From: Trueperaceae bacterium
GTDB lineage: Bacteria; Deinococcota; Deinococci; Deinococcales; Trueperaceae
Direction of reading: 5' to 3'
Length of the DNA stretch: 64,000 bases
Assembly (NCBI GenBank): GCA_002707365.1
Contig: PAMQ01000012.1
Span: 3,620 to 67,619 of the forward strand
Part shown: piece after piece, positions 1-64,000 of the stretch
Layout of the letters: each line of letters starts with the position of its first letter
Numbering within the stretch: position 1 is the stretch's first letter
Position numbers and translations under genes: made by a program
The notes under the pieces: model-generated
Told to the model about the DNA's origin: nothing
Databases searched by the model: none
What the model saw: the letters and a program-made list of their open reading frames with translations, nothing else

Positions 1-1178
1 TTCGCAAAGGCACCTGGATTGGCCTGTTTGGCTTCAAATTTCTCGAGGTGAGGGTATTGATATTGATCATATGTTTTGCCTTCAACATTAGCTAGCCGGC
101 CATCTTCACCGAGCCTGGCTAATTCCAATAGGTTTTGATCCAATTCCTCCGTTGGTTCAATGCCGCCTGTCCGCAAATACGATTCAAACACCGATGGGGT
201 GAGGACGTCGGGATAGCGTTGCATGAGGCCTAGGTATGTGGTGATGCGTAATTCTTCAGCTAATGTTCGGCCTTCGGGAAGGTTAACCTCGGGCATTTGA
301 TAAACCCGGCGGCTACCTATTGGTAGATCTACATTGCACCGGGCTACTACTTCTAGGGTGTTGCTAAGGGCACTAGGATAGTCTGCTTCGGGGACGGCCT
401 TGGCCATCTCTTCTGGAGTCTTGACAAAAAATTCCTCACAAGGAAACCGGAATCGATCGGGATCTGAAAGAGTTGTTTTCGTTTGGATTGCCAGCAAAGC
501 CTCGTGCGCTTTTGCATCTTCTTTCCGGACGTAGTGTCCATCGTTAGTCGCTACCATCCCAAGACCGTGACGATTTGCTAGGTCCTTAAGGATAGGGTTG
601 AGTTCCCGCTGCTCTGGAAGCCCGTGATCCTGAAGTTCTATAAAAAAATCTTCACCGAATACAGCGAGGTATTGTTCTAAAAGCCTCTCGCCTTCATCGA
701 GGCCAATATCTAACAATGTTCTGGGAAGTTGAGCCCCAAGACATCCAGATAGAGCAATTATCCCGCTCCCATGTTCTTCGAGAAGCTCATGATCGATTCG
801 CGGTTTCATGTAAAAGCCCTCGAGATATGCTCTACTCGACAGCCGACAAAGATTTTGATATCCCTCAAAGTTTTTAGCTAGTAAGGTGAGATGAAAATGG
901 CCGCCGTCAATTTCGTTGCTGGGCCGTTTTTTTTCGAACCTAGAGCCAGCTGCAATATAGGCTTCGAGCCCGAGAACTGGCTTCACTCCTTCTGAAACAG
1001 CTGTTTTATAGAATTCCACTGCGCCATGCATGTTTCCGTGATCAGTCATTGCTAGAGCAGGTTGGTCCGGCGAAACTTCCTTAACCCAATTTACGAGATC
1101 TTTGATCCGGGCAGCTCCGTCAAGAAGACTATAAGCGGTGTGCTGATGCAGGTGAGCAAAACCCGGGGTGGTACTCAT
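1..1178 (-). CDS. dnaE: DNA polymerase III subunit alpha, N-terminal part (runs off the window)
   Basis: Replicative polymerase catalytic subunit; about 392 residues are visible and the frame stays open to base 1, so the rest lies outside the window. The protein starts MSTTPGFAHLHQHTAYSLLD, the PHP-domain H-x-H motif at residues 9-13, followed by TDHGNM, FYMKPRIDHELLEEH and ATNDGHYVRKED, all typical of the DnaE N-terminus. The ATG at 1176-1178 is the first sensible start; it follows a weak TTGGGG Shine-Dalgarno-like run. A plausible promoter lies at 1210-1239. The frame was worked out by reverse-complementing the sequence. Family certain, length unknown. Confidence 0.95.
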   Translation of the reverse strand, partial: MSTTPGFAHLHQHTAYSLLDGAARIKDLVNWVKEVSPDQPALAMTDHGNMHGAVEFYKTAVSEGVKPVLGLEAYIAAGSRFEKKRPSNEIDGGHFHLTLLAKNFEGYQNLCRLSSRAYLEGFYMKPRIDHELLEEHGSGIIALSGCLGAQLPRTLLDIGLDEGERLLEQYLAVFGEDFFIELQDHGLPEQRELNPILKDLANRHGLGMVATNDGHYVRKEDAKAHEALLAIQTKTTLSDPDRFRFPCEEFFVKTPEEMAKAVPEADYPSALSNTLEVVARCNVDLPIGSRRVYQMPEVNLPEGRTLAEELRITTYLGLMQRYPDVLTPSVFESYLRTGGIEPTEELDQNLLELARLGEDGRLANVEGKTYDQYQYPHLEKFEAKQANPGAFA

Positions 1179-1209
1179 ACCCCAAGTTTAACCGGTAACC
1201 CGAATTAAT

Positions 1210-1239
1210 ATTATCGGTTCGGTTTTATGCTGGGCTCAA
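1210..1239 (-). promoter_or_regulatory. Predicted sigma70-type promoter of dnaE
   Basis: On the minus strand TTGAGC (1234-1239) and GATAAT (1210-1215) are separated by 18 bases, and the -10 ends about 31 bases before the dnaE ATG at 1178. This is a match to general bacterial consensus only; no transcript data. Confidence 0.5.
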
Positions 1240-1484
1240 AGGCCGATTAGGGTTACCCGAGGGAAAAACGCCCTTAAGTTAACCTTGAGCCTAAAATCGG
1301 GAGTATGCCTCGAGGAACAAGTTGTTTGCCTTAAACTAAATATTGGAGTGTCGTACGGAGGTGGAAATACAGAAATGCGGAAGCTAAACATTTGGTCCTG
1401 CCTAGAACCGAGTGCGGTCTCCGCTGGAAAAAGGCCCAATGGCATGAGAGCTTGATTGGCCGCATCCTGGTCTCAGGAGCTTAT

Positions 1485-1506
1485 TTCCTAAACGGCCGTT
1501 TAGGAA
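1485..1506. repeat. 22-bp perfect palindrome upstream of the tRNA-Cys promoter
   Basis: The half-site TTCCTAAACGG is followed directly by its exact reverse complement, with no spacer. It ends 20 bases before the -35 box of the tRNA promoter. There is no T-run on either strand, so it is not an obvious terminator; a dimeric-regulator operator is one reading. Confidence 0.6.
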
Positions 1507-1526
1507 GAAGAAGCCTAGAGGTTCCG

Positions 1527-1555
1527 TTGACACGTTTACAGGCCTGTGATAGCTT
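1527..1555 (+). promoter_or_regulatory. Predicted promoter of the tRNA-Cys/tRNA-Val pair
   Basis: A perfect TTGACA (1527-1532), 17-base spacer and TAGCTT (1550-1555). The -10 ends 11 bases before the mature tRNA-Cys 5' end, a normal distance for a tRNA promoter. The -10 matches consensus poorly. Confidence 0.5.
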
Positions 1556-1566
1556 CGAGGTCTTGT

Positions 1567-1640
1567 GGCGCCGTAGCCAAGCGGTAAGGCAGAGGTCTGC
1601 AAAACCTCCATCACCGGTTCGATTCCGGTCGGCGCCTCCA
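1567..1640 (+). tRNA. tRNA-Cys (GCA)
   Basis: Cloverleaf folds: acceptor GGCGCCG pairs with CGGCGCC, D-stem GCC/GGC, anticodon stem GAGGT/ACCTC with loop containing GCA, T-arm ACCGG TTCGATT CCGGT. Discriminator U followed by encoded CCA. It is 12 bases upstream of tRNA-Val and probably co-transcribed with it. Confidence 0.95.
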
Positions 1641-1652
1641 TAGCCTGTGCAA

Positions 1653-1727
1653 AGGCGCGTAGCTCAGTGGGAGAGCGCTACACTGACACTGTAGAGGTCG
1701 GCAGTTCAATCCTGCCCGCGCCTACCA
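1653..1727 (+). tRNA. tRNA-Val (GAC)
   Basis: Acceptor AGGCGCG pairs with CGCGCCT, D-arm GCTC/GAGC, anticodon stem CTACA/TGTAG with loop CTGACAC (anticodon GAC), T-arm GGCAG TTCAATC CTGCC, then A and encoded CCA. Follows tRNA-Cys with no promoter of its own visible. Confidence 0.95.
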
Positions 1728-1859
1728 AAGTTTTACAAGAACATTTTTGCAGTTAACGTCCCCATTTTTTTTGGAAGCGGCTGGTAACTAAGTTAAGTAT
1801 TCGAATTTAAGAAGTATCTAAGGGTTTAACGGTCCACTTGCCTGGCGAAGGATTTTGAA

Positions 1860-2768
1860 TCAAAGGCTTGTTTTGGGTTTTGTGGGAAGTAAGGCGCCCA
1901 ACCAAACTCCAACGAGGACCACAGAAGCGCCGATAATAAACAGCCAGGTGATGCGTTCGCCCGCGAATGAAGTAGCTAGGATTACAGTGACCAAAGGAAT
2001 CAGAACAAACATGTAGGCGGTTGCGGATGCTGTCCAACGTTTCAGGACGTATAAATAAAGGACGAAAGTTATCAAAGTGGTGCCGATCGATAGGTACGTA
2101 AGAAGCCACCAGGTACCCGCGGTAGATGGGAGAATCCAGGGTTCTCTTACTATTGCTGAAATGGTTACGATTATCGCTGTACCTACGGTACAAGACACAG
2201 TGATGACCGCTATGGGATCCAGGTTCGCGAAGGGCTTTATTAAGACGCTGCTTTCGGCCATTAGGGCTGCTGCTAATACAAGACCAAGAAGTCGAATAAT
2301 CGATAAGTCACCACTAACGGTGGCGCTAAAAATAATTGCTATCCCAGTGACGGCAATAATTGCCCCAATGAGGTTCCGGAGATGTAGGGTTTCTAAACGA
2401 TGCAAAACTGCAAAAAATAAGGTTAATAGAGGGGCTAAGGAAAAAATAATTTGGTGCAGGCTAGCGGGCGTTCGCTCTAAACCCCAATACATTATAGGAA
2501 AGGCGAAACCAATTCCAAGGGCGCCATGTAAAGTTGAAACTAGAAGTGCTTTTCCCCGCGGAAGTGAGGTCGAGCGTATTGCAACTAAGAGCCAAAGGAT
2601 AGCAGTAGTGGACCCAAATCTTAAGGCTGCTCCCCAAAACGTTGGCAACTCATCATAGCTAAACTTTATGGCAATGGAAGCCCCGCCAGAAAGAAGCACA
2701 AGTAGAATGAATGCCCCTATTACTGGACTAAAGAACGTTTGAACCTGAGGTGGTTTTTGTTTTGTCAC
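1860..2768 (-). CDS. EamA/DMT-family membrane transporter (copy 1)
   Basis: 302-residue integral membrane protein of the drug/metabolite transporter superfamily, made of two EamA repeats with about ten hydrophobic helices. Family-like stretches include TFWGAALRFGS in the first repeat, YWGLERTPASLHQI after helix 4, and VLKRWTASATAYMFVLIPL plus GAERITW-like residues in the second repeat. Start is probably GTG at 2768 with no strong Shine-Dalgarno. It is a tandem paralogue of the gene at 2955-3887, which keeps almost the same motifs. Substrate unknown; members export amino acids or metabolites. Confidence 0.85.
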   Translation of the reverse strand: MTKQKPPQVQTFFSPVIGAFILLVLLSGGASIAIKFSYDELPTFWGAALRFGSTTAILWLLVAIRSTSLPRGKALLVSTLHGALGIGFAFPIMYWGLERTPASLHQIIFSLAPLLTLFFAVLHRLETLHLRNLIGAIIAVTGIAIIFSATVSGDLSIIRLLGLVLAAALMAESSVLIKPFANLDPIAVITVSCTVGTAIIVTISAIVREPWILPSTAGTWWLLTYLSIGTTLITFVLYLYVLKRWTASATAYMFVLIPLVTVILATSFAGERITWLFIIGASVVLVGVWLGALLPTKPKTSL

Positions 2769-2954
2769 AAAATGTTTGCCTGAACAGGTCCCTTTAAAAA
2801 AGGGTGCGTCCTCCTATCCCTCGTTTGTTTCCCGAGACAAATCACAAAGTCCGTAAAAAATCAAGGAAATGAGCTTTGGTGTAGCGGAGCACACCCAATC
2901 CAACTGAGCCATTTTACGCCAGGTTTAGTTGAGCGAAGGTTCCTGTTTAGTTGG

Positions 2955-3887
2955 TTAGTGGTTGGTTTGCGTGGGCTTTCGGCTCATATGAGTTGGCTGT
3001 ACCATAATGGCGCCAAACCATACGGCGATAAGAACCAATAAACCTCCCAAAATAAATACCCAGGTAACACGTTCGTCAGTTAGCAAGGTTGCGAGAAGGA
3101 CCGTCACAAAAGGCATTAATACCATAGGGTAGATAGCAGCTGATGCCGGCCAACGTTTCAAAATGTAAAGATAAAGCAGTAATGGGATAACGGATGCCCC
3201 TATAGTCAGATAGGCCATTACCCACCACATTTGTGGAGAACTTGGTAGAAGCCAAGGCTCTTTGTTGAGCAACGATAGGGCGATGATAATAATTGTTCCA
3301 ACTGTAGTCGCTATCGCTGCTATCACGATTGGGTTAATGCGGGTATAACCCTTCATTATTACTCCGCCTTCAGCCATGCAAGCGGCAGCTATAAGAATTG
3401 AAAATAGGTGGGGCATTGAAAGATTACCGGCGCTCATGCCTCCAAAAGCAATGGTAATTCCTGCGCAGGCCAAAAGGGCGCTAAGTAGGTTTCGAGCAAC
3501 TATTTTTTCGCGACCATGTAAATTTGCGAAAAAAAGTGTCATGAGTGGAGTTAGTGAAACTATAATTTGATGAAGACTGGCGGGGGTTTCTTCAAGACCC
3601 CAATACATTAAAGACCTGCCGAAACCAATACTTAAAACGCCAAATAATAACGAAACAAGGAGCGCTCGACCCATTGGAACCGGTATTCGCCGAATAAGGA
3701 CTACCCCCCATAGGACCATTGCGGCTGGTCCGAATCGAATCGCTGCTCCCCAAAATGTAGGCAATTCGGTATAACTGATGCGTATAGCAACTGATACACC
3801 ACCGGACAGGATAACGAGAGCTAAGAAAGCTGCGAGGGTAGGTGTGATTATCGTCTGAAAGCGAAATTTTGGTTTGTGATGAACCAA
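2955..3887 (-). CDS. EamA/DMT-family membrane transporter (copy 2)
   Basis: 310-residue, roughly ten-helix EamA transporter, tandem paralogue of the downstream gene (shared LSGG, ELPTFWGAA, YWGLE-TPASLHQII, LKRW-ASA blocks). The TTG at 3887 lies about 12 bases after a GGAGG sequence, which supports this start although the spacing is long. The 186-bp gap between the paralogues holds a short CCCTTT/AAAGGG inverted repeat at 2790-2804 and nothing else clear. Direction of transport and substrate cannot be read from sequence. Confidence 0.85.
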   Translation of the reverse strand: MVHHKPKFRFQTIITPTLAAFLALVILSGGVSVAIRISYTELPTFWGAAIRFGPAAMVLWGVVLIRRIPVPMGRALLVSLLFGVLSIGFGRSLMYWGLEETPASLHQIIVSLTPLMTLFFANLHGREKIVARNLLSALLACAGITIAFGGMSAGNLSMPHLFSILIAAACMAEGGVIMKGYTRINPIVIAAIATTVGTIIIIALSLLNKEPWLLPSSPQMWWVMAYLTIGASVIPLLLYLYILKRWPASAAIYPMVLMPFVTVLLATLLTDERVTWVFILGGLLVLIAVWFGAIMVQPTHMSRKPTQTNH

Positions 3888-4105
3888 GGCTGCGTGAAAC
3901 CTCCGAAAATAAACCTCGCGTCCGATTTACCAGGGAAGAAAGGGCTCAATCATTTCACTAGGACCCGTCCTTTGTATATACCTGGCTCAACTACAAAGCC
4001 GGAAAGTTGCAAAACCATTCACGCGCAAGGGTTAAGGCAAGGTTCCTAATGGATTGTACAAAATGCAAGCATGGTTAGAGCTGAACCGGGATAACTAATC
4101 GTGCT

Positions 4106-5542
4106 TTAGTATTCTATGGCCGTATTGATCACCCAGGGATTCCAGGGGTGCCCCAAATTATTCGACTTAATTCGTAATTCGTTTTCCCCTTGGTTCAGCC
4201 GTATTGGTAAGCGGACGGTAGTAGGAGAGCCTTCGGCTTTTAAGGTTCCGATTTTTTCACCATTCAGCCATACGGCAAGCCAGTCGTCGTAAGAGATCCG
4301 GATAACAGCCTTACGGTTTTCTGAACTCAGGATTGAACCCCCCGCGTATATTGATTTCCCTATCAACTCACTAGGATCCAATTCGGCATCTAATCCAGAA
4401 AATCGGAAGTCCAACCAACCCCGATTCGCCTGTATCTCCCGGATAAACCCTGGTTTGTCTGAGAAACGATGTTTCCATTCCCGTAGTGGTAATAGATCGA
4501 TTTCCTCTTGGGCGATAAATTTGTCCCAATTCGAGGCTTCATCGTATAAGCCCGTGACTAGCCAAACGGAAGGAGAGGCGATGGGTTTAGCTTGGCTACC
4601 CGCGACTTTGTAGTAATAGGCCATCGTTTCTATGTCGTCGTCACGAGAACCGCATTGAAAAGAAAGTGACGATTCGAAAGCAATCGGATCAGGACCAAAG
4701 AAGCGATACGCTACGCCATCCTGGTCCTGAGGGCCTCCCCATTTGTGGTAAGGCGACCCATGCCACCGGGTTTGATGGACGTGAAAGCCCCACGAAAAGC
4801 CGAAATCATCTTCCATGTTGGTCCCTCGGATTAAGTTTGGGTCAGTCTCCCCGTCAATTAAAATCACCATGCCCCCGGTGTGGTAAACCATATCGTTGTA
4901 GTTCCTTTGGCGGGCTCCCAAGATTATCCCAGCCAAAAATCCGGACCCGTCTACGTCGGCTATTGCGAAGGAACTGTTCCGGGGTGGAGCGGGTAGGTAT
5001 TTGTGGTGTTCTGCGTGCAGACGAAAAGGTGTAATTTGTGTATCGGGTTCATATTCATGCCAATCAACCATCGTGCACACGCTTTGATGGAGACCGGAGT
5101 GCTTACTGGTAGGTGGCCGATCAACGTATATTCGAATTTTGCAGGACTTGCTGAATGGGATAGGCAGCCAGAGGTTATAGCCAGGGTTACCCGGCATGTT
5201 AGGAGTTTCATAATTGGGCATGACGGTAAAAGCCGCGTTATCGGTCAGGTAAGGAGTCCAATCATGCATAATCCCAAAAAAGGGTTTTAGGGGGACGTCT
5301 ATTTGCGGTGTAACTGCTCCGTCCACGGTAACTTCCAACCTGCGACCCTCAGCGAAGAGGAACCAAATATGCCTTATGCAGCCAGCCCCTTCGACATCTA
5401 AAATATCAACATGGTATGGGTCCGGGTTTGTTCGGGGTGCTGTTGCTGTATTGGTCCGGCGGGACTTGAATTTCATCGGGAGCTGGATCATCGGGACAGC
5501 AGGATCCTGCATAAAAAATTTGCTCGAGTTAGGGGTTATCAT
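4106..5542 (-). CDS. DUF2961 / glycoside hydrolase family 172-like protein
   Basis: About 478 residues. The N-terminal half resembles the DUF2961 fold now placed in GH172: DVEGAGCIRHIWFLF, VPLKPFFGIMHDW, NLWLPIPFSKSCKIRI and later DFGFSWGFHVHQTRWHG. The last ~110 residues (DWLAVWLNGEKIGTLK, NQGENELRIKSNN) look like a beta-sandwich sugar-binding tail. GH172 members act on difructose dianhydride or arabinan-type sugars; the substrate here is not predictable. No signal peptide, so probably cytosolic. Start chosen at the second ATG (5542), which sits six bases after GAAGGG; the ATG at 5548 overlaps that ribosome site. Downstream of an aminotransferase gene. Confidence 0.65.
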   Translation of the reverse strand: MITPNSSKFFMQDPAVPMIQLPMKFKSRRTNTATAPRTNPDPYHVDILDVEGAGCIRHIWFLFAEGRRLEVTVDGAVTPQIDVPLKPFFGIMHDWTPYLTDNAAFTVMPNYETPNMPGNPGYNLWLPIPFSKSCKIRIYVDRPPTSKHSGLHQSVCTMVDWHEYEPDTQITPFRLHAEHHKYLPAPPRNSSFAIADVDGSGFLAGIILGARQRNYNDMVYHTGGMVILIDGETDPNLIRGTNMEDDFGFSWGFHVHQTRWHGSPYHKWGGPQDQDGVAYRFFGPDPIAFESSLSFQCGSRDDDIETMAYYYKVAGSQAKPIASPSVWLVTGLYDEASNWDKFIAQEEIDLLPLREWKHRFSDKPGFIREIQANRGWLDFRFSGLDAELDPSELIGKSIYAGGSILSSENRKAVIRISYDDWLAVWLNGEKIGTLKAEGSPTTVRLPIRLNQGENELRIKSNNLGHPWNPWVINTAIEY

Positions 5543-5648
5543 AGTCATCCCTTCAAGTTGGCGCGTTGAAAAAGTTGGACCTCCGGGCCGCGGTCGAGCA
5601 AACCGTGTAAGTTTGTTGGAGGAAGTGCCCTTTATTCATAGTAGCAAG

Positions 5649-6953
5649 CTAGGCCAAGGTACTAGCGAACCGTTCAGCTGCGAGCTGGAGGTCTTTGGTT
5701 GGCGCTCGGGAATAGGCCAGTCGCACATGTTGACCTCTTTCTTCGGGGCCATCGGGTAAATAAAAACCTGAACCAATCGGAAATACTACTCCTGCATCCA
5801 GGCCACGCTGCTGCACTTCCCTAGATTTAAGGGGGTCTGCGAGTTTCACCCATAAGAAAAAACCACCTGCGGGATCTTCAAAGGCGACAGAATCGTTGCA
5901 AAACTCGTGGAGAGCCTTCGTAAGTACAGTCATTTTTTCTCTATAAAGCGAGCGCATGGAGGTTAAGTGACGTTTCAGGTCGCCGTTAACCATTAATTCG
6001 TAAAGCGTTCGGTGCAGTAACGGGCTGTTACCCATGTCGAATCTAGCCTGGACAATTAATCCCAATAGTTCTGGGCGAGTTGTCACCCAGCCTACTCGTA
6101 GTCCCGGGGCGATTACTTTTGAAAAAGTACCGACAGTGATAACGAAATGACCGTTAGCTAAAGATCCCAGAGTTGGTACCAAATTCTCCCCAAAATAGAA
6201 CTCGTTATAAGCTGTATCTTCTAGGATGATTACGCCATAATATGCTGCTAATTCAATAAGGCGGAGTCGTTGCTCGGTAGGCATATTGGTACCAGTAGGA
6301 TTTTGAAAAGTCGGAGAGGCGTATATCAATTTCACTCGGGCACCATCTTTGGCAAGCTTTTTCAGGGTAGCTTCGAGGGCCTCTATATCCATTCCATAGC
6401 GGTTCATCGGAACCCCGACTACCCGAGCGCCGTAACCCTTGAAGGTGCGCAGGGAACCAGAGAAGGCGGGAATTTCACTAATGACTACATCACCGGGGTC
6501 TAGCAGGGCAGAACAAACGAGCTCGATGCCACCTGCCGCTCCGTTGGTCAGTAAGAACCGGTCTGGACCCGGTGTATCTTGGTAGTCGCGAGCGAAAAAC
6601 CGACCTATTTCTGCACGAAGCGCCTCTGATCCAGCAGCTCCGCCGTAAGATAGGGGGGCATCATCCAAGACGGCGATTGCTTGGTCAAATGTTGACTTAT
6701 CAGAATCGAAACCTAAACCCCGAGCTGTTGCTTTAACTAGATCGAGTCGGGGAAGTGTCGCTACATCTGGAATCCCTCCGGCTAAAGAAATAGGTTCGAC
6801 AGCTTTGTTAGGCGGGCGGTTAGATAAACCCCAGTCGGTAGGAGTGCCAGCGTTGACCTTCTGTATACGCTCTGCGGCATACGAAGTTGGGCTATGTTTA
6901 CCCCAAGTCTTCCTAAGGGCTTCTTTTTCTAGATCACTAAGCATTGCTTCCAT
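5649..6953 (-). CDS. PLP-dependent fold-type I aminotransferase (LysN/ARO8-like)
   Basis: 434 residues, class I/II aminotransferase. Visible blocks: LAGGIPDVATLP near the N-terminus, LLTNGAAGGIELV, YASPTFQNPTGTNMP, LEDTAYNEFYFG (PLP-pyridine aspartate) and VGTFSKVIAPGLRVGW with the Schiff-base lysine, then LWVKL near the C-terminus. This arrangement matches 2-aminoadipate/branched-chain aminotransferases such as Thermus LysN. The lysine genes at 28.7-31.6 kb make a LysN role possible, but the gene is not linked to them and other substrates fit equally well. The ATG at 6953 is followed by a second ATG three codons in. Confidence 0.85.
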   Translation of the reverse strand: MEAMLSDLEKEALRKTWGKHSPTSYAAERIQKVNAGTPTDWGLSNRPPNKAVEPISLAGGIPDVATLPRLDLVKATARGLGFDSDKSTFDQAIAVLDDAPLSYGGAAGSEALRAEIGRFFARDYQDTPGPDRFLLTNGAAGGIELVCSALLDPGDVVISEIPAFSGSLRTFKGYGARVVGVPMNRYGMDIEALEATLKKLAKDGARVKLIYASPTFQNPTGTNMPTEQRLRLIELAAYYGVIILEDTAYNEFYFGENLVPTLGSLANGHFVITVGTFSKVIAPGLRVGWVTTRPELLGLIVQARFDMGNSPLLHRTLYELMVNGDLKRHLTSMRSLYREKMTVLTKALHEFCNDSVAFEDPAGGFFLWVKLADPLKSREVQQRGLDAGVVFPIGSGFYLPDGPEERGQHVRLAYSRAPTKDLQLAAERFASTLA

Positions 6954-7095
6954 CGTACAAGTTTATTACGTCTACGGGCACCTGCCTCGGGTAATGGTTA
7001 CTCGGAAGGGCATTTAAACAATTCGGTAGGGCTCCCAGCAAGTACATGGGGGTTTATCAAACTAAAGATGATTCAGTAACAGATTTACCCAAAAG

Positions 7096-7803
7096 CTAGA
7101 TTAGTTCGACTAGAAAACCTGGAAAAACTGGCAAAGTTAAATTTAGATCATTTACCAAATCTGTTGGAATCCCCATATCGCCCAGAAATAGGCGCCCTAC
7201 GTGACCACCTGGAACGATATTAGGTTTTGGGAGCCCAGCGCTTAGTGTGAAATTCGCCTTCACCGCTTCACCTAGTGGTAAACCGGTCTCAATAGATAAG
7301 CCAGTCGGCACATCGACCGATATTACGCAGGACTCTTCGTGATAGCCGTTTAAAACCGTTATTACGTCTTGCGTCCTGCCTCTGGGTGGCCCTTCCAATC
7401 CGGTTCCGATAGCGGCGTCAATGATACAGCCAAATTTCATTTTGGGGAGTCCGCTCTTCACGCGAATTGTATCGTAATGCCTGAGATGCTCCAGTTGTTC
7501 GCGGGGGGCACCGGAATAGTTTTCAACCTCATGAGTAGGAACTACCCAGATCTTGCGGCCCTGGCCGGCTAATAAACGAGCTGCCGCAAGGCCACCACTG
7601 CCGTTGTTTCCGCGACCTGCAACAACAAGTACAGGCCCCTCGGGGCACAGAGTGTTGACCATATCAACTAGATTGCGTCCGATATGTTCTATTAAGAGCC
7701 TATGGTCCAGACCGTATTTTCCCGTTGCCAGCATTATCATTTTTTGAAACTGCGGGTTGGACAGGCTAGGAACCTCAGAGTGGGGGAGTGTTGGGTGAAT
7801 CAT
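7096..7803 (-). CDS. nnrE: NAD(P)H-hydrate epimerase (YjeF N-terminal domain)
   Basis: About 235 residues. Repairs hydrated NAD(P)H by interconverting the R and S epimers. The YjeF_N glycine-rich nucleotide site is clear: VLVVAGRGNNGSGGLAAARL, then IIDAAIGTGLEGPPRG and VISVDVPTGLSIETG. There is no C-terminal dehydratase (YjeF_C) domain, so the partner NnrD would be elsewhere. The ATG at 7803 lies just past the yebC stop; an upstream in-frame TTG at 7815 would overlap yebC by 8 bp. Probably translated with yebC. Confidence 0.85.
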   Translation of the reverse strand: MIHPTLPHSEVPSLSNPQFQKMIMLATGKYGLDHRLLIEHIGRNLVDMVNTLCPEGPVLVVAGRGNNGSGGLAAARLLAGQGRKIWVVPTHEVENYSGAPREQLEHLRHYDTIRVKSGLPKMKFGCIIDAAIGTGLEGPPRGRTQDVITVLNGYHEESCVISVDVPTGLSIETGLPLGEAVKANFTLSAGLPKPNIVPGGHVGRLFLGDMGIPTDLVNDLNLTLPVFPGFLVELI

Positions 7804-7807
7804 CCGT

Positions 7808-8536
7808 TCAACCAACTACATCTAAATTACTGAAATTAGCTGTCGTAAATACATTTTGTACGTCGTCAAGTTCTTCAAAGCTTTCTAGCATGGAAGCAAC
7901 CTGAGCGGCACGGCGGTCAGATAAAGGGGTTTCTATCTGCGGAACCTTGGTGATCTGACTGAATTCTGGTTGGTAGCCAGCGGATTTTAGGGAATCCAAA
8001 ACCGAAGCTAGATCGTTTGGGGCTGTATAAATAGTAAGCACGTCGGACTCTAATTCGAGGTCCGCTGCCCCCTGATCTATAGCAAGCTCTTGTGCCTTCT
8101 CGTCCGCTTTTGTTATTACGATCACACCCTTTGCCTCGAACTGCCAGGCAGTACTTCCCGACATGTTTCCCCCGTGTTTACTAAAAATGTGCCTAACCTC
8201 GGCAGCTGTACGGTTCCGGTTATCAGTGAGGGCTTCGATAAGAATAGCTACCCCGTGCGGACCGTAGCCCTCGTATATTGCGGTTTCAAAAAGCCCACCG
8301 TCAGCACTTCCAAGCCCACGTTCGATTGCTCTACTTATATTATCACTAGAAACATCGTCCGTTTTAGCGGCGGCCAACGTGTTTTTCAGTAGAAGATTGG
8401 CAGAGGGATCTCCGCTACCGCCTTCCCTAACGGCTGTCTGGATCGCATGAATATGCTTACTTATAACTTTGCCACGCTGTTTATCGTTGACAGCTTTTTT
8501 TCGTTTGATTTGGGCCCATTTACTGTGGCCAGCCAA
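7808..8536 (-). CDS. yebC: YebC/PmpR family translational or transcriptional regulator
   Basis: 242 residues, close to the family's usual ~245. The start is diagnostic: TTG at 8536 gives (M)AGHSKWAQIKRKK, the conserved YebC/TACO1 N-terminus, and it lies five bases after AGGAGG (8543-8548). The longer frame from 8551 would put that ribosome site inside the gene. Further family motifs are ISKHIHAIQTAVREGG, DNISRAIERGLG, YEGYGPHGVAILIE, NRTAAEVRHIFSKHGG. Known roles include DNA-binding regulation and relief of ribosome stalling at proline runs; which applies here is unknown. Confidence 0.93.
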   Translation of the reverse strand: MAGHSKWAQIKRKKAVNDKQRGKVISKHIHAIQTAVREGGSGDPSANLLLKNTLAAAKTDDVSSDNISRAIERGLGSADGGLFETAIYEGYGPHGVAILIEALTDNRNRTAAEVRHIFSKHGGNMSGSTAWQFEAKGVIVITKADEKAQELAIDQGAADLELESDVLTIYTAPNDLASVLDSLKSAGYQPEFSQITKVPQIETPLSDRRAAQVASMLESFEELDDVQNVFTTANFSNLDVVG

Positions 8537-8754
8537 CTCCCGCCTCCTCAAGAAACACGTGCGTGCTTCTTATTGTTCCAGTTTACCCCATGTTGCCGAG
8601 TTAAGGGCTTTAATGTCAGTGACTCAATTTGAACTAACGCCAAATAACAGCTCAAACACCGTATCCCAGGGCTTAAACCTCCAGGCCGGCGGAAGCATTT
8701 ATTTATTCATAATTGAACAAACTAGACCTTGAGGGTATGCCTAATTAAAGTCTT

Positions 8755-9828
8755 TTGGTCGAGGATTACTTGATTAATATAATAGGGCGCCCAATTGAAT
8801 TGACGGAATATTGGCCGGGGCTACCTGTACCCTTTCGTCTCGGTAAGCCGAAATTATTAGGGAAAGACCGCCGTATTGTTATAATTCGGGTGGTGGAGCG
8901 GTTTCAAGGAAATCCCTATCACACTTTAGGTGTCGAACCAGACGCTAATGAAAGTGAAATAAAAGCTGCTTATAGGCGCCTGGCGCTAAAATTTCATCCA
9001 GATCGTAACCCCGGAGATAAGCAGGCCGAAGAACGCTTCAAACAGGTTTCAGCGGCCTACGCTGTTTTGCGTGACGGGACATCTAGGCTAAATTACGACC
9101 GCTACGGTACCCGTCCCGAAACAGAGTCTTTTGGGGCAAACGATTGGCGGGTAATTTTTCAGGAAGCTGACCTGCGGATTAATACGGATTTTCCGAATGG
9201 TACTCCCCGGACAGGTAACATGATGTTCGATGCACTCTTCAGTGCTGTTACAGGTGCAATGCGCAGCTCAGGTCTCTTACCAGGTAAGGATCTCCATGCA
9301 GACGTTAATGTTCCACTTTCGGTCGGGCGAAATGGCGGGCTTCACCGTGTTCAAGTGCCCGGTCCAAGCGTGTGCCCAGAATGTCGGGGTAGTGCATTGA
9401 ACGCGCTAGCTGTCTGTCGGCAATGTCGGGGTAGAAGACAGTTGCAGTGTGCGGAAGTAGACCTAAAGATCCCGTCTGGAATTCGGGATGGAACAAAACT
9501 TAGGTTGAAAGGACTAGGTGGATTAGGGACTCCTCCAGGCGACGCTCTGTTCACTATTCATCTACAAATACCAAATGGGGTGAGGCGACAAGGAAATGAC
9601 CTCCATGCCAATCTCTATCTCACGCCACTGGAGGCTCTCCAAGGAATAAGGACTCAATGTGTCGGGTTAGATATAAATATTCCGCAAGGAGTTCGCGATC
9701 GTCAGACACTTGTTTTTAAAAATAAAGGTATTTCTGATGGGGATCTTTTCTTGAAGATACGGTTTGATGTTTGGCGGGGAGTGTTTCGCGGTCTGAGGGA
9801 GTACTTAAAAAGTTTTAAACTAGGTTAA
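8755..9828 (+). CDS. dnaJ: J-domain co-chaperone (DnaJ-type) with reduced zinc finger
   Basis: Partners DnaK by stimulating its ATPase. A J-domain occupies about residues 53-115, with [20 protein letters not shown], the HPD triad in KFHPDRNPG and ending NYDRYG. A shortened zinc region near residues 205-225 has only two CxxCxG units (CPECRG, CRQCRG) instead of four. Two C-terminal beta-sandwich substrate domains follow ([39 protein letters not shown]). The ~50 residues before the J-domain are not family-like; a GTG at 8890 would remove most of them but neither start has a convincing ribosome site. hspR follows 10 bp downstream, a common arrangement. Confidence 0.85.
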
Positions 9829-9838
9829 TGGAGGCCAC

Positions 9839-10258
9839 GTGATCGACGACGACGTTAAAGAACACCAGGACCTTGGTGAAGATGCATCGGTGGAGATCGC
9901 TGAAGACAAGCCCCTTTATGTAATCAGCGTTGCCGCTGAACTAGTAGATATGCACCCCCAAACACTACGCCTGTATGAACGAAAGGGCCTCATAGAGCCC
10001 AGTCGGAGTGCAGGTAAAACTCGGCTTTATTCTCAACGAGATATTGAACAACTCAAAGAAATTCGGCGATTGACTCAAGAGCTCGGGGTAAATCTTGCTG
10101 GGGTAGAGGAGATAATAAAGCTACGGCGAGAACTTGATAATCTTCAGTTAAATTTAGAGGATAGGATTGGACGGCTTAACGTTCAACTTCGTGACAGAAT
10201 GCGTGATTTTGGTAATGCACTACCATCAAGCGCTAGATCAGAGACAGAGGACGACTGA
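9839..10258 (+). CDS. hspR: MerR-family heat-shock repressor HspR
   Basis: 139 residues. The winged-helix MerR DNA-binding domain spans about residues 25-95 ([40 protein letters not shown]) and a coiled coil follows ([20 protein letters not shown]). This short form without a ligand domain, next to a J-protein gene, is the HspR pattern, in which DnaK acts as co-repressor of chaperone genes at inverted HAIR sites. GTG start at 9839, preceded by TGGAGG. No complete HAIR operator was found upstream of the J-protein gene. Confidence 0.85.
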
Positions 10259-10376
10259 AAGCCAGAACTATGGTAAATTTATCGCCCCGACAAAATATTA
10301 CGGAGGGTTTTGGTACTCTCTCTCCATTATTAAGAATGGCTTACCTTGTTCACGGCGTTAACTGGGTGGCTGCTCC

Positions 10377-13300
10377 ATGAAACTGGGCAATCTCACCATT
10401 AGTGGTTTTAAAAGTTTTGGCGAACGGACCGTGATCTCCTTTTCCCCTAGCGTCACTGCAATTATTGGGCCTAATGGATCCGGTAAATCGAATGTTATCG
10501 ATGCCCTTCGTTGGGTGGCCGGGGGTGGACGGGCTAGTACTTATAGAGCAGACTCAAGGACGGAATTGATTTTTCATGGGGCTGCTGGTAAGCGAAGCGT
10601 AAGTGTCGCCGATGTGGAGCTTGAATTAAAGGCTGAAAATGGAAAGTTGGCAATCCAAAGAAATCTATTTCGGGATGGGACTGGAACGTTAAAGCTTAAC
10701 GGGGCTAGTGCAAGGTTAATGGATGTGGAAGAGGCTTTGGTGGGGACCGGTCTTGGCAGAGGAGCTGTGGCAGTGATCGGGCAAGGGGAAGTTGGTGAAA
10801 TACTGATGGCCAACCCTGACCGGCTGCTAGCCTACGCCTCTGAGGCCGCCGGGGTAGCCCAACTAGGTAGGCGCCGGGAGATCACCATTGGCCGAATCGA
10901 TACTGCCCGGTCTCATCTATTAAGACTCGATGACGTCATGGTGGAAATGCGGGAACAGGTCACGGCCTTAAAAAGCGAGGCTGACGAGGCTGCACAGCAT
11001 GAATTATTGACTCGTGAAGTGTTGCAATTAGGATTTACCCGAGCCTACCAGCGCGTTGAGGGGTTACAGGCCAATATAGATAGCCTCCGGGGAGAAGAAC
11101 AGATGCTCGGGGAAGAAATCGCTAATCGGCGTGAAAAGTTGCGGAACCTTGGTGCCCAATTGATTGAATCTCGAAAACACCAAGTCGAATCTGAAACCGC
11201 TTTTCGAGAAGCCATGGCGGAAACCGAGGCCCGTCGGGGAGACCTTAGAGTAGCGGAAGAACGTTTACGGCGAGAACAACAGAGTGTTGAAGGGATAAGA
11301 ATTCGTTTAGCGGAAACCGAGGCGGAACTTTCGCGCTTAACAATCGAACCCCCTACGCCACCTGAAGGAAATAATGAAATCCTGTTAAGCGAGGTTGAAT
11401 ACGCCTCTGCTGCTGTTAAAACCGCTGAACAGGCCCATATATCTGCAGTTGATGAACACGAGGCAGCCTCCAAAAAGCACGACGAGTTGCGGGAGACTTG
11501 GGAAGCTTTTAGACAAGCGATGGATGCCTATGAAGTCCGACGCCAGGCCCTGGAAGAACGACTCGGTGAACTGCACCGACGACGTTCCTCATTGGGAGCT
11601 GTTCCCAATGAGGAATCCAAAATGATCCTAGACCTTAAAGCGAAACAAGCACGTCTAGAGCTAGTCCGAGCGGCCTTACGGGATAATGAGGGCCAAATTG
11701 CGCCGTTAAGGGCGGTCTTGATAGAGGCCCAAACTGAAGCGGGTGCTTTGGAAAGGGAATTATCACGGCTTAAAAAAGCGGCACGGGAAAGACACGGCTA
11801 TTCTGAAGGACCTAAACTTGCGCTCACTTTAGGGTTACCTGGCGTAATAGGGGCGGTAGCTGATTTGTTTGAAGTAGAGTCCAAGTATCGGGCTGCCCTC
11901 AACGCGTGTTTGGGCTACCGTGCGGAACAAGTTGTCGTAGAAAACACCGATGCTGGTTTAAAGGTTTTAGAAGTTATAAAGCAGCGTGGTTGCCGAGTAA
12001 CGCTTATACCCCTTGAACACAGGCCCCGTGTACCTTCGGAACAAGTCTCGGACGAAAAGAAAGACCTGCCAGGCCAATTACTTCGTAACGTCGTTAAAAC
12101 AGAAAAACGTTTTGAACAACTTGCCACAGAATTAATAGGAGACACTCTCGTTGTAACTAGCCTAGAGCAGGCTCTGCGGCTATCCGCAGAACAAGTAGTA
12201 GCGTCGGGGTTAGTCACTTTAAAAGGGGAGTGGGTGCGTAGCGACGGCACTTTTTCCGGTGGTGATCTGGAAGCTTCCGAAGGGCCTGTTGGGCACCAGG
12301 GAGATGAGGACGCGCTAGTAGGTCAACTAGCCGAGGCTAACAGGCGTGCAGTCGAAGCAACTCAACAACTAGACCAGCTCGAGGGGGATAGCGCAGACTT
12401 GATTGAGGAGGAAAGAACGGTAACCGATACTCTCGGTAACCTATTAAGCGAAGTGGCTGCGCATGAGGAATCAGTACGCGCAAGAAAGAGAGAGATCGCT
12501 CATATAGAGGAGTTAGAACGAGCGAACAGAAGGGCCTTTGAAGAGCTAAACGAACCCGCTAAGCCAACCGAGGTCGAAAGCTTAGAGTCAGGAGCGTCTA
12601 GCCTTACACGCTCCAATGACCAAATGGCGGCCTGTGTTGCAAAATTGATGCAGGCCCAGGAGGAACTAGCGCGGCAAAATACTCTCCAGGGCCTCTTTAT
12701 CGAAAGGTGGCAGTCGTATAAAACACTTAAAGCTCGGTATGATAACGACCAACAACGCCACAACGAGATAGTTTCCCAGATAAAGAGTCTAGAGACCACC
12801 CTGGCTGAAAGTCTTCTCAGCCAAGAAACGAGCGCTAAGGCAGTTGACATGGCTAGGGCTGCTATCCCAGGTAATCTCGACCAATGGGAGGCCCGTAATC
12901 AAGAAGCATCAACTGCCGTTTTAGAAATAGAGGAAAATCAGGATGACACCGTTGCGGAGCAGGCTAAATCTGGAGCAAAGCTAGAGGCAACTCGTTTGAC
13001 TCTAGCTAGGCGTGAAACAGCTCTCGAGTTAGCTCGAGACGACCTCGCGAGTTTCCCTGAAGGGCTAAAGCCGATTACGCTAGAGGAGCGTGAAGTCCGT
13101 AGGCGCCTTGGAGAGGGAGAACGCAAGCTTGAAAAATTTGGTCCCGTCAATCATCGGGCCCGCTCGGAATTCGAAAGTCGGTCTCAGCGACTGGGCGAAC
13201 TTGAACGAGAGCGCGAGGAGGCGATAAACGCTATCGACGAATTAGATAGCGTCTTAGCCAGAATTGATAACGAAACGACTACCAAACTCAATCAAACTCT

Positions 13301-13769
13301 GGAAGAACTTAGACGAAACTTTGAGCAGCACGTGATTACCCTTTTCGGGAAGGGGGCTATTTCAGATCTTCGTGTTGAACGTGAAGAAGGAAGACCCGTT
13401 GGCTTGGAATTAGTACTACAACCCCCTGGAAAACAAACCAAAGCACTCAACTTGTTGTCGGTGGGGGAGCGCACTATGGGCGCACTCGCTTTCTTGTTTT
13501 CGTTAGTATCTCAGAGTGATGCTTCAGCTAGCAAGGGATTGCCTGTAGCGATTCTCGATGAGGTTGATGCGCCTCTCGACGAATCCAATATTAGAAGATT
13601 CTGTTCATTTGTCGAGCGGTTAGCTGCTGAAGGTACTCAGTTCGTTCTGATAACTCACCAAAAGGCCACATTTGAGGTCGCAGATGCTATCTGGGGTGTT
13701 ACCACACAGGAAGGTGTCAGTCGGGTGTTTAGCATCCGACGTGATGAGGAGGTTGCGCTTAGAGGGTGA
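10377..13769 (+). CDS. smc: Chromosome segregation SMC protein
   Basis: 1130 residues, full length. ABC-type ATPase head split by a long antiparallel coiled coil. Walker A GPNGSGKSN at about 31-39; first coil ~165-480; hinge ~485-610 (GLPGVIGAVADLFEVESKYR, then RSDGTFSGGD); second coil ~630-990; then the signature LLSVGERTMGAL at ~1026, Walker B VAILDEVDAPLDE at ~1056 and the D-loop. The signature reads LSVGE, not the usual LSGGE/Q. It compacts and aligns the chromosome with ScpA/ScpB, which are not in the window. ATG at 10377; biotin ligase overlaps its stop by four bases. Confidence 0.95.
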   Translation: MKLGNLTISGFKSFGERTVISFSPSVTAIIGPNGSGKSNVIDALRWVAGGGRASTYRADSRTELIFHGAAGKRSVSVADVELELKAENGKLAIQRNLFRDGTGTLKLNGASARLMDVEEALVGTGLGRGAVAVIGQGEVGEILMANPDRLLAYASEAAGVAQLGRRREITIGRIDTARSHLLRLDDVMVEMREQVTALKSEADEAAQHELLTREVLQLGFTRAYQRVEGLQANIDSLRGEEQMLGEEIANRREKLRNLGAQLIESRKHQVESETAFREAMAETEARRGDLRVAEERLRREQQSVEGIRIRLAETEAELSRLTIEPPTPPEGNNEILLSEVEYASAAVKTAEQAHISAVDEHEAASKKHDELRETWEAFRQAMDAYEVRRQALEERLGELHRRRSSLGAVPNEESKMILDLKAKQARLELVRAALRDNEGQIAPLRAVLIEAQTEAGALERELSRLKKAARERHGYSEGPKLALTLGLPGVIGAVADLFEVESKYRAALNACLGYRAEQVVVENTDAGLKVLEVIKQRGCRVTLIPLEHRPRVPSEQVSDEKKDLPGQLLRNVVKTEKRFEQLATELIGDTLVVTSLEQALRLSAEQVVASGLVTLKGEWVRSDGTFSGGDLEASEGPVGHQGDEDALVGQLAEANRRAVEATQQLDQLEGDSADLIEEERTVTDTLGNLLSEVAAHEESVRARKREIAHIEELERANRRAFEELNEPAKPTEVESLESGASSLTRSNDQMAACVAKLMQAQEELARQNTLQGLFIERWQSYKTLKARYDNDQQRHNEIVSQIKSLETTLAESLLSQETSAKAVDMARAAIPGNLDQWEARNQEASTAVLEIEENQDDTVAEQAKSGAKLEATRLTLARRETALELARDDLASFPEGLKPITLEEREVRRRLGEGERKLEKFGPVNHRARSEFESRSQRLGELEREREEAINAIDELDSVLARIDNETTTKLNQTLEELRRNFEQHVITLFGKGAISDLRVEREEGRPVGLELVLQPPGKQTKALNLLSVGERTMGALAFLFSLVSQSDASASKGLPVAILDEVDAPLDESNIRRFCSFVERLAAEGTQFVLITHQKATFEVADAIWGVTTQEGVSRVFSIRRDEEVALRG

Positions 13770-14473
13770 TCAATGTTGTTAAAGAATTTGTTATCCAAAG
13801 TTTTAAAACTTTGGACTCAACCCAAGATCAACTGCATCGGCAAATTGCGCAGGGCCAGGACGTACATGGAGTCATAGTTGTCGCGGGTCATCAAACAGCA
13901 GGTCGCGGCAGGAATGGAAACGTATGGCAAAGCCCGACGGGCGGCAGTTACCAGTCGGTAGCGTTCCGGTGCCAAAAAGGTAAACCGCGAGCTGGTCTCA
14001 TTACTATAGCGATCGGAGTTTGTATTGCCGAGTCTATGGCTGTGAGAAACATTCCGATAAAGGTAAAATGGCCAAACGACCTGTATTTAGGTGATTTAAA
14101 AATCGGTGGGATTCTCGGTGAGCTATCTCGAGGCTATCTTATTCTAGGAGTAGGTATTAATGCAGCCCAGATTTCTAAATCAGTTTTGGGTGAAAATGGG
14201 TTCCGGTCGGTAGAAGAAGTACATCACCTAGTGAGAAAAGCTTTTCGCCGGACCATTAATGAGCTACCAAACACGAGGGATTATTCCAGACGCTTCGCCG
14301 AATTAGACTTTCTGGCAGGCCGGACAGTTGTCGTGAAAAATAGGGCTGAGGTGTTTTCGGGTGCAGCTCGTGGTATCGATCGTGATGGTTGCCTTAAGAT
14401 TGAGGGAGATGAGACGCTCGGCAACCAGGTGGTCTGCAGTGGTTCGGTAGAAACAATTGGAATAAGTGATTAG
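13766..14473 (+). CDS. birA: Biotin--[acetyl-CoA-carboxylase] ligase
   Basis: 235 residues, the short form without an N-terminal DNA-binding domain, so an enzyme rather than a biotin repressor. It activates biotin with ATP and attaches it to carboxylase carrier protein. Motifs: TLDSTQDQL, the biotinyl-AMP loop HQTAGRGRNGNVWQSPTGGS at about 41-60, VKWPNDLYLGDLKIGGIL near 96-113, LGVGINAAQ, and a small C-terminal beta domain (GRTVVV, GAARGIDRDGCLKIE). GTG start overlaps the smc stop in a GTGA arrangement, implying translational coupling. Confidence 0.92.
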   Translation: MINVVKEFVIQSFKTLDSTQDQLHRQIAQGQDVHGVIVVAGHQTAGRGRNGNVWQSPTGGSYQSVAFRCQKGKPRAGLITIAIGVCIAESMAVRNIPIKVKWPNDLYLGDLKIGGILGELSRGYLILGVGINAAQISKSVLGENGFRSVEEVHHLVRKAFRRTINELPNTRDYSRRFAELDFLAGRTVVVKNRAEVFSGAARGIDRDGCLKIEGDETLGNQVVCSGSVETIGISD

Positions 14474-14675
14474 AATTTAAAAACCACGGCTAACGTCGCG
14501 GCTATTTTTACGCATCAGTCTCGCGAGCAGAATGCAACCTCCTCTGGCCCGGTAAAAGGTTGCACCGCTATACACTTAAAGTCAGAAAAACTAAGGTAGA
14601 AGTTGTTAATCAAGGGGAATTTGTAATCTCTATCCGGGTTAATCTGGAACGTACTCCTGGTAATTGGAGGCTAAC
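14474..14675. other. Convergent intergenic region birA/xer with an 8-bp inverted repeat
   Basis: TGCAACCT (14533-14540) and AGGTTGCA (14557-14564) form a perfect 8-bp inverted repeat with a 16-base loop between convergent genes. No T-run follows on either strand, so a bidirectional terminator is possible but unproven. Nothing else is recognised here. Confidence 0.35.
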
Positions 14676-15689
14676 TTACCAGTCTTCAACCGTCCGCCTC
14701 GTAGCTTCGTCCTCGAGTTTGGCGTAAATCGTTGTTGTTGTGATGTTCTTGTGCCTAAGGTGCTTCTGGACTTGATTGAGGTCTCGAGTTTGCCTATACA
14801 TTCGGGTTCCTGCACCGTGGCGTAAACCGTGGAGACCCTTGCCCTCATAGCCAACCCCTGCTACCTTGCAAAGTTCTTTAAACCGTTGCTCCATTCTTTT
14901 GTCACCCCATGGCATTATGAACCCGTCTCGGGCCTTTCGGCGCTTACGGGTCTCGTGCACAGATTGCAAGCTACGTAAAGCGGTAAGGAGTCGTTTACTC
15001 AAACCTACGCTCTCTACATAGCCACCCTTACCCTTAACTCGGATTAACCGAGCATCGAACCGTATGTCTTCCCAGCGGAGGCCAGCGGTTTCATGTCTTC
15101 TTAGCCCAGCATGACTTCCGAGCAAAATTGCCACTCGATCAGCGGGATCATGGGCTACCTGTAACAAGACGTCAATTTCTTTAGTGGTATAAGGTTGGCG
15201 CTTCTCCCAGGGAGGAACGGGATCTTTTCGACTTCGCAAACCCTTAAAAGGGTCGGCGGTAGTCGCCCCGGCCCATGCTAATGCATAGTAAAGGGTTCTG
15301 GCTGCAGCTATTTTGACGTTCACAGTAGCAGGGCTTCGAAAACGTGGAATCTCCTCGCCAGCTAGGTTATCGACGCGGAAGGGAACCTGTTCAAGGTCCT
15401 CGACGTACGAACCACCGGCGCGTGAACCAGGCCTCAAGAGGTTGACCCCCTGCCAATGGTTCAGGAGATCAAGAAGTCCTCGTCTATAAGTGGAAAGAGT
15501 GTGGCTACTCAAATGGCTACCCTTGCCACTGGATTGGAACAAATATGCCTCAACTAGACCCCAAAGTTCACCGGGATCTCGTGTGTTGGCGGCCGCCGTA
15601 GCACGTCTTCGAAGACCGTCGTCTCCTAAGTCGGTCCAACTTCGGTGTCGTTGACGTCGGTCTGAGTCGTAAATAGCGAGCTGTTTCAT
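14676..15689 (-). CDS. xer: Xer-type tyrosine recombinase
   Basis: 337 residues. Core-binding (SAM-like) domain about 45-150; catalytic domain about 165-337 with all expected residues: Arg-I in GSHAGLRRHETAGLRW, the beta-hairpin lysine in VKGKGGYVES, H-x-x-R in GLHGLRHGAG, the second His in VQKHLRHKN and the nucleophile Tyr in TTTTIYAKL. No phage genes are near, so a housekeeping Xer is more likely than an integrase. It is longer than XerC/XerD (~300) and closer in size to XerS. Its ATG (15689) is 33 bp from a dif-like site at 15723-15750, suggesting it acts there in chromosome dimer resolution. Confidence 0.88.
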   Translation of the reverse strand: MKQLAIYDSDRRQRHRSWTDLGDDGLRRRATAAANTRDPGELWGLVEAYLFQSSGKGSHLSSHTLSTYRRGLLDLLNHWQGVNLLRPGSRAGGSYVEDLEQVPFRVDNLAGEEIPRFRSPATVNVKIAAARTLYYALAWAGATTADPFKGLRSRKDPVPPWEKRQPYTTKEIDVLLQVAHDPADRVAILLGSHAGLRRHETAGLRWEDIRFDARLIRVKGKGGYVESVGLSKRLLTALRSLQSVHETRKRRKARDGFIMPWGDKRMEQRFKELCKVAGVGYEGKGLHGLRHGAGTRMYRQTRDLNQVQKHLRHKNITTTTIYAKLEDEATRRTVEDW

Positions 15690-15722
15690 CAGTAAACCTG
15701 AGGCTCCTCATTAGAAAAAGAT

Positions 15723-15750
15723 ATTTCCCATAACATCCGTTATTGGAAAT
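15723..15750. other. dif: Candidate dif site (chromosome dimer resolution)
   Basis: Twenty-eight bases in dif geometry: arm ATTTCCCATAA (15723-15733), centre CATCCG (15734-15739), arm TTATTGGAAAT (15740-15750). The arms are inverted repeats with one mismatch in eleven. Against Escherichia coli dif the left arm agrees at 7 of 11 and the right arm at 8 of 11, including the inner ATAA and TTAT next to the cleavage points. It lies between a Xer gene and hisS, near an apparent GC-skew reversal. Function inferred, not shown. Confidence 0.75.
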
Positions 15751-15773
15751 TAACATGAGCGAACGGTAGTTGG

Positions 15774-15789
15774 TGCGAAATTTTTCGCA
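15774..15789. repeat. Short inverted repeat beside the dif-like site
   Basis: TGCGAAA (15774-15780), TT, TTTCGCA (15783-15789), a perfect 7-bp dyad 24 bases from the dif-like site and upstream of hisS. Could be an accessory-protein site, part of the hisS promoter region, or chance. Confidence 0.35.
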
Positions 15790-15868
15790 AAGAAGATTGT
15801 TGTGGAGGTCCAGGTTTCGTTCCGTAGGGTTTTGCGTGAATGCGGTCCTGGGGGTAAACTCGACCCTT

Positions 15869-17149
15869 ATGGAGCTGCAAGCCGTTAAGGGGACTAAAGA
15901 TATTCTTCCAGATCAACAATTTAACTGGGAAAGGCTTTTGCTGGACGTAGGTACAGTTTTTCGCCGCGCTGGTGTTGGCAAAATTTCAATACCCATCTTC
16001 GAACACAGTGAGATTTTCTTCAGGTCAGCTGGGGAAAGTTCGGATTTAGTTGTGCAAAAAGAAATGTACACATTTGAGGACCGTGGGTCACGCTCGTTAA
16101 CGCTCAGGCCTGAATTTACTGGGGGTGTGCTAAGAGCATTTCATGAACACGGTATGGCAAGTTTACCGTCCCCGGTCAAGTTATGGTCACATGGGCCCGT
16201 ATTCCGCGGGGAGCAGGTACAACGCGGTCGACAGCGGCAATTTCATCAAGTCAATTACGAAGTTTTGGGAATCGAAGATCCACTTGTAGATGCCGAGGCC
16301 ATTAGCCTTGCTTATGACTGTCTTCGGGCATGTGGTTTGACGGGGCTGACAGTCAGCTTGGGTTCGGTCGGCGATCCTGAGGATCGTGAAAAATATAATG
16401 CTTACCTTCGCAAAAGCCTAACGCCATTTCGTGAACAATTATCTGAAGCTAGCCGCAACCGGTTAGATTTGAACCCCCTTAGGATTTGGGACAGTAAAAT
16501 TGAGGAAGACCAGCAGATAATAAAACAATTTGAACCTCCTCTTGAAGGGCTATCAGATAAGTCTAAACGTCATCACCTTGATGTAACGAAATACCTTACT
16601 GATTGGTGCATCCCGTTTACGATCGATCCTACGATAGTCCGAGGGCTCGATTACTACAGGAAAACTGCGTTCGAAATTCGCCATCATGGGATTGGTGCCC
16701 AAAACACCATTTTAGGTGGGGGACGATACGATGGACTTTTAGCCAATCTCGGCGGAGCTGACACAGCAGGTATTGGTTGGGCCTTTGGTGTGGAAAGGGT
16801 CTTAGATGCACTTAAGGGGAAAGACTCGCACACGCCACCAGTAGAAAAACCAGATCTTTATTTGGTGCCGTTAGATGATCTCGCAGTATCCGAGGTTGCT
16901 AATACGGCTCGTTCCCTAAGAGAAAGCTTTACAGTTCTCCACGCATACCGGGTAAGGAAGCCTGCAAAAGGACTTCGGGAAGCTAGCCGAATTCACTCTC
17001 CGCTCGTCGGTTTGCGGGGAGAAGCTGAACGAGGACAAGGCACTTACACTGTTAAAGATCTAGAGTCTGGGAAGCAAGTTAATATTGTCGAAAGCGAACT
17101 TAAAGAATATTTAATTAGCTGCGCGGCCGGGAAGAATGAGGAGTCGTAG
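15869..17149 (+). CDS. hisS: Histidyl-tRNA synthetase
   Basis: 426 residues from the ATG at 15869, the family's normal length; an upstream extension to 15770 has no family likeness and is rejected. Class II synthetase: N-terminus MELQAVKGTKDILPD, motif 2 around VFRGEQVQRGRQRQFHQVNY, HisRS motif IVRGLDYYRKTAFEI near 260, motif 3 LGGGRYDGL with AGIGWAFGVERV, and a C-terminal anticodon-binding domain (DLYLVPLDD onwards). Charges tRNA-His in the cytosol. aspS starts two bases after its stop, so the two form an operon, a common bacterial pairing. Confidence 0.96.
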   Translation: MELQAVKGTKDILPDQQFNWERLLLDVGTVFRRAGVGKISIPIFEHSEIFFRSAGESSDLVVQKEMYTFEDRGSRSLTLRPEFTGGVLRAFHEHGMASLPSPVKLWSHGPVFRGEQVQRGRQRQFHQVNYEVLGIEDPLVDAEAISLAYDCLRACGLTGLTVSLGSVGDPEDREKYNAYLRKSLTPFREQLSEASRNRLDLNPLRIWDSKIEEDQQIIKQFEPPLEGLSDKSKRHHLDVTKYLTDWCIPFTIDPTIVRGLDYYRKTAFEIRHHGIGAQNTILGGGRYDGLLANLGGADTAGIGWAFGVERVLDALKGKDSHTPPVEKPDLYLVPLDDLAVSEVANTARSLRESFTVLHAYRVRKPAKGLREASRIHSPLVGLRGEAERGQGTYTVKDLESGKQVNIVESELKEYLISCAAGKNEES

Positions 17150-17151
17150 TT

Positions 17152-18921
17152 TTGCATCGTAGTCATGGTTGTGGGGAGCTTTCCGAAGAGCAGGTCGGAT
17201 CTACCGTCAACTTATTGGGTTGGGTGAACAGTAGGCGTGATCTCGGGGGCCTTATTTTCCTCGAGATACGCGATTCAACCGGTATGGTTCAGGTAGTAGT
17301 TGAACCAGGAGAAAAGACGTTCGATGCTGCTGAAGTTCTTCGAAATGAATATGTGGTGGAGATTGCCGGTGTTTTGCGGCTTCGGCCCGAGAAACAACGC
17401 TCGTCAAAACACCCAACCGGGGGTGTTGAGGTGGTGGCTGATTCCGTTAGTACTTTATCAGAGGCAGAGACTCCTCCCTTCGTAATTGACGCCAACATTA
17501 AGGGCCAAGCTGTATCTGAAGATCTTCGCTTAAAGCATCGATATTTGGATTTACGCAGATCAGAAGCCTCAAGGCCCATAAGGCTTCGACACTCTGTTAG
17601 TAAAGCAATTTGGGATTTCCTGGACGCGGAGGGATTTGTTCAGGTTGAGACTCCCCTGTTAACCCAATCCACCCCTGAAGGAGCACGCGATTATCTCGTA
17701 CCATCTCGACAGCAACCGGGAAGTTTTTATGCTCTACCGCAATCACCCCAACTCTACAAACAAATGTTGATGATGGCTGGGTTCGAAAAATACTTCCAAA
17801 TCGCGCGGTGTTTTAGAGACGAAGATCTTCGGGCCGACAGACAACCGGATTTTACTCAATTGGATATTGAACTATCGTTCGTAGAACAGGAAGACGTTCT
17901 GGATCTGAATGAACGTCTTATGCAATATGTAATAAGGGAAACAACCGGAGAAACGCTCCAAATACCTTTCCAGCGTATCGACTATCAACGAGCTATGGAC
18001 GACTACGGAACGGACAAGCCGGATTTTAGGAATCCTTTGGTGCTAACTGATTTTACAGAAGCTTTTAAACATACAACTTTTGCGGGATTTGCGAAAACAA
18101 TAGAGAATAATGGTGTTATCAAGGGACTCGTGCTCCGAGGAGCCCAATTTAGCAGAAAGCAGATTGCAGGTCTCGAAGAAATCGCGAAAAGTAGCGGAGC
18201 CTCGGGACTCGGCTGGGTCCGCGCCGAAAATGAAGGTTTCCGCGGGTCACTAGCCAAAGCGTTGAGCCCGTCCGAGGCAGAAGCCATTACGCACGATTTA
18301 CCAGACGGAGGCCTGGTTTTACTGGTAGCTGGGAGCTGGAAGGTAGCGTGTAATGCTATGGGCGCAGTCCGACAATCGGTGGCCGAACTACTCGACCTTG
18401 TTGACCAAAATAGCAATACGCTTGCTTTCGGTTGGGTGGTAGATTTTCCTCTCTTGGAACCCGAGGATGACGGTTCGTTCACCTATATGCATCACCCGTT
18501 TACACGGGTGCATAATGATGACGTGCATTTACTTGAGACCCAACCAAAACTGGCTAGGTCTTTGGCTTACGACTTGGTCTTAAATGGGGTCGAAGTTGGC
18601 GGTGGCTCCCTCCGCATTCATCAAGCTACTCAACAGCAAAGAATGTTTGAAATTCTTGGGTTCTCTCCCGAAGAAATATCAGAGAGATTCGGATTTTTCA
18701 TAGACGCTTTGAAGTACGGAGCTCCACCTCATGGTGGGATCGCATGGGGCCTAGATAGATTGGTGATGCTTCTTAGTGGTGTAGCTAGTCTACGTGACGT
18801 TATTGCTTTCCCCAAAAACCAAAATGGTTCTGATCCGCTTACCGGGGCCCCTTCCCTTGTAGACCGGTCTCAAGTACAACAACTTGGCCTTTCCATTACC
18901 AACAACACACCCGAAGAGTGA
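17152..18921 (+). CDS. aspS: Aspartyl-tRNA synthetase, bacterial type
   Basis: 589 residues, matching the bacterial form with the GAD insertion domain. N-terminal OB fold (VNLLGWVNSRRDLGGLIFLE), class II motif 2 FQIARCFRDEDLRADRQPDF with TQLDIELSFV, GAD insert about 290-420, YMHHPFTRVH, and motif 3 APPHGGIAWGLDRLVMLL near the C-terminus. Start is TTG at 17152, with GAGGAG around 17138 overlapping the end of hisS. Because a separate AsnRS gene follows, this enzyme is probably discriminating (Asp only); that is inference. Confidence 0.95.
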   Translation: MHRSHGCGELSEEQVGSTVNLLGWVNSRRDLGGLIFLEIRDSTGMVQVVVEPGEKTFDAAEVLRNEYVVEIAGVLRLRPEKQRSSKHPTGGVEVVADSVSTLSEAETPPFVIDANIKGQAVSEDLRLKHRYLDLRRSEASRPIRLRHSVSKAIWDFLDAEGFVQVETPLLTQSTPEGARDYLVPSRQQPGSFYALPQSPQLYKQMLMMAGFEKYFQIARCFRDEDLRADRQPDFTQLDIELSFVEQEDVLDLNERLMQYVIRETTGETLQIPFQRIDYQRAMDDYGTDKPDFRNPLVLTDFTEAFKHTTFAGFAKTIENNGVIKGLVLRGAQFSRKQIAGLEEIAKSSGASGLGWVRAENEGFRGSLAKALSPSEAEAITHDLPDGGLVLLVAGSWKVACNAMGAVRQSVAELLDLVDQNSNTLAFGWVVDFPLLEPEDDGSFTYMHHPFTRVHNDDVHLLETQPKLARSLAYDLVLNGVEVGGGSLRIHQATQQQRMFEILGFSPEEISERFGFFIDALKYGAPPHGGIAWGLDRLVMLLSGVASLRDVIAFPKNQNGSDPLTGAPSLVDRSQVQQLGLSITNNTPEE

Positions 18922-18994
18922 CCCCGTCTCTAGTGGTTTCGTTCGACGGCTAAAAACACACTGTTGCTTCTTGGAAAAGATGAGGTTCTAGTTA

Positions 18995-19046
18995 TTAAGC
19001 GGGTTTACGGAGTTTTGCTTTCCGACAATATGTAAACCCGTCTTAA
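18995..19046. repeat. Long inverted repeat over the putative asnS promoter
   Basis: TTAAGCGGGTTTAC (18995-19008) pairs with GTAAACCCGTCTTAA (19032-19046): 14 base pairs with one bulged base and a 23-base loop that itself contains CGGA/TCCG. A possible promoter, TTGGAA (18971-18976), 16 bases, TATTAA (18993-18998), overlaps the left arm. No T-run follows, so it is not a standard terminator. It may be an operator or 5'-leader structure for asnS. Confidence 0.55.
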
Positions 19047-19096
19047 CGAAGCCGGACTTCTTCTTTTGGAGTGTCGTGGGGGGGTACACTGAGTCC

Positions 19097-20389
19097 ATGG
19101 AAAACATCAATCAACTTACAACCAGAATCGGAGAAGCTGTAACTGTTTCTGGTTGGATTAGCGGAGCCCGTAGCAGCGGACAAATAGCCTTCCTTAACCT
19201 TCGGGATGGGACAGGTTTTGTTCAAGCCGTAGTCACATTAGATCGGGTTGGAGAAAGCGTGTTTAACGCTGCCAAAGATTTAACACGAGAAGCCTCGTTG
19301 GTTCTACAAGGAACGGTCCAAAAAGATCCGCGCTCCCCGACAGGGGTAGAAATTAGCGTATCAGATCTCAAGGTAATATCCCGAACCGACAACTACCCTA
19401 TTACTCCCAAACCCCACGGTCCTGATTTCTTGTTCGAATCCCGCCATCTTCATGTTCGCCACCGCGGACCTTGGGCTTCTCTTCGCATAAGAGATACTTT
19501 TCTTCGGGGCCTTCAGGACTTTTTCGCTGAGCGCGGGTTCATTCGCTTTGATACTCCGATTTTTATGCCGACAGCGGTTGAAGGGACGTCTGATCTTTTT
19601 GCCGTAGATGTTTTTGGAAACAATGAACTATACCTTTCTCAATCAGGCCAGCTTTATGCTGAGGCAGGAGCTTTGGCGCACGGTAAGGTTTATACACTCG
19701 GCCCCGTTTTTCGAGCCGAGAAGAGCAAGACACGCAAGCATCTTCTCGAGTTTTGGATGGTAGAGCCGGAAGTAGCGTTCCTTGAACATGAAGGTAACAT
19801 GCAACTTCAGGAAGAGTTACTTTGTTACCTCCTTAATAGGATTATCGAAGAGCGCCCCGAAGAGCTAGATATCCTCCAACGCGAAGTTGGGCCACTTCAG
19901 ACAGCGGCTACTGGGCCTTACCCTCGTATCAGCTATGACGAAGCGATCAACATTCTGAAAAAACAAAACTTCGCTATATCTTGGGGAGATGATCTCGGGG
20001 CTCCCCACGAGACAGCCTTGAGCAAACTCTACGATCGTCCTTTAATTATTAAGGATTGGCCTACCAGTAGCAAAGCGTTTTATATGGAACCTTTCGAAAA
20101 TGATGCGACTCGGGTAAAAGCTAATGACGTTATTGCGCCAGAGGGTTACGGAGAAATTATAGGCGGGTCCCAAAGGATCCACGACTTAGATTTGCTAGAA
20201 AGTAGAATCCGTGAAAATAACCTTCCGCTAGATGCTTTTGATTGGTACCTGGATCTCCGTAGATATGGCAGTGTTCCCCATTCTGGTTTCGGCCTTGGAA
20301 TAGAACGAACCTTAGCCTGGGTTACTGGGGCATCGCACTTGCGGGACACGATCCCGTTCCCGCGAATGCTAAATAGGCTTTATCCTTAA
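19097..20389 (+). CDS. asnS: Asparaginyl-tRNA synthetase
   Basis: 430 residues from ATG at 19097. Class II: OB fold (VTVSGWISGARSSGQIAFLN), motif 1 near FDTPIFMPTAVEGTSDLF, then SQSGQLYAEAGALAHGKVYT and motif 2 FRAEKSKTRKHLLEFWMVEPE, which is the AsnRS-typical wording as opposed to the aspartyl enzyme, and motif 3 VPHSGFGLGIERTLAW. Its presence implies direct Asn-tRNA formation. The 175-bp gap after aspS carries its own inverted repeat and a possible promoter, so it may be separately controlled. The in-frame upstream codon at 19076 adds seven unlikely residues. Confidence 0.92.
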   Translation: MENINQLTTRIGEAVTVSGWISGARSSGQIAFLNLRDGTGFVQAVVTLDRVGESVFNAAKDLTREASLVLQGTVQKDPRSPTGVEISVSDLKVISRTDNYPITPKPHGPDFLFESRHLHVRHRGPWASLRIRDTFLRGLQDFFAERGFIRFDTPIFMPTAVEGTSDLFAVDVFGNNELYLSQSGQLYAEAGALAHGKVYTLGPVFRAEKSKTRKHLLEFWMVEPEVAFLEHEGNMQLQEELLCYLLNRIIEERPEELDILQREVGPLQTAATGPYPRISYDEAINILKKQNFAISWGDDLGAPHETALSKLYDRPLIIKDWPTSSKAFYMEPFENDATRVKANDVIAPEGYGEIIGGSQRIHDLDLLESRIRENNLPLDAFDWYLDLRRYGSVPHSGFGLGIERTLAWVTGASHLRDTIPFPRMLNRLYP

Positions 20390-20399
20390 GCCTAAATCA

Positions 20400-20939
20400 T
20401 TACGGTTTGTTAGGCACCGCTAGGTGCCCTAAAAACGTCTCGGCAGGCCTACCGTCTTTGAGTACTAAAATGCGATTCACGCCGTTACTAAGAACGGTTT
20501 CGGAAATAGCTTGGTATAAATTGATTTCCTTATTGACGTCCAGAGAGACGTGGTTCACTAGCCGAAAATCCATGATGGCGACAAGTTGTTCATCAATGTC
20601 CTGAAGGTAGACGTTAGGAACACTAAGCTCCTTTGGCCAACCGTTACCAGCGAGCATGTCACTGCGTAGTTTAATTAGTATCTGTTCGATCCGTTCGCCT
20701 AGGTCAGGTGAAACTTCTAGATCAACTACATATCTTCTTGCAACCCCGAACGTATCGACAACTACCAGGCGAATTTCCTCCAACGTTTGGGCAGCAAGAG
20801 TATCGGGATTGTCAGTAGGCACGCGTATAGTTATTTCACTGGCCGAGGGAGTAAACAGGAAATATAGTCCAGCGGCTACCAGAAACAACACGGCAAATAA
20901 TCCGTGTGGAGTGGCCAAAATCTGGAGGAGCCTTCTCAC
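20400..20939 (-). CDS. GerMN-domain membrane-anchored protein
   Basis: 179 residues. An N-terminal transmembrane or uncleaved signal segment (about 13-31) is followed by a GerMN-like domain: ELSVPNVYLQDIDEQLVAIM, SLDVNKEINLYQAISETVLS, NGVNRILVLKDGRPAETFLG. GerMN domains occur in spore-germination GerM and in envelope proteins of non-sporulating bacteria. It starts eight bases after the stop of the cell-wall amidase gene, so a role with that amidase outside the membrane is likely. It ends 10 bp from the convergent asnS stop. Confidence 0.75.
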   Translation of the reverse strand: MRRLLQILATPHGLFAVLFLVAAGLYFLFTPSASEITIRVPTDNPDTLAAQTLEEIRLVVVDTFGVARRYVVDLEVSPDLGERIEQILIKLRSDMLAGNGWPKELSVPNVYLQDIDEQLVAIMDFRLVNHVSLDVNKEINLYQAISETVLSNGVNRILVLKDGRPAETFLGHLAVPNKP

Positions 20940-20947
20940 GATAGAGC

Positions 20948-22324
20948 CTAAAACCCACCTGTAGCCAAGGCACCCAAGGCACTAGCAAGAGCGTCAACTA
21001 GCGAGGTTGATGTTAGGTCTTGTGGGCCGAATTCTAACAATAATCCACGGCCACCTGCACCAGCCAAAACCGTCAAAGGAGCAGCCCTCGGAGTGTTTGA
21101 CACATAACCAGATTTTTGAAACATAATGTCGTTGAGCGCAAACGCGAATCGGCGACCCATATCTAGGTTAGGAATAACGTTGAGAAGAACTTTTCGCCTG
21201 AGCTCGTTAGTTGCCGTTTCAGAAACATCCTGACCTGCATTTTCGCGAATAGCATAGTCCAATCCTTCAATCCCTTCGGCCTCCTCGAGGTAAAAAATTG
21301 AATATTGACCCCGGGGGTGGTCCCCAGCATGGATAGAAACAAACAGATTGGCTCCAAATCCCTGTCCAGACCGGGTAGCTATTTCAGGATTCCTATCGCT
21401 GGTTCGGGTAAGTTCGACCGCGAACCCCAATTTACTCAAGGTTTCAGCTAGTAGATGGGAAAAGTCTAGAACCAAATCTCTTTCCCATCCGAATTCCAGA
21501 AATAGTTCACCAACCTCTTCCCCACCGTGTCCGGGGTCGATTACTATTCGTTGAGCCTCAACGTCGGATTCGAGCTGTTCTGTGGTAGCCGGTAAAATAT
21601 CCATTATGAAGCTCGTTCCCGTTTTTCTGGGCAACTCAAAAATTCGATGCGTATAGCTTGGTTCAATTTGTACTTGCAATTCGGTGAAACCGGTACCCGG
21701 GATTAGATTTGCTCTACTAAAACCCCTACCCTTAAATGATTGGGCTTTGGAGAGATCGGTTCGCTGAAACCGAATAGTTATAGTGTCGACGGCGGAGTTA
21801 AAAAATACCTCGTGGGGAACGATTTGACTAAGGTGTATAACGATTCGATCGTTTTGTGGATCCTGAAAGACTTGATGGTTTTCTATCCTAGCTCGGGGTA
21901 AAACCACTAAGAATTGATCATCCGATTCTTGGTAGGTGAAACTACCATTAAATGCCTGAACAACACTTTTTATTGGTACAAATAAGTACCCGTCGGAAAA
22001 AACCCCAGGTGACTGAATGATTTGGGCATTATTTATGTTGATTCCATCTTCTGTGGGGGAGGAATCTTCAGGGCGGTTTACTATTCTTACTTGTACTAAT
22101 CTACCTCCGACGTCGAACGCAGCTAGCAAGGCATCGCGATCTAAGATATATTTCGCGCCCATGGCCTCTGCCAATTCCAACGCAGGCATATAAGCAAAGC
22201 CGGGAACCAATTTTGTGGTTATCCCAGGCACTGCTCGGCCATTAATTTTAAGGGTGGCCTCCGATACTCCAGCACCCATTATTAGAAGGAGTAATATTCC
22301 CGATACAACCCGGTAAAATGCCAC
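20948..22324 (-). CDS. N-acetylmuramoyl-L-alanine amidase (AmiC/CwlD type) with N-terminal AMIN-like region
   Basis: 458 residues, exported (signal peptide about 1-23). Residues ~25-230 contain a copper-amine-oxidase-N-like module (LKINGRAVPGITTKLVPGFA, then FVPIKSVVQAFNG) and an AMIN-like beta region. The Amidase_3 catalytic domain runs ~250-458 with zinc ligands in IVIDPGHGGEEVGE (~260) and NLFVSIHAGDH (~330). It cleaves the amide bond between MurNAc and the stem peptide during daughter-cell separation. GTG start overlaps the smpB stop by one base (TAGTG). Confidence 0.9.
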   Translation of the reverse strand: MAFYRVVSGILLLLIMGAGVSEATLKINGRAVPGITTKLVPGFAYMPALELAEAMGAKYILDRDALLAAFDVGGRLVQVRIVNRPEDSSPTEDGININNAQIIQSPGVFSDGYLFVPIKSVVQAFNGSFTYQESDDQFLVVLPRARIENHQVFQDPQNDRIVIHLSQIVPHEVFFNSAVDTITIRFQRTDLSKAQSFKGRGFSRANLIPGTGFTELQVQIEPSYTHRIFELPRKTGTSFIMDILPATTEQLESDVEAQRIVIDPGHGGEEVGELFLEFGWERDLVLDFSHLLAETLSKLGFAVELTRTSDRNPEIATRSGQGFGANLFVSIHAGDHPRGQYSIFYLEEAEGIEGLDYAIRENAGQDVSETATNELRRKVLLNVIPNLDMGRRFAFALNDIMFQKSGYVSNTPRAAPLTVLAGAGGRGLLLEFGPQDLTSTSLVDALASALGALATGGF

Positions 22325-22764
22325 TATCGAAGCCCCTTGATCGCGCGATCGATTTGGCTTTGGGCATCACGCTTTGCGTCTCGTTCGCGCTTATCGTATT
22401 TCTTTCTGCCACGCGCTAAGGCGACTTTCACCTTGGCCCAACCATTTCTGAAGCTCACCTGGATGGGGACCATCGTCAGTCCCTGGCGTTGAATCCCTTT
22501 GCGTATACGTTGAATTTGATCTTTCCGCAAAAGTAGTTTTCGAGATCGAAGAGGGGGATGATTATTGTAACTGGCTTGGGTGTATTCCGGAATATGCATC
22601 CCTTCCAGAAAAATCTCGTCGTTAGAGAACCTAGCAAATGCTTCTGTTATTGATCCGCCGCCGGACCTTAGGGCCTTGACCTCGCTCCCCGTCAGGACAA
22701 GTCCAGCTTCAAAAGTCTCCAGGAGTTCAAAGTCGTATCGAGCTCTTGGATTTCGAAGCGCCAT
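22324..22764 (-). CDS. smpB: SsrA-binding protein SmpB
   Basis: 146 residues, normal length. Binds tmRNA and delivers it to stalled ribosomes. Motifs: RARYDFELLETFEAGLVLTG, SEVKALRSGGGSITEAFARF, GMHIPEYTQASYNNHPPLRS, RKLLLRKDQI and the basic tail GRKKYDKRERDAKRD. ATG at 22764. First gene of a minus-strand unit with the amidase and GerMN genes. No tmRNA gene was recognised nearby. Confidence 0.96.
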   Translation of the reverse strand: MALRNPRARYDFELLETFEAGLVLTGSEVKALRSGGGSITEAFARFSNDEIFLEGMHIPEYTQASYNNHPPLRSRKLLLRKDQIQRIRKGIQRQGLTMVPIQVSFRNGWAKVKVALARGRKKYDKRERDAKRDAQSQIDRAIKGLR

Positions 22765-22947
22765 GTTTGAAGCATAACGGAAACTTCAGCCAAGAGCTAC
22801 GCCTTTCGTGTGGTTGAGTGCGAACCTCACAAGAATTTCGTCAACAACTAGTGCAGGTGCAAACCCCAGCTGTCGTGGGTTTAAGAAACTTTAACGGCGT
22901 AAGGGAAAAAACTCACGAACGGCCTGTTTGTGAAAACTTTATCGGAT

Positions 22948-22976
22948 TTTAGATTTTGCGACTGGCGAGGTATACT
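22948..22976 (+). promoter_or_regulatory. Predicted promoter of the THUMP methyltransferase gene
   Basis: TTTAGA (22948-22953), 17-base spacer, TATACT (22971-22976), 54 bases before the ATG at 23031. Consensus match only. Confidence 0.4.
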
Positions 22977-23030
22977 TGGCCAGTGAGACCCGACTCTGAA
23001 AATGTCCCTTGATTCAGGAACAAACCCCAA

Positions 23031-24263
23031 ATGAAAACCCCTACCCTACCCAAGTTGGGCCTTAGTTCGGCCTCTTTCCGACGGTTAGTAGGGCGATATT
23101 TAAAAACTCCGACCCTCGAATTCTACGCGACTTGTGCGCCCGGTTTCGAATCGGTGCTAGCAACTGAAATAGATCGTCTCCCCTACGCTACCAACGGTTC
23201 TGTCCAACATGGTGGCGCCACCTTTTTTGGAAGCCTAGAAACCATGTACCACGCTAATCTCAGGTTAAGGACGGCTAATTTAATACTCCTACGGTTAGCC
23301 CGATTCTTGGCACAGTCTCACCCTATGCTGTATGACCGAGCTGGTAAACTTCCCTGGGAACTACACTTAGCAAACCAGCCTTCATTCAATATCAAGGTCA
23401 CAACTAAGCGTTCTAAACTCCGCTATACACGACAAATTCGGAAAACACTCAACGCAGCAATAAGAAGGCGCCTTTCCCGCTACGGCATTGACGTCAAATA
23501 TGATCCCCGGGCGAAGCTCACGTTTAACATTAGATTTTTCCAAGACAGATGTACCGTAAGCCTGAACACGAGTGGAGATCGCCTATATCTTAGAGGCTAC
23601 AGGACTGGTATGGGCACAGCCCCGATAAGAGCGACGACGGCGGCTGCAGTAATAACCCAAGCGGTTAAAACCTCGCCCGACTTGATATATGATCCCTTCT
23701 GTGGGAGCGGCACCCTGGTTTTTGAGGCCGCCCTGGCCGCAGACAAAAAACCTCCCGGGATATCTCGAACCTTTGCCTTCCAAGATGCGCCTTATTACTC
23801 CAAAGCCACCTGGGATCATATATGCAGACTGGTGAACTCAGAACAGCGCCCCGATACTGTCGCTTTATTTGGATCGGATATTAATCCCGAAGCAGTACCT
23901 GACCTGACTAATACCATCGACAACCTAAACCTCAACAACGTACCCTTCTTTTGGTGTGCTGATGCCTTGAACATAGATCTCCGCGATCTAAGAAGGCACG
24001 CACAAAGCCCGCTAATTATCACAAATCTCCCTTATGGGACCCGATTCGGGCCCCCTTCCTCGGCCAAGAGACTGGTAAAAAAATTTTGCGATCATCTAAT
24101 GACTTTTGGTGCCGGCTGGTCTTACGCGATAATTACAAAACATCCAGAAGTGTTTCAAGACAAACAAGTCCCCGTATCCGGCGCAACCCGGTTTTCTAAT
24201 GGCGGGATTACTGTCAGCCTTCTCACAGGACAAATCCTTAATGACTCGGGTGTTCCTTCTTAA
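23031..24263 (+). CDS. THUMP-domain RNA guanine-N2 methyltransferase (RlmL/TrmN-like)
   Basis: 410 residues. N-terminal ferredoxin-like/THUMP region (FYATCAPGFESVLATEIDRL; NIKVTTKRSKLRYTRQIRK) and a C-terminal Rossmann methyltransferase with the SAM motif LIYDPFCGSGTLVFEAALAA near 217-236 and the catalytic TNLPYGTRFG near 330. This family methylates guanine N2 in 23S rRNA (RlmL) or at tRNA position 6 (TrmN); which target applies cannot be decided. It lacks the second RlmK domain. ATG at 23031; no strong Shine-Dalgarno. Confidence 0.85.
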   Translation: MKTPTLPKLGLSSASFRRLVGRYLKTPTLEFYATCAPGFESVLATEIDRLPYATNGSVQHGGATFFGSLETMYHANLRLRTANLILLRLARFLAQSHPMLYDRAGKLPWELHLANQPSFNIKVTTKRSKLRYTRQIRKTLNAAIRRRLSRYGIDVKYDPRAKLTFNIRFFQDRCTVSLNTSGDRLYLRGYRTGMGTAPIRATTAAAVITQAVKTSPDLIYDPFCGSGTLVFEAALAADKKPPGISRTFAFQDAPYYSKATWDHICRLVNSEQRPDTVALFGSDINPEAVPDLTNTIDNLNLNNVPFFWCADALNIDLRDLRRHAQSPLIITNLPYGTRFGPPSSAKRLVKKFCDHLMTFGAGWSYAIITKHPEVFQDKQVPVSGATRFSNGGITVSLLTGQILNDSGVPS

Positions 24264-24625
24264 CCTGGGCACCTGATTTTTAATACCTACATCAACCTTC
24301 AAAATTCGAGATAACCACTTTTGGTGCCCAAACCGGTTTCCTGTTAGACCCGCGATTGGCGTTGGGTGAGACGATGGTCTTGTTTAAAGGATTTAGATGT
24401 AGGGTTAAATTTACTTTATGAACCTTAACTATCTCAAACCGCTTGAAGTAGTGCGTTTAGAAAGTTTAGTCTTTCCGGATCCCCGGCTCCATCAATTTCC
24501 AGTTTCACTTTGCGTAACACGCAATTCCCTAGCAGGCCCCAATTAACTTGGTTTGAATGTTAGGATCGCGGCACACAGTTTTGCTTGCTTAGGCTATCAA
24601 TAGTGCGAAATGGGGTTTGCAGAAA
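24264..24625. other. Intergenic region with two spaced inverted repeats
   Basis: No gene supported. TGGGCACC (24266-24273) and GGTGCCCA (24323-24330) are a perfect 8-bp pair; CCTACATC (24286-24293) and GATGTAGG (24396-24403) are another, with looser similarity extending into the flanks. The pairs interlock, so they cannot all form one simple hairpin. No T-run or recognised riboswitch. Confidence 0.35.
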
Positions 24626-27600
24626 ATGACGTTACGTATTGGGATTGACGTCGGTGGCACCTTCACTGACTTCGCCTTGTATGACCATGACCGAACGTAT
24701 TTAGCTACCGACAAAGTATTAACAACTCCGACCGATCCTGTGAGAGGAATTCTGACTGGACTGGACTCACTTTTGGCAGAAACTAACCTTCCTCCACGTG
24801 TCTTTTGGGGCTCTACGGTGGTTCATGGAACCACACTCGCAACTAATTCTCTAATCGAACGAAAGGGCGCAAAGACAGCGTTGATCACTACTGAAGGCGC
24901 GAGAGACGTCTTGGAAACAGGAAGGGAAAACCGTTACGATCCGTACAAACGCTTTTTGCGCCGCGCAAAGGCGTTGATTCCTAGGCACCTGCGCAGGACC
25001 ATAACCGAAAGAGTTAGGCAGGATGGGACAACGCAAACGCCTATCGACGTCGCAGCTTTGGAGGAAATCCTAAAACAACTCCACGCTGAGTCCGTCGAAT
25101 CAATTGCGGTTTGTCTATTAAACAGTTATATCGCTCGGGAACACGAAGATCAGGTGAGGACTAAAGTAAAAGAGCTCGGCATCAATATTCCAGTAAGCTT
25201 GTCTGCCGACATCGCACCTTCCATTGGCGAATTCGTCCGAACAACAACCGTTGCAGCTAATGCCTATATCCAACCAACTATTGCGGGATACCTAGAAAGA
25301 CTAGGCGCCGCCTTGACCCAGGCCGGGCATACGGGACACCTCTACCTGATGTCGTCTGATGGGCTCCTATCTAGTACCGAAACAACATTAAAAGCACCAA
25401 TTAGGTTACTCGAGTCAGGACCCGCTGCTGGATCCCTGGCAGCAGCCGAACTGGCCCAACAAATAGGTTTGGCCAAAGTTATTGCCTTTGACATGGGTGG
25501 GACAACAACCAAAATCAGTTTGGTAACCAATGGCGAACCCCACCTCTCCTCAAGCCTTGAGGCTGCCCGAGTTGAGCGCCACCGTCGGGGCAGTGGTCTA
25601 ACAATCAAAATTCCAAGCATCGAACTTCTCGAAATAGGAGCCGGTGGCGGGAGCTTAGTAGGCTTTGATCAGATGGGGTTCCTTACCCTCGGGCCGGAGA
25701 GTGCTGGGGCAAAACCAGGGCCGGCCTGTTACGGCCTAGGAGGTTTAAAACCGACCGTTACCGATGCGAATTTACTATTGGGGTATCTTTCAGAAGATGC
25801 GTCGTTAGCGGGCGGACTTCAAATCAAAAACGAACTAGCTCTGGCTAGCATCAAAAAAGTGGCGAGAACCGCAGGAGTCACTAGTTCCGAAGCTGCCCAG
25901 AGGATACGACGTTTAGCTACAGAAATGATGGCCCAAGCGATCCACCTACACGTTACTGAAATTGGGGATGACCCACGAAACTACGATTTACTTGCCTTCG
26001 GTGGTGCAGCCCCATTACATGTCTATGATGTAGCCCGTACTTTGGGAATCAAACGCATCCACCTGACCGAGCGAGCCGGAGTTTTATCTTCGGTGGGATT
26101 GTTAACTGGTGTACCGGGGCATGAAGCTTCCCGAACTTTAATTTTGCCGCTGGCCCGTCTAGATCCTGCATCACTTGAAAGTGCCTTTTCCCAACTAAAG
26201 GAAGAAGCTCGTGTCCGTCTTGAAGGGTCTGGGGTCCCGCCAAATACTATTACCTACAATTACTCCCTTGACATGCGATACGCGGGTCAAGGTCACGATA
26301 TTGATATACCAATTGATTGTCTAACCAAGGTTTCCTCTCAAACCCTGACAAGTACTTTTGAAGTTATATATAAAACTAGGTACGGGATCCTCCAATCTGG
26401 AACACTTGAAATAAGAGCGTGTAGGATAAGGGCCAGGGGACCGAAACAACCACAAATGCACTTAAAGGGTATCCCTGATACTCTACCCAATGAAAAGACT
26501 CCCAGCCGCCTAGTTTGGTTCGAAGAAACAAATTCTCAAGTGGAAACTCCGGTTTTAAATTGGAAAGATTTCATCCCGGGATCAGCCACACCGGGCCCAT
26601 TTTTGCTGGAGGTGGATCACACCACATATGTAGTGGGACCCTCAGGGAGGTTGATGATTTCGTCTACTGGGGAGGTAACAATCCACGTTTCCCCGAAAAA
26701 GGCTACATCAGAGCGCAATTTTGAAACCGAGGTTGCGCTAGCACGATTACGCTCGGTTGCTGACGAAGCCGATCGTGCCATTCAAAAAACTGCTTTTTCT
26801 AGTGTAGTTCGCGATGCAAAAGACTACTCGCTCGTCATCACTGATCCACAGGGGGTTTGCATAGCACTGCCAACCGAATGCATGCCTTTGTTTGTCACGA
26901 GCATGCCTCGAACGATTTCATTTTTAGCTGAACTTTTTTCCGAAATCGGCCTCGTTGACGGTGATGTAATCATTACCAACGACCCTTGGATTTGTGCCGG
27001 ACACAAATCAGATATAGTGCTCGTAGCTCCAGTATTTTCTGGCCCAAAACTCGTCGCCTATGTCGGTACTATTTTGCATATTGCGGACATCGGCGGTCCC
27101 ATAGGGGACTTCCGCGCATCCGACATCTACGAAGAGGGTCTTAGCATACCGCCGGTAAAGCTGATCGCCGCTGGTCAAAAGTGTCTTGAAATTGAAAATT
27201 TAATCCTTGCGAACGTTCGGATCCCGCACCAGGTGCAAAGCGACCTGACCGCAATGTTAACTGCAATAGCTATAGCGAAAGACCGTTTAACGTCCTTACT
27301 CCAGGACGTACCCCACATGGACTTAACGGATTTAGCTAAAGAATTTCAAATAATGGCCGAACGGGTCGTACAAGAAGGTATAGCATTAATCCCTGACGAT
27401 ACCTACCAGGCCGAGTTAACAATAGACGGACCACCGAACGCTGAACAGATAGACAGCTATGACCCAGTACGACTTTCACTTTCTATCCTTAAGAAAAATA
27501 ATACATTAGGCCTTGATTTCAGTGGCTCTGACAAGCAATTAGAAAATCAGCCCATAAACGTACCAATCTCTTATACCCTTGCTGATTCGATTTACGCAGT

Positions 27601-28417
27601 TCAGTACTTAATGGCCCCAGATATACCCAATATTGGACCGCAATTTAGCCCAGTTACTGTCCTGGCCCCGAAAGGCAATATACTGAGCGCAGTGCCCCCA
27701 GTACCGGTTTACGCCCGTACCAGAACGGGATTACATATCAATACGCTTCTGAATTCGGCGTTAGCCGAAATCTTCCCAAAACAGGTGCAAGCCGCGTCTG
27801 GACACGCGATAATATTAACCGTCTCAGGCTATTACGAACAACGGGACTTTTTTAAAGTATCTATCATGCCTAAAGGTGGCATGGGGGCCACAGGTGGTCA
27901 AGATGGTGCGCATTGCACGGAATTTCCGACAAACAGCACCATGATCGAAGCAGAAATAGCCGAGTCCTTGTGTCCAATCCAAATCCACCGGTCACTACGC
28001 ATGGATTCTGGCGGGCCTGGGCGCCAGCGAGGGGGTCTAGGCAAAGTCCTAAAACTGACGTCAACTACAGAGAATCCTTTAACAATTGGATATCGACCCA
28101 ATTTCGTCTCTAATCCCCCAATCGGGTTATTGGGTGGATTACCCGGATCCTTAGCGCGAATTGAGCTAAACGGCGAGCTTCCTCAACAGAACCCCCTAAC
28201 AATCACTGAAGGAGACGTACTGACAATCTGGACAGCAGGAGGAGGTGGAATCGGAGATCCCTTTTGCCGCGATCCCAACTTGGTACGACAAGATGTAGTA
28301 GCTGGAGTAGTTTCGGCACAGCAAGCTTTGAGAATCTATGGGGTAGCTATAGACCCACGTTTTTTCGAAATAGACTTTCCTACTACCCAACAGCTACGCT
28401 CTATCAAGTCAGAATGA
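24626..28417 (+). CDS. Fused hydantoinase A/B (5-oxoprolinase-type) protein
   Basis: About 1263 residues. The N-terminal half is HyuA: MTLRIGIDVGGTFTDFALYD (ASKHA-type ATP site), STVVHGTTLATNSLIERKGA, VIAFDMGGTTTKISL and EIGAGGGS. From about residue 700 HyuB begins (VALARLRSVADEADRAIQKT; VIITNDPWICAGHKSDIVL; LHIADIGGPIGDF; MDSGGPGRQRGGLG). The single-chain A+B order and length match eukaryote-type ATP-dependent 5-oxoprolinase, which opens 5-oxoproline to glutamate; hydantoinases with other substrates share the fold. An in-frame TTG at 24617 is possible, but the ATG at 24626 gives the usual N-terminus. Stands alone, no HyuC-like neighbour. Confidence 0.88.
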   Translation: MTLRIGIDVGGTFTDFALYDHDRTYLATDKVLTTPTDPVRGILTGLDSLLAETNLPPRVFWGSTVVHGTTLATNSLIERKGAKTALITTEGARDVLETGRENRYDPYKRFLRRAKALIPRHLRRTITERVRQDGTTQTPIDVAALEEILKQLHAESVESIAVCLLNSYIAREHEDQVRTKVKELGINIPVSLSADIAPSIGEFVRTTTVAANAYIQPTIAGYLERLGAALTQAGHTGHLYLMSSDGLLSSTETTLKAPIRLLESGPAAGSLAAAELAQQIGLAKVIAFDMGGTTTKISLVTNGEPHLSSSLEAARVERHRRGSGLTIKIPSIELLEIGAGGGSLVGFDQMGFLTLGPESAGAKPGPACYGLGGLKPTVTDANLLLGYLSEDASLAGGLQIKNELALASIKKVARTAGVTSSEAAQRIRRLATEMMAQAIHLHVTEIGDDPRNYDLLAFGGAAPLHVYDVARTLGIKRIHLTERAGVLSSVGLLTGVPGHEASRTLILPLARLDPASLESAFSQLKEEARVRLEGSGVPPNTITYNYSLDMRYAGQGHDIDIPIDCLTKVSSQTLTSTFEVIYKTRYGILQSGTLEIRACRIRARGPKQPQMHLKGIPDTLPNEKTPSRLVWFEETNSQVETPVLNWKDFIPGSATPGPFLLEVDHTTYVVGPSGRLMISSTGEVTIHVSPKKATSERNFETEVALARLRSVADEADRAIQKTAFSSVVRDAKDYSLVITDPQGVCIALPTECMPLFVTSMPRTISFLAELFSEIGLVDGDVIITNDPWICAGHKSDIVLVAPVFSGPKLVAYVGTILHIADIGGPIGDFRASDIYEEGLSIPPVKLIAAGQKCLEIENLILANVRIPHQVQSDLTAMLTAIAIAKDRLTSLLQDVPHMDLTDLAKEFQIMAERVVQEGIALIPDDTYQAELTIDGPPNAEQIDSYDPVRLSLSILKKNNTLGLDFSGSDKQLENQPINVPISYTLADSIYAVQYLMAPDIPNIGPQFSPVTVLAPKGNILSAVPPVPVYARTRTGLHINTLLNSALAEIFPKQVQAASGHAIILTVSGYYEQRDFFKVSIMPKGGMGATGGQDGAHCTEFPTNSTMIEAEIAESLCPIQIHRSLRMDSGGPGRQRGGLGKVLKLTSTTENPLTIGYRPNFVSNPPIGLLGGLPGSLARIELNGELPQQNPLTITEGDVLTIWTAGGGGIGDPFCRDPNLVRQDVVAGVVSAQQALRIYGVAIDPRFFEIDFPTTQQLRSIKSE

Positions 28418-28567
28418 TTTCTTGCGCTTCAGCCGTTGATTCCTATGTAGTTGGATAAGAACCAATCCAAACTAAAGATGAAAGCTTTTTTGACAAAAGG
28501 TTTTAGGCTTTGGGTTTGCGTTGGAATCAAACGAGATAATAGCCTTTCTGCACGTATTTTTAGGATC

Positions 28568-28596
28568 TTGACACTTGGTAGCGTGTCTACTAACAT
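28568..28596 (+). promoter_or_regulatory. Predicted promoter of the lysine (homocitrate) operon
   Basis: A perfect TTGACA (28568-28573), 17-base spacer, TAACAT (28591-28596), about 88 bases before the first gene. It leaves a leader of roughly 80 bases that contains the hairpin at 28646-28671. Confidence 0.55.
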
Positions 28597-28609
28597 ACAG
28601 ACTGCTTAA

Positions 28610-31084
<2,475 letters not shown>

Positions 31085-31095
<11 letters not shown>

Positions 31096-31606
31096 CAATA
31101 TAACCTCCAAAGGGAGCAATCAAATATGGAAATTCGGTGACGCTATTAATACCGACGATATTCTCCCAGGAAAATATGCCCCATTGATGGTCGGTGAGGA
31201 AAACTATCACAAATACACGTTCGCCCATCTCCGACCAGAATTTGCAGAGACGGTCCAACCGGGAGACGTTCTTGTGGGAGGATGGAACTGGGGATTAGGA
31301 TCTAGCAGAGAATACGCCCCAAGTGCACTAAAAAAACTCGGAGTTGCAGGAATAATTGCTAAAAGTTTCGCACGAATTCACTTCCGCAATCTAATAAATC
31401 TCGGTATTCCTGCCATTGCCGGCCCGGAAATCGTTGACTTTTTCCAGGATCACGATCCTATATCCTTTGACCCGATTAATGGTTATGTGACCGTAGCTAA
31501 TACCGATTATAGACTTCCCCCACTGGGTGCCTTTGCAGAAGAAATATTAAAAGCTGGTTCTCTTATGGAGCACTTTCGACAACACAATCGGTTTCCTGGC
31601 GAATAA
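31085..31606 (+). CDS. lysU: Homoaconitase small subunit
   Basis: 173 residues, LeuD/aconitase swivel domain: WKFGDAINTDDILPGKYAPL, VLVGGWNWGLGSSREYAPSA, KSFARIHFRNLINLGIPAI. The YAPLM-type loop after DDILPGK corresponds to the substrate-recognition loop that differs between homoaconitase and isopropylmalate isomerase. It overlaps the end of lysT by 11 bases, so it is translationally coupled. Homoisocitrate dehydrogenase and the LysW/X/Z/J/K genes are not in the window. Confidence 0.87.
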
Positions 31607-32267
31607 ATTGCCGCCCGCCAGAAACTCCTTATTGTTACAATCCTGCGCGCACATTTAATCAAAAGCCTTTTTTAGACTTACCCCTACGGCACGAGGCTCA
31701 CCAATAGCGCTATCACGGATCAATTTCAAGCTTCTGAAGCCATTACGCAGCATCTTTTTCCCAAAAAAGCGGCAGCGCCAAATTGCTTTGCGGCTGCGCT
31801 TAAGGCAGGCCTTTAGTTTGCTTGGTAGGAGTGACCTGGATGTAATGGCGAAGCGCTTCGCTTTGAAGAAACTTAAGACGTTGATTACCTTTTTCCAAAA
31901 GAGTCGCTTTTTTGATAGCGAGGAGACAAGCGAAGTCTTATTTGCAGACTTACAGCTAACCTTAACTTCATGGCAGGCAAAGAGTTCGCAGGAGATCCGC
32001 GTGAAGCAATCATCGGAGTCTGTCGGGTTAAGTGGTTGAGGTGTCCGACGCTCAGCTTAACCCTTACCCGTGACACCAGGTAGGGCCAAGCTGTCTGGGC
32101 CTACCTGGTCGCGAGTGGCGTTCAGTTGGTCGCAGCATGACGCGGAAGATGCAGGACCACATGCTGGGAGGATCACCCGCAGATGACGCCTAACCATCAG
32201 TTATGCGGACCTATCGACTTTTTTTCAAAAAGATAACCTTGCTTATATGGTTAGTAGGAATTGCCCG
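31607..32267. other. 661-bp region without a supported gene, at the edge of an accessory patch
   Basis: No recognisable protein. Holds a 14-bp perfect palindrome (GCGAAGCGCTTCGC, 31848-31861), an imperfect direct repeat of GCGGCAGCGC/GCGGCTGCGC near 31770-31800, and a strong inverted repeat at 32075-32109. A short frame from about 31970 (MAGKEFAGDPREAIIGV) looks protein-like but has no family and no clear ends. It may be a decayed gene or mobile-element remnant. Confidence 0.4.
32075..32109. repeat. 10-bp perfect inverted repeat (hairpin) in the gene-free stretch
   Basis: ACCAGGTAGG (32075-32084) and CCTACCTGGT (32100-32109), extendable by two inner CC/GG pairs across one mismatch. No poly-T after it on either strand. 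Confidence 0.55.
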
Positions 32268-33299
32268 TTAAAGTTCAGCTAAGACAGCTCGAGCCTTAGC
32301 GCTTTCAGGTGCGTCAGGATTGTTCTTGACTGTTTGTTTGACGCGGTAAAGAGCATGTTCATTGCCCGCTCGAGCCAACTCTAATGCCTCCGCAAAGCCT
32401 TTTTCTCCAAAGCTTGTATCGAACGGCACGACAGGATTATCAAGCTGCTGCCAATAGTATTTCAGGTCATCAGTTTTCCAATCGGCATAAATCTCTTCCC
32501 AACTAAGCTGGCTGGGGCCATGGGGATCTAGCATATGAGCTGCAATTGGGTCTCCAATTGCTTGATAGCGGTTGTCTAACGACATGCGCAATTTATCCTC
32601 AGTGGAATTAGGTAGAGCTTTGTGAATGGTTAAAGCAGGAAAAAAGAGGGTATCACCAATTTCATAATTAGTGCTGTGCCAAATGGGGTTCACATCCTCG
32701 TGGACCGTTTCATCTACCAACAGCCCCCCTGCTCCTAAAGAAAAATGATGGTCCAGCACACGGTTCACTTTGTGCGAGCCTGGAATAACCGCCAAACCCC
32801 CAAGCTCAATAGGACAATCGCCAATGGGTGCCCAGCAGGTGATGTTGTCGAAGCTTCCCTGGAAGTGAACAAAATCCTGATGTTTTGGGGTGGTGTGTTC
32901 GGTGTATTTGGGAAACCAGATACGGGCTACCTTTTGAGGCTGGGGCATGATGGGCTTGCCCATAATTTTCTCGACCATGCCGGTTACCTCAGGCCAGTGA
33001 GCAGAGCGGTGGAAGGACTCGAGTTTATAGGTCCTAGCGTAGCCTGCGCTATATTCGTTATCACCTTCGGTGTATTGCATGCTTATGTCTGCAATCCCGT
33101 CCATTGGGTCGGTGCCTTGAATAAGCCAGCCTGCTTGTTGAACAGCTGTCATCATCTCACGGCGCAATTTGCGAAGTTTATCAGGTGACTGCAATTGTTT
33201 GAAAAAGAGATAGCCTTCCTCTGCCATGCGGTGCTGAAGTTCAGCCTCGTCATTCATGGCATCATTTGAAACACGTAGTTCTTTTAATTCCTGCATCAT
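32268..33299 (-). CDS. Phytanoyl-CoA dioxygenase (PhyH) family protein
   Basis: 343 residues. Fe(II)/2-oxoglutarate oxygenase fold. The metal triad appears as H-x-D in TPKHQDFVHFQG (~140) and the distal His in FPALTIHKALPNS (~223); LGGLAVIPGSHKV and RMSLDNRYQ (2-oxoglutarate arginine) are typical. Substrate unknown: bacterial members hydroxylate small metabolites and natural products. The start ATG at 33299 has GGAGG a few bases upstream (33302-33306 on the + strand reads cctcc). Coding bases lean to G on the + strand unlike the surrounding chromosome, hinting at acquisition. Confidence 0.85.
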   Translation of the reverse strand: MMQELKELRVSNDAMNDEAELQHRMAEEGYLFFKQLQSPDKLRKLRREMMTAVQQAGWLIQGTDPMDGIADISMQYTEGDNEYSAGYARTYKLESFHRSAHWPEVTGMVEKIMGKPIMPQPQKVARIWFPKYTEHTTPKHQDFVHFQGSFDNITCWAPIGDCPIELGGLAVIPGSHKVNRVLDHHFSLGAGGLLVDETVHEDVNPIWHSTNYEIGDTLFFPALTIHKALPNSTEDKLRMSLDNRYQAIGDPIAAHMLDPHGPSQLSWEEIYADWKTDDLKYYWQQLDNPVVPFDTSFGEKGFAEALELARAGNEHALYRVKQTVKNNPDAPESAKARAVLAEL

Positions 33300-33513
33300 T
33301 TGGGCCTCCTAAAGCTTATGAATATTTAGACCTGTTCAAGAATGCATCGATTTCCATTGTGACACAGGCTCATCTAGAAAACATTGAATCGTTTATTTCT
33401 TAACTAATTTTGCTACGTCGAGTATCATGCTTAAAGAGGTTCTAAGTAACGGGTGCACAAGCTAATCTCTATTTTTTAGAGGTTTTTGGTGACGAGGAGT
33501 TGGAAACACTGAC

Positions 33514-34332
33514 ATGATAACTTCTGATCTTGGTAAGCGCATGCGTATTCGCAGGATAATGCGAAACGGACGAGTGCTGGTTCTGCCGTTCGATCATCCG
33601 ATTTACTTTGGACCCTTGCCAGGTTCAGAGGATCCGGCAAAACTGACGGCCCTGGCCAGGGAAAACGGCGCCACGGCGGTATTGCTTACGGCGGGTGCTT
33701 TGCGTCAAGCTGCTCCCGAGACGGGCGACCTGGGTGTGATCATGCGTATCGACACGACGATTAGTCGCCTCGGAGGACCTGACACCGTAATGCATCTACT
33801 TCACGATGTCGAGGAAGCTTCCTCCCTAGGGGCAGATATGGTGGTTGTGAACTGCTACATTGGGATCGGCGACACGGATATTGAGCATGACCTGCTAGTT
33901 AAGCTCGCGGATGTGTCTGCCGACTGCGAGAAGATGGGCATGCCGTTATGCGGTGAGATCATCCCTCGTGTTTCGTATAAGGATCAGCCAAACGCCATGC
34001 CGACTTCCGAGGACATGGCTATAGCGATGCGTTACGGGTTGGAGTATGGCTGCGACTTGGTGAAGACCGTCTATAACGGTGATAAAGCGGGCTATGCTAA
34101 AGCCATTTCGAAATCCCATTTGCCTGTGATTATGGCGGGAGGGCCGAAAAGCGATGATGACACCGCGATATTTCGACAACTTAAGGAAGTGATGGATGCT
34201 GGAGCTGTCGGTGCAGCAATAGGTAGGCGAGTGTGGGGAAGCGACAGACCTGAGGTGACTTTAAGGGCAATCAAGTCCATAGTGATAGACGATGCTTCCG
34301 TGGAAGAAGCCCTCGCGATCTTCATGGAATAA
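33514..34332 (+). CDS. DeoC/LacD-family class I aldolase
   Basis: 272 residues, Schiff-base TIM-barrel of the archaeal-type fructose-bisphosphate aldolase/ADH-synthase group. Motifs: VLVLPFDHPIYFGPLPG, an early loop with the Asp of the active site; DMVVVNCYIG; GEIIPRVSYKD; the catalytic lysine in GCDLVKTVYNGD (~181); VIMAGGPKSDD and AAIGRRVWGSDRP for phosphate binding. Such enzymes split or form sugar phosphates or make 2-amino-3,7-dideoxyheptulosonate; reaction not determined. ATG 33514 preceded by GACGAGGAGTTGG. Divergent from the PhyH gene with a 214-bp gap. Confidence 0.8.
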   Translation: MITSDLGKRMRIRRIMRNGRVLVLPFDHPIYFGPLPGSEDPAKLTALARENGATAVLLTAGALRQAAPETGDLGVIMRIDTTISRLGGPDTVMHLLHDVEEASSLGADMVVVNCYIGIGDTDIEHDLLVKLADVSADCEKMGMPLCGEIIPRVSYKDQPNAMPTSEDMAIAMRYGLEYGCDLVKTVYNGDKAGYAKAISKSHLPVIMAGGPKSDDDTAIFRQLKEVMDAGAVGAAIGRRVWGSDRPEVTLRAIKSIVIDDASVEEALAIFME

Positions 34333-34667
34333 CCCGTAGAACAGCCTCATTCTCCCAAGCTTCACCGGCAAGACCTTAGGGCATGGGGACATCGCGAGAA
34401 GCAGAGGTGATTTCATTTAAAAGCGTCACCGGTCAAGATCCACGTGCATGACCTCCGGACGCTTCCGCCACAAAAGTCACGCTAGCTGATGGTAGGCGAA
34501 GATAGGTGGTAAATCCCGGCCGTACAGGCCTCCCTTGGCTATGCTTACCCTTATACTGACCCGCAGATCTAAGTGTTACCCCTTAAGAATGCCATCCAAA
34601 CAGGGACGTTCAAACCGCTTGATAATCCCGCTGGTTTACGAGATCCCGCAGAACCATAGATTGAGAC
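34333..34667. other. Gene-free stretch between the aldolase and tRNA-Met
   Basis: Nothing supported. CACCGGCAAGACC and CACCGGTCAAGATCC form a loose direct repeat near 34353 and 34429. It ends at the tRNA-Met terminator. Confidence 0.4.
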
Positions 34668-34704
34668 AAAAACAGGACGAGGAAGTAGCAATATCCTCGT
34701 CCTG
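34668..34704 (-). terminator. Rho-independent terminator of tRNA-Met
   Basis: On the minus strand CAGGACGAGGA (complement of 34694-34704), a 10-base loop and TCCTCGTCCTG (complement of 34673-34683) form a perfect 11-bp stem followed by five Ts. It begins five bases after the tRNA CCA end. The clearest terminator in the window. Confidence 0.9.
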
Positions 34705-34709
34705 AACTT

Positions 34710-34786
34710 TGGTAGCGATGGACGGACTTGAACCGTCGACCTCACGATTATGAGTCGTGCGCTCTAACCAGCTGAGCTACATCGCC
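34710..34786 (-). tRNA. tRNA-Met (CAT), elongator-like
   Basis: Minus-strand cloverleaf: acceptor GGCGATG with CATCGCT, D-arm GCTC/GAGC, anticodon stem CACGA/TCGTG with loop CTCATAA (anticodon CAT), T-arm GACGG TTCAAGT CCGTC, then A and encoded CCA. The 1-72 position is a G-U pair, not the C-A mismatch of initiator tRNA. A CAT anticodon could also be tRNA-Ile2 after lysidine modification, judged less likely. Confidence 0.9.
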
Positions 34787-35184
34787 GCAGCGACACCTGT
34801 GTAGTTACTCTAATACCGCTACACTCGGGCGAATAATATCATTTTGAACGGCCCAGGGGTATTTGAGACCGACTTCATATTGTTAACTTCGAGCGAAGGC
34901 CCCCGGCTGCCAACATAACCAAACGAACATGTAGTAATTTATATACACAGCATTTAATCCAGTAAGTTTTGTTCACAATTCCAAAGAAACCACTATTAAC
35001 CCAATGATGCCCTAACCATGAACGCTGAGCCATTCCTTTGTCTTTTTTAGCGTTCAGCACTAGTAATTTCCGAACTAACAAAAATAATTTTGATTTTTTC
35101 TCCATCAGAACCGGTTTTCCAAGTCTACTTCCGCCCCAGATATTAGCCCCATCAGCCCTTGGCTGTGATATCTTCAGTGCCGGA
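34787..35184. other. 398-bp divergent region between tRNA-Met and gcvT
   Basis: Should hold the tRNA-Met promoter (minus) and the gcv promoter (plus), but no hexamer pair stands out. GTGTAG (34799-34804) and CTACAC (34819-34824) form a 6-bp dyad upstream of the tRNA. No glycine riboswitch core was recognised. Confidence 0.4.
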
Positions 35185-36237
35185 ATGAAAACTACACCGC
35201 TCTTTGATCTCCATAAACAACTTGGAGCGAGAATGGTTGATTTTTCTAATTGGCAAATGCCCCTTCAATACCCAACCGGAATTAATCAGGAACACATGGC
35301 GGTTCGCACTAACGTGGGTTTATTCGACGTAAGCCACATGGGGCAACTCAGGATTATCGGCCACCAGGCTACCGAATTTCTGCAATACAACACACTCAAC
35401 GACCCAACCTCTTTAAAGGTGGGTCGAGGACAGTATTCAATGATTCCCAATCAAAGAGGTGGTCTCGTTGACGATATTTATCTATATCGGGATAAGCTCG
35501 ACAATTACCTGATGATTCCCAATGCTGGTAATACCACGAAGGTTAAACACCAACTGAAACTCCAGGCTGAAAAATACGATTGCCACGTTGTAGATGAAAC
35601 CGAAACATGGGCACTGTTGGCTCTCCAAGGCCCGGGAAGTGCAGTTCTTCTGGATCGGTTTGTTGAAAATGACCTGACAATGTTAAGAAAGAATTCGTAT
35701 GTAGAAACCACACTTTCAGGGTGTCCCGCCCGCCTTGCTCGGACAGGCTACACCGGAGAGGACGGTTTCGAAATCTTCTGCAGACCAACGGACGCCTATA
35801 TTATCTGGTCTCTACTGACGGAAGCCGGGGCTACTCCATGTGGTTTGGGAGCCCGAGACACGCTCCGTCTTGAAGCTGGGTTCCCCTTGTTCGGCAACGA
35901 ATTTACCGGGGATACTAATCCCTTATGCACCAGTTACGCTTGGGTGGTAAAAGACAAGCCTTTCTACGGCAGAAAAGCTATGTGGGGAACTAAATGCCTT
36001 AAGGTGTTAAGAGGAATTAAGCTGCACCGCCGAGGAATAGCAAGGCATGGATATAGAATTTTAAAAAATGACCAAGAAATCGGTGAGGTTACCTCAGGAA
36101 CCATTTCTCCTATGACTCGCGAAAGCATAGCATTAGGCTGGGTTGAAACCGAACATAGTAACGACGGAACTTCGCTAGCCATTGAAATCAGGGGGCAGCG
36201 CGTGGACGCAACAATAACAACACCCCCATTCTTCTAA
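35185..36237 (+). CDS. gcvT: Glycine cleavage system T protein (aminomethyltransferase)
   Basis: 350 residues from ATG 35185; an open extension back to 35038 has no family likeness. Transfers the methylene group of glycine from lipoyl-GcvH to tetrahydrofolate and releases ammonia. Motifs: TPLFDLHKQLGARMVDFSNW at the N-terminus, FDVSHMGQLRI, QYSMIPNQRGGLVDDIYLYR, ARTGYTGEDGFEIF, GLGARDTLRLEAGFPLFGNE, and the C-terminal GEVTSGTISPM. First gene of gcvT-gcvH-gcvPA-gcvPB. Confidence 0.95.
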   Translation: MKTTPLFDLHKQLGARMVDFSNWQMPLQYPTGINQEHMAVRTNVGLFDVSHMGQLRIIGHQATEFLQYNTLNDPTSLKVGRGQYSMIPNQRGGLVDDIYLYRDKLDNYLMIPNAGNTTKVKHQLKLQAEKYDCHVVDETETWALLALQGPGSAVLLDRFVENDLTMLRKNSYVETTLSGCPARLARTGYTGEDGFEIFCRPTDAYIIWSLLTEAGATPCGLGARDTLRLEAGFPLFGNEFTGDTNPLCTSYAWVVKDKPFYGRKAMWGTKCLKVLRGIKLHRRGIARHGYRILKNDQEIGEVTSGTISPMTRESIALGWVETEHSNDGTSLAIEIRGQRVDATITTPPFF

Positions 36238-36288
36238 AGACGCCCTACACCAAAAACCGGTACTAGAGACTTACATTAAGGAGGCATA

Positions 36289-36675
36289 ATGGATTTTCCA
36301 GAAGATTTACGATACACATCTACCCATGAATGGGCTTCGGCCGCTGAAAATGGTGTAATCACAATAGGGATTACAGACTTCGCTCAAGACCAACTCGGGG
36401 ACGTCGTTTTCGTAGAACTGCCCCAACTTGGAGACCAGTTTGAACAAGGTGACCCGGTCGCTGTTGTGGAATCGGTAAAAACTGCCTCAGATATTTACGC
36501 ACCAACTAAGGGGACGGTCGTTGAGGTCAATTCCAACCTCGAGGACAGTCCAGAAGAAATTAATTCCGATCCGTATTCAAGTGGTTGGATATTTAGGCTG
36601 TCTATCGACAGCACCAATGAGATGTCTAATTTGTTGGATGCAACGGCCTATCGCCTTAACGCCGTGGAGGAATAA
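36289..36675 (+). CDS. gcvH: Glycine cleavage system H protein
   Basis: 128 residues, the lipoyl carrier of the complex. The lipoylated lysine is in [18 protein letters not shown] (K near 64); RYTSTHEWA at the start and [19 protein letters not shown] at the end are conserved. A strong AAGGAGG lies six bases before the ATG. The 51-bp gap after gcvT holds no terminator. Confidence 0.96.
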
Positions 36676-36677
36676 AG

Positions 36678-38000
36678 TTGGACTATCTACCTCACACCTT
36701 GGAAGACATCGAAAAGGCTCTCCGCACTGTCGGCGTCAGAGATGTTGAAGACCTTTTCTCGGACATCCCGAAAGCCCTCTCTAATCCGGAAATAAATCTT
36801 CCATCTGGGATGGACGAGGATAGTTTACTTCGGCACTTGAAGGAACTGCAGAACCAAAATAGAACTGACCAGCCTTGTTTTCTTGGTGGCGGTATTCGGC
36901 ATCATTTTTTGCCGAGTGTAACGCAACAACTTGCAAGCAAACCTGAATTCCTAACCGCCTATACTGCATATCAACCTGAAGTATCTCAGGGATTACTGCA
37001 AGCAACCTTTGAGTACCAAACTATGATGTCGGAACTAACCGGCCTCCCAATTTCTAATGCCAGTATGTATGACGGTGCACCGGCAACCGCTGAAGCAGCT
37101 CTCTTAGCGGCAAGAGCAACTAATCGTTCCAAGGTTTTGGTAAGTAGAGGTATCCATCCCGAAACTTTAGAGGTCTTAAAAACTTACTTAACACCCTTAA
37201 AGATATCTCTAGAGGTATTTGAGCTCGACGGCCTAACTTCTTCTATTCCAATTGTAGACAAAGACACAGCGTGCGTAATCGCTCAAAACCCCAATTTTCT
37301 CGGTTATTTAGAATCTGTACCCAATTTAGTAGAGGCCTCACATAAAATGGGAGCTTTATACGTTGCAGTATCAGATCCAGTTGCCCTCGGGATACTTAAA
37401 CCTCCTGGCTCTCAAGGAGCAGACATCGTCACAGGAGACGGCCAAACTTTAGGAAACCCCGTAATTTTCGGAGGACCAAGCTTTGGCTTTTTGTTAGTAT
37501 CTGAACGTCTTGTCCGGCAAATGCCCGGACGGGTGGTCGGCGAAACAGTCGACACCGAAGGACAGCGTGGATTCGTTCTTACTCTCCAAGCAAGGGAACA
37601 ACATATACGTAGAGGTAAAGCAAAATCTAATATTTGTTCAAATCATCAACTCACAGCATTAATGGCAACCATAAACCTCGCTGCTCTCGGGCCGCAAGGA
37701 CTCCAAGAAATAGCGGAACAAAGTGTACTGGCTGCCCATGAACTCGCAGATAAATTAAGTAGGGTTGGAATAACAGTAAGGCAGGAGTCAACCTTCTTTA
37801 ACGAATTTCTCATCGAAACGGAAACCTCTCCTTTAAAACTTCGCCAAGAATTTTCACTCAGAGGAATTAGCGCTGGAATTCCGGTTCCTCAGACTTTTAA
37901 TTTTGGTAATGCTTCGATCCTAGCGGCAACTGAATTGACCACTAAAGAAGATATAGACGCTTTGCTTAAAGCAATTACGGAAATCGAGTTATCTAAATGA
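36678..38000 (+). CDS. gcvPA: Glycine dehydrogenase (decarboxylating) subunit 1
   Basis: 440 residues, the N-terminal half of split P protein. Motifs: FLGGGIRHHFLPSVTQQLAS, TAYQPEVSQGLLQATFEYQT, SNASMYDGAPATAEAALLA, FGGPSFGFL, PGRVVGETVDTEGQRGFVLT and REQHIRRGKAKSNICSN. It lacks the PLP lysine, which is in GcvPB. TTG start two bases after the gcvH stop, with GGAGGA overlapping that stop. The split PA/PB form is common in Deinococcota, Firmicutes and archaea. Confidence 0.95.
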   Translation: MDYLPHTLEDIEKALRTVGVRDVEDLFSDIPKALSNPEINLPSGMDEDSLLRHLKELQNQNRTDQPCFLGGGIRHHFLPSVTQQLASKPEFLTAYTAYQPEVSQGLLQATFEYQTMMSELTGLPISNASMYDGAPATAEAALLAARATNRSKVLVSRGIHPETLEVLKTYLTPLKISLEVFELDGLTSSIPIVDKDTACVIAQNPNFLGYLESVPNLVEASHKMGALYVAVSDPVALGILKPPGSQGADIVTGDGQTLGNPVIFGGPSFGFLLVSERLVRQMPGRVVGETVDTEGQRGFVLTLQAREQHIRRGKAKSNICSNHQLTALMATINLAALGPQGLQEIAEQSVLAAHELADKLSRVGITVRQESTFFNEFLIETETSPLKLRQEFSLRGISAGIPVPQTFNFGNASILAATELTTKEDIDALLKAITEIELSK

Positions 38001-39475
38001 AAACTCTTCCACAGAAAAGATCCAATTTCGCTGGGGACTATGTTCCTCTAATATTCGAACGATCACGCCCGGGCCGAAGGGGTTCGCGACCACCGATAAG
38101 AAGAACGGGTAACGTCTCAGCATTGCTCGGTACCGACAACGTGCGGCAAACCCCACCCCGGCTACCAGAAGTATCAGAATTAGACCTAGTGAGGCACTAT
38201 ACGGCTCTTGCTCATAGGCAAATGAGTATTGACGGAAATCCGTATTTTTTGGGCAGCTGCACAATGAAATATAACCCTAAGGTCAATGAAGAAGCCGCCC
38301 GAATGTTTACCAAGCTACATCCTTATCAGGATCCTCACGAGACCCAAGGAGCCCTAAGGCTTCTTTTTAACCTACAAACCAGTTTGGCTGAATTGACTGG
38401 AATGAACGCCGTAACACTACAACCTGCGGCCGGCGCGCACGGAGAATTAACCGGCATGCTGATGATCAAGGCTTACCACCAGTCTAACGGTGAAGAGGAC
38501 CAAAGGCGAGTGGTTTTAGTGCCTGACTCTGCTCACGGCACCAACCCAGCAACGGCGACAATGGTTGGATATGAGGTCGAAGAAATACCGACGGATATTA
38601 ACGGTGAAGTCGACGTCGATCACTTTCTTTCGGCCTTAGGGCCTCACGTCGCTGCCATTATGCTTACCAACCCTAATACTGTCGGGATCTTTGAAACGAA
38701 GATAATGGAATTATCTAAAGCGGCGCACAGTTTTGGCGCCCAACTCTACTATGACGGAGCAAACGCCAACGCCATCGTAGGCAGAGCAAGACCCGGGGAT
38801 ATGGGCTTTGACGTTGTCCACCTAAATCTCCACAAGACTTTCACCACACCACACGGGGGTGTGGGTCCCGGAGCCGGCCCTGTTGGGGTAAAACGACATC
38901 TTAAGGACTTTCTCCCAACACCCATAATCGGTAAGAGAGATGGCCAGTTCACCGCGGATTACAGTGCGCCCCAATCCATTGGGCGCATGCGTTCCTTTTA
39001 TGGCAACTTCGGTAACCTTGTACGTGCTTACACTTATATTCGGGCGTTAGGTAAGGAAGGTTTAAGAGGAGTGTCCACCATGGCCGTCCTAAACGCTAAC
39101 TACCTCCGCGTTAAACTAGTAGAAGCCGGTTATGAAATCGCATTCGATCGAATAAACATGCACGAATTCGTCGCACGACCACCGTCTGGATTTAAAACTA
39201 TTGACATTGCAAAGGCAATGCTCGATTACGGCATCCACCCAATGACAGTTTATTTCCCATTAATTGTTAAAGAAGCAATGATGCTCGAACCTACAGAAAC
39301 GGAGTCAATCGAAAGCATAGACAGATACGCGGAAATAATGGGGAACATCTTACGAGAGGCAGAAGCAGATCCTGACTACCTTTCAACTGCGCCACACGCC
39401 ACACCGGTTCTGCGGTTAGACGAAGTCCGTGCCGCTAGGCATCCTAAGCTTCGCCATACCTTCCCGCCCCAATAA
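37997..39475 (+). CDS. gcvPB: Glycine dehydrogenase (decarboxylating) subunit 2
   Basis: 492 residues, carries PLP on the lysine of DVVHLNLHKTFTTPHGGVGP (~277). Other motifs: GSCTMKYNPKVNEEAARMFT, HPYQDPHETQGAL, QPAAGAHGELTGMLMIKAYH, PDSAHGTNPATATMVGYEV, YYDGANANAIVGRARPGDMG. Decarboxylates glycine together with GcvPA. ATGA overlap with gcvPA. Last gene of the operon; the L protein (lipoamide dehydrogenase) is not in the window. Confidence 0.96.
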   Translation: MKTLPQKRSNFAGDYVPLIFERSRPGRRGSRPPIRRTGNVSALLGTDNVRQTPPRLPEVSELDLVRHYTALAHRQMSIDGNPYFLGSCTMKYNPKVNEEAARMFTKLHPYQDPHETQGALRLLFNLQTSLAELTGMNAVTLQPAAGAHGELTGMLMIKAYHQSNGEEDQRRVVLVPDSAHGTNPATATMVGYEVEEIPTDINGEVDVDHFLSALGPHVAAIMLTNPNTVGIFETKIMELSKAAHSFGAQLYYDGANANAIVGRARPGDMGFDVVHLNLHKTFTTPHGGVGPGAGPVGVKRHLKDFLPTPIIGKRDGQFTADYSAPQSIGRMRSFYGNFGNLVRAYTYIRALGKEGLRGVSTMAVLNANYLRVKLVEAGYEIAFDRINMHEFVARPPSGFKTIDIAKAMLDYGIHPMTVYFPLIVKEAMMLEPTETESIESIDRYAEIMGNILREAEADPDYLSTAPHATPVLRLDEVRAARHPKLRHTFPPQ

Positions 39476-39560
39476 AAACGTGAACTCCAGCGCAAAGGCT
39501 AAAGCTTTTTCCAGCACTTCAATTAAACTTGTGGCGCACCGGATCTTTCAGAGTTAACTT

Positions 39561-39941
39561 TCACTGGCAGCTGGAAGAACCCTCACCATCAGGAGGGGCC
39601 TGACCGTCCGTCCTAAAGCTGTGTCCGCAACCACATGAACTTGTTGCGTTGGGATTGTTGACGCTGAAACCGCCACCCATTAAATTCTCGACGTAATCAA
39701 CTTCAGAACCACGAAGCAACGCCCAGCTCTTAGGGTCAATAACGACCGTAATTCCGCGGTCTTCAAATGTTTTATCCCCAACAAGCTTTTTATCGTCTAT
39801 CGCTAAACCATAACTATACCCACTGCAACCACCGGATTTAACGAAAACCCTAATCGCTGCATCATCTTTGCCGCTAGAATTCAAGAGCTCAGTTGCCCTG
39901 GTAGCAGCTGCGTCGGTAACCGTAAAATTTTCTGTTTCCAT
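39561..39941 (-). CDS. erpA: A-type iron-sulfur cluster carrier (ErpA/IscA family)
   Basis: 126 residues from ATG 39941, which has GGAAGG five bases upstream; a TTG at 39971 would add ten residues lacking family likeness. Carries an Fe-S cluster between the scaffold and target enzymes. Three conserved cysteines: [14 protein letters not shown] and the C-terminal [10 protein letters not shown] ~20-residue tail after the last motif is unusual and rich in Gly, Ser and Pro. Convergent with gcvPB. Whether it is ErpA or IscA cannot be decided here. Confidence 0.9.
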
Positions 39942-40031
39942 CAGTACCTTCCCTACTCGGGACCTAGCCAATGCAATTACTATTCAAGTTATAGCACAAA
40001 GAGACAAAGCTTTACGTCAATATTTCAACAC

Positions 40032-40060
40032 TTGGCAGAATTAAAAGAAGTTGATATACT
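40032..40060 (+). promoter_or_regulatory. Predicted promoter of tRNA-Trp
   Basis: TTGGCA (40032-40037), 17-base spacer, TATACT (40055-40060), with the mature tRNA beginning 15 bases later at 40075. Each hexamer matches consensus at four or five of six positions. Confidence 0.7.
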
Positions 40061-40074
40061 CCTAATCCGCCCAT

Positions 40075-40150
<76 letters not shown>

Positions 40151-40275
40151 AAGAATTACTTTTAGACCAAATGGGTATTTACAAACTCAAGCACTTGCAT
40201 TAACATTTTCTTTGTCGAAATTGTCCCCATAGCCATAGTTTGGGGGTATTACGTAAACTGCAAGTTACCAGCAGA

Positions 40276-40314
40276 CTGAAGGCCGCTTTGTTCTAGGTCC
40301 CCTTCAGACCTTTT
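40276..40314 (+). terminator. Possible weak terminator after tRNA-Trp
   Basis: CTGAAGG (40276-40282) and CCTTCAG (40301-40307) form a 7-bp stem with an 18-base loop, followed by ACCTTTTCCCTTT. The loop is long and the T-tract is interrupted, so support is modest. Confidence 0.3.
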
Positions 40315-40385
40315 CCCTTTCGTGGTCTTGGATGATGGTTTCTATTCGCCAAATAGCTAGCAGCCCGTGCTAAGCTTTAGAGCGT

Positions 40386-41717
40386 ATGAAGGTAACATCT
40401 TTGCTCACTTTGCGCTGCATAATGTTCCTTATACCCATCGCTCTTGGGACGGTAGGTGCCCAAGAATCACCCCATAACGTTTGGATTATCCCTATAGATT
40501 CAGACATCACCCCAGCAACAGCCGATTTTGTTAATTCTCGAGTCCAGCTAGCTAATCAGGAACGACCCTTGGCCCTTGTGTTTGTCTTGAACACCAATGG
40601 CGGCCAGGTAACTTCAATGCAACGAATTGTCGACATTATTCTAACCACAGCTGAGGTCCCTACTATTGCAGTAGTAGAGAAGGCCTTTAGTGCCGGCGCT
40701 TTAATCGCAATGAGCGCCGAATACCTCGCAATGTTACCCGGATCCTCTATTGGCGCGGCTCTACCCATTGTTCCAACCTTAACTGGAGCTAAACCCGTCG
40801 AAGAGAAGTTTAACTCAGCTGTTCGCGGGCAATTTCGCAGCGTAGCTGAAGCAAGAGGCAGAGACCCACAGATAGCTGAGGCCATGGTTAATCAGAAATT
40901 CGAAATTCCTGGGCTTTCGACTAAAGATGAACTAGTGACATTGACCGCCTCGCAGGCAGTTACCTTTGGCATTGCTGATATCGAAGCCTTAACCCTGCGC
41001 GATGCACTCTCCGCTTTCGGTTATGGAGGTGTCACCATAATTACCTTGAGCCCTAACCTTACCGAGCGTTTGGGGATATTTCTTGCGAAACCACTGATCG
41101 CTGCAATTTTACTAGCTATCGGCGTAGCTGGTATTTTAATTGAATTTTTCACTCCAGGGTTTGGGCTACCAGGAGCCCTCGGCGTAATCAGCCTAGCCCT
41201 CCTTGGATTAGCAGCATTTGTAGCAACTCCAGCGAATCCTATCGACCTCATCCTCATAGTCCTAGGGATTTTACTCGTGGCCGTTGAAATACTAGTAATA
41301 CCAGGATTTGGCGTCGCCGGAATTCTCGGCATAACAGCAATAGTCGTCTCTGTTTTCAGGATTTTTCAAAATGATGCGGTCACAGTAGTTTCGGGCGCGG
41401 CGATCTTCGGGGCCTTAATCTTAGCCTTGGGATTTTGGTTCCTACCAAATACCCGACTCGGTCATACATTGATGCTTAGAACGCGCTTGAGAACACTTAC
41501 AAATACTGGGTCGGGACAGAAAACCCGTACCGTTGATAGAACCTCTTTAATCGGCCAGCGCGGTGAAGCCACATCTGACCTTCGCCCCGCCGGGGTTGCA
41601 CATTTTGATGGGAACCGTGTAGATGTAGTTACTGAAGGGGATTACATCTCGTCCGGCTCACCGATAGAGGTAACTTTCGTTGAGGGCAACCGCGTGATCG
41701 TACGGTCGGCCAACTAA
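40386..41717 (+). CDS. nfeD: NfeD-family membrane serine protease (long form)
   Basis: 443 residues. Signal peptide ~1-25; ClpP/SppA-like protease domain ~30-225 with the nucleophile serine in EKAFSAGALIAMSAEYLAM (~102) preceded by LNTNGGQV; four to five transmembrane helices ~235-365 (including FFTPGFGLPGALGV); C-terminal soluble OB-fold ~385-443 (GQRGEATSDLRPAGVAHFDG, NRVDVVTEGDYI). It likely acts at the membrane with the flotillin FloA encoded 37 bp downstream, a conserved pairing. ATG at 40386. Confidence 0.9.
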   Translation: MKVTSLLTLRCIMFLIPIALGTVGAQESPHNVWIIPIDSDITPATADFVNSRVQLANQERPLALVFVLNTNGGQVTSMQRIVDIILTTAEVPTIAVVEKAFSAGALIAMSAEYLAMLPGSSIGAALPIVPTLTGAKPVEEKFNSAVRGQFRSVAEARGRDPQIAEAMVNQKFEIPGLSTKDELVTLTASQAVTFGIADIEALTLRDALSAFGYGGVTIITLSPNLTERLGIFLAKPLIAAILLAIGVAGILIEFFTPGFGLPGALGVISLALLGLAAFVATPANPIDLILIVLGILLVAVEILVIPGFGVAGILGITAIVVSVFRIFQNDAVTVVSGAAIFGALILALGFWFLPNTRLGHTLMLRTRLRTLTNTGSGQKTRTVDRTSLIGQRGEATSDLRPAGVAHFDGNRVDVVTEGDYISSGSPIEVTFVEGNRVIVRSAN

Positions 41718-41754
41718 TCGTCATCATTTTATATAGGTACGTTAGGAGAATTTA

Positions 41755-42729
41755 ATGGAACCAACCGTTTTGATTATCGCCTTCCTGGCAATATTATTCT
41801 TTCTTATCCTATTCACAATAATCCCGGTAGGATTATGGATATCGGCCATCGCAGCCGGTGTCCGGGTGGGGCTATTTAGTTTGGTAGCAATGCGCCTGCG
41901 ACGCGTTCCTCCGCAAAAGATTATCCTACCCCTCATTAAGGCTGATAAAGCAGGTATCCCTGTTGGGCAAAACCAGTTGGAAGCTCACTATCTCGCAGGC
42001 GGGAATGTCGATCGAGTCGTTGATGCGCTAATAGCTGCTGATAAAGCAAGAATTCTACTACCCTTTGATCGGGCAGCAGCCATTGACTTAGCGGGAAGAG
42101 ATGTTTTAGACGCTGTCAAGGTTTCGGTCAATCCCCGCGTAATCCAAACACCCAACGTATCGGCTGTTGCTAAAGACGGCATTGAACTTATAAGTACAGC
42201 GAGAGTAACAGTCCGAGCCAACCTTGAGCGACTGGTGGGAGGAGCTGGTGAAGAAACAATCATCGCACGAGTCGGCGAAGGAATTGTATCTTCAATAGGT
42301 TCAACGGGAAGCCACAAAGCAGTTCTTGAAAATCCCGACACCATTTCCAAAACCGTTCTCGCTAAAGGATTAGACAGTGGAACCGCTTTTGAAATCCTTT
42401 CCATCGACATCGCAGACGTAAATGTCGGTCGGAACATTGGCGCAACTCTACAAACAGATCAAGCCGAAGCAGATAAGCAAGTGGCTCAGGCTAAGGCTGA
42501 AGAGCGACGAGCGATGGCGGTCGCAGCTGAACAAGAAAACCGTGCACTTGTCGAACAGATGAGAGCTAAGGTGGTTGAAGCAGAAGCCGAGGTGCCGAAA
42601 GCAATGTCGACAGCCTTCCAACAAGGAACCATGGGGGTAATTGATTATTACAATATCCAGAACATTCAATCGGACACCCAAATGCGTACCAACATTGCTG
42701 GGGCAACAAGCACCAATTTAGACGAATGA
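41755..42729 (+). CDS. floA: Flotillin-like SPFH membrane protein FloA
   Basis: 324 residues. N-terminal hydrophobic hairpin (~5-50), SPFH domain (~60-210) with [40 protein letters not shown] and [20 protein letters not shown], then an Ala/Glu-rich coiled coil (~235-290, with [20 protein letters not shown]). Matches the FloA/YqfA group, which organises membrane microdomains. The start ATG at 41755 has TAGGAG five bases upstream. Neighbour nfeD is its usual partner. The next gene overlaps its stop (ATGA). Confidence 0.94.
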
Positions 42730-43361
42730 ACTGGGACAACCTATTAACACCACTTTTATTCTTCCTGTTCATTGGGGTTCCTTTATTGAATCGATTAAAT
42801 CGGAGTCAAAGAGGCGGACCTAAACCTGACCCCCAAGAACATACTGGCTCGCCTCGACCAGGCGCAACTAATCCTCTTGAAAGCAACTCCGATACCCAGA
42901 AGACTGAAGACACAAAAGAGCTTGAACCTGAGCTTTCGTACCGGTTAGAGGCTGCACGCCGACGCGTAGCGGAAGCAACGGCTCAAATGACTGCTCCACC
43001 TTCACCCCAAAAACAGTTCTCCTCACCAACCACCTCTCTTCCCAAGGCTCCTTCTGCAGTATTAACACCGGTCTCCCCCACCACCAATAAACTGGGAGAC
43101 CCACCCAAGGTTAGTCCCTCAGCTGACCAGGCTCTCGTTGTAAACCATGTCGACGATCTAAATTTTCGCAACACACTCCAGCCGGAGATACTCACCTCAA
43201 GACCTTCTACCACCACCGCCGTTAGCGAACGGAAATCCTCCCGACAATCATTCTTGGTATCAGGATCTAAAAGGCAGATCATTCAAGGGATCATCTGGAA
43301 ACAAATACTTGATGACCCATTATTCAAAACACCTCGGAGGGCTCCATTTCAACGACGCTGA
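42726..43361 (+). CDS. Hypothetical membrane-anchored proline-rich protein
   Basis: 211 residues, family not recognised. One hydrophobic segment near the N-terminus ([19 protein letters not shown], ~5-23), then a low-complexity stretch rich in Pro, Ser, Thr and Glu (~30-170), and a short basic, more ordered C-terminus ([20 protein letters not shown]) that may pair with a partner. ATGA overlap with floA and a two-base gap to phoH place it firmly in the operon. The C-terminal LxGIIWxxILxxP-like segment is the part most likely to be conserved. Confidence 0.7.
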
Positions 43362-43363
43362 AA

Positions 43364-44263
43364 TTGAAACTTCGCAGCCCAGCTGAAGCAATTAGCCTGT
43401 TCGGACAAAACGACCAGATTCTAAAAGTCCTAAAGAACCGTCTTAATGCAAGCGTCGTTGCCCGAGGCGACGAAGTAAAATTAACGGGCGATAATGAGGA
43501 CGTAAAACAAGCAGCCCTCACCTTCCAAAACCTATTATCGACAATACGAGGTGGCGGAGAGCTCAGTATCACTGAGATCGAGCATGCTGATCTAGATAAC
43601 CTCGTAGCTCAAGCCGACGAGGATCCCCACCTACCAAAGCGTGCCCAGCCAAAAACCTCCGGGCAGAGACGTTACGTACGAGCCATACACCGAGGTTCCA
43701 TTACTTTCGGGATTGGTCCGGCTGGAACTGGTAAAACATTTCTAGCCGTGGCAATGGCAGTTCAAGCCTTAACTGAACGCCGCGTCAAACGCTTAGTACT
43801 TACCCGACCTGCGGTAGAAGCAGGTGAGCGCTTAGGTTTCCTGCCTGGCGACCTCCAAGCCAAAATTGATCCTTACCTCCGACCCCTATATGACGCTCTT
43901 TATGACATGCTTCATGCTGATAAGATGGACCAACTTATGGACCAAGGCGCTATCGAAATCGCCCCACTAGCATTCATGAGAGGCAGGACCCTAAACGATG
44001 CCTTTATTATCCTTGACGAAGCTCAAAATACTACGCAAGAACAAATGAAAATGTTTTTGACCCGCATGGGCTTTAACAGTAAAGTAGTTGTAACAGGCGA
44101 TGTAACACAAACTGATTTACCCGGGAACGTCCAGAGCGGACTCACAGATGCCGAAAATATCCTCAAAGGGATCGACGGTATAGAATTTTTATACTTTAGC
44201 GAGCAGGACGTCGTCCGTCACGCGTTAGTGGCAAGCATTATCAAGGCCTATGAAGCCACCTAA
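43364..44263 (+). CDS. phoH: PhoH-like ATPase (YbeZ/PhoH family)
   Basis: 299 residues. Small N-terminal KH-like region (~10-60) then a P-loop ATPase: Walker A GIGPAGTGKTFLAVAMAVQA (~115-134), RLVLTRPAVEAGERLGFLPG, Walker B AFIILDEAQNTTQEQMKMFL (~210) and KVVVTGDVTQTDLPG. PhoH proteins work with YbeY in RNA maturation; ybeY is two genes downstream here. TTG start at 43364 two bases after the previous stop. pgpH overlaps its end by 14 bases. Confidence 0.94.
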   Translation: MKLRSPAEAISLFGQNDQILKVLKNRLNASVVARGDEVKLTGDNEDVKQAALTFQNLLSTIRGGGELSITEIEHADLDNLVAQADEDPHLPKRAQPKTSGQRRYVRAIHRGSITFGIGPAGTGKTFLAVAMAVQALTERRVKRLVLTRPAVEAGERLGFLPGDLQAKIDPYLRPLYDALYDMLHADKMDQLMDQGAIEIAPLAFMRGRTLNDAFIILDEAQNTTQEQMKMFLTRMGFNSKVVVTGDVTQTDLPGNVQSGLTDAENILKGIDGIEFLYFSEQDVVRHALVASIIKAYEAT

Positions 44264-46190
44264 TAATAAAATTTGGGTGATTGGGCTATATTTTCTGTCC
44301 ACTCTATCTATTGCTGGACTTATTTATACTGTTCAGGACCGTAGTGAAAACACTTCTCTAGCAGAGGGTCAAAATAGCCCACTCACCTATACTGCACCAA
44401 GGGAAGTCTTAATTATTAACAAAATATCTACCCAACGGGCCCGGGAAACAGCACGATCCCAGATACCTACAATTTTTTCTGTAGACACCTCAACCGAACA
44501 GCTAGTAATTGAAGGTATTCTGTCCTCAGGCTTCAAAGCGGAGACTTACCTTCCTCTTTTAGAAGCCTATATGAGCCCAGATGGCGTCAGCAAAGACCAA
44601 ATCCCGGTACTCCTGGAAGCCGCAGTGGTAGGAAATACCGCTACGAAACGCGAGGACATCAGGCTGACGCTTAACCGTCTCCTTTTACCGACCTATCAAC
44701 CCAACCTCGAACTAACTGAAACAGCACGAGATGCTGCCGCTGCAGCGGTAGCGCCAATTATGACCTCCTTAAACGCCGGCCAGATAATCGTTCGTGAGGG
44801 CGAAATCCTTACAACCGAAACCCTCCGCGTTCTAGATAAAGTTGGTCTTTATAGAGCAGAGACTCAAGCCCTTAGACAGACCCTAACAACCTGGTTAACC
44901 GCAATCGCTGTAGCCGGCCTTTTAAGCAGCGCCGTTTTTTTCGGCCGTCGACATTTAGGCGCACTTGCTCCAGGTCAATTCTTTTTCTTGGTAATTTTGT
45001 CCCTTTTGCTCCTAGTCATCCAAACTTTCGTGTTCACCACATTAGAAGGGCTACTTATCATTGCCGTAGCTCCGGTACTCATCACCGTACTTGTTTCCGA
45101 GACCGTAAGTTTATTCTGGGGAGTTTGCCTTGCCGTAATTTCTTCATTCTTGATGCTAAACCCTTCATTAGAAACCCAGGTGAGCTTGGTAATACTCGCC
45201 GTAGCATCCGCCCTGCTAGTTCGACTATTACCCAACCGGCTTTCCCTTCTCATAGCACCCACCCTAGGAGGTGCCATTGCAGGATCCACCTACTTAGCGA
45301 TAACACTACTTACAGGCGGGACACCAATTATTGCGGCATTTTTACCAGCCCTTTTTATTTTTGTTGGAGGGTTTATTAGCGGAATAACTGCCCTCGGTCT
45401 CCTCCCGATTGCAGAAAGTGCTTTTGGGTTCCTAACAAATTTCCGATTATTAGAACTCTCCAACCCCAACAGCCCCCTTTTACGAAGGCTTTTAACCGAA
45501 GCGCCAGGGACATATCAGCACAGTTTGGTTATCTCTACCTTAGCGGAGGCAGCAGTACAAAGTTTACAGGGAAATCAACTTCTTGCTCGGGTGGGGGCCC
45601 TTTATCACGATGTAGGAAAATTGAGGCGCCCCCGTTTTTTCATCGAAAATCAATTTTCTGAGGAAAACCCTCATGATCACATTAGCCCTCATCTGAGTTA
45701 TCTCATAATCACAAATCATGTCCGTGAGGGATTAGACCTTTTACGACGTTATCGCTTACCAAGAATCTTCAATACTTTTGTGGCACAACATCATGGGACA
45801 ACGGTTATTAGTTTTTTCTACAAAAAAGCCCTCGAGGAAAGTGAATCAACCGAAGAACTAAACTTTCGGTATCCGGGCCCTAAACCTGATTCTCTAGAGT
45901 CCGCAGTATTGATGTTAGCCGATTCCGTAGAGCCAGGTTCTCGCACTTTACAGAATCCAAACCCTTCGAATATTAGATCGCTAATAGACAAAGTATTCGA
46001 CCAACGTTTGCACGACAACCAGCTTTCCAACAGCCCGTTAACACTAAGGGACCTTGCGGTTGTTGCCAATTCGTTCGAGCGAACCCTAACCGCAATTTTG
46101 CATAAAAGAATTGCCTACCCGACCGCCGAGGAAATTAGGAGCCTTCGCCTTGATAGAAATTATAGACGAAACAAAAAAGTATCCAGTTAG
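44250..46190 (+). CDS. pgpH: 7TM-HD family phosphohydrolase (PgpH-like, cyclic-di-AMP phosphodiesterase)
   Basis: 646 residues. One N-terminal membrane helix (~8-25), an extracytoplasmic 7TMR-HDED domain (~30-205, with REVLIINKISTQRARETA), seven membrane helices (~215-400) and a cytoplasmic HD domain with PGTYQHSLVISTLAEAAV, VGALYHDVGKLRRPRFF (~450), HISPHLSYLII, AQHHGTTVISFFYKKA and MLADSVEPGSR. Family members cut c-di-AMP to pApA, controlling osmolyte balance and wall growth. Its stop overlaps the start of ybeY. Confidence 0.93.
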   Translation: MKPPNNKIWVIGLYFLSTLSIAGLIYTVQDRSENTSLAEGQNSPLTYTAPREVLIINKISTQRARETARSQIPTIFSVDTSTEQLVIEGILSSGFKAETYLPLLEAYMSPDGVSKDQIPVLLEAAVVGNTATKREDIRLTLNRLLLPTYQPNLELTETARDAAAAAVAPIMTSLNAGQIIVREGEILTTETLRVLDKVGLYRAETQALRQTLTTWLTAIAVAGLLSSAVFFGRRHLGALAPGQFFFLVILSLLLLVIQTFVFTTLEGLLIIAVAPVLITVLVSETVSLFWGVCLAVISSFLMLNPSLETQVSLVILAVASALLVRLLPNRLSLLIAPTLGGAIAGSTYLAITLLTGGTPIIAAFLPALFIFVGGFISGITALGLLPIAESAFGFLTNFRLLELSNPNSPLLRRLLTEAPGTYQHSLVISTLAEAAVQSLQGNQLLARVGALYHDVGKLRRPRFFIENQFSEENPHDHISPHLSYLIITNHVREGLDLLRRYRLPRIFNTFVAQHHGTTVISFFYKKALEESESTEELNFRYPGPKPDSLESAVLMLADSVEPGSRTLQNPNPSNIRSLIDKVFDQRLHDNQLSNSPLTLRDLAVVANSFERTLTAILHKRIAYPTAEEIRSLRLDRNYRRNKKVSS

Positions 46191-46590
46191 CGAAAGCTTG
46201 AAGCAAGCGGTCGGACTCTTCCTCGAAGAACTTGAAATGAGTAAACAAGATTTAACAGTTGTCCTTTGCGACGATAAGATGATGCAACAAAAAAACCTGA
46301 AGTTTCGTGGAATCGACAAGCCAACCGACGTATTATCTTTCCCGCTGTGCGAGCCTGAAGATACCTCCATGCCCTATGTCCATCATCTTGGCGACATAAT
46401 AATTGACGTTCAGATGGCGCAGCGCCAAGCGGCAAAGCACGGAAACACCCTCGACGAAGAAATACTGGTCCTTACCTCGCATGGGATATTACATCTCCTC
46501 GGTTATGATCACCCCTCTTCAGCAGAATGGAAAGACTTCCATCAGGCTGAGGAAAGAATATTAGCGATAGCAAAAAAAGAGCTCGCATGA
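46150..46590 (+). CDS. ybeY: Endoribonuclease YbeY (16S rRNA maturation factor)
   Basis: 146 residues from TTG 46150, which lies eight bases after AGGAG (46137-46141); longer frames would overlap pgpH further without a ribosome site. Motifs: VVLCDDKMMQQKNLKFRGID, KPTDVLSFPL, HLGDIIIDVQMAQRQA, and the zinc site SHGILHLLGYDHPSSAEW (~110-128; three His). Processes the 16S rRNA 3' end and acts in ribosome quality control. Overlaps pgpH by 41 bases and dgkA by 4. Confidence 0.94.
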   Translation: MIEIIDETKKYPVSESLKQAVGLFLEELEMSKQDLTVVLCDDKMMQQKNLKFRGIDKPTDVLSFPLCEPEDTSMPYVHHLGDIIIDVQMAQRQAAKHGNTLDEEILVLTSHGILHLLGYDHPSSAEWKDFHQAEERILAIAKKELA

Positions 46591-46946
46591 AACGTCTATT
46601 TCGATCAATCTCCTTCGCTTGGCAAGGCCTATCTAATGCATGGTTAACCCAACGAAATTTCCGCATCGAGATAGGCATTGCCTTAGCCGCGACGATTCTA
46701 GCTATTTATCTTAGAACAGGTCTTACGCCTGTTTTAATATGCGTGATGGTAGTGTTTGCTTCCGAATTAATCAACTCCTCTATTGAAGCTTTAGTTGATC
46801 TCAACACACAAGGTGTCCACCCACTGGCCAAGGCCGCTAAAGACTACGCGGCGGCAGCAGTCTTAATAACTTCATTTGGCTCACTCGCAATTGGAATTTT
46901 GGTGTTAGGTCCCGCTCTACTAGAAAGGATTCTCTCGTGGCTCTAG
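46587..46946 (+). CDS. dgkA: Diacylglycerol/undecaprenol kinase, DgkA family
   Basis: 119 residues, small three-helix membrane kinase. Conserved FRSISFAWQGLSNAWLTQRN, FRIEIGIAL, the catalytic/metal motif FASELINSSIEALVD and HPLAKAAKDYAAAAVL. Gram-positive-type members phosphorylate undecaprenol to recycle the wall lipid carrier; E. coli DgkA uses diacylglycerol. Position between ybeY and cdd is a conserved bacterial order. ATGA overlap with ybeY; overlaps cdd by ten bases. Confidence 0.92.
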   Translation: MKRLFRSISFAWQGLSNAWLTQRNFRIEIGIALAATILAIYLRTGLTPVLICVMVVFASELINSSIEALVDLNTQGVHPLAKAAKDYAAAAVLITSFGSLAIGILVLGPALLERILSWL

Positions 46947-47347
46947 TCGTACCTGAAGATTTATTGAACGCGGCGATAAAAGTTAGACTGGCCGCCTACA
47001 CCCCCTTCTCTAACTTTAAGGTCGGAGCAGCCCTTCTTTCCGAAACCGGAAGAATCTTAGTTGGGGCTAACGTCGAAAACTCTTCTTACGGATTAACAAG
47101 ATGCGCGGAACAATCAGCAGTTTTAGCAATGGTTTCCTCCGGCGAAAGGGGTTTTGAAGCGATCGTGGTCTACACTGATACCGATATCCCGACAACACCT
47201 TGTGGAGCGTGCAGACAAATTTTATACGAATTCTCCCCAAAAGCCCACGTTTTCTCTGTAGCTTCTTCTGGCGATGTCCTGCATTCTCTGGTTTCAGATT
47301 TGCTACCGAACGGATTTACGCTAGACGACCCGTTACTAAAAACATGA
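46937..47347 (+). CDS. cdd: Cytidine deaminase
   Basis: 136 residues, short tetrameric form. Zinc site: NVENSSYGLTRCAEQSAVLA (Cys and catalytic Glu ~56-58) and TTPCGACRQILYEF (two Cys ~89-92). Converts cytidine and deoxycytidine to uridine forms in pyrimidine salvage. GTG start at 46937 inside the end of dgkA. Last gene of the nfeD-to-cdd run. Confidence 0.95.
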   Translation: MALVVPEDLLNAAIKVRLAAYTPFSNFKVGAALLSETGRILVGANVENSSYGLTRCAEQSAVLAMVSSGERGFEAIVVYTDTDIPTTPCGACRQILYEFSPKAHVFSVASSGDVLHSLVSDLLPNGFTLDDPLLKT

Positions 47348-47384
47348 TCCTCAACGATCGTAGACCAGTTATAATCACCATGTG

Positions 47385-49523
47385 ATGAATCGGCTATTCC
47401 GTATTACCCTAGTTTTTTTAACTTCCCTTTCTTTACTGTCAGCTGCTTTAGCTGACGAACCATACCGAATAGTAGTTTTGCCCTTTAAGGACATGCCTTC
47501 GCGTCCAGGTTTAGGTATAGGGTTAGCAACCGGTTTACAGAGAAGCTTAAACGCACTCGACACTGTTTACGCCCCTGCCATCGGTGACGCGATTATGTTT
47601 ATAAAGAAAACCGTCGCTTCCAACTTAAAACCGTCAGAAACCGTGTCTTCTGCCTTTGCCGCTGACGCTATAATCACCGGTACTATTTCTGAAAACGCCA
47701 ACAGTGGTATTAACTTGACTCTCAGTGCCACAGGTTTACAATTTTCAGAACCACTAGAATTTATACTAACTACCCCCGCTACAAATCCTTCTCAAACCCT
47801 AACTTCGCTCGTCGAACAAACTATTTTATCTCTTGATTTAAAGCCCTCATATGGTGACCGTCGTGACGCTCAACGGGCCGCTGAACAGGCCCCTTCCTTC
47901 ACAGGTTTCGCTGACCTCGGTTTTGAGACTGCACGTTTAGGGATAGGTAGCGTGGACAGGCTAGAAATCTTAGTTAACCAAAATCCGCGCTCCAGTTGGG
48001 TTTTCACTGAGTATGCTAGAACTCTGACTCTTGCCGGAAGATTAGATCAAGCTACAAAAGCAGCTATTAAGGCCACTGAATTACTCCCGACTGATGTTGA
48101 AGCCTGGGTGGTTAGAGGGCTAAGCCACTCTGCCACCGGAGAAGCTCGACAGGCATCGTACGCCTTTTCAGAAGCTTTAAGATTAAATCCGAATCATGCA
48201 ATAGCTCTCGTAGGCCTTGCAAACGCGACTACAGAAGCGCCGGAACCTTCAACGGATGCTTACAAGGCCGCTATAAAAAGTAACCCTAGGATTCTAAAGG
48301 CATATCTAGGACTCGCCAATTCACTCACTGACCCGAAACGAGCGATACAGCTTCTTCTAAGCGCTACTAATCATCTGCCTGATTCGGCAGCCTTACACCG
48401 CGAAATCCTAAGCCGAGCTATTGTCCTGGGTGACACCCAGGGAGCTTTTGACTATTTGCGTCAAGCCGTAACTAACCCTTTAGCAGCCTACCCCTCGACC
48501 TATGCCCTTGTTACGTTGCTGCCGCTCAAGGAAGTACAACCTCTCATCGATTTCCTCGTGCCTGGCCTTGCCCGGTTTCCCAACGACCCTCTTATCCTCG
48601 AAGCAGCCGCATTACTGGATTTGCGTAATGGTAACCCAGCCCTCGCCGAACGCCGTCTACGTCTGGCCCTAGCCTATCTGCCAGAAAGCCCGAGCCTTAA
48701 TAATTCACTGGCTATTGCTCTCGCTCAGCAAGAAAAGATTCAAGAGGCCACCGAAATCTTTCAAAATGTCGCCAATTCCGATGCCCGAGGACAACTAAAT
48801 TTAGCTAAAACCTTCCTTGAAGGAGGGCAGGCCCAGGCAGCATTAGATACGCTCGATGGATACGCTGCTCTTGAAACGAACCCCGCTGCCTTGACGATGT
48901 ACGGGATAGCGTTAGCTCGATTGGGTCGAGATAACGAAGGTGAGGCAGCCCTAGAACGAGCACTCGACTTAGATCCACAATCAGATACTGCAACCCAAGC
49001 ACTAAGCCTCATCAAGCAGCAAAACAAGATTACCGCTGGGCAACCAATTCAACTTTCGGCGAAAGCTAGAATCCACTTTGATAGAGGTATGTTCGCTCTG
49101 GAACAAAATCGTTGGCTCGATGCCGCTGATGCTTTTTCGGTGGCACAGGAGATGCAACCAATCCCCATTCTTTCCTTTTATCAAGGATACGCCCTACAAC
49201 TTACTGGACGCCATCGGGATGCAGTAGAGTCCTATTCCACGGCAGCTGAAACATTCCGAGAAAGCGACATTGTTTTAAACAACCTGGGCTACGCTTACCT
49301 GCAAATCGGACGCTATGACTTAGCATTAATAAACCTCAAAAAAGCTTCTCAACTGAATCCATCTAATTCAAGCGCTTTTCTCAATCTAGGATTAACTCAA
49401 TTTGGACTTGGCCAATATTCTGAAGCGTTAACCTCTTGGGACCAAGCAGAATCATTAAATCCTACATTATCGGAAGGCCTTTTCAATTACCGGATAGAAG
49501 CTGAAGAGCGGATTCGCCCATAA
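47385..49523 (+). CDS. Exported tetratricopeptide-repeat protein
   Basis: 712 residues. Signal peptide ~1-23 (FRITLVFLTSLSLLSAALA). Residues ~25-140 form a small alpha/beta domain (YRIVVLPFKDMPSRPGLGIG, with ADAIITGTISE) like the TolB-N/CsgG-type domains in front of TPR regions. From ~190 onward there are many TPR units, for instance TAAETFRESDIVLNNLGYAY and LINLKKASQLNPSNSSAFLN near the C-terminus. Role unknown; probably a periplasmic protein-interaction scaffold. An upstream GTG at 47382 is adjacent; the ATG is preferred. Confidence 0.8.
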   Translation: MNRLFRITLVFLTSLSLLSAALADEPYRIVVLPFKDMPSRPGLGIGLATGLQRSLNALDTVYAPAIGDAIMFIKKTVASNLKPSETVSSAFAADAIITGTISENANSGINLTLSATGLQFSEPLEFILTTPATNPSQTLTSLVEQTILSLDLKPSYGDRRDAQRAAEQAPSFTGFADLGFETARLGIGSVDRLEILVNQNPRSSWVFTEYARTLTLAGRLDQATKAAIKATELLPTDVEAWVVRGLSHSATGEARQASYAFSEALRLNPNHAIALVGLANATTEAPEPSTDAYKAAIKSNPRILKAYLGLANSLTDPKRAIQLLLSATNHLPDSAALHREILSRAIVLGDTQGAFDYLRQAVTNPLAAYPSTYALVTLLPLKEVQPLIDFLVPGLARFPNDPLILEAAALLDLRNGNPALAERRLRLALAYLPESPSLNNSLAIALAQQEKIQEATEIFQNVANSDARGQLNLAKTFLEGGQAQAALDTLDGYAALETNPAALTMYGIALARLGRDNEGEAALERALDLDPQSDTATQALSLIKQQNKITAGQPIQLSAKARIHFDRGMFALEQNRWLDAADAFSVAQEMQPIPILSFYQGYALQLTGRHRDAVESYSTAAETFRESDIVLNNLGYAYLQIGRYDLALINLKKASQLNPSNSSAFLNLGLTQFGLGQYSEALTSWDQAESLNPTLSEGLFNYRIEAEERIRP

Positions 49524-49551
49524 CAACCTAGGGTCACGGTAATATGCACCC

Positions 49552-50613
49552 ATGCTAGTAAGGGAAGAAATACTCCGTCTGCCGGGTTACGCCTACACAG
49601 GATATGAAGCTGAAGTCAAGTTGGACCAAAACGAGGCTGCAGAAGACCTTCCAGCAACCCTAAAGTCTGCCCTATTCGATAAGTTACAAACGGTACCACT
49701 CCACCGTTATCCAGATTTGGATGCAAAGCGTTTACGTAGAAGCATCGCTGCCCACTTTAAATGGCCGGAAAACGGGGTGGTTGTCTCCGGTGGGTCGAAT
49801 ACTCTAATACGTTGTTTAACCATAGCGGGAGCAATCGGACGTTCTGTTGTCTCCGTGAAACCAACTTTTCCTATATATTCCGACCAGGCGCGAGTACTTG
49901 GCACTCAATTATTTGAGGTGCCTTTAAAACCGGACTTTAGCCTCCCTTTAGACGAATTACGAGTTACGCTAGAACAGCACGCTGGCGTCATCTTCCTTGC
50001 CAACCCTGCTGCTCCCACAGGAAACAAGTTTAGCCAAGGCCAGTTAGAAGAGTTATTACAAATTACTTCTAAGAATTGGATCTTCGTAATCGATGAAGCT
50101 TATCACCAGTTCGCTGGAACTTCAGCGCTCCCTTTGGTTGCGCAGTATCCTCACGTTGTGAGCCTCCGAACGTTTAGCAAAGCCTATGGCCTGGGTGGAC
50201 TCCGGATAGGTTTCGCCCTTGCGCAACCAGAACTAGCAACTGAAATTAGGAAAGTTGTGATGCCTTTTTCGGTATCGTCTTTACAGGTAATGGCCGCTGA
50301 AACGGTTCTAGAATTAGATGATTTCTTTAAGAAACGAGTTGCAACTACTATTTCGGAAAGAGAAAGGGTCAGTGAAGCCCTCAAAGAACTTAATCTCCGC
50401 ACTTACCCTTCGGTTACCAATTTTATTCTTTTTAGTGTCCCGAACCCAGCTTATGTATTTGAAACCTTGCTTACAAAGGGGGTACTAATTAGACGTCAAG
50501 ACCACATTAAGGGTCTAGAAGGTGCGCTTCGTGTGACAATCGGCTCAGAAGATCAAAACAATCGTTTCCTGGAAAGTCTAAGAATAGTATTGGGGGAGGA
50601 ATCCTATGGCTAG
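49552..50613 (+). CDS. hisC: Histidinol-phosphate aminotransferase
   Basis: 353 residues, PLP fold-type I. VKLDQNEAAEDLP, LHRYPDLDAKRLRRSIA, VSGGSNTLIRCL, FLANPAAPTGNKFS, VIDEAYHQFAG and the Schiff-base lysine in LRTFSKAYGLGGLRIGFAL (~209). Converts imidazole-acetol phosphate to histidinol phosphate. First of hisC-hisB-hisH; overlaps hisB by eight bases. Weak ribosome site. Confidence 0.92.
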   Translation: MLVREEILRLPGYAYTGYEAEVKLDQNEAAEDLPATLKSALFDKLQTVPLHRYPDLDAKRLRRSIAAHFKWPENGVVVSGGSNTLIRCLTIAGAIGRSVVSVKPTFPIYSDQARVLGTQLFEVPLKPDFSLPLDELRVTLEQHAGVIFLANPAAPTGNKFSQGQLEELLQITSKNWIFVIDEAYHQFAGTSALPLVAQYPHVVSLRTFSKAYGLGGLRIGFALAQPELATEIRKVVMPFSVSSLQVMAAETVLELDDFFKKRVATTISERERVSEALKELNLRTYPSVTNFILFSVPNPAYVFETLLTKGVLIRRQDHIKGLEGALRVTIGSEDQNNRFLESLRIVLGEESYG

Positions 50614-51196
50614 AACAGCTACTTTAAAACGCGAAACTAGTGAAACCCATATCGAGGTCGCTATTGATCTTGACAGTGGGCCTGGAGGCAAGGCAGATTC
50701 TGGACACGGCTTCCTTAACCACATGTTAGACCAATTAACCCGCCACGGGCGTTTCAAGATAGATTTCAAAGGCAAGGGCGATTTAGACGTAGATATCCAC
50801 CATCTAGCGGAAGACGCTGGTATAAGCCTAGGAGCTGCTTTCCGCAAAGCCTTAGGAGATGGTGTCGGAATTGAACGTTTTGCCGACACCTGGGCCCCAA
50901 TGGACGAAAGTCTTGCCCATGTCGTCATTGATCTTTCGGGACGACCATTTTTCTCGTTCGACCCAGAAGGTTTTGAAGGGACTGCAGGCGGTTTTAATGT
51001 ACATCACTTACGTGAATTCCTCCGGGGTTTTGCAATGCACGCTGGAGCAACTATACATGTGCGGGTCCTTAGTGGTACAGAAGCTCACCATGTCTGCGAA
51101 GCAATAGTCAAAGCCTGGGCCCGGAGCCTTTATTATGCGAGCCGGACCACAACATCTGGAGTCCCCTCAACGAAAGGTACAATAGAGGGTCCTTGA
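50606..51196 (+). CDS. hisB: Imidazoleglycerol-phosphate dehydratase
   Basis: 196 residues, monofunctional. Conserved DSGPGGKADSGHGFLNHMLD, DVDIHHLAEDAGISLGAAFR, DESLAHVVIDLSGRP, FLRGFAMHAGATIHV and AHHVCEAIVKAWARSLYYA. Binds manganese through the His-rich motifs and makes imidazole-acetol phosphate, the HisC substrate. GGGGGAGGA precedes its ATG within the end of hisC. Confidence 0.96.
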   Translation: MARTATLKRETSETHIEVAIDLDSGPGGKADSGHGFLNHMLDQLTRHGRFKIDFKGKGDLDVDIHHLAEDAGISLGAAFRKALGDGVGIERFADTWAPMDESLAHVVIDLSGRPFFSFDPEGFEGTAGGFNVHHLREFLRGFAMHAGATIHVRVLSGTEAHHVCEAIVKAWARSLYYASRTTTSGVPSTKGTIEGP

Positions 51197-51200
51197 AATC

Positions 51201-51839
51201 ATGAAGGTAGTATTGATCGATTACGGGGCTGGGAATTTGCACAGTGTTTCTAAGGCTCTAACGGCTGCTGGCCTGGAACCTACAGTCACTTCTTCACCAA
51301 CGGTTGCTACAACTGCTGATGCCTTGGTATTACCGGGGCAAGGTCATTTTCGACAAATCATGGATTCCTTTAATCTTTCAGGCTTTGAACCGGTAGTACG
51401 TAACCACCTAACGACTAACAAACCCTTCTTAGGAATCTGCGTTGGACTACAAATCCTTGTTGAGTCTTCAGAAGAAGCTCCTGGTCTTCCCGGCTTGGGG
51501 TTGCTTAAAGGAACTGTTAGGAGATTTAGGGGACAACAAATAACTGTGCCCCAAATGGGGTGGAACCAGGTATTTAAGCGAGGCAATCCCAGCCTTCTAG
51601 AAAATATTCCTGATGGTAGTTACGCTTACTTCGCGAATTCATATTTCGTTGATTTTAAGGACGATTCGGTACCAGGCGCAACGACATCATATGGCGATTC
51701 GGTTTTCCTTAGTGTTTTAAGCGATGGTAATTTGCATGCTACCCAATTCCATCCAGAAAAGAGTCAGGACTTCGGTATTTCCGTATTGAAAAATTTTCGA
51801 AATACTATTGAAAGCTACGTCAACTCTAGGCCGTTTTAA
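51201..51839 (+). CDS. hisH: Imidazole glycerol phosphate synthase, glutaminase subunit
   Basis: 212 residues, class I glutamine amidotransferase. IDYGAGNLHSVSKAL at the N-terminus, oxyanion region LPGQGHF, nucleophile Cys in FLGICVGLQILVESSEEAPG (~77), MGWNQVF, and the His/Glu pair in LHATQFHPEKSQ (~184). Supplies ammonia to HisF, which is not in this window. Four bases after hisB. Confidence 0.95.
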   Translation: MKVVLIDYGAGNLHSVSKALTAAGLEPTVTSSPTVATTADALVLPGQGHFRQIMDSFNLSGFEPVVRNHLTTNKPFLGICVGLQILVESSEEAPGLPGLGLLKGTVRRFRGQQITVPQMGWNQVFKRGNPSLLENIPDGSYAYFANSYFVDFKDDSVPGATTSYGDSVFLSVLSDGNLHATQFHPEKSQDFGISVLKNFRNTIESYVNSRPF

Positions 51840-51840
51840 T

Positions 51841-52509
51841 ATGAACCTCAAAGTAACTAGCTTGATATTAATTTTTGGGTACTTCACTATCGGTCTAGCT
51901 GCTCCTGCGCGTTGGACCATACAAACCGTTGCATTACGAGATTACGAAGAAGCAACAGCCGTCGCCGAAAGCTTATCTACTCTCGGTTACCAGGCTTACA
52001 CAGAATTTGCCATGAACAACGGTTCTCAGTACACCCGTGTAAGAATTGGTTGTTTTGAAACCCGAGATGGAGCTGAACGCATGGCTACGCATCTCCGAGG
52101 CGCTGTCACAGCATCCGCTGTCCCTCAGCATCTATCTCCAGAAACTACCCTTCTGCATTGTACTGATTCCGAGGTCGGCTTTTTTAAGCCTAATAGTTGG
52201 TCAATAGTTTATGCAGGAAACACAGCAATAGTGTTTCAGGTGGAAATCTTTGACCATCGCGGTTTTGTAGAATACAACAACGGAACTTGGCATTTAAGGA
52301 TGAAGTCCGAATACCAGGAGCTTCTCTCTTCTGAGCCGCTCGGGCCATTTTTCCAGAAACTTATTGAGGATAAACCTTTAGTCTTCGCCCACCTTTCGGA
52401 GGGAGTTTCCGCTGTCTGCCCGGGGTTATTGCTTTGGCATACGCAAAACACAGCAATAGTTGACGACGGGGACGCAATCGTCTCCTGCAGGATAACGCAG
52501 ATACCATGA
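51841..52509 (+). CDS. Exported SPOR-domain protein
   Basis: 222 residues from ATG 51841, immediately after the hisH stop. Signal peptide ~1-20 (KVTSLILIFGYFTIGLAAPA). A SPOR-like peptidoglycan-binding domain spans ~22-95: WTIQTVALRDYEEATAVAES, YTRVRIGCFETRDGAERMAT. The C-terminal ~125 residues, with four scattered cysteines that could form disulfides, are not recognised. SPOR proteins bind denuded glycans at division sites. Its stop overlaps rapZ (ATGA). Confidence 0.75.
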   Translation: MNLKVTSLILIFGYFTIGLAAPARWTIQTVALRDYEEATAVAESLSTLGYQAYTEFAMNNGSQYTRVRIGCFETRDGAERMATHLRGAVTASAVPQHLSPETTLLHCTDSEVGFFKPNSWSIVYAGNTAIVFQVEIFDHRGFVEYNNGTWHLRMKSEYQELLSSEPLGPFFQKLIEDKPLVFAHLSEGVSAVCPGLLLWHTQNTAIVDDGDAIVSCRITQIP

Positions 52510-53360
52510 ACAGACTAATCCTAGTATCTGGGTTAAGCGGAGCGGGCAAGAGTACTACCTTAAATGCGCTCGAGGATATTGGGTTTTTTGCTGTCGACAA
52601 CATCCCTCCCCCGCTATGGCCCGATTTAATCAGAACCTTGGAAGAGGCAAGAATCCAGAATCTGGCGATAGCTATCGATATACGTTCCGAATTTTTTATA
52701 AATGGCTTAGCAAAAAACATAGAACCTTTACGCGAATCCTGCAACTCGGTGATAGTTATTTTCTTGGAAGCGGCATCCGACACGTTAATTGCCCGCTTTA
52801 ATCTGACTCGCCGAAACCATCCACTAAACGCAACCAGCTTATCTCGGGATCTAGATCGAGAGCGACTGGTCCTTGCCCCCATTCGACTACTAGCAGACAC
52901 AATACTGGATACTTCTAATTTGTCGGCTGCTGATTTGACCAAGCAGTTTCGTTCACAATTCACAAATGAAAGCCCTTTTACGCTCCGTTTGGTATCATTT
53001 GGCTATAAGTACGGTGTGCCCACGGATGCGGATATCTTAATGGATGTTAGGACTTTACCTAATCCTTATTATGAATCATCTTTAAGCCACCTACCTGGCA
53101 CTCACACAGCTGTCCAGGAATACGTATTTGCTCGGGAGAGCTCGAATTTTTACGAACATTTACGGAACACGACCTTATCATTCGTTAAAAGAGCAGAACT
53201 TACAGGGAGAGCTGGTTATACGGTGGCAATCGGCTGTACAGGAGGCCGCCATCGGTCGGTCGCGGTAGTGGAAACAATGGGCAAAGATCTCTCGCCTGAA
53301 AGTGACCTACAAATCATCCACAGGGACTTGTGTAAACCCCAAAATGATCGGACCCCATGA
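52506..53360 (+). CDS. rapZ: RapZ/YvcJ-family nucleotide-binding protein
   Basis: 284 residues. Walker A LVSGLSGAGKSTTLNALED (~5-23), FFAVDNIPPPLWP, then VIFLEAASDTLIARFNLTRR (second nucleotide motif), and the C-terminal RapZ domain SFGYKYGVPTDADILMDVR, LPNPYYESSLSHL, IGCTGGRHRSVAVVE. In E. coli RapZ controls glmS through GlmZ RNA; in Gram-positives YvcJ hydrolyses GTP and its gene pairs with yvcK, as here. ATGA overlaps on both sides. Confidence 0.94.
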   Translation: MNRLILVSGLSGAGKSTTLNALEDIGFFAVDNIPPPLWPDLIRTLEEARIQNLAIAIDIRSEFFINGLAKNIEPLRESCNSVIVIFLEAASDTLIARFNLTRRNHPLNATSLSRDLDRERLVLAPIRLLADTILDTSNLSAADLTKQFRSQFTNESPFTLRLVSFGYKYGVPTDADILMDVRTLPNPYYESSLSHLPGTHTAVQEYVFARESSNFYEHLRNTTLSFVKRAELTGRAGYTVAIGCTGGRHRSVAVVETMGKDLSPESDLQIIHRDLCKPQNDRTP

Positions 53361-54697
53361 AAGATCGAAGCTACTTTGCTTACCTTGCGTCAATGCGTTT
53401 ATGGCTTACGCCGGGGATGTGCGTAAAACGGCACGTTCTCGTGGCAGCAATCGGAATCGTTGTGCTTCTTGCTGGCACCATAGCCGGAATCCTATGGATC
53501 TTCTCGGGTAACCGTCAAATATTGTCCGAACCCATTGAGGTAATTTTAGTGAGCAAACTTTGGGACGGTGCAGGTGGCTGGACGGCTTTGTTAATAGGAC
53601 TAATCGGCCTGGCGACTACAACACTGGCGATCGCTCGGCTCAACCGCTCTCTTTTATCAAATTGGATGCCGGACCCTTACGACGCTGCAGTAGTTCTCCA
53701 TAGGCGCCTTTCCCTTTCCCGAGGACCAAACATTGTAGCGTTTGGGGGTGGCACAGGACTTTCTAACCTTCTTCGAGGACTGCGGAACTATACATCGAAC
53801 CTTACAGCCGTTGTAACAGTCAGCGACGATGGGGGCTCGTCAGGCCGCCTGCGTCAAGCATTCGATATTCCTGCACCAGGAGACCTTACGGACTGCTTAG
53901 CGGCCCTTTCAGGCAATGAACAAGAGCTTGGTAGGTTACTTTCATATCGGTTTCAGCGAGGGAAGGAATTGCAAGGACATACATTCGGCAATCTATTGAT
54001 CACGACGTTAACTGAGGTACGAGGAGATTTCGGCCAGGCTTTACGAACCTTAAACTCGCTACTGGATCTTCAGGGAGCAGTCTATCCGGCCTCTTCTGAA
54101 CCAATTTCACTACTCGTCGAAAAGCCCAACTCTGAGCTAATATTGGGTGAAACTAGAGCGCGCAATCACCCTGGGCCAATAAAGACTGTTAGCCTTCGAC
54201 CACATTCACCTAAAAGCTTACCTGAGGTCACATCTGCAATAACCTTGGCTAATTTGATAGTTCTAGGCCCTGGGAGTCTATTCACCAGCACTTTACCACC
54301 TCTATTAGTTCCCCAAATACGTGAAAGCCTTCATACTACTCAGGCAAAAATAGTCTATGTTCTCAATATTATGACGGAAGCCGGAGAAACTGATGGATTC
54401 GAGGCGTTCGACCATATAACGTCATTAAAAAACCACCTCGGTCGTTACCCAGATTTTGCTGTCATCAACAGCTCTGAGGTAGATTTAGCCAGACAAGAGG
54501 CCTATTCCAATGAAGGTGCAACCGTAGTTAAGTTTAAGGCATCACCGTTTCGTTCGATTGGAATCGAAACCATTGTAGGAAACCTACTGGGAGCCGGACC
54601 CCACGCGCAACACGATTCTACCGCCCTGGCTGAGGTTCTGTTCGACCTCGCACGCAGTTTACCTAATAAACCAGAGAAACCAATTAAAAACAAATGA
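53357..54697 (+). CDS. yvcK: YvcK/GlmR-family protein with N-terminal membrane segment
   Basis: 446 residues. Two hydrophobic helices (~27-50 and ~75-95) precede the CofD-like YvcK domain: NIVAFGGGTGLSNLLRGLRN (~117-136), AVVTVSDDGGSSGRLRQAFD, GDLTDCLAALSG, FGNLLITTLTEVRGDF, LGPGSLFTSTLPPLLVP, YVLNIMTEAGETDGF. YvcK binds UDP-GlcNAc and steers carbon toward cell-wall precursors. The membrane anchor, absent from the Bacillus protein, would tether it to the inner membrane. ATGA overlaps with rapZ and the next gene. Confidence 0.92.
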   Translation: MKDRSYFAYLASMRLWLTPGMCVKRHVLVAAIGIVVLLAGTIAGILWIFSGNRQILSEPIEVILVSKLWDGAGGWTALLIGLIGLATTTLAIARLNRSLLSNWMPDPYDAAVVLHRRLSLSRGPNIVAFGGGTGLSNLLRGLRNYTSNLTAVVTVSDDGGSSGRLRQAFDIPAPGDLTDCLAALSGNEQELGRLLSYRFQRGKELQGHTFGNLLITTLTEVRGDFGQALRTLNSLLDLQGAVYPASSEPISLLVEKPNSELILGETRARNHPGPIKTVSLRPHSPKSLPEVTSAITLANLIVLGPGSLFTSTLPPLLVPQIRESLHTTQAKIVYVLNIMTEAGETDGFEAFDHITSLKNHLGRYPDFAVINSSEVDLARQEAYSNEGATVVKFKASPFRSIGIETIVGNLLGAGPHAQHDSTALAEVLFDLARSLPNKPEKPIKNK

Positions 54698-55797
54698 CCT
54701 TCCCAATGCTCTTGGCGAGCCTGATTCTTCTTGGGGATCCTTTAGGGGATGCTAACGGAAACGGATCGCTGATTCCACCTACCGCGGCAGCAATAGAGAC
54801 CGTTGGCGGTTTCGATCTTGAACTGGTTAAGGTTTTTCCTGGTGAAACCCTTGGTTTCGAACTGCACCTGGCCTCACCACCCAACCAACTTGCTCTTATC
54901 GAGGTGTATCTCGACACGCAAAAGGGTGGTCTAAATGCGACTTTACCTGGGTCCGGCATGCGCTTACCGAAAAACACCGGTTGGGAACATGCTTTCCGAG
55001 TTACAACCGCAGGGGCTTCTAGCTATACCATTTCGAAACCTAATATGGTTTTAACTCCCGATCTTACTTATCACCAATTACCCTTGAACGTAGAGACTTC
55101 GGGTCGTGTACTAACGTTTAGAACAGACATTGCCCCTTCGGAAAACATAGAAGTTTTCGCGACTGTTGGCCTGCTGGACCAGTTCGGTCCGACGCCTTGG
55201 AAACCTCTAACCGCTGAACCTTCGCCCTGGTCCTTTTCTAGTAAATCCCAAACTATTCCTGTAATTGATCTTCTCGCTCCTACTCTTAGAGCACAACAAA
55301 CCGCTATCAACCGACAAGTATTTCCCAATCGCACGGCCCAATTTGGACTTTGGCCTTGGCTTGCTTTGATGATTACGGGTCTGATTTTGGCCTTTATCGG
55401 CATATTTTTCCGCTTATTTATACCTCACCTTGATAAATTAAACCCAGCGGAACAGGATTACCAGCCCACTGACAGTCAACCAAATGCAGATAGCACGCTT
55501 TTTCCAACAACAAGCCCTGACCTTTCCCATACCAACGACGAAACGACCGCTGGTTCTTCCTTCTTGGGATCCTATGAAACTGACGGCGAGCAATCTGGGT
55601 TTTATAAGCAATCGTTTGTCAACAAACCAGAGGTTTCTCCTTCGGGGAATGGTGACCTTTCACTAGACCTACCGGATAATAAAATTGATTCCTCTCACAA
55701 TCCGCCAGAATATTCGATAAAGCCCCGTGAAAAGCAACCGATCAACAATCCGACCAAAAAAAAGCAGGACTGCGAAAAGCCGAACGGCGTAGATTAG
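54694..55797 (+). CDS. Exported/membrane protein with glucodextranase C-terminal-like domain
   Basis: 367 residues. Signal sequence ~1-15, then DPLGDANGNGSLIPPTAAAI and a beta-rich region to ~215 similar to the glucodextranase C-terminal domain (GDPxGDxxGxGxYxYPT pattern; PNQLALIEVYLDTQKGG; GWEHAFRVTT; LLDQFGPTPWKPL). A transmembrane helix at ~225-250 (WLALMITGLILAFIGIFFRL) is followed by a ~115-residue low-complexity polar cytoplasmic tail. Such domains are placed outside the membrane and bind glycans. ATGA overlap with yvcK. Assignment rests on motif likeness. Confidence 0.65.
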   Translation: MTFPMLLASLILLGDPLGDANGNGSLIPPTAAAIETVGGFDLELVKVFPGETLGFELHLASPPNQLALIEVYLDTQKGGLNATLPGSGMRLPKNTGWEHAFRVTTAGASSYTISKPNMVLTPDLTYHQLPLNVETSGRVLTFRTDIAPSENIEVFATVGLLDQFGPTPWKPLTAEPSPWSFSSKSQTIPVIDLLAPTLRAQQTAINRQVFPNRTAQFGLWPWLALMITGLILAFIGIFFRLFIPHLDKLNPAEQDYQPTDSQPNADSTLFPTTSPDLSHTNDETTAGSSFLGSYETDGEQSGFYKQSFVNKPEVSPSGNGDLSLDLPDNKIDSSHNPPEYSIKPREKQPINNPTKKKQDCEKPNGVD

Positions 55798-55847
55798 GCT
55801 TCCAAGCCTATTAATGAGCCTTCAGGAAAATTAATAAGAACCGTCCA

Positions 55848-57353
55848 ATGCATTTATTTTCTACTGGAAACCTCCGATATAGCCTTGCCGCAAGCTTGTT
55901 AATGGCATCTGTGATGGGTATTGTTAGATTCTTTTTCGCTACACCAATACCACCAGATTTTCTTTATAGTCTACTTAGTAGATTGTTGGGTATTCCTTTT
56001 ATTTTTAACTTAATCCACAACCTGCCTTTTTCCCTCGATCGCTCCGCCAAGTACATCCTCTACGGCCTGGCGGTACTCATTTTCCTTTTATTTTTCTTTT
56101 TTATTGGCCTTTTCCAAAAAACCATGTGCCGATTTGTCGGTTATTTGGGAACTGCCATAATTTATGCGACTATTGCTATTTCCACGACAGGTCTTGTGCT
56201 ACTGCCGCTCCAGGGATTAGGATTTTTCGGTTTGTCACCAAACAACCTCTATTTCCCAGTGCTCTCAAGTCATTTTTGGGCGGGTGCATTAGGTTTCATT
56301 TTCATCTTCCCTGCGTTTCTTTTTAAACCTAAAGCCTTTCGGCCAAACCGGCGACAGGCTATCCGTAAGTCCTCTTTAGGCCTTCTTGCATTTTTTGTTT
56401 CTGCATCCGGCTTGACGTTCCTACAGAAGATTTCTGCTGATAACACCCTCTCAGATGGTTTTCTTAAAGGGGTAAAGGGGCTTTCCGAAAGATTAACTCC
56501 CACAAAAGACCATTATCAGGTTTCGAAAAATATCTTCAATCCGTCGCTATCGAAGAATAGTTGGACCCTAAAAGTAATTGGAAGGGTCAAAAACTCTTTG
56601 GATCTAACTCTGGACGATCTTAAAGCTCTCCCTTCAGTGGAGCGACCCAGCGGTTTAATCTGTATTTCTAATCCGGTTGGCGGATCACTAATAGGAAACA
56701 GCCTTTGGACGGGGGTTAGATTGGCAACGATTCTCGAAATCGCAGAAGTGAAAAATGACGCTAACGAAGTAGTAGCTAGGGCCGCTGATAATTACAGCGA
56801 TTCGTTTCCCTTGGACGCGGCTTTAAACCCCGGAACCATCCTGGCCTTTCTGCATAACGGCGACCCCTTGACGCGCAACCATGGTTATCCCGTCCGGATC
56901 TTGATACCAGGAATTTACGGTATCAAGAACGTGAAATGGGTAAAATCTATCAACTTAGCCTCTACTGACTATCTTGGGTATTGGCAGACCAGGGGCTGGA
57001 GTGATGAGGCTGTTGTAGAAACAATGAGCCGGATCGATACAAAGACTGCTACGATATTACCCAACGGCCAAGCCGCGATAGGTGGAATTGCCTTCGCTGG
57101 CTTAAGAGGAATATCGAGCGTAGAAGTTTCTATAGGCAACGAAATATTTTGGCAAAAAGCGCACTTAGAATTCCCATCCGATCCTTATTCTTGGACACGT
57201 TGGACCTACGCATGGGAAGCTGAATCAGGTCGTCACGCTGTCACAGTAAGGGCAACCGATGGTTCAGGTTTAATCCAAACACCAACTCGGCGAAAACCTT
57301 TGCCCGACGGTGCTACTGGTCACCACTCATTAAGAATCATGGTTCCCAGTTAA
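55848..57353 (+). CDS. Membrane-anchored molybdopterin-dependent oxidoreductase (sulfite-oxidase fold)
   Basis: 501 residues. Five or six hydrophobic helices occupy ~10-190. The soluble part has a Mo-binding domain ~235-400 (LKVIGRVKNSLDLTLDDLKA; the likely Mo-ligand Cys in GLICISNPVGGSLIG; NHGYPVRILIPGIYGIKNVK; DYLGYWQTRGW) and a C-terminal Ig-like dimerisation domain (~410-500, GIAFAGLRGISSVEVSIG, SWTRWTYAWEA). Electron donor or acceptor unknown; actinobacterial-type homologues share this membrane-plus-SUOX layout. Faces outside if the topology is as predicted. Confidence 0.85.
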   Translation: MHLFSTGNLRYSLAASLLMASVMGIVRFFFATPIPPDFLYSLLSRLLGIPFIFNLIHNLPFSLDRSAKYILYGLAVLIFLLFFFFIGLFQKTMCRFVGYLGTAIIYATIAISTTGLVLLPLQGLGFFGLSPNNLYFPVLSSHFWAGALGFIFIFPAFLFKPKAFRPNRRQAIRKSSLGLLAFFVSASGLTFLQKISADNTLSDGFLKGVKGLSERLTPTKDHYQVSKNIFNPSLSKNSWTLKVIGRVKNSLDLTLDDLKALPSVERPSGLICISNPVGGSLIGNSLWTGVRLATILEIAEVKNDANEVVARAADNYSDSFPLDAALNPGTILAFLHNGDPLTRNHGYPVRILIPGIYGIKNVKWVKSINLASTDYLGYWQTRGWSDEAVVETMSRIDTKTATILPNGQAAIGGIAFAGLRGISSVEVSIGNEIFWQKAHLEFPSDPYSWTRWTYAWEAESGRHAVTVRATDGSGLIQTPTRRKPLPDGATGHHSLRIMVPS

Positions 57354-57690
57354 TTGGCCTGATTCGATTGTTTATCAGAATCCACGACTGACGACATAAA
57401 CCATATAGATTGACTCGATTAGGGGAAGCAAATTAAATTACACTTAACGCTTTAGCGCTATGCCAAAGGCAAGCCTGATCAACATGCACACATTTTTCAC
57501 CAAGCCTGCGCATTATGGCACCCTTTCCCCTTTACACATAGTACTCACACCAATCCCCTCAATCTTGTAGGTGTTTGTCCCGGTGTTGTGACTAATGCTA
57601 ATATTAGGTCAATTGCACAAGTTACATTCGATACGGGTCCCTATTTTGTCCAGAATAGCAACCGACATTTGTTCTAGGAGAAATTTCTAT
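57354..57690. other. 337-bp region upstream of the RHH-kinase pair
   Basis: No gene supported. Two promoter-like pairs: TTGACT (57410-57415), 17 bases, TTAAAT (57433-57438); and TTGTCC (57575-57580), 18 bases, TAATAT (57599-57604). Neither is strong alone. Position and length suggest this is the control region of the pair at 57691-59780. Confidence 0.4.
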
Positions 57691-57906
57691 ATGCCGAAAC
57701 GCGACAAAAGCAAACGACTTCAGGTGGTTATTACCGAAGAACAAGATTCCATGCTCACGAAAACTGCTTACCAATTATCCAATCCCGAGCGCTTGGTCTC
57801 AAAGAGCGAGGTAGTCCGTCTAGGTATTGAAATGTTGAACCGAGCCGTTGAAACAGGAGACTTGGAACCTAACCTTGTCAACACTATCGACGAGGAAGCT
57901 TCTTAA
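57691..57906 (+). CDS. Small ribbon-helix-helix-like protein
   Basis: 71 residues from ATG 57691, which lies ten bases after TAGGAG. The longer frame to 57595 has no ribosome site. Basic N-terminus (MPKRDKSKRLQVVITEEQDS), a beta-strand then two helices (MLTKTAYQLS; SKSEVVRLGIEMLNRAVETG) fit the CopG/Arc ribbon-helix-helix fold, so DNA binding is likely. It is 14 bases upstream of a protein kinase gene. No toxin partner is visible. Confidence 0.7.
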   Translation: MPKRDKSKRLQVVITEEQDSMLTKTAYQLSNPERLVSKSEVVRLGIEMLNRAVETGDLEPNLVNTIDEEAS

Positions 57907-57920
57907 GTCCCGAAGGATAG

Positions 57921-59780
57921 ATGTTTAATCCAGGCGATCTCATCAACGATCGTTACGAAATTCTCGGTCTTCTTGGTAAGGGCGGGATGGCGCATGTCTT
58001 TCGAATACGTGACCAGGTATTAGAACGCGAAGCTGCCCTTAAGGTACTTAGGCCCCACCTAACAGAAGCTGACAGCGGTCGGTTTAGGCGTGAAATACGT
58101 GCCCTGGCTCAGTTAAACCATCCTGGAGTAGTAAGTATATTTGATTTAGGCCGATCTGACCTTGTGTTTTTTGTCATGGAATTGGTTACTGGCGGCCCGA
58201 TCACTGACCTCGGTCCTTTAGAAACCAATCCAGAAAAACTAGAGGGTCTGTTAACGGTGGCTATCCAGGTAGCCGATACGTTGGGATACGTACATCGCCT
58301 TGGAATGGTACACCGAGATTTAACTCCCCGAAACATACTTTTAACCGCCTCAGGACAACCGAAAGTGATGGATTTTGGATTGGTCCTACTGACCGAAACG
58401 AGTCAAAACCTAACGCGAACTGGCCTCACCCTAGGCACCCCCCACTACATGGCTCCTGAACAGGCTACAGGTACCGCCACTGGATTTCAGGCCGACCTAT
58501 ATGCCCTTGGGGCTGTTTTATACAAGATGATTACGGGAGTCACCCCATTCGACGCGGATAACGACCAAGCCGTTCTTTACCACCACGTTTACACTGACTT
58601 AATACCCGCAATCGAAGTTAACCCAACCATCCCTTTGTCTCTTAGCCAACTAATTGCTAACTTACTAGAAAAATCCCCATCAGCCCGCCCTGGGTCTGCA
58701 TATGTTGTTGCTGATGCACTTCGCGCTATCCGACGCCAATGTTTAACCGATTCAGCATCACTATATCTTGGTGGCCCATCAAGGCAAGCATATTTCCCCG
58801 ATGGACCACCGGTCGGCATAGGCTTAGCTAAGCGTTGGTCAATTAAGTTAGATTCTGGTCCACAATGGCCCTCTGGTCTCGCTATAGGTAACGGTCATCT
58901 TTTAGTTGGCCAACGACTAGATAAATTGACTTCACTACGGCTGACTGACGGGGAACTACATTTATCGATTCCCACCTCTGACGAAGTCTATCTTCCACCC
59001 CAACTCTATAATGGGAATCTATACATCCCACTTAGAGATGGTAGGTGCCAAACGCACTCCTGGCCTGACGGAAACTATATAGAAAAGTTTGAAGACAATA
59101 CGTGTGGACTCCTACCATTGGGTGATCGGCTAATATTCGCTAAATCTGATGGCACAGTTAAGTGCTCTTTAAATACCGCTGACACCCTATGGGAAACAGC
59201 GTTACCCTCTGTACCGCTAAATTCTCCAATCTTCCACGAAGGCTTTCTTTTCATAACGACTAGCAATGGGTGGTTACATTGTTTAAATCCCAATACCGGA
59301 ATTGAGGTGTTCCGAGTGGAAGTCGGCCCAATGAAAGCTGGTCCTTTGGGTTACCGCGGAGTCATTCTTTTATCTGAAGCCAATGGTGCTCTTCACGCAT
59401 TCGATTTACACGCCCGTGAGACTCTCTGGAGTTATGACTTCGAGGGGGCTTTATGGTCATCTCCAGCAGCGTGGAATGGTTTAGTCTTTTCTGCTTCCTG
59501 GGGAAAGGACCTCCATTGTTTAAACCTAGCCACCGGGGAGGACGTATGGGAAACGACCTTACCTGGACCGGTTACGGCTACCCCAGTCCTATCGGGAGGG
59601 GTCCTGTATGTACCTACCGAAACGGGGCAGCTCCTTGGATTTGAGGCTCGAACTGGATCGCCACTTTTTTCAGAGCAAATATCAGCCAACCCTATTCAAT
59701 CAAGCCCATTGATCACATCGGGTCGGGTTTATGTGGCTTCTTTAGACGGTACCGTTTCATCGTTCGAACCGGTAATTTAG
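57921..59780 (+). CDS. Serine/threonine protein kinase with C-terminal PQQ-type beta-propeller
   Basis: 619 residues. Hanks-type kinase ~1-275: glycine loop LGKGGMAHVFRI, VAIK-type lysine in REAALKVLRPHL, catalytic loop MVHRDLTPRNILL (~129), KVMDFGLVLL (~151), GTPHYMAPEQATG. The HRD loop reads HRDLTPRN, not HRDLKPxN: the Lys is replaced by Thr. Residues ~305-619 hold about seven PQQ/quinoprotein-like blades (for example LHCLNPNTGIEVFRVEVGPM; LHCLNLATGEDVWETTLPGP). No transmembrane helix between the two, unlike PknB or PknD, so it may be a cytosolic sensor kinase. Confidence 0.9.
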   Translation: MFNPGDLINDRYEILGLLGKGGMAHVFRIRDQVLEREAALKVLRPHLTEADSGRFRREIRALAQLNHPGVVSIFDLGRSDLVFFVMELVTGGPITDLGPLETNPEKLEGLLTVAIQVADTLGYVHRLGMVHRDLTPRNILLTASGQPKVMDFGLVLLTETSQNLTRTGLTLGTPHYMAPEQATGTATGFQADLYALGAVLYKMITGVTPFDADNDQAVLYHHVYTDLIPAIEVNPTIPLSLSQLIANLLEKSPSARPGSAYVVADALRAIRRQCLTDSASLYLGGPSRQAYFPDGPPVGIGLAKRWSIKLDSGPQWPSGLAIGNGHLLVGQRLDKLTSLRLTDGELHLSIPTSDEVYLPPQLYNGNLYIPLRDGRCQTHSWPDGNYIEKFEDNTCGLLPLGDRLIFAKSDGTVKCSLNTADTLWETALPSVPLNSPIFHEGFLFITTSNGWLHCLNPNTGIEVFRVEVGPMKAGPLGYRGVILLSEANGALHAFDLHARETLWSYDFEGALWSSPAAWNGLVFSASWGKDLHCLNLATGEDVWETTLPGPVTATPVLSGGVLYVPTETGQLLGFEARTGSPLFSEQISANPIQSSPLITSGRVYVASLDGTVSSFEPVI

Positions 59781-59930
59781 GGCAACTAACCGAACGACCA
59801 TTTGCTAACTGTTTTTACGAGTATGTGATTTACCTGCTAAATCGGTCCTTGCAGTTTAATCAGGATAGCCCTATCAACTACATTCAGTTCGTAGCGATTG
59901 CCATAATAATTCACCCGCATCCTATTTAAG

Positions 59931-61514
59931 TTATCGAGAATAATTTATAGGCGGGGTGACTCCCTCATTCAATAGTTTGTATTCTATAGCGTCAATAAGG
60001 GCTTCATACGAAGCCTCAATGATAGAGGTGCTTGCCCCAACGGTGGTCCACCGCTGAGCCCCATCCGACATTTCTACAAGCACTCGTACCACACTAGCGG
60101 TACCAGTCTCAGCCCCAGCCAGAACGCGAACCTTGTAGTCAACCAATTCAAGTTCCGAAATACAAGGGAAAAATGGTATCAATGCCTTATCCAGAGCCCG
60201 AGCGAGAGCGTTTACAGGTCCATCCCCATCTGCCGCAGTATGTTCCGCTTGGCCACCCACCTCAATCCTTATACTGGCTTCGCACCGAGGTTCGCGATCG
60301 ATATCCGACTGATCTATGATTACTGTATAACCATGAAGGACAAAAAACGGTAGATGATCTCCCCTCACTTTTCTGACCATCAGATGATACGAAGCTTCAG
60401 CTCCTTCAAACGCATAGCCTCTATTTTCTAGTTCCTTCATACGCTCTACGACTTTAGTAGCTTCCACACCATCAAGTGGTCGCTCTCCTAATTCAGAGGC
60501 TTTGGCCACAACATTAGCGCGCCCCGAAAGGTCCGATACCAACACCCGCCGCATATTTCCAACTAAGCCCGGGTCAACATGTTCATAGGTCTCGGGTCTC
60601 TTATTTATCGCCGAAACATGAACCCCTCCCTTGTGGGCGAATGCTGCATCTCCTACATAAGGAGCCCGCGCACTAGGGGGCAAGTTGGCCCTTTCATCGA
60701 TGTACCGAGAAAGCTCTCTTAGGTTTTTAAGTTTTTGGGGTTGCTCGAAACCCATTTTAAGCTCTAGATTCGCCAATACGCTGATGAGATTAGTGTTTCC
60801 ACATCTTTCGCCGTAGCCATTCATAGTGCCTTGAATATGGTTTGCCCCAGCTTCAACTGCACAGAGTGAATTAGCTACAGCCAATTCACTATCGTTATGG
60901 GCATGGATTCCTATGGAAAGAGCCGGAAAACGTTTAACTACTCTCCGCACCTTACTCTCGATGAAAGAAGGTAAACAACCCCCATTTGTATCGCATAATA
61001 CGAGGCGTCTCGCACCGGCTTCCACGGCTGCCTCTAGGGTTTGATCTGCATATTCGGAATCCGCCCGCCACCCATCAAAATAGTGTTCCGCGTCATAAAT
61101 GACTTCTCTCCCTTGATCAACCATAAAAGCAACCGATTTACGAATCATATCCAGGTTCTGATCAAGAGTCGTCTGAAGCGCTTCCGTAACGTGAAGAGTC
61201 CACGATTTACCAAAAATGGTCACGAAAGGGGTACCTGCTTCTAAAAGAGCTTGTAGGTTGGAATCCTCCTCAGGAGGAATGCCCTTCCGGCTAGTCGAAC
61301 CAAAAGCCGTAAGGCGCGCACGCTCGATAGGGACATCTTTCATAGCCTCGAAAAACGTCATATCTTTGGGGTTCGACCCTGGCCACCCGCCTTCGATAAA
61401 ATCTACTCCGAAGGCATCCAGCCGTTGGGCAATTGCAATTTTGTCAGCACTAGTAAACGCAATCCCTTGACCCTGCGTACCATCCCTAAGCGTCGTATCA
61501 TAAATTTCGATCAC
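59931..61514 (-). CDS. cimA: (R)-Citramalate synthase
   Basis: 527 residues from GTG 61514, preceded by GGGAAG; an earlier TTG at 61556 would overlap leuA. Makes citramalate from pyruvate and acetyl-CoA, a threonine-independent route to isoleucine. VIEIYDTTLRDGTQGQGIAF, IEGGWPGSNPKDMTFFEAMK, HYFDGWRADSEYADQTLEAA, LCDTNGGCLPSFI, IGIHAHNDSELAVANSLCAV and a C-terminal LeuA-type dimer domain (~400-527). The GGWPGSNPKD motif separates this group from LeuA and homocitrate synthase. 28 bases downstream of leuA. Confidence 0.93.
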   Translation of the reverse strand: MIEIYDTTLRDGTQGQGIAFTSADKIAIAQRLDAFGVDFIEGGWPGSNPKDMTFFEAMKDVPIERARLTAFGSTSRKGIPPEEDSNLQALLEAGTPFVTIFGKSWTLHVTEALQTTLDQNLDMIRKSVAFMVDQGREVIYDAEHYFDGWRADSEYADQTLEAAVEAGARRLVLCDTNGGCLPSFIESKVRRVVKRFPALSIGIHAHNDSELAVANSLCAVEAGANHIQGTMNGYGERCGNTNLISVLANLELKMGFEQPQKLKNLRELSRYIDERANLPPSARAPYVGDAAFAHKGGVHVSAINKRPETYEHVDPGLVGNMRRVLVSDLSGRANVVAKASELGERPLDGVEATKVVERMKELENRGYAFEGAEASYHLMVRKVRGDHLPFFVLHGYTVIIDQSDIDREPRCEASIRIEVGGQAEHTAADGDGPVNALARALDKALIPFFPCISELELVDYKVRVLAGAETGTASVVRVLVEMSDGAQRWTTVGASTSIIEASYEALIDAIEYKLLNEGVTPPINYSR

Positions 61515-61542
61515 ATTATACTTCCCGAAAAACAGATGTAAA

Positions 61543-63090
61543 TTAAGGTGTCCCAACCCCAGAAGATCTTTTCAACGAACGACTATTCCCCACCACGAGT
61601 TTATTGAGAACATCAACGTATGCCTGGGCCGAAGCTTCAATCACATCAGTGGAGAGCCCACGACCTTGAGCTGTAACCCCTTCGCTGATAACCCGTATTG
61701 TAACTTCCCCTAGCGCATCCTTCCCGCTCCCAACGCTCCGTATTTCGTAAGTTTCTAACTGAATCGGTACTTGAGCAATTCGTTCTATCGCCCGATAAAT
61801 CGCATCGACAGGACCATCGCCAGTTCCAGCTTCTTCATATATCCCAGTATCGGTAGAAATGCGAACCGTCGCTACGGGCGTCATATGGGTACCGGATTGA
61901 AACTGGACGGCATCCAACCGGTAGGCTTCTGGAACGCGACTCGTTTCAGCGTCAACCAAAGCTTGTATGTCTTCAGTTGTGACGGTTTGCTTTCGATCGC
62001 ATAGATCCTTGAACTGCCGAAACAACAAATTTATTTCGTCGTCTTCGAGTGAGTTGCACCCTAGATCAATTAGCGTCTGTCGGAAAGCCCGTCTACCGGA
62101 ATGTTTACCCATCACAAGCACACCAGGGTCCCGACCGACCGTTTCCGCGCTCATGATTTCATATGTCTCTATAGCTTTTAACACTCCATCTTGATGAATT
62201 CCTGCTTCATGGGAAAAGGCGTTTTGTCCTACTATTGCCTTATTAGGCGGTACTAAGGTACCTGTATACATGGACACCATTCTTGATGCCCTGTATATCT
62301 CTTTTGTATCTACCCCGTGCTCATGACCCCAATGATCTCTCCGGGTGTTTAACGCCATAACAACCTCTTCAAGAGAGGTATTGCCGGCACGTTCCCCAAT
62401 ACCATTGATCGTGCATTCTATCTGGTTAGCACCGCTCCCGACAGCAGCAAGTGAATTCGCTACAGCTAATCCCAAATCATCATGGCAGTGGGTACTGATT
62501 GCTACCTTTTCGGCACCCGGTGTGTTTTTGATGATATCCGTTATTAGGGCCGCATACTCCTGTGGCATCCCGTACCCAACCGTATCAGGAATATTGATCG
62601 TAGTTGCACCCGCAGCGATTGCCGCCCCGTAAAGATCGTATAAAAACTGCCTATCGCTTCTCGTGCAATCTTGCGCGGAAAATTCGATATCTTCAGTGTA
62701 TTGCTTTGCAAGCCGGATACTATCCACAGAAGTCGCCAACACTTCATCCTCGGTTTTCCGAAGCATGTGTTCCAAGTGGATCTTGGAGCCGGAAGTAAAC
62801 ACATGAATTCTGCGCTTAGGTGCTGGCTTAAGAGCCTCAGCGGCCCTTTCTATATCCTCATTAGCCGTTCGTGCTAGACCACATATCACTGGGCCTTGCA
62901 CCTCACTGGCTATCCGGTGAACAGCTTCGAAATCTCCTTCGCTTGCGATGGGAAACCCAGCTTCGATAATATCAACCCCGAGTTTGGCTAATTGCTTAGC
63001 AATCGCAATCTTTTGTTCGGTGTTTAGAGCGACTCCCGGGGTTTGTTCACCATCGCGCAGAGTTGTGTCAAAAATCCTGATATAGGTCAT
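61543..63090 (-). CDS. leuA: 2-Isopropylmalate synthase
   Basis: 515 residues. First committed step of leucine synthesis. YIRIFDTTLRDGEQTPGVAL, IIEAGFPIASEGDFEAV, EFSAQDCTRSD, INIPDTVGYGMPQEYA, ISTHCHDDLGLAVANSLAAV (metal His), CTINGIGERAGNTSLEEVV, AFSHEAGIHQDGVLK, and a C-terminal LeuA dimer domain (~390-500) that binds feedback leucine. ATG at 63090; 45 bp after ilvC. Middle gene of ilvC-leuA-cimA. Confidence 0.96.
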   Translation of the reverse strand: MTYIRIFDTTLRDGEQTPGVALNTEQKIAIAKQLAKLGVDIIEAGFPIASEGDFEAVHRIASEVQGPVICGLARTANEDIERAAEALKPAPKRRIHVFTSGSKIHLEHMLRKTEDEVLATSVDSIRLAKQYTEDIEFSAQDCTRSDRQFLYDLYGAAIAAGATTINIPDTVGYGMPQEYAALITDIIKNTPGAEKVAISTHCHDDLGLAVANSLAAVGSGANQIECTINGIGERAGNTSLEEVVMALNTRRDHWGHEHGVDTKEIYRASRMVSMYTGTLVPPNKAIVGQNAFSHEAGIHQDGVLKAIETYEIMSAETVGRDPGVLVMGKHSGRRAFRQTLIDLGCNSLEDDEINLLFRQFKDLCDRKQTVTTEDIQALVDAETSRVPEAYRLDAVQFQSGTHMTPVATVRISTDTGIYEEAGTGDGPVDAIYRAIERIAQVPIQLETYEIRSVGSGKDALGEVTIRVISEGVTAQGRGLSTDVIEASAQAYVDVLNKLVVGNSRSLKRSSGVGTP

Positions 63091-63135
63091 GCTAGCGTCC
63101 CCTCATCATGCATGCCTCCGAGTATTGGGAGTCCC

Positions 63136-64000
63136 TTAATCACCGATAAAGGGCATCATACGACGCAGTCGCTTACCCACCTTACTTAATAAGGATTCCT
63201 CAGTATTGCGCCTACCCATTTTTAACCGCGGTTGACCAACCTGAAAATCGGTCAGATAATCCTTCGCAAATACACCGGCCTGTACGTCTTGTAATATGCG
63301 TTTCATTTCTGCCTGTGTTTGTTCCGTGACGACACGGGACCCTGTTACGTAATCGCCGTATTCTGCGGTATTCGATACGGAAAACCGCATTTTTTCTAGC
63401 CCGCCTTCATAGATGAGGTCAACGATAAGTTTCATTTCGTGAACACACTCAAAATATGCAACTTCAGGTTGGTAACCTGCGGCTACTAACGTATCGAAAC
63501 CTGATTTCATGAGTGCAGTGACCCCACCGCACAGGACCGCCTGCTCTCCGAAAAGATCAGTCTCGGTTTCCTCTTTGAATGTTGTTTCAATAACTCCGCC
63601 CCGAGTACCTCCGATAGCCTTTGCGTAGGCAAGTGCCCTTTGATGGGCAGTAGACGACGGATCCTGCTGAATGGCTAGCAGACAGGGCACACCGGCACCT
63701 TCGGTGAATACACGACGCACGAGGTGTCCAGGGCCTTTAGGAGCGATCATGAACACGTCGACACCCTCTGGAGCATTGATTTGTCCGAAGTGTACATTGA
63801 ATCCATGGGCGAATAGCAGAGCATTACCATCTTCCAAATGAGGTTCTATTTCTGTCTCATACACTGACCTCTGGACCTCGTCTGGTAGCAACACCATAAC
63901 TAGGTCACCAAGGCGAGCTGCCTCAGCTACTTCTACAACTTTTAGGCCTTTAGATTCAGCCTCATCCCAGGAATTTGATCCTTTTCTTAAGCCAACTATT
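63136..64000 (-). CDS. ilvC: Ketol-acid reductoisomerase, C-terminal part (runs off the window)
   Basis: About 288 residues are visible; the N-terminus with the dinucleotide GxGxxG motif lies beyond base 64000. Frame from the window edge reads [17 protein letters not shown], then [82 protein letters not shown] (metal Asp/Glu), [32 protein letters not shown]. Class I (short) enzyme; converts acetolactate to dihydroxyisovalerate for valine and leucine, and the analogous isoleucine step. Heads the operon with leuA and cimA. Confidence 0.95.

Follow-up and report, generated by a model that had tools for sequence, protein, structure and literature searches.

Xer/dif systems that rely on a single recombinase are well established, namely XerS/difSL, XerH/difH, archaeal XerA/dif and XerL/dif (PMC5357621, PMC2731167, PMC3325230, PMC2958812, PMC9765430), and dif sites outside the Legionellales, including those served by one recombinase, are described as having only partial symmetry (PMC9765430). 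The Deinococcota include radiation-resistant bacteria with several replicons, where homologous recombination, and with it the formation of chromosome dimers, should be frequent. A study of FtsK in D. radiodurans listed six candidate recombinases and deferred the question of which partners act at dif (PMC9764985), and neither Deinococcus nor Thermus nor Truepera is named in the main text of a broad dif survey (PMC3025954). In the literature searched, whose coverage left out most subscription journals, we found nothing direct on dif or Xer in these three genera.

The locus described here lies in a 64-kb stretch of Trueperaceae DNA (hereafter, the window), whose relevant features are collected in Table 1. 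Its central element, at 15723-15750, reads ATTTCCCATAA-CATCCG-TTATTGGAAAT; the two arms are complementary at 10 of 11 positions, with one mismatch, and both sequence and coordinates agree exactly with those given by an earlier, sequence-only reading of this DNA. The geometry is 11-6-11, the symmetry does not extend past base 11 on either side, and the inner bases are ATAA-N6-TTAT. No other element of this geometry reaches 10/11 complementarity in the window; when the 181 bp upstream of the gene are simulated with a first-order Markov model, an equally good element turns up in about 0.3% of trials. In addition, a pattern search tolerating up to three mismatches returned one copy of the site in the whole 2.08-Mb genome. 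A gap of 33 bp separates the element from the xer ATG (15689, minus strand), and a promoter and terminator scan of the xer-hisS intergenic region returned none.

Table 1. Position of the recombinase gene, the proposed site and the neighbouring genes in the window, with the loci of the second Xer subgroup in relatives
Feature	Position	Strand	Remark
smc	10377..13769	+	xer neighbour in many Deinococcota
Biotin ligase (birA-like)	13766..14473	+	xer neighbour in Trueperaceae
xer, tyrosine recombinase, 337 aa	14676..15689	-	Catalytic set R-K-H-R-H-Y
Intergenic region of divergent xer/hisS	15690..15868	.	Contains the site
Left 11-bp arm ATTTCCCATAA, proposed Xer half-site	15723..15733	+	Arm architecture kept in relatives
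6-bp core CATCCG, non-palindromic	15734..15739	+	Proposed orientation-giving overlap region
Right 11-bp arm TTATTGGAAAT, proposed Xer half-site	15740..15750	+	Identical in nearest relative
hisS	15869..17149	+	Divergent, beyond the site
aspS	17152..18921	+	Syntenic neighbour in many Deinococcota
Second-subgroup xer loci	L078:12501, L081:12731, L082:3877, L093:13556, L094:6552

The adjoining gene is a complete 337-aa open reading frame in which R197, K221, H287, R290, H313 and Y322 match the aligned catalytic positions of E. coli XerD; this confirms the intact tyrosine recombinase that had been placed 33 bp from the site. One PF00589 recombinase was detected in the genome (96.7% complete, 19 contigs), with no further XerC/XerD-type protein; this genome being a draft, a second recombinase could sit in the missing 3%. 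A single PF00589 match was likewise obtained in three relatives that are 97-100% complete (G015, G037 and G042), and some Trueperaceae have two Xer homologues. An FtsK with a gamma domain is encoded on another contig of the same genome.

As for the protein family, the best-scoring NCBIfam model was the XerA equivalog NF040815 (80 bits, cut-off 220), followed by XerC TIGR02224 (74 bits, cut-off 335), XerD TIGR02225 (63 bits, cut-off 330) and XerS NF003462 (54 bits, cut-off 267), and the Xer proteins of five relatives likewise fall far short of the curated cut-offs of these four models. The match to the XerH structure is weak (phmmer E 2e-5), PHROGs and Pfam assign the protein to a broad integrase family, and PADLOC returned no match. 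Since the scores fall so far under the cut-offs, the protein fits none of these four classes; the best reading, made by analogy, is that it should not be classed as XerA, XerC, XerD or XerS and yet would work like a single-recombinase Xer.

The pairing of site and gene recurs in relatives. The nearest named record, a Truepera sp. metagenome assembly, has a 75%-identical protein, which places the window in the Truepera family. In the nearest relative, with a Xer that is 75% identical, the site ACTTCCAATAA-GGGTTA-TTATTGGAAAT lies 14 bp before xer; its arms are kept, while core and flanks differ. Other Trueperaceae show new sequences in the same architecture, such as AAGTCTGATAA-CTAGCC-TTATCAGACTT, AAACCTGATAA-CTCGTC-TTATCAGACTC and CCCTACGATAA-GACGTG-TTATCGTAGGG. 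Besides Trueperaceae, three other families of the order have the pairing, with the 11-6-11 geometry kept and the sequence varying. Specifically, ATTCCCGTTAA-N6-TTAACGGGAAT or ATTCCCGTTAA-N6-TTAACAGGAAT stands beside xer in five genomes (G038, G046, G042, G050 and G059), ATGTCCACTTA-TTTCCC-TAAGTGCGCAT in two (G056 and G047), and AGTTCTGGAAA-GAATCA-TTTCCAGAACT is paired with xer in G041. The last genome carries both Xer groups distinguished below, each with a perfect 11/11 site (L171 on C1; L069 on C14); the site of its smc/aspS locus is ATCACCTATAA-TTTCAC-TTATAGGTGAT, and the GAATCA-core site lies elsewhere.

We tabulated 28 loci, all of them loci where a site was identified and thus successes, and in 22 of these the site and the gene are no more than about 110 bp apart. 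At the remaining six the distance is 0.26-1.9 kb (G041b, G045b, G012, G001, G017 and G007): a candidate stands about 0.6 kb upstream in G001 and G017 and about 1.9 kb upstream in G007, and the sole candidate of G012, TACCCACCTAA-TCAGCC-TTAGGTGGGGG (9/11), precedes the aligned start by about 450 bp. Core length is kept across the table, and all 28 cores are non-palindromic, so that every one of the sites is oriented. No site was found near xer at, for example, G021, G048, G053 and G057, and the chromosomal loci of Deinococcaceae gave candidates of 7-8/11 only.

To score the pairing we took the best 11-6-11 element in the 150 bp upstream of each gene, a measure unselected by sequence and applied, with hand-assigned start codons, to loci chosen with a plausible site nearby; the mean was 9.0/11 for 12 Trueperaceae-type loci (null 6.84; highest of 100 null means 7.25) and 9.78/11 for nine smc-locus-type loci (null 6.99; highest null mean 7.56). 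A correlation of arm divergence with protein divergence (Mantel r 0.61) was considered as a sign of coevolution and rejected, since the 6-bp core gives a similar value (r 0.60) and the correlation thus reflects shared descent.

A second Xer subgroup is present in several Trueperaceae genera, and some genomes hold both subgroups. In five genomes (loci in Table 1) its conserved site, similar to TTTGATAA-GACGAC-TTATCAAA or with a GTTGTC core, is 2.5-5 kb off. Genes of this subgroup have a GTTTGATAA half-site immediately ahead of the start codon. A separate observation concerns a Meiothermus-like genome (L166, G047:C27), where a second xer, away from the smc locus, is preceded at about 40 bp by the site ATTTCCCATAA-GTAAAA-TTATGCGAAAT; the left arm of this site is exactly that of the window site, despite the distance between the proteins.

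We also considered the position of the locus on the chromosome. On its own contig (C12, contig coordinates) the site lies at 19,341, 3.6 kb from the maximum of the cumulative GC skew at 22,935, and the ori-ter position of this contig is read from the skew alone. Within the stretches read from relatives, the skew maximum stands at -1.0 kb from the site in G006, -2.5 kb in G046, +1.9 kb in G016 and +10 kb in G038; in G012 it is 31.5 kb from xer. Of six closed relatives, five have xer 169-180 degrees from dnaA (G012, 179.9; G006, 177.3; G038, 169.0; G046, 179.9; G056, 175.5), and the site-bearing xer of the sixth, G016, is at 90 degrees. The combined Fisher P is 1.6e-7 for the five and 5e-7 with G016 added, three of these closed genomes sharing one syntenic locus and hence not being fully independent. 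The skew turn at the site and the position of xer opposite dnaA in closed relatives add to the support that the sequence-only reading had offered. The polarity of the E. coli KOPS motif GGGNAGGG near the site is suggestive in G006 and G046; the counts being few, and uninformative in the contig of the window, we left them out as evidence.

The G016 assembly contains runs of N and has a second Xer homologue (L077, G016:C1:3581886) at 176 degrees from dnaA. The xer of G012 (L057) does not stand at the smc locus; its reading frame is longer, and it clusters with this second homologue. Both are found 176-180 degrees from dnaA. It looks as if the terminus system has been replaced in G012/G016.

The neighbours of xer in the window are smc, the biotin-ligase gene, hisS, aspS and smpB, and mobile-element genes are absent. 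An order of smc, xer-dif and aspS is partially syntenic across the phylum: several Trueperaceae and Marinithermaceae-, Meiothermus- and Deinococcaceae-like genomes have smc on one side of xer and aspS, asnS or smpB on the other. Because synteny of this type spans these families, the terminus locus is old. The Xer proteins of Trueperaceae are about 30-35% identical to those of the other families and the tree separates two groups, which may be diverged orthologues or the outcome of in-place replacement of one by the other; this tree, with E. coli XerC and XerD as its two outgroups, has long branches, and we therefore claim no deep placement. In the nearest relative (L002), the DNA beyond the site, some 40-250 bp ahead of xer, resembles a transposase gene, whereas hisS occupies this place in the window; this suggests an insertion beside dif in that genome.

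Homologues of the recombinase also occur on plasmids. At E <= 1e-20 we obtained 63 plasmid records, all from Deinococcus and many of them strains of one species, with 74 places among them, which indicates that a replicon usually carries one homologue. We read 19 plasmid loci. An 11-6-11 site scoring 9/11 or better stands within 150 bp of the gene in six of them (null mean 0.4, maximum 4), and several others have elements of 7-8/11 with TAA-N6-TTA inner bases. Some of these sites (loci among L178-L196) abut the start codon at 1-3 bp, as does CCCATAGATAA-GGTGTG-TTATCTATGGG at 3 bp; a convincing site was not seen on the MP1 plasmid of D. radiodurans. It is plausible that these are replicon-private dimer-resolution modules on Deinococcus plasmids. 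A broader picture, to which we give an even chance of being right, is that Deinococcota use replicon-private single-Xer/dif modules, with the chromosome served at the old smc-xer-aspS terminus and secondary replicons of Deinococcus carrying their own xer with a distinct, often abutting and nearly symmetric site, each being resolved by its own recombinase, and with the two subtypes having replaced or duplicated one another in the phylum.

All together, these data indicate that the 28-bp element is very probably the chromosomal dif site and the adjoining gene the one Xer recombinase acting there. What carries this reading is the single site next to a single PF00589 gene, their conserved pairing, the terminus position, the FtsK gamma domain, the catalytic set and the housekeeping neighbours; the angle in G016, the skew and site in G012, the displaced or undetected sites and the Xer paralogues of some relatives count against it. 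The earlier proposal of a self-contained dimer-resolution module is thereby supported: the pairing is kept in the nearest relative and in many Deinococcota, the pattern search returned no second copy of the site in the genome, and no further XerC/XerD-type gene was detected in it.

Other explanations of the same features have to be weighed. The palindrome might be an operator for xer or hisS, bound by Xer or another regulator, with no part in recombination. Its place directly upstream of xer, and abutting the start codon on some Deinococcus plasmids, would suit this, and a protein bound there should influence expression; however, a fixed 6-bp non-palindromic core, arms of exactly 11 bp and a dif-like ATAA-N6-TTAT are not accounted for, the site is 0.6-5 kb from the gene in some relatives, and an operator leaves unexplained why the locus coincides with the skew turn and faces dnaA across the chromosome. 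On account of this terminus position we reject a pure operator, which we consider quite improbable, while a dual role as operator and recombination site is possible.

Alternatively, two explanations would deny the pair its role as the main chromosomal system. The assignment to a broad integrase family and the plasmid homologues could point to the integrase of a mobile element, with the 28-mer as its attachment site, but a second (attL/attR) copy is missing from the genome, the neighbours are smc, biotin ligase, hisS and aspS in a partial synteny that crosses families, the genome would have no other Xer for dimer resolution, and viral contigs yielded neither relatives nor mimics of the site. 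Such an origin is extremely improbable, and we reject a phage or ICE integrase with its attachment site in view of the single site copy and the housekeeping neighbours. The pair could also be accessory to a main system, made up of two further Xer genes and another dif, that was missed in a draft of 19 contigs, all the more as several Trueperaceae have two Xer homologues; that would leave unexplained the skew turn at the site on its own contig, the terminus position of the locus in closed genomes and the single PF00589 match of three nearly complete relatives, and we regard it as very improbable.

Returning to the single-Xer/dif reading, by analogy with known systems two Xer monomers would occupy the two near-identical 11-bp arms, as the near-symmetry of the arms, already remarked upon in the sequence-only reading, would suit one protein on both. 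The FtsK motor, whose gamma domain this genome encodes, would help to unite the two dif sites of a chromosome dimer at the septum; the sites would synapse, and FtsK would start the exchange. Tyr322 would cut the strands where the 6-bp core meets the arms, and strand exchange via a Holliday junction would yield two monomers. Given that the site is directly upstream of xer, binding of Xer may also regulate its own transcription. Each of these activities, from binding through cleavage to strand exchange, is a prediction, as are FtsK dependence and autoregulation.

In conclusion, the single-recombinase kind of Xer/dif system is known; what is new, and well supported, is a recombinase-site pair of Deinococcota for which we found no published description in the literature searched. 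A defined pair at the terminus, recurring across much of this phylum, makes the question of how its members resolve dimers directly testable, and near-symmetric sites for one protein are simple substrates for studying how FtsK orders a complex of one kind of Xer.

On the best reading, again by analogy, gene and site form a single-Xer/dif dimer-resolution module like XerS/difSL or XerH/difH. With XerH/difH of Campylobacter and Helicobacter it has in common one recombinase with a complete catalytic set, a site usually linked to the gene, and the terminus (PMC2731167, PMC3325230, PMC5241119), whereas the proteins are only weakly similar (the phmmer match noted above) and the window site, probably of another sequence than difH, has nearly symmetric arms. 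XerS/difSL of streptococci and lactococci likewise combines a single recombinase of similar size with a site immediately beside its gene, but difSL is 31 bp long with an 11-bp central region, compared to 28 bp and a 6-bp core in the window (PMC5357621). The long uninterrupted inverted arms and the single recombinase recall XerL/dif of Legionellales; in L. pneumophila, however, dif and xerL are more than 400 kb apart, against 33 bp here (PMC9765430). Archaeal XerA/dif has a single recombinase, the 11-6-11 geometry and, in some species, gene and site side by side, yet it is reported to be independent of FtsK, while the genome of the window encodes the gamma domain (PMC2958812, PMC5357621). Finally, E. 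coli XerCD/dif shares the 28-bp 11-6-11 site, the inner ATAA-N6-TTAT, the terminus and the FtsK gamma domain, and it differs in using two recombinases on unlike half-sites in place of one recombinase on near-identical arms.
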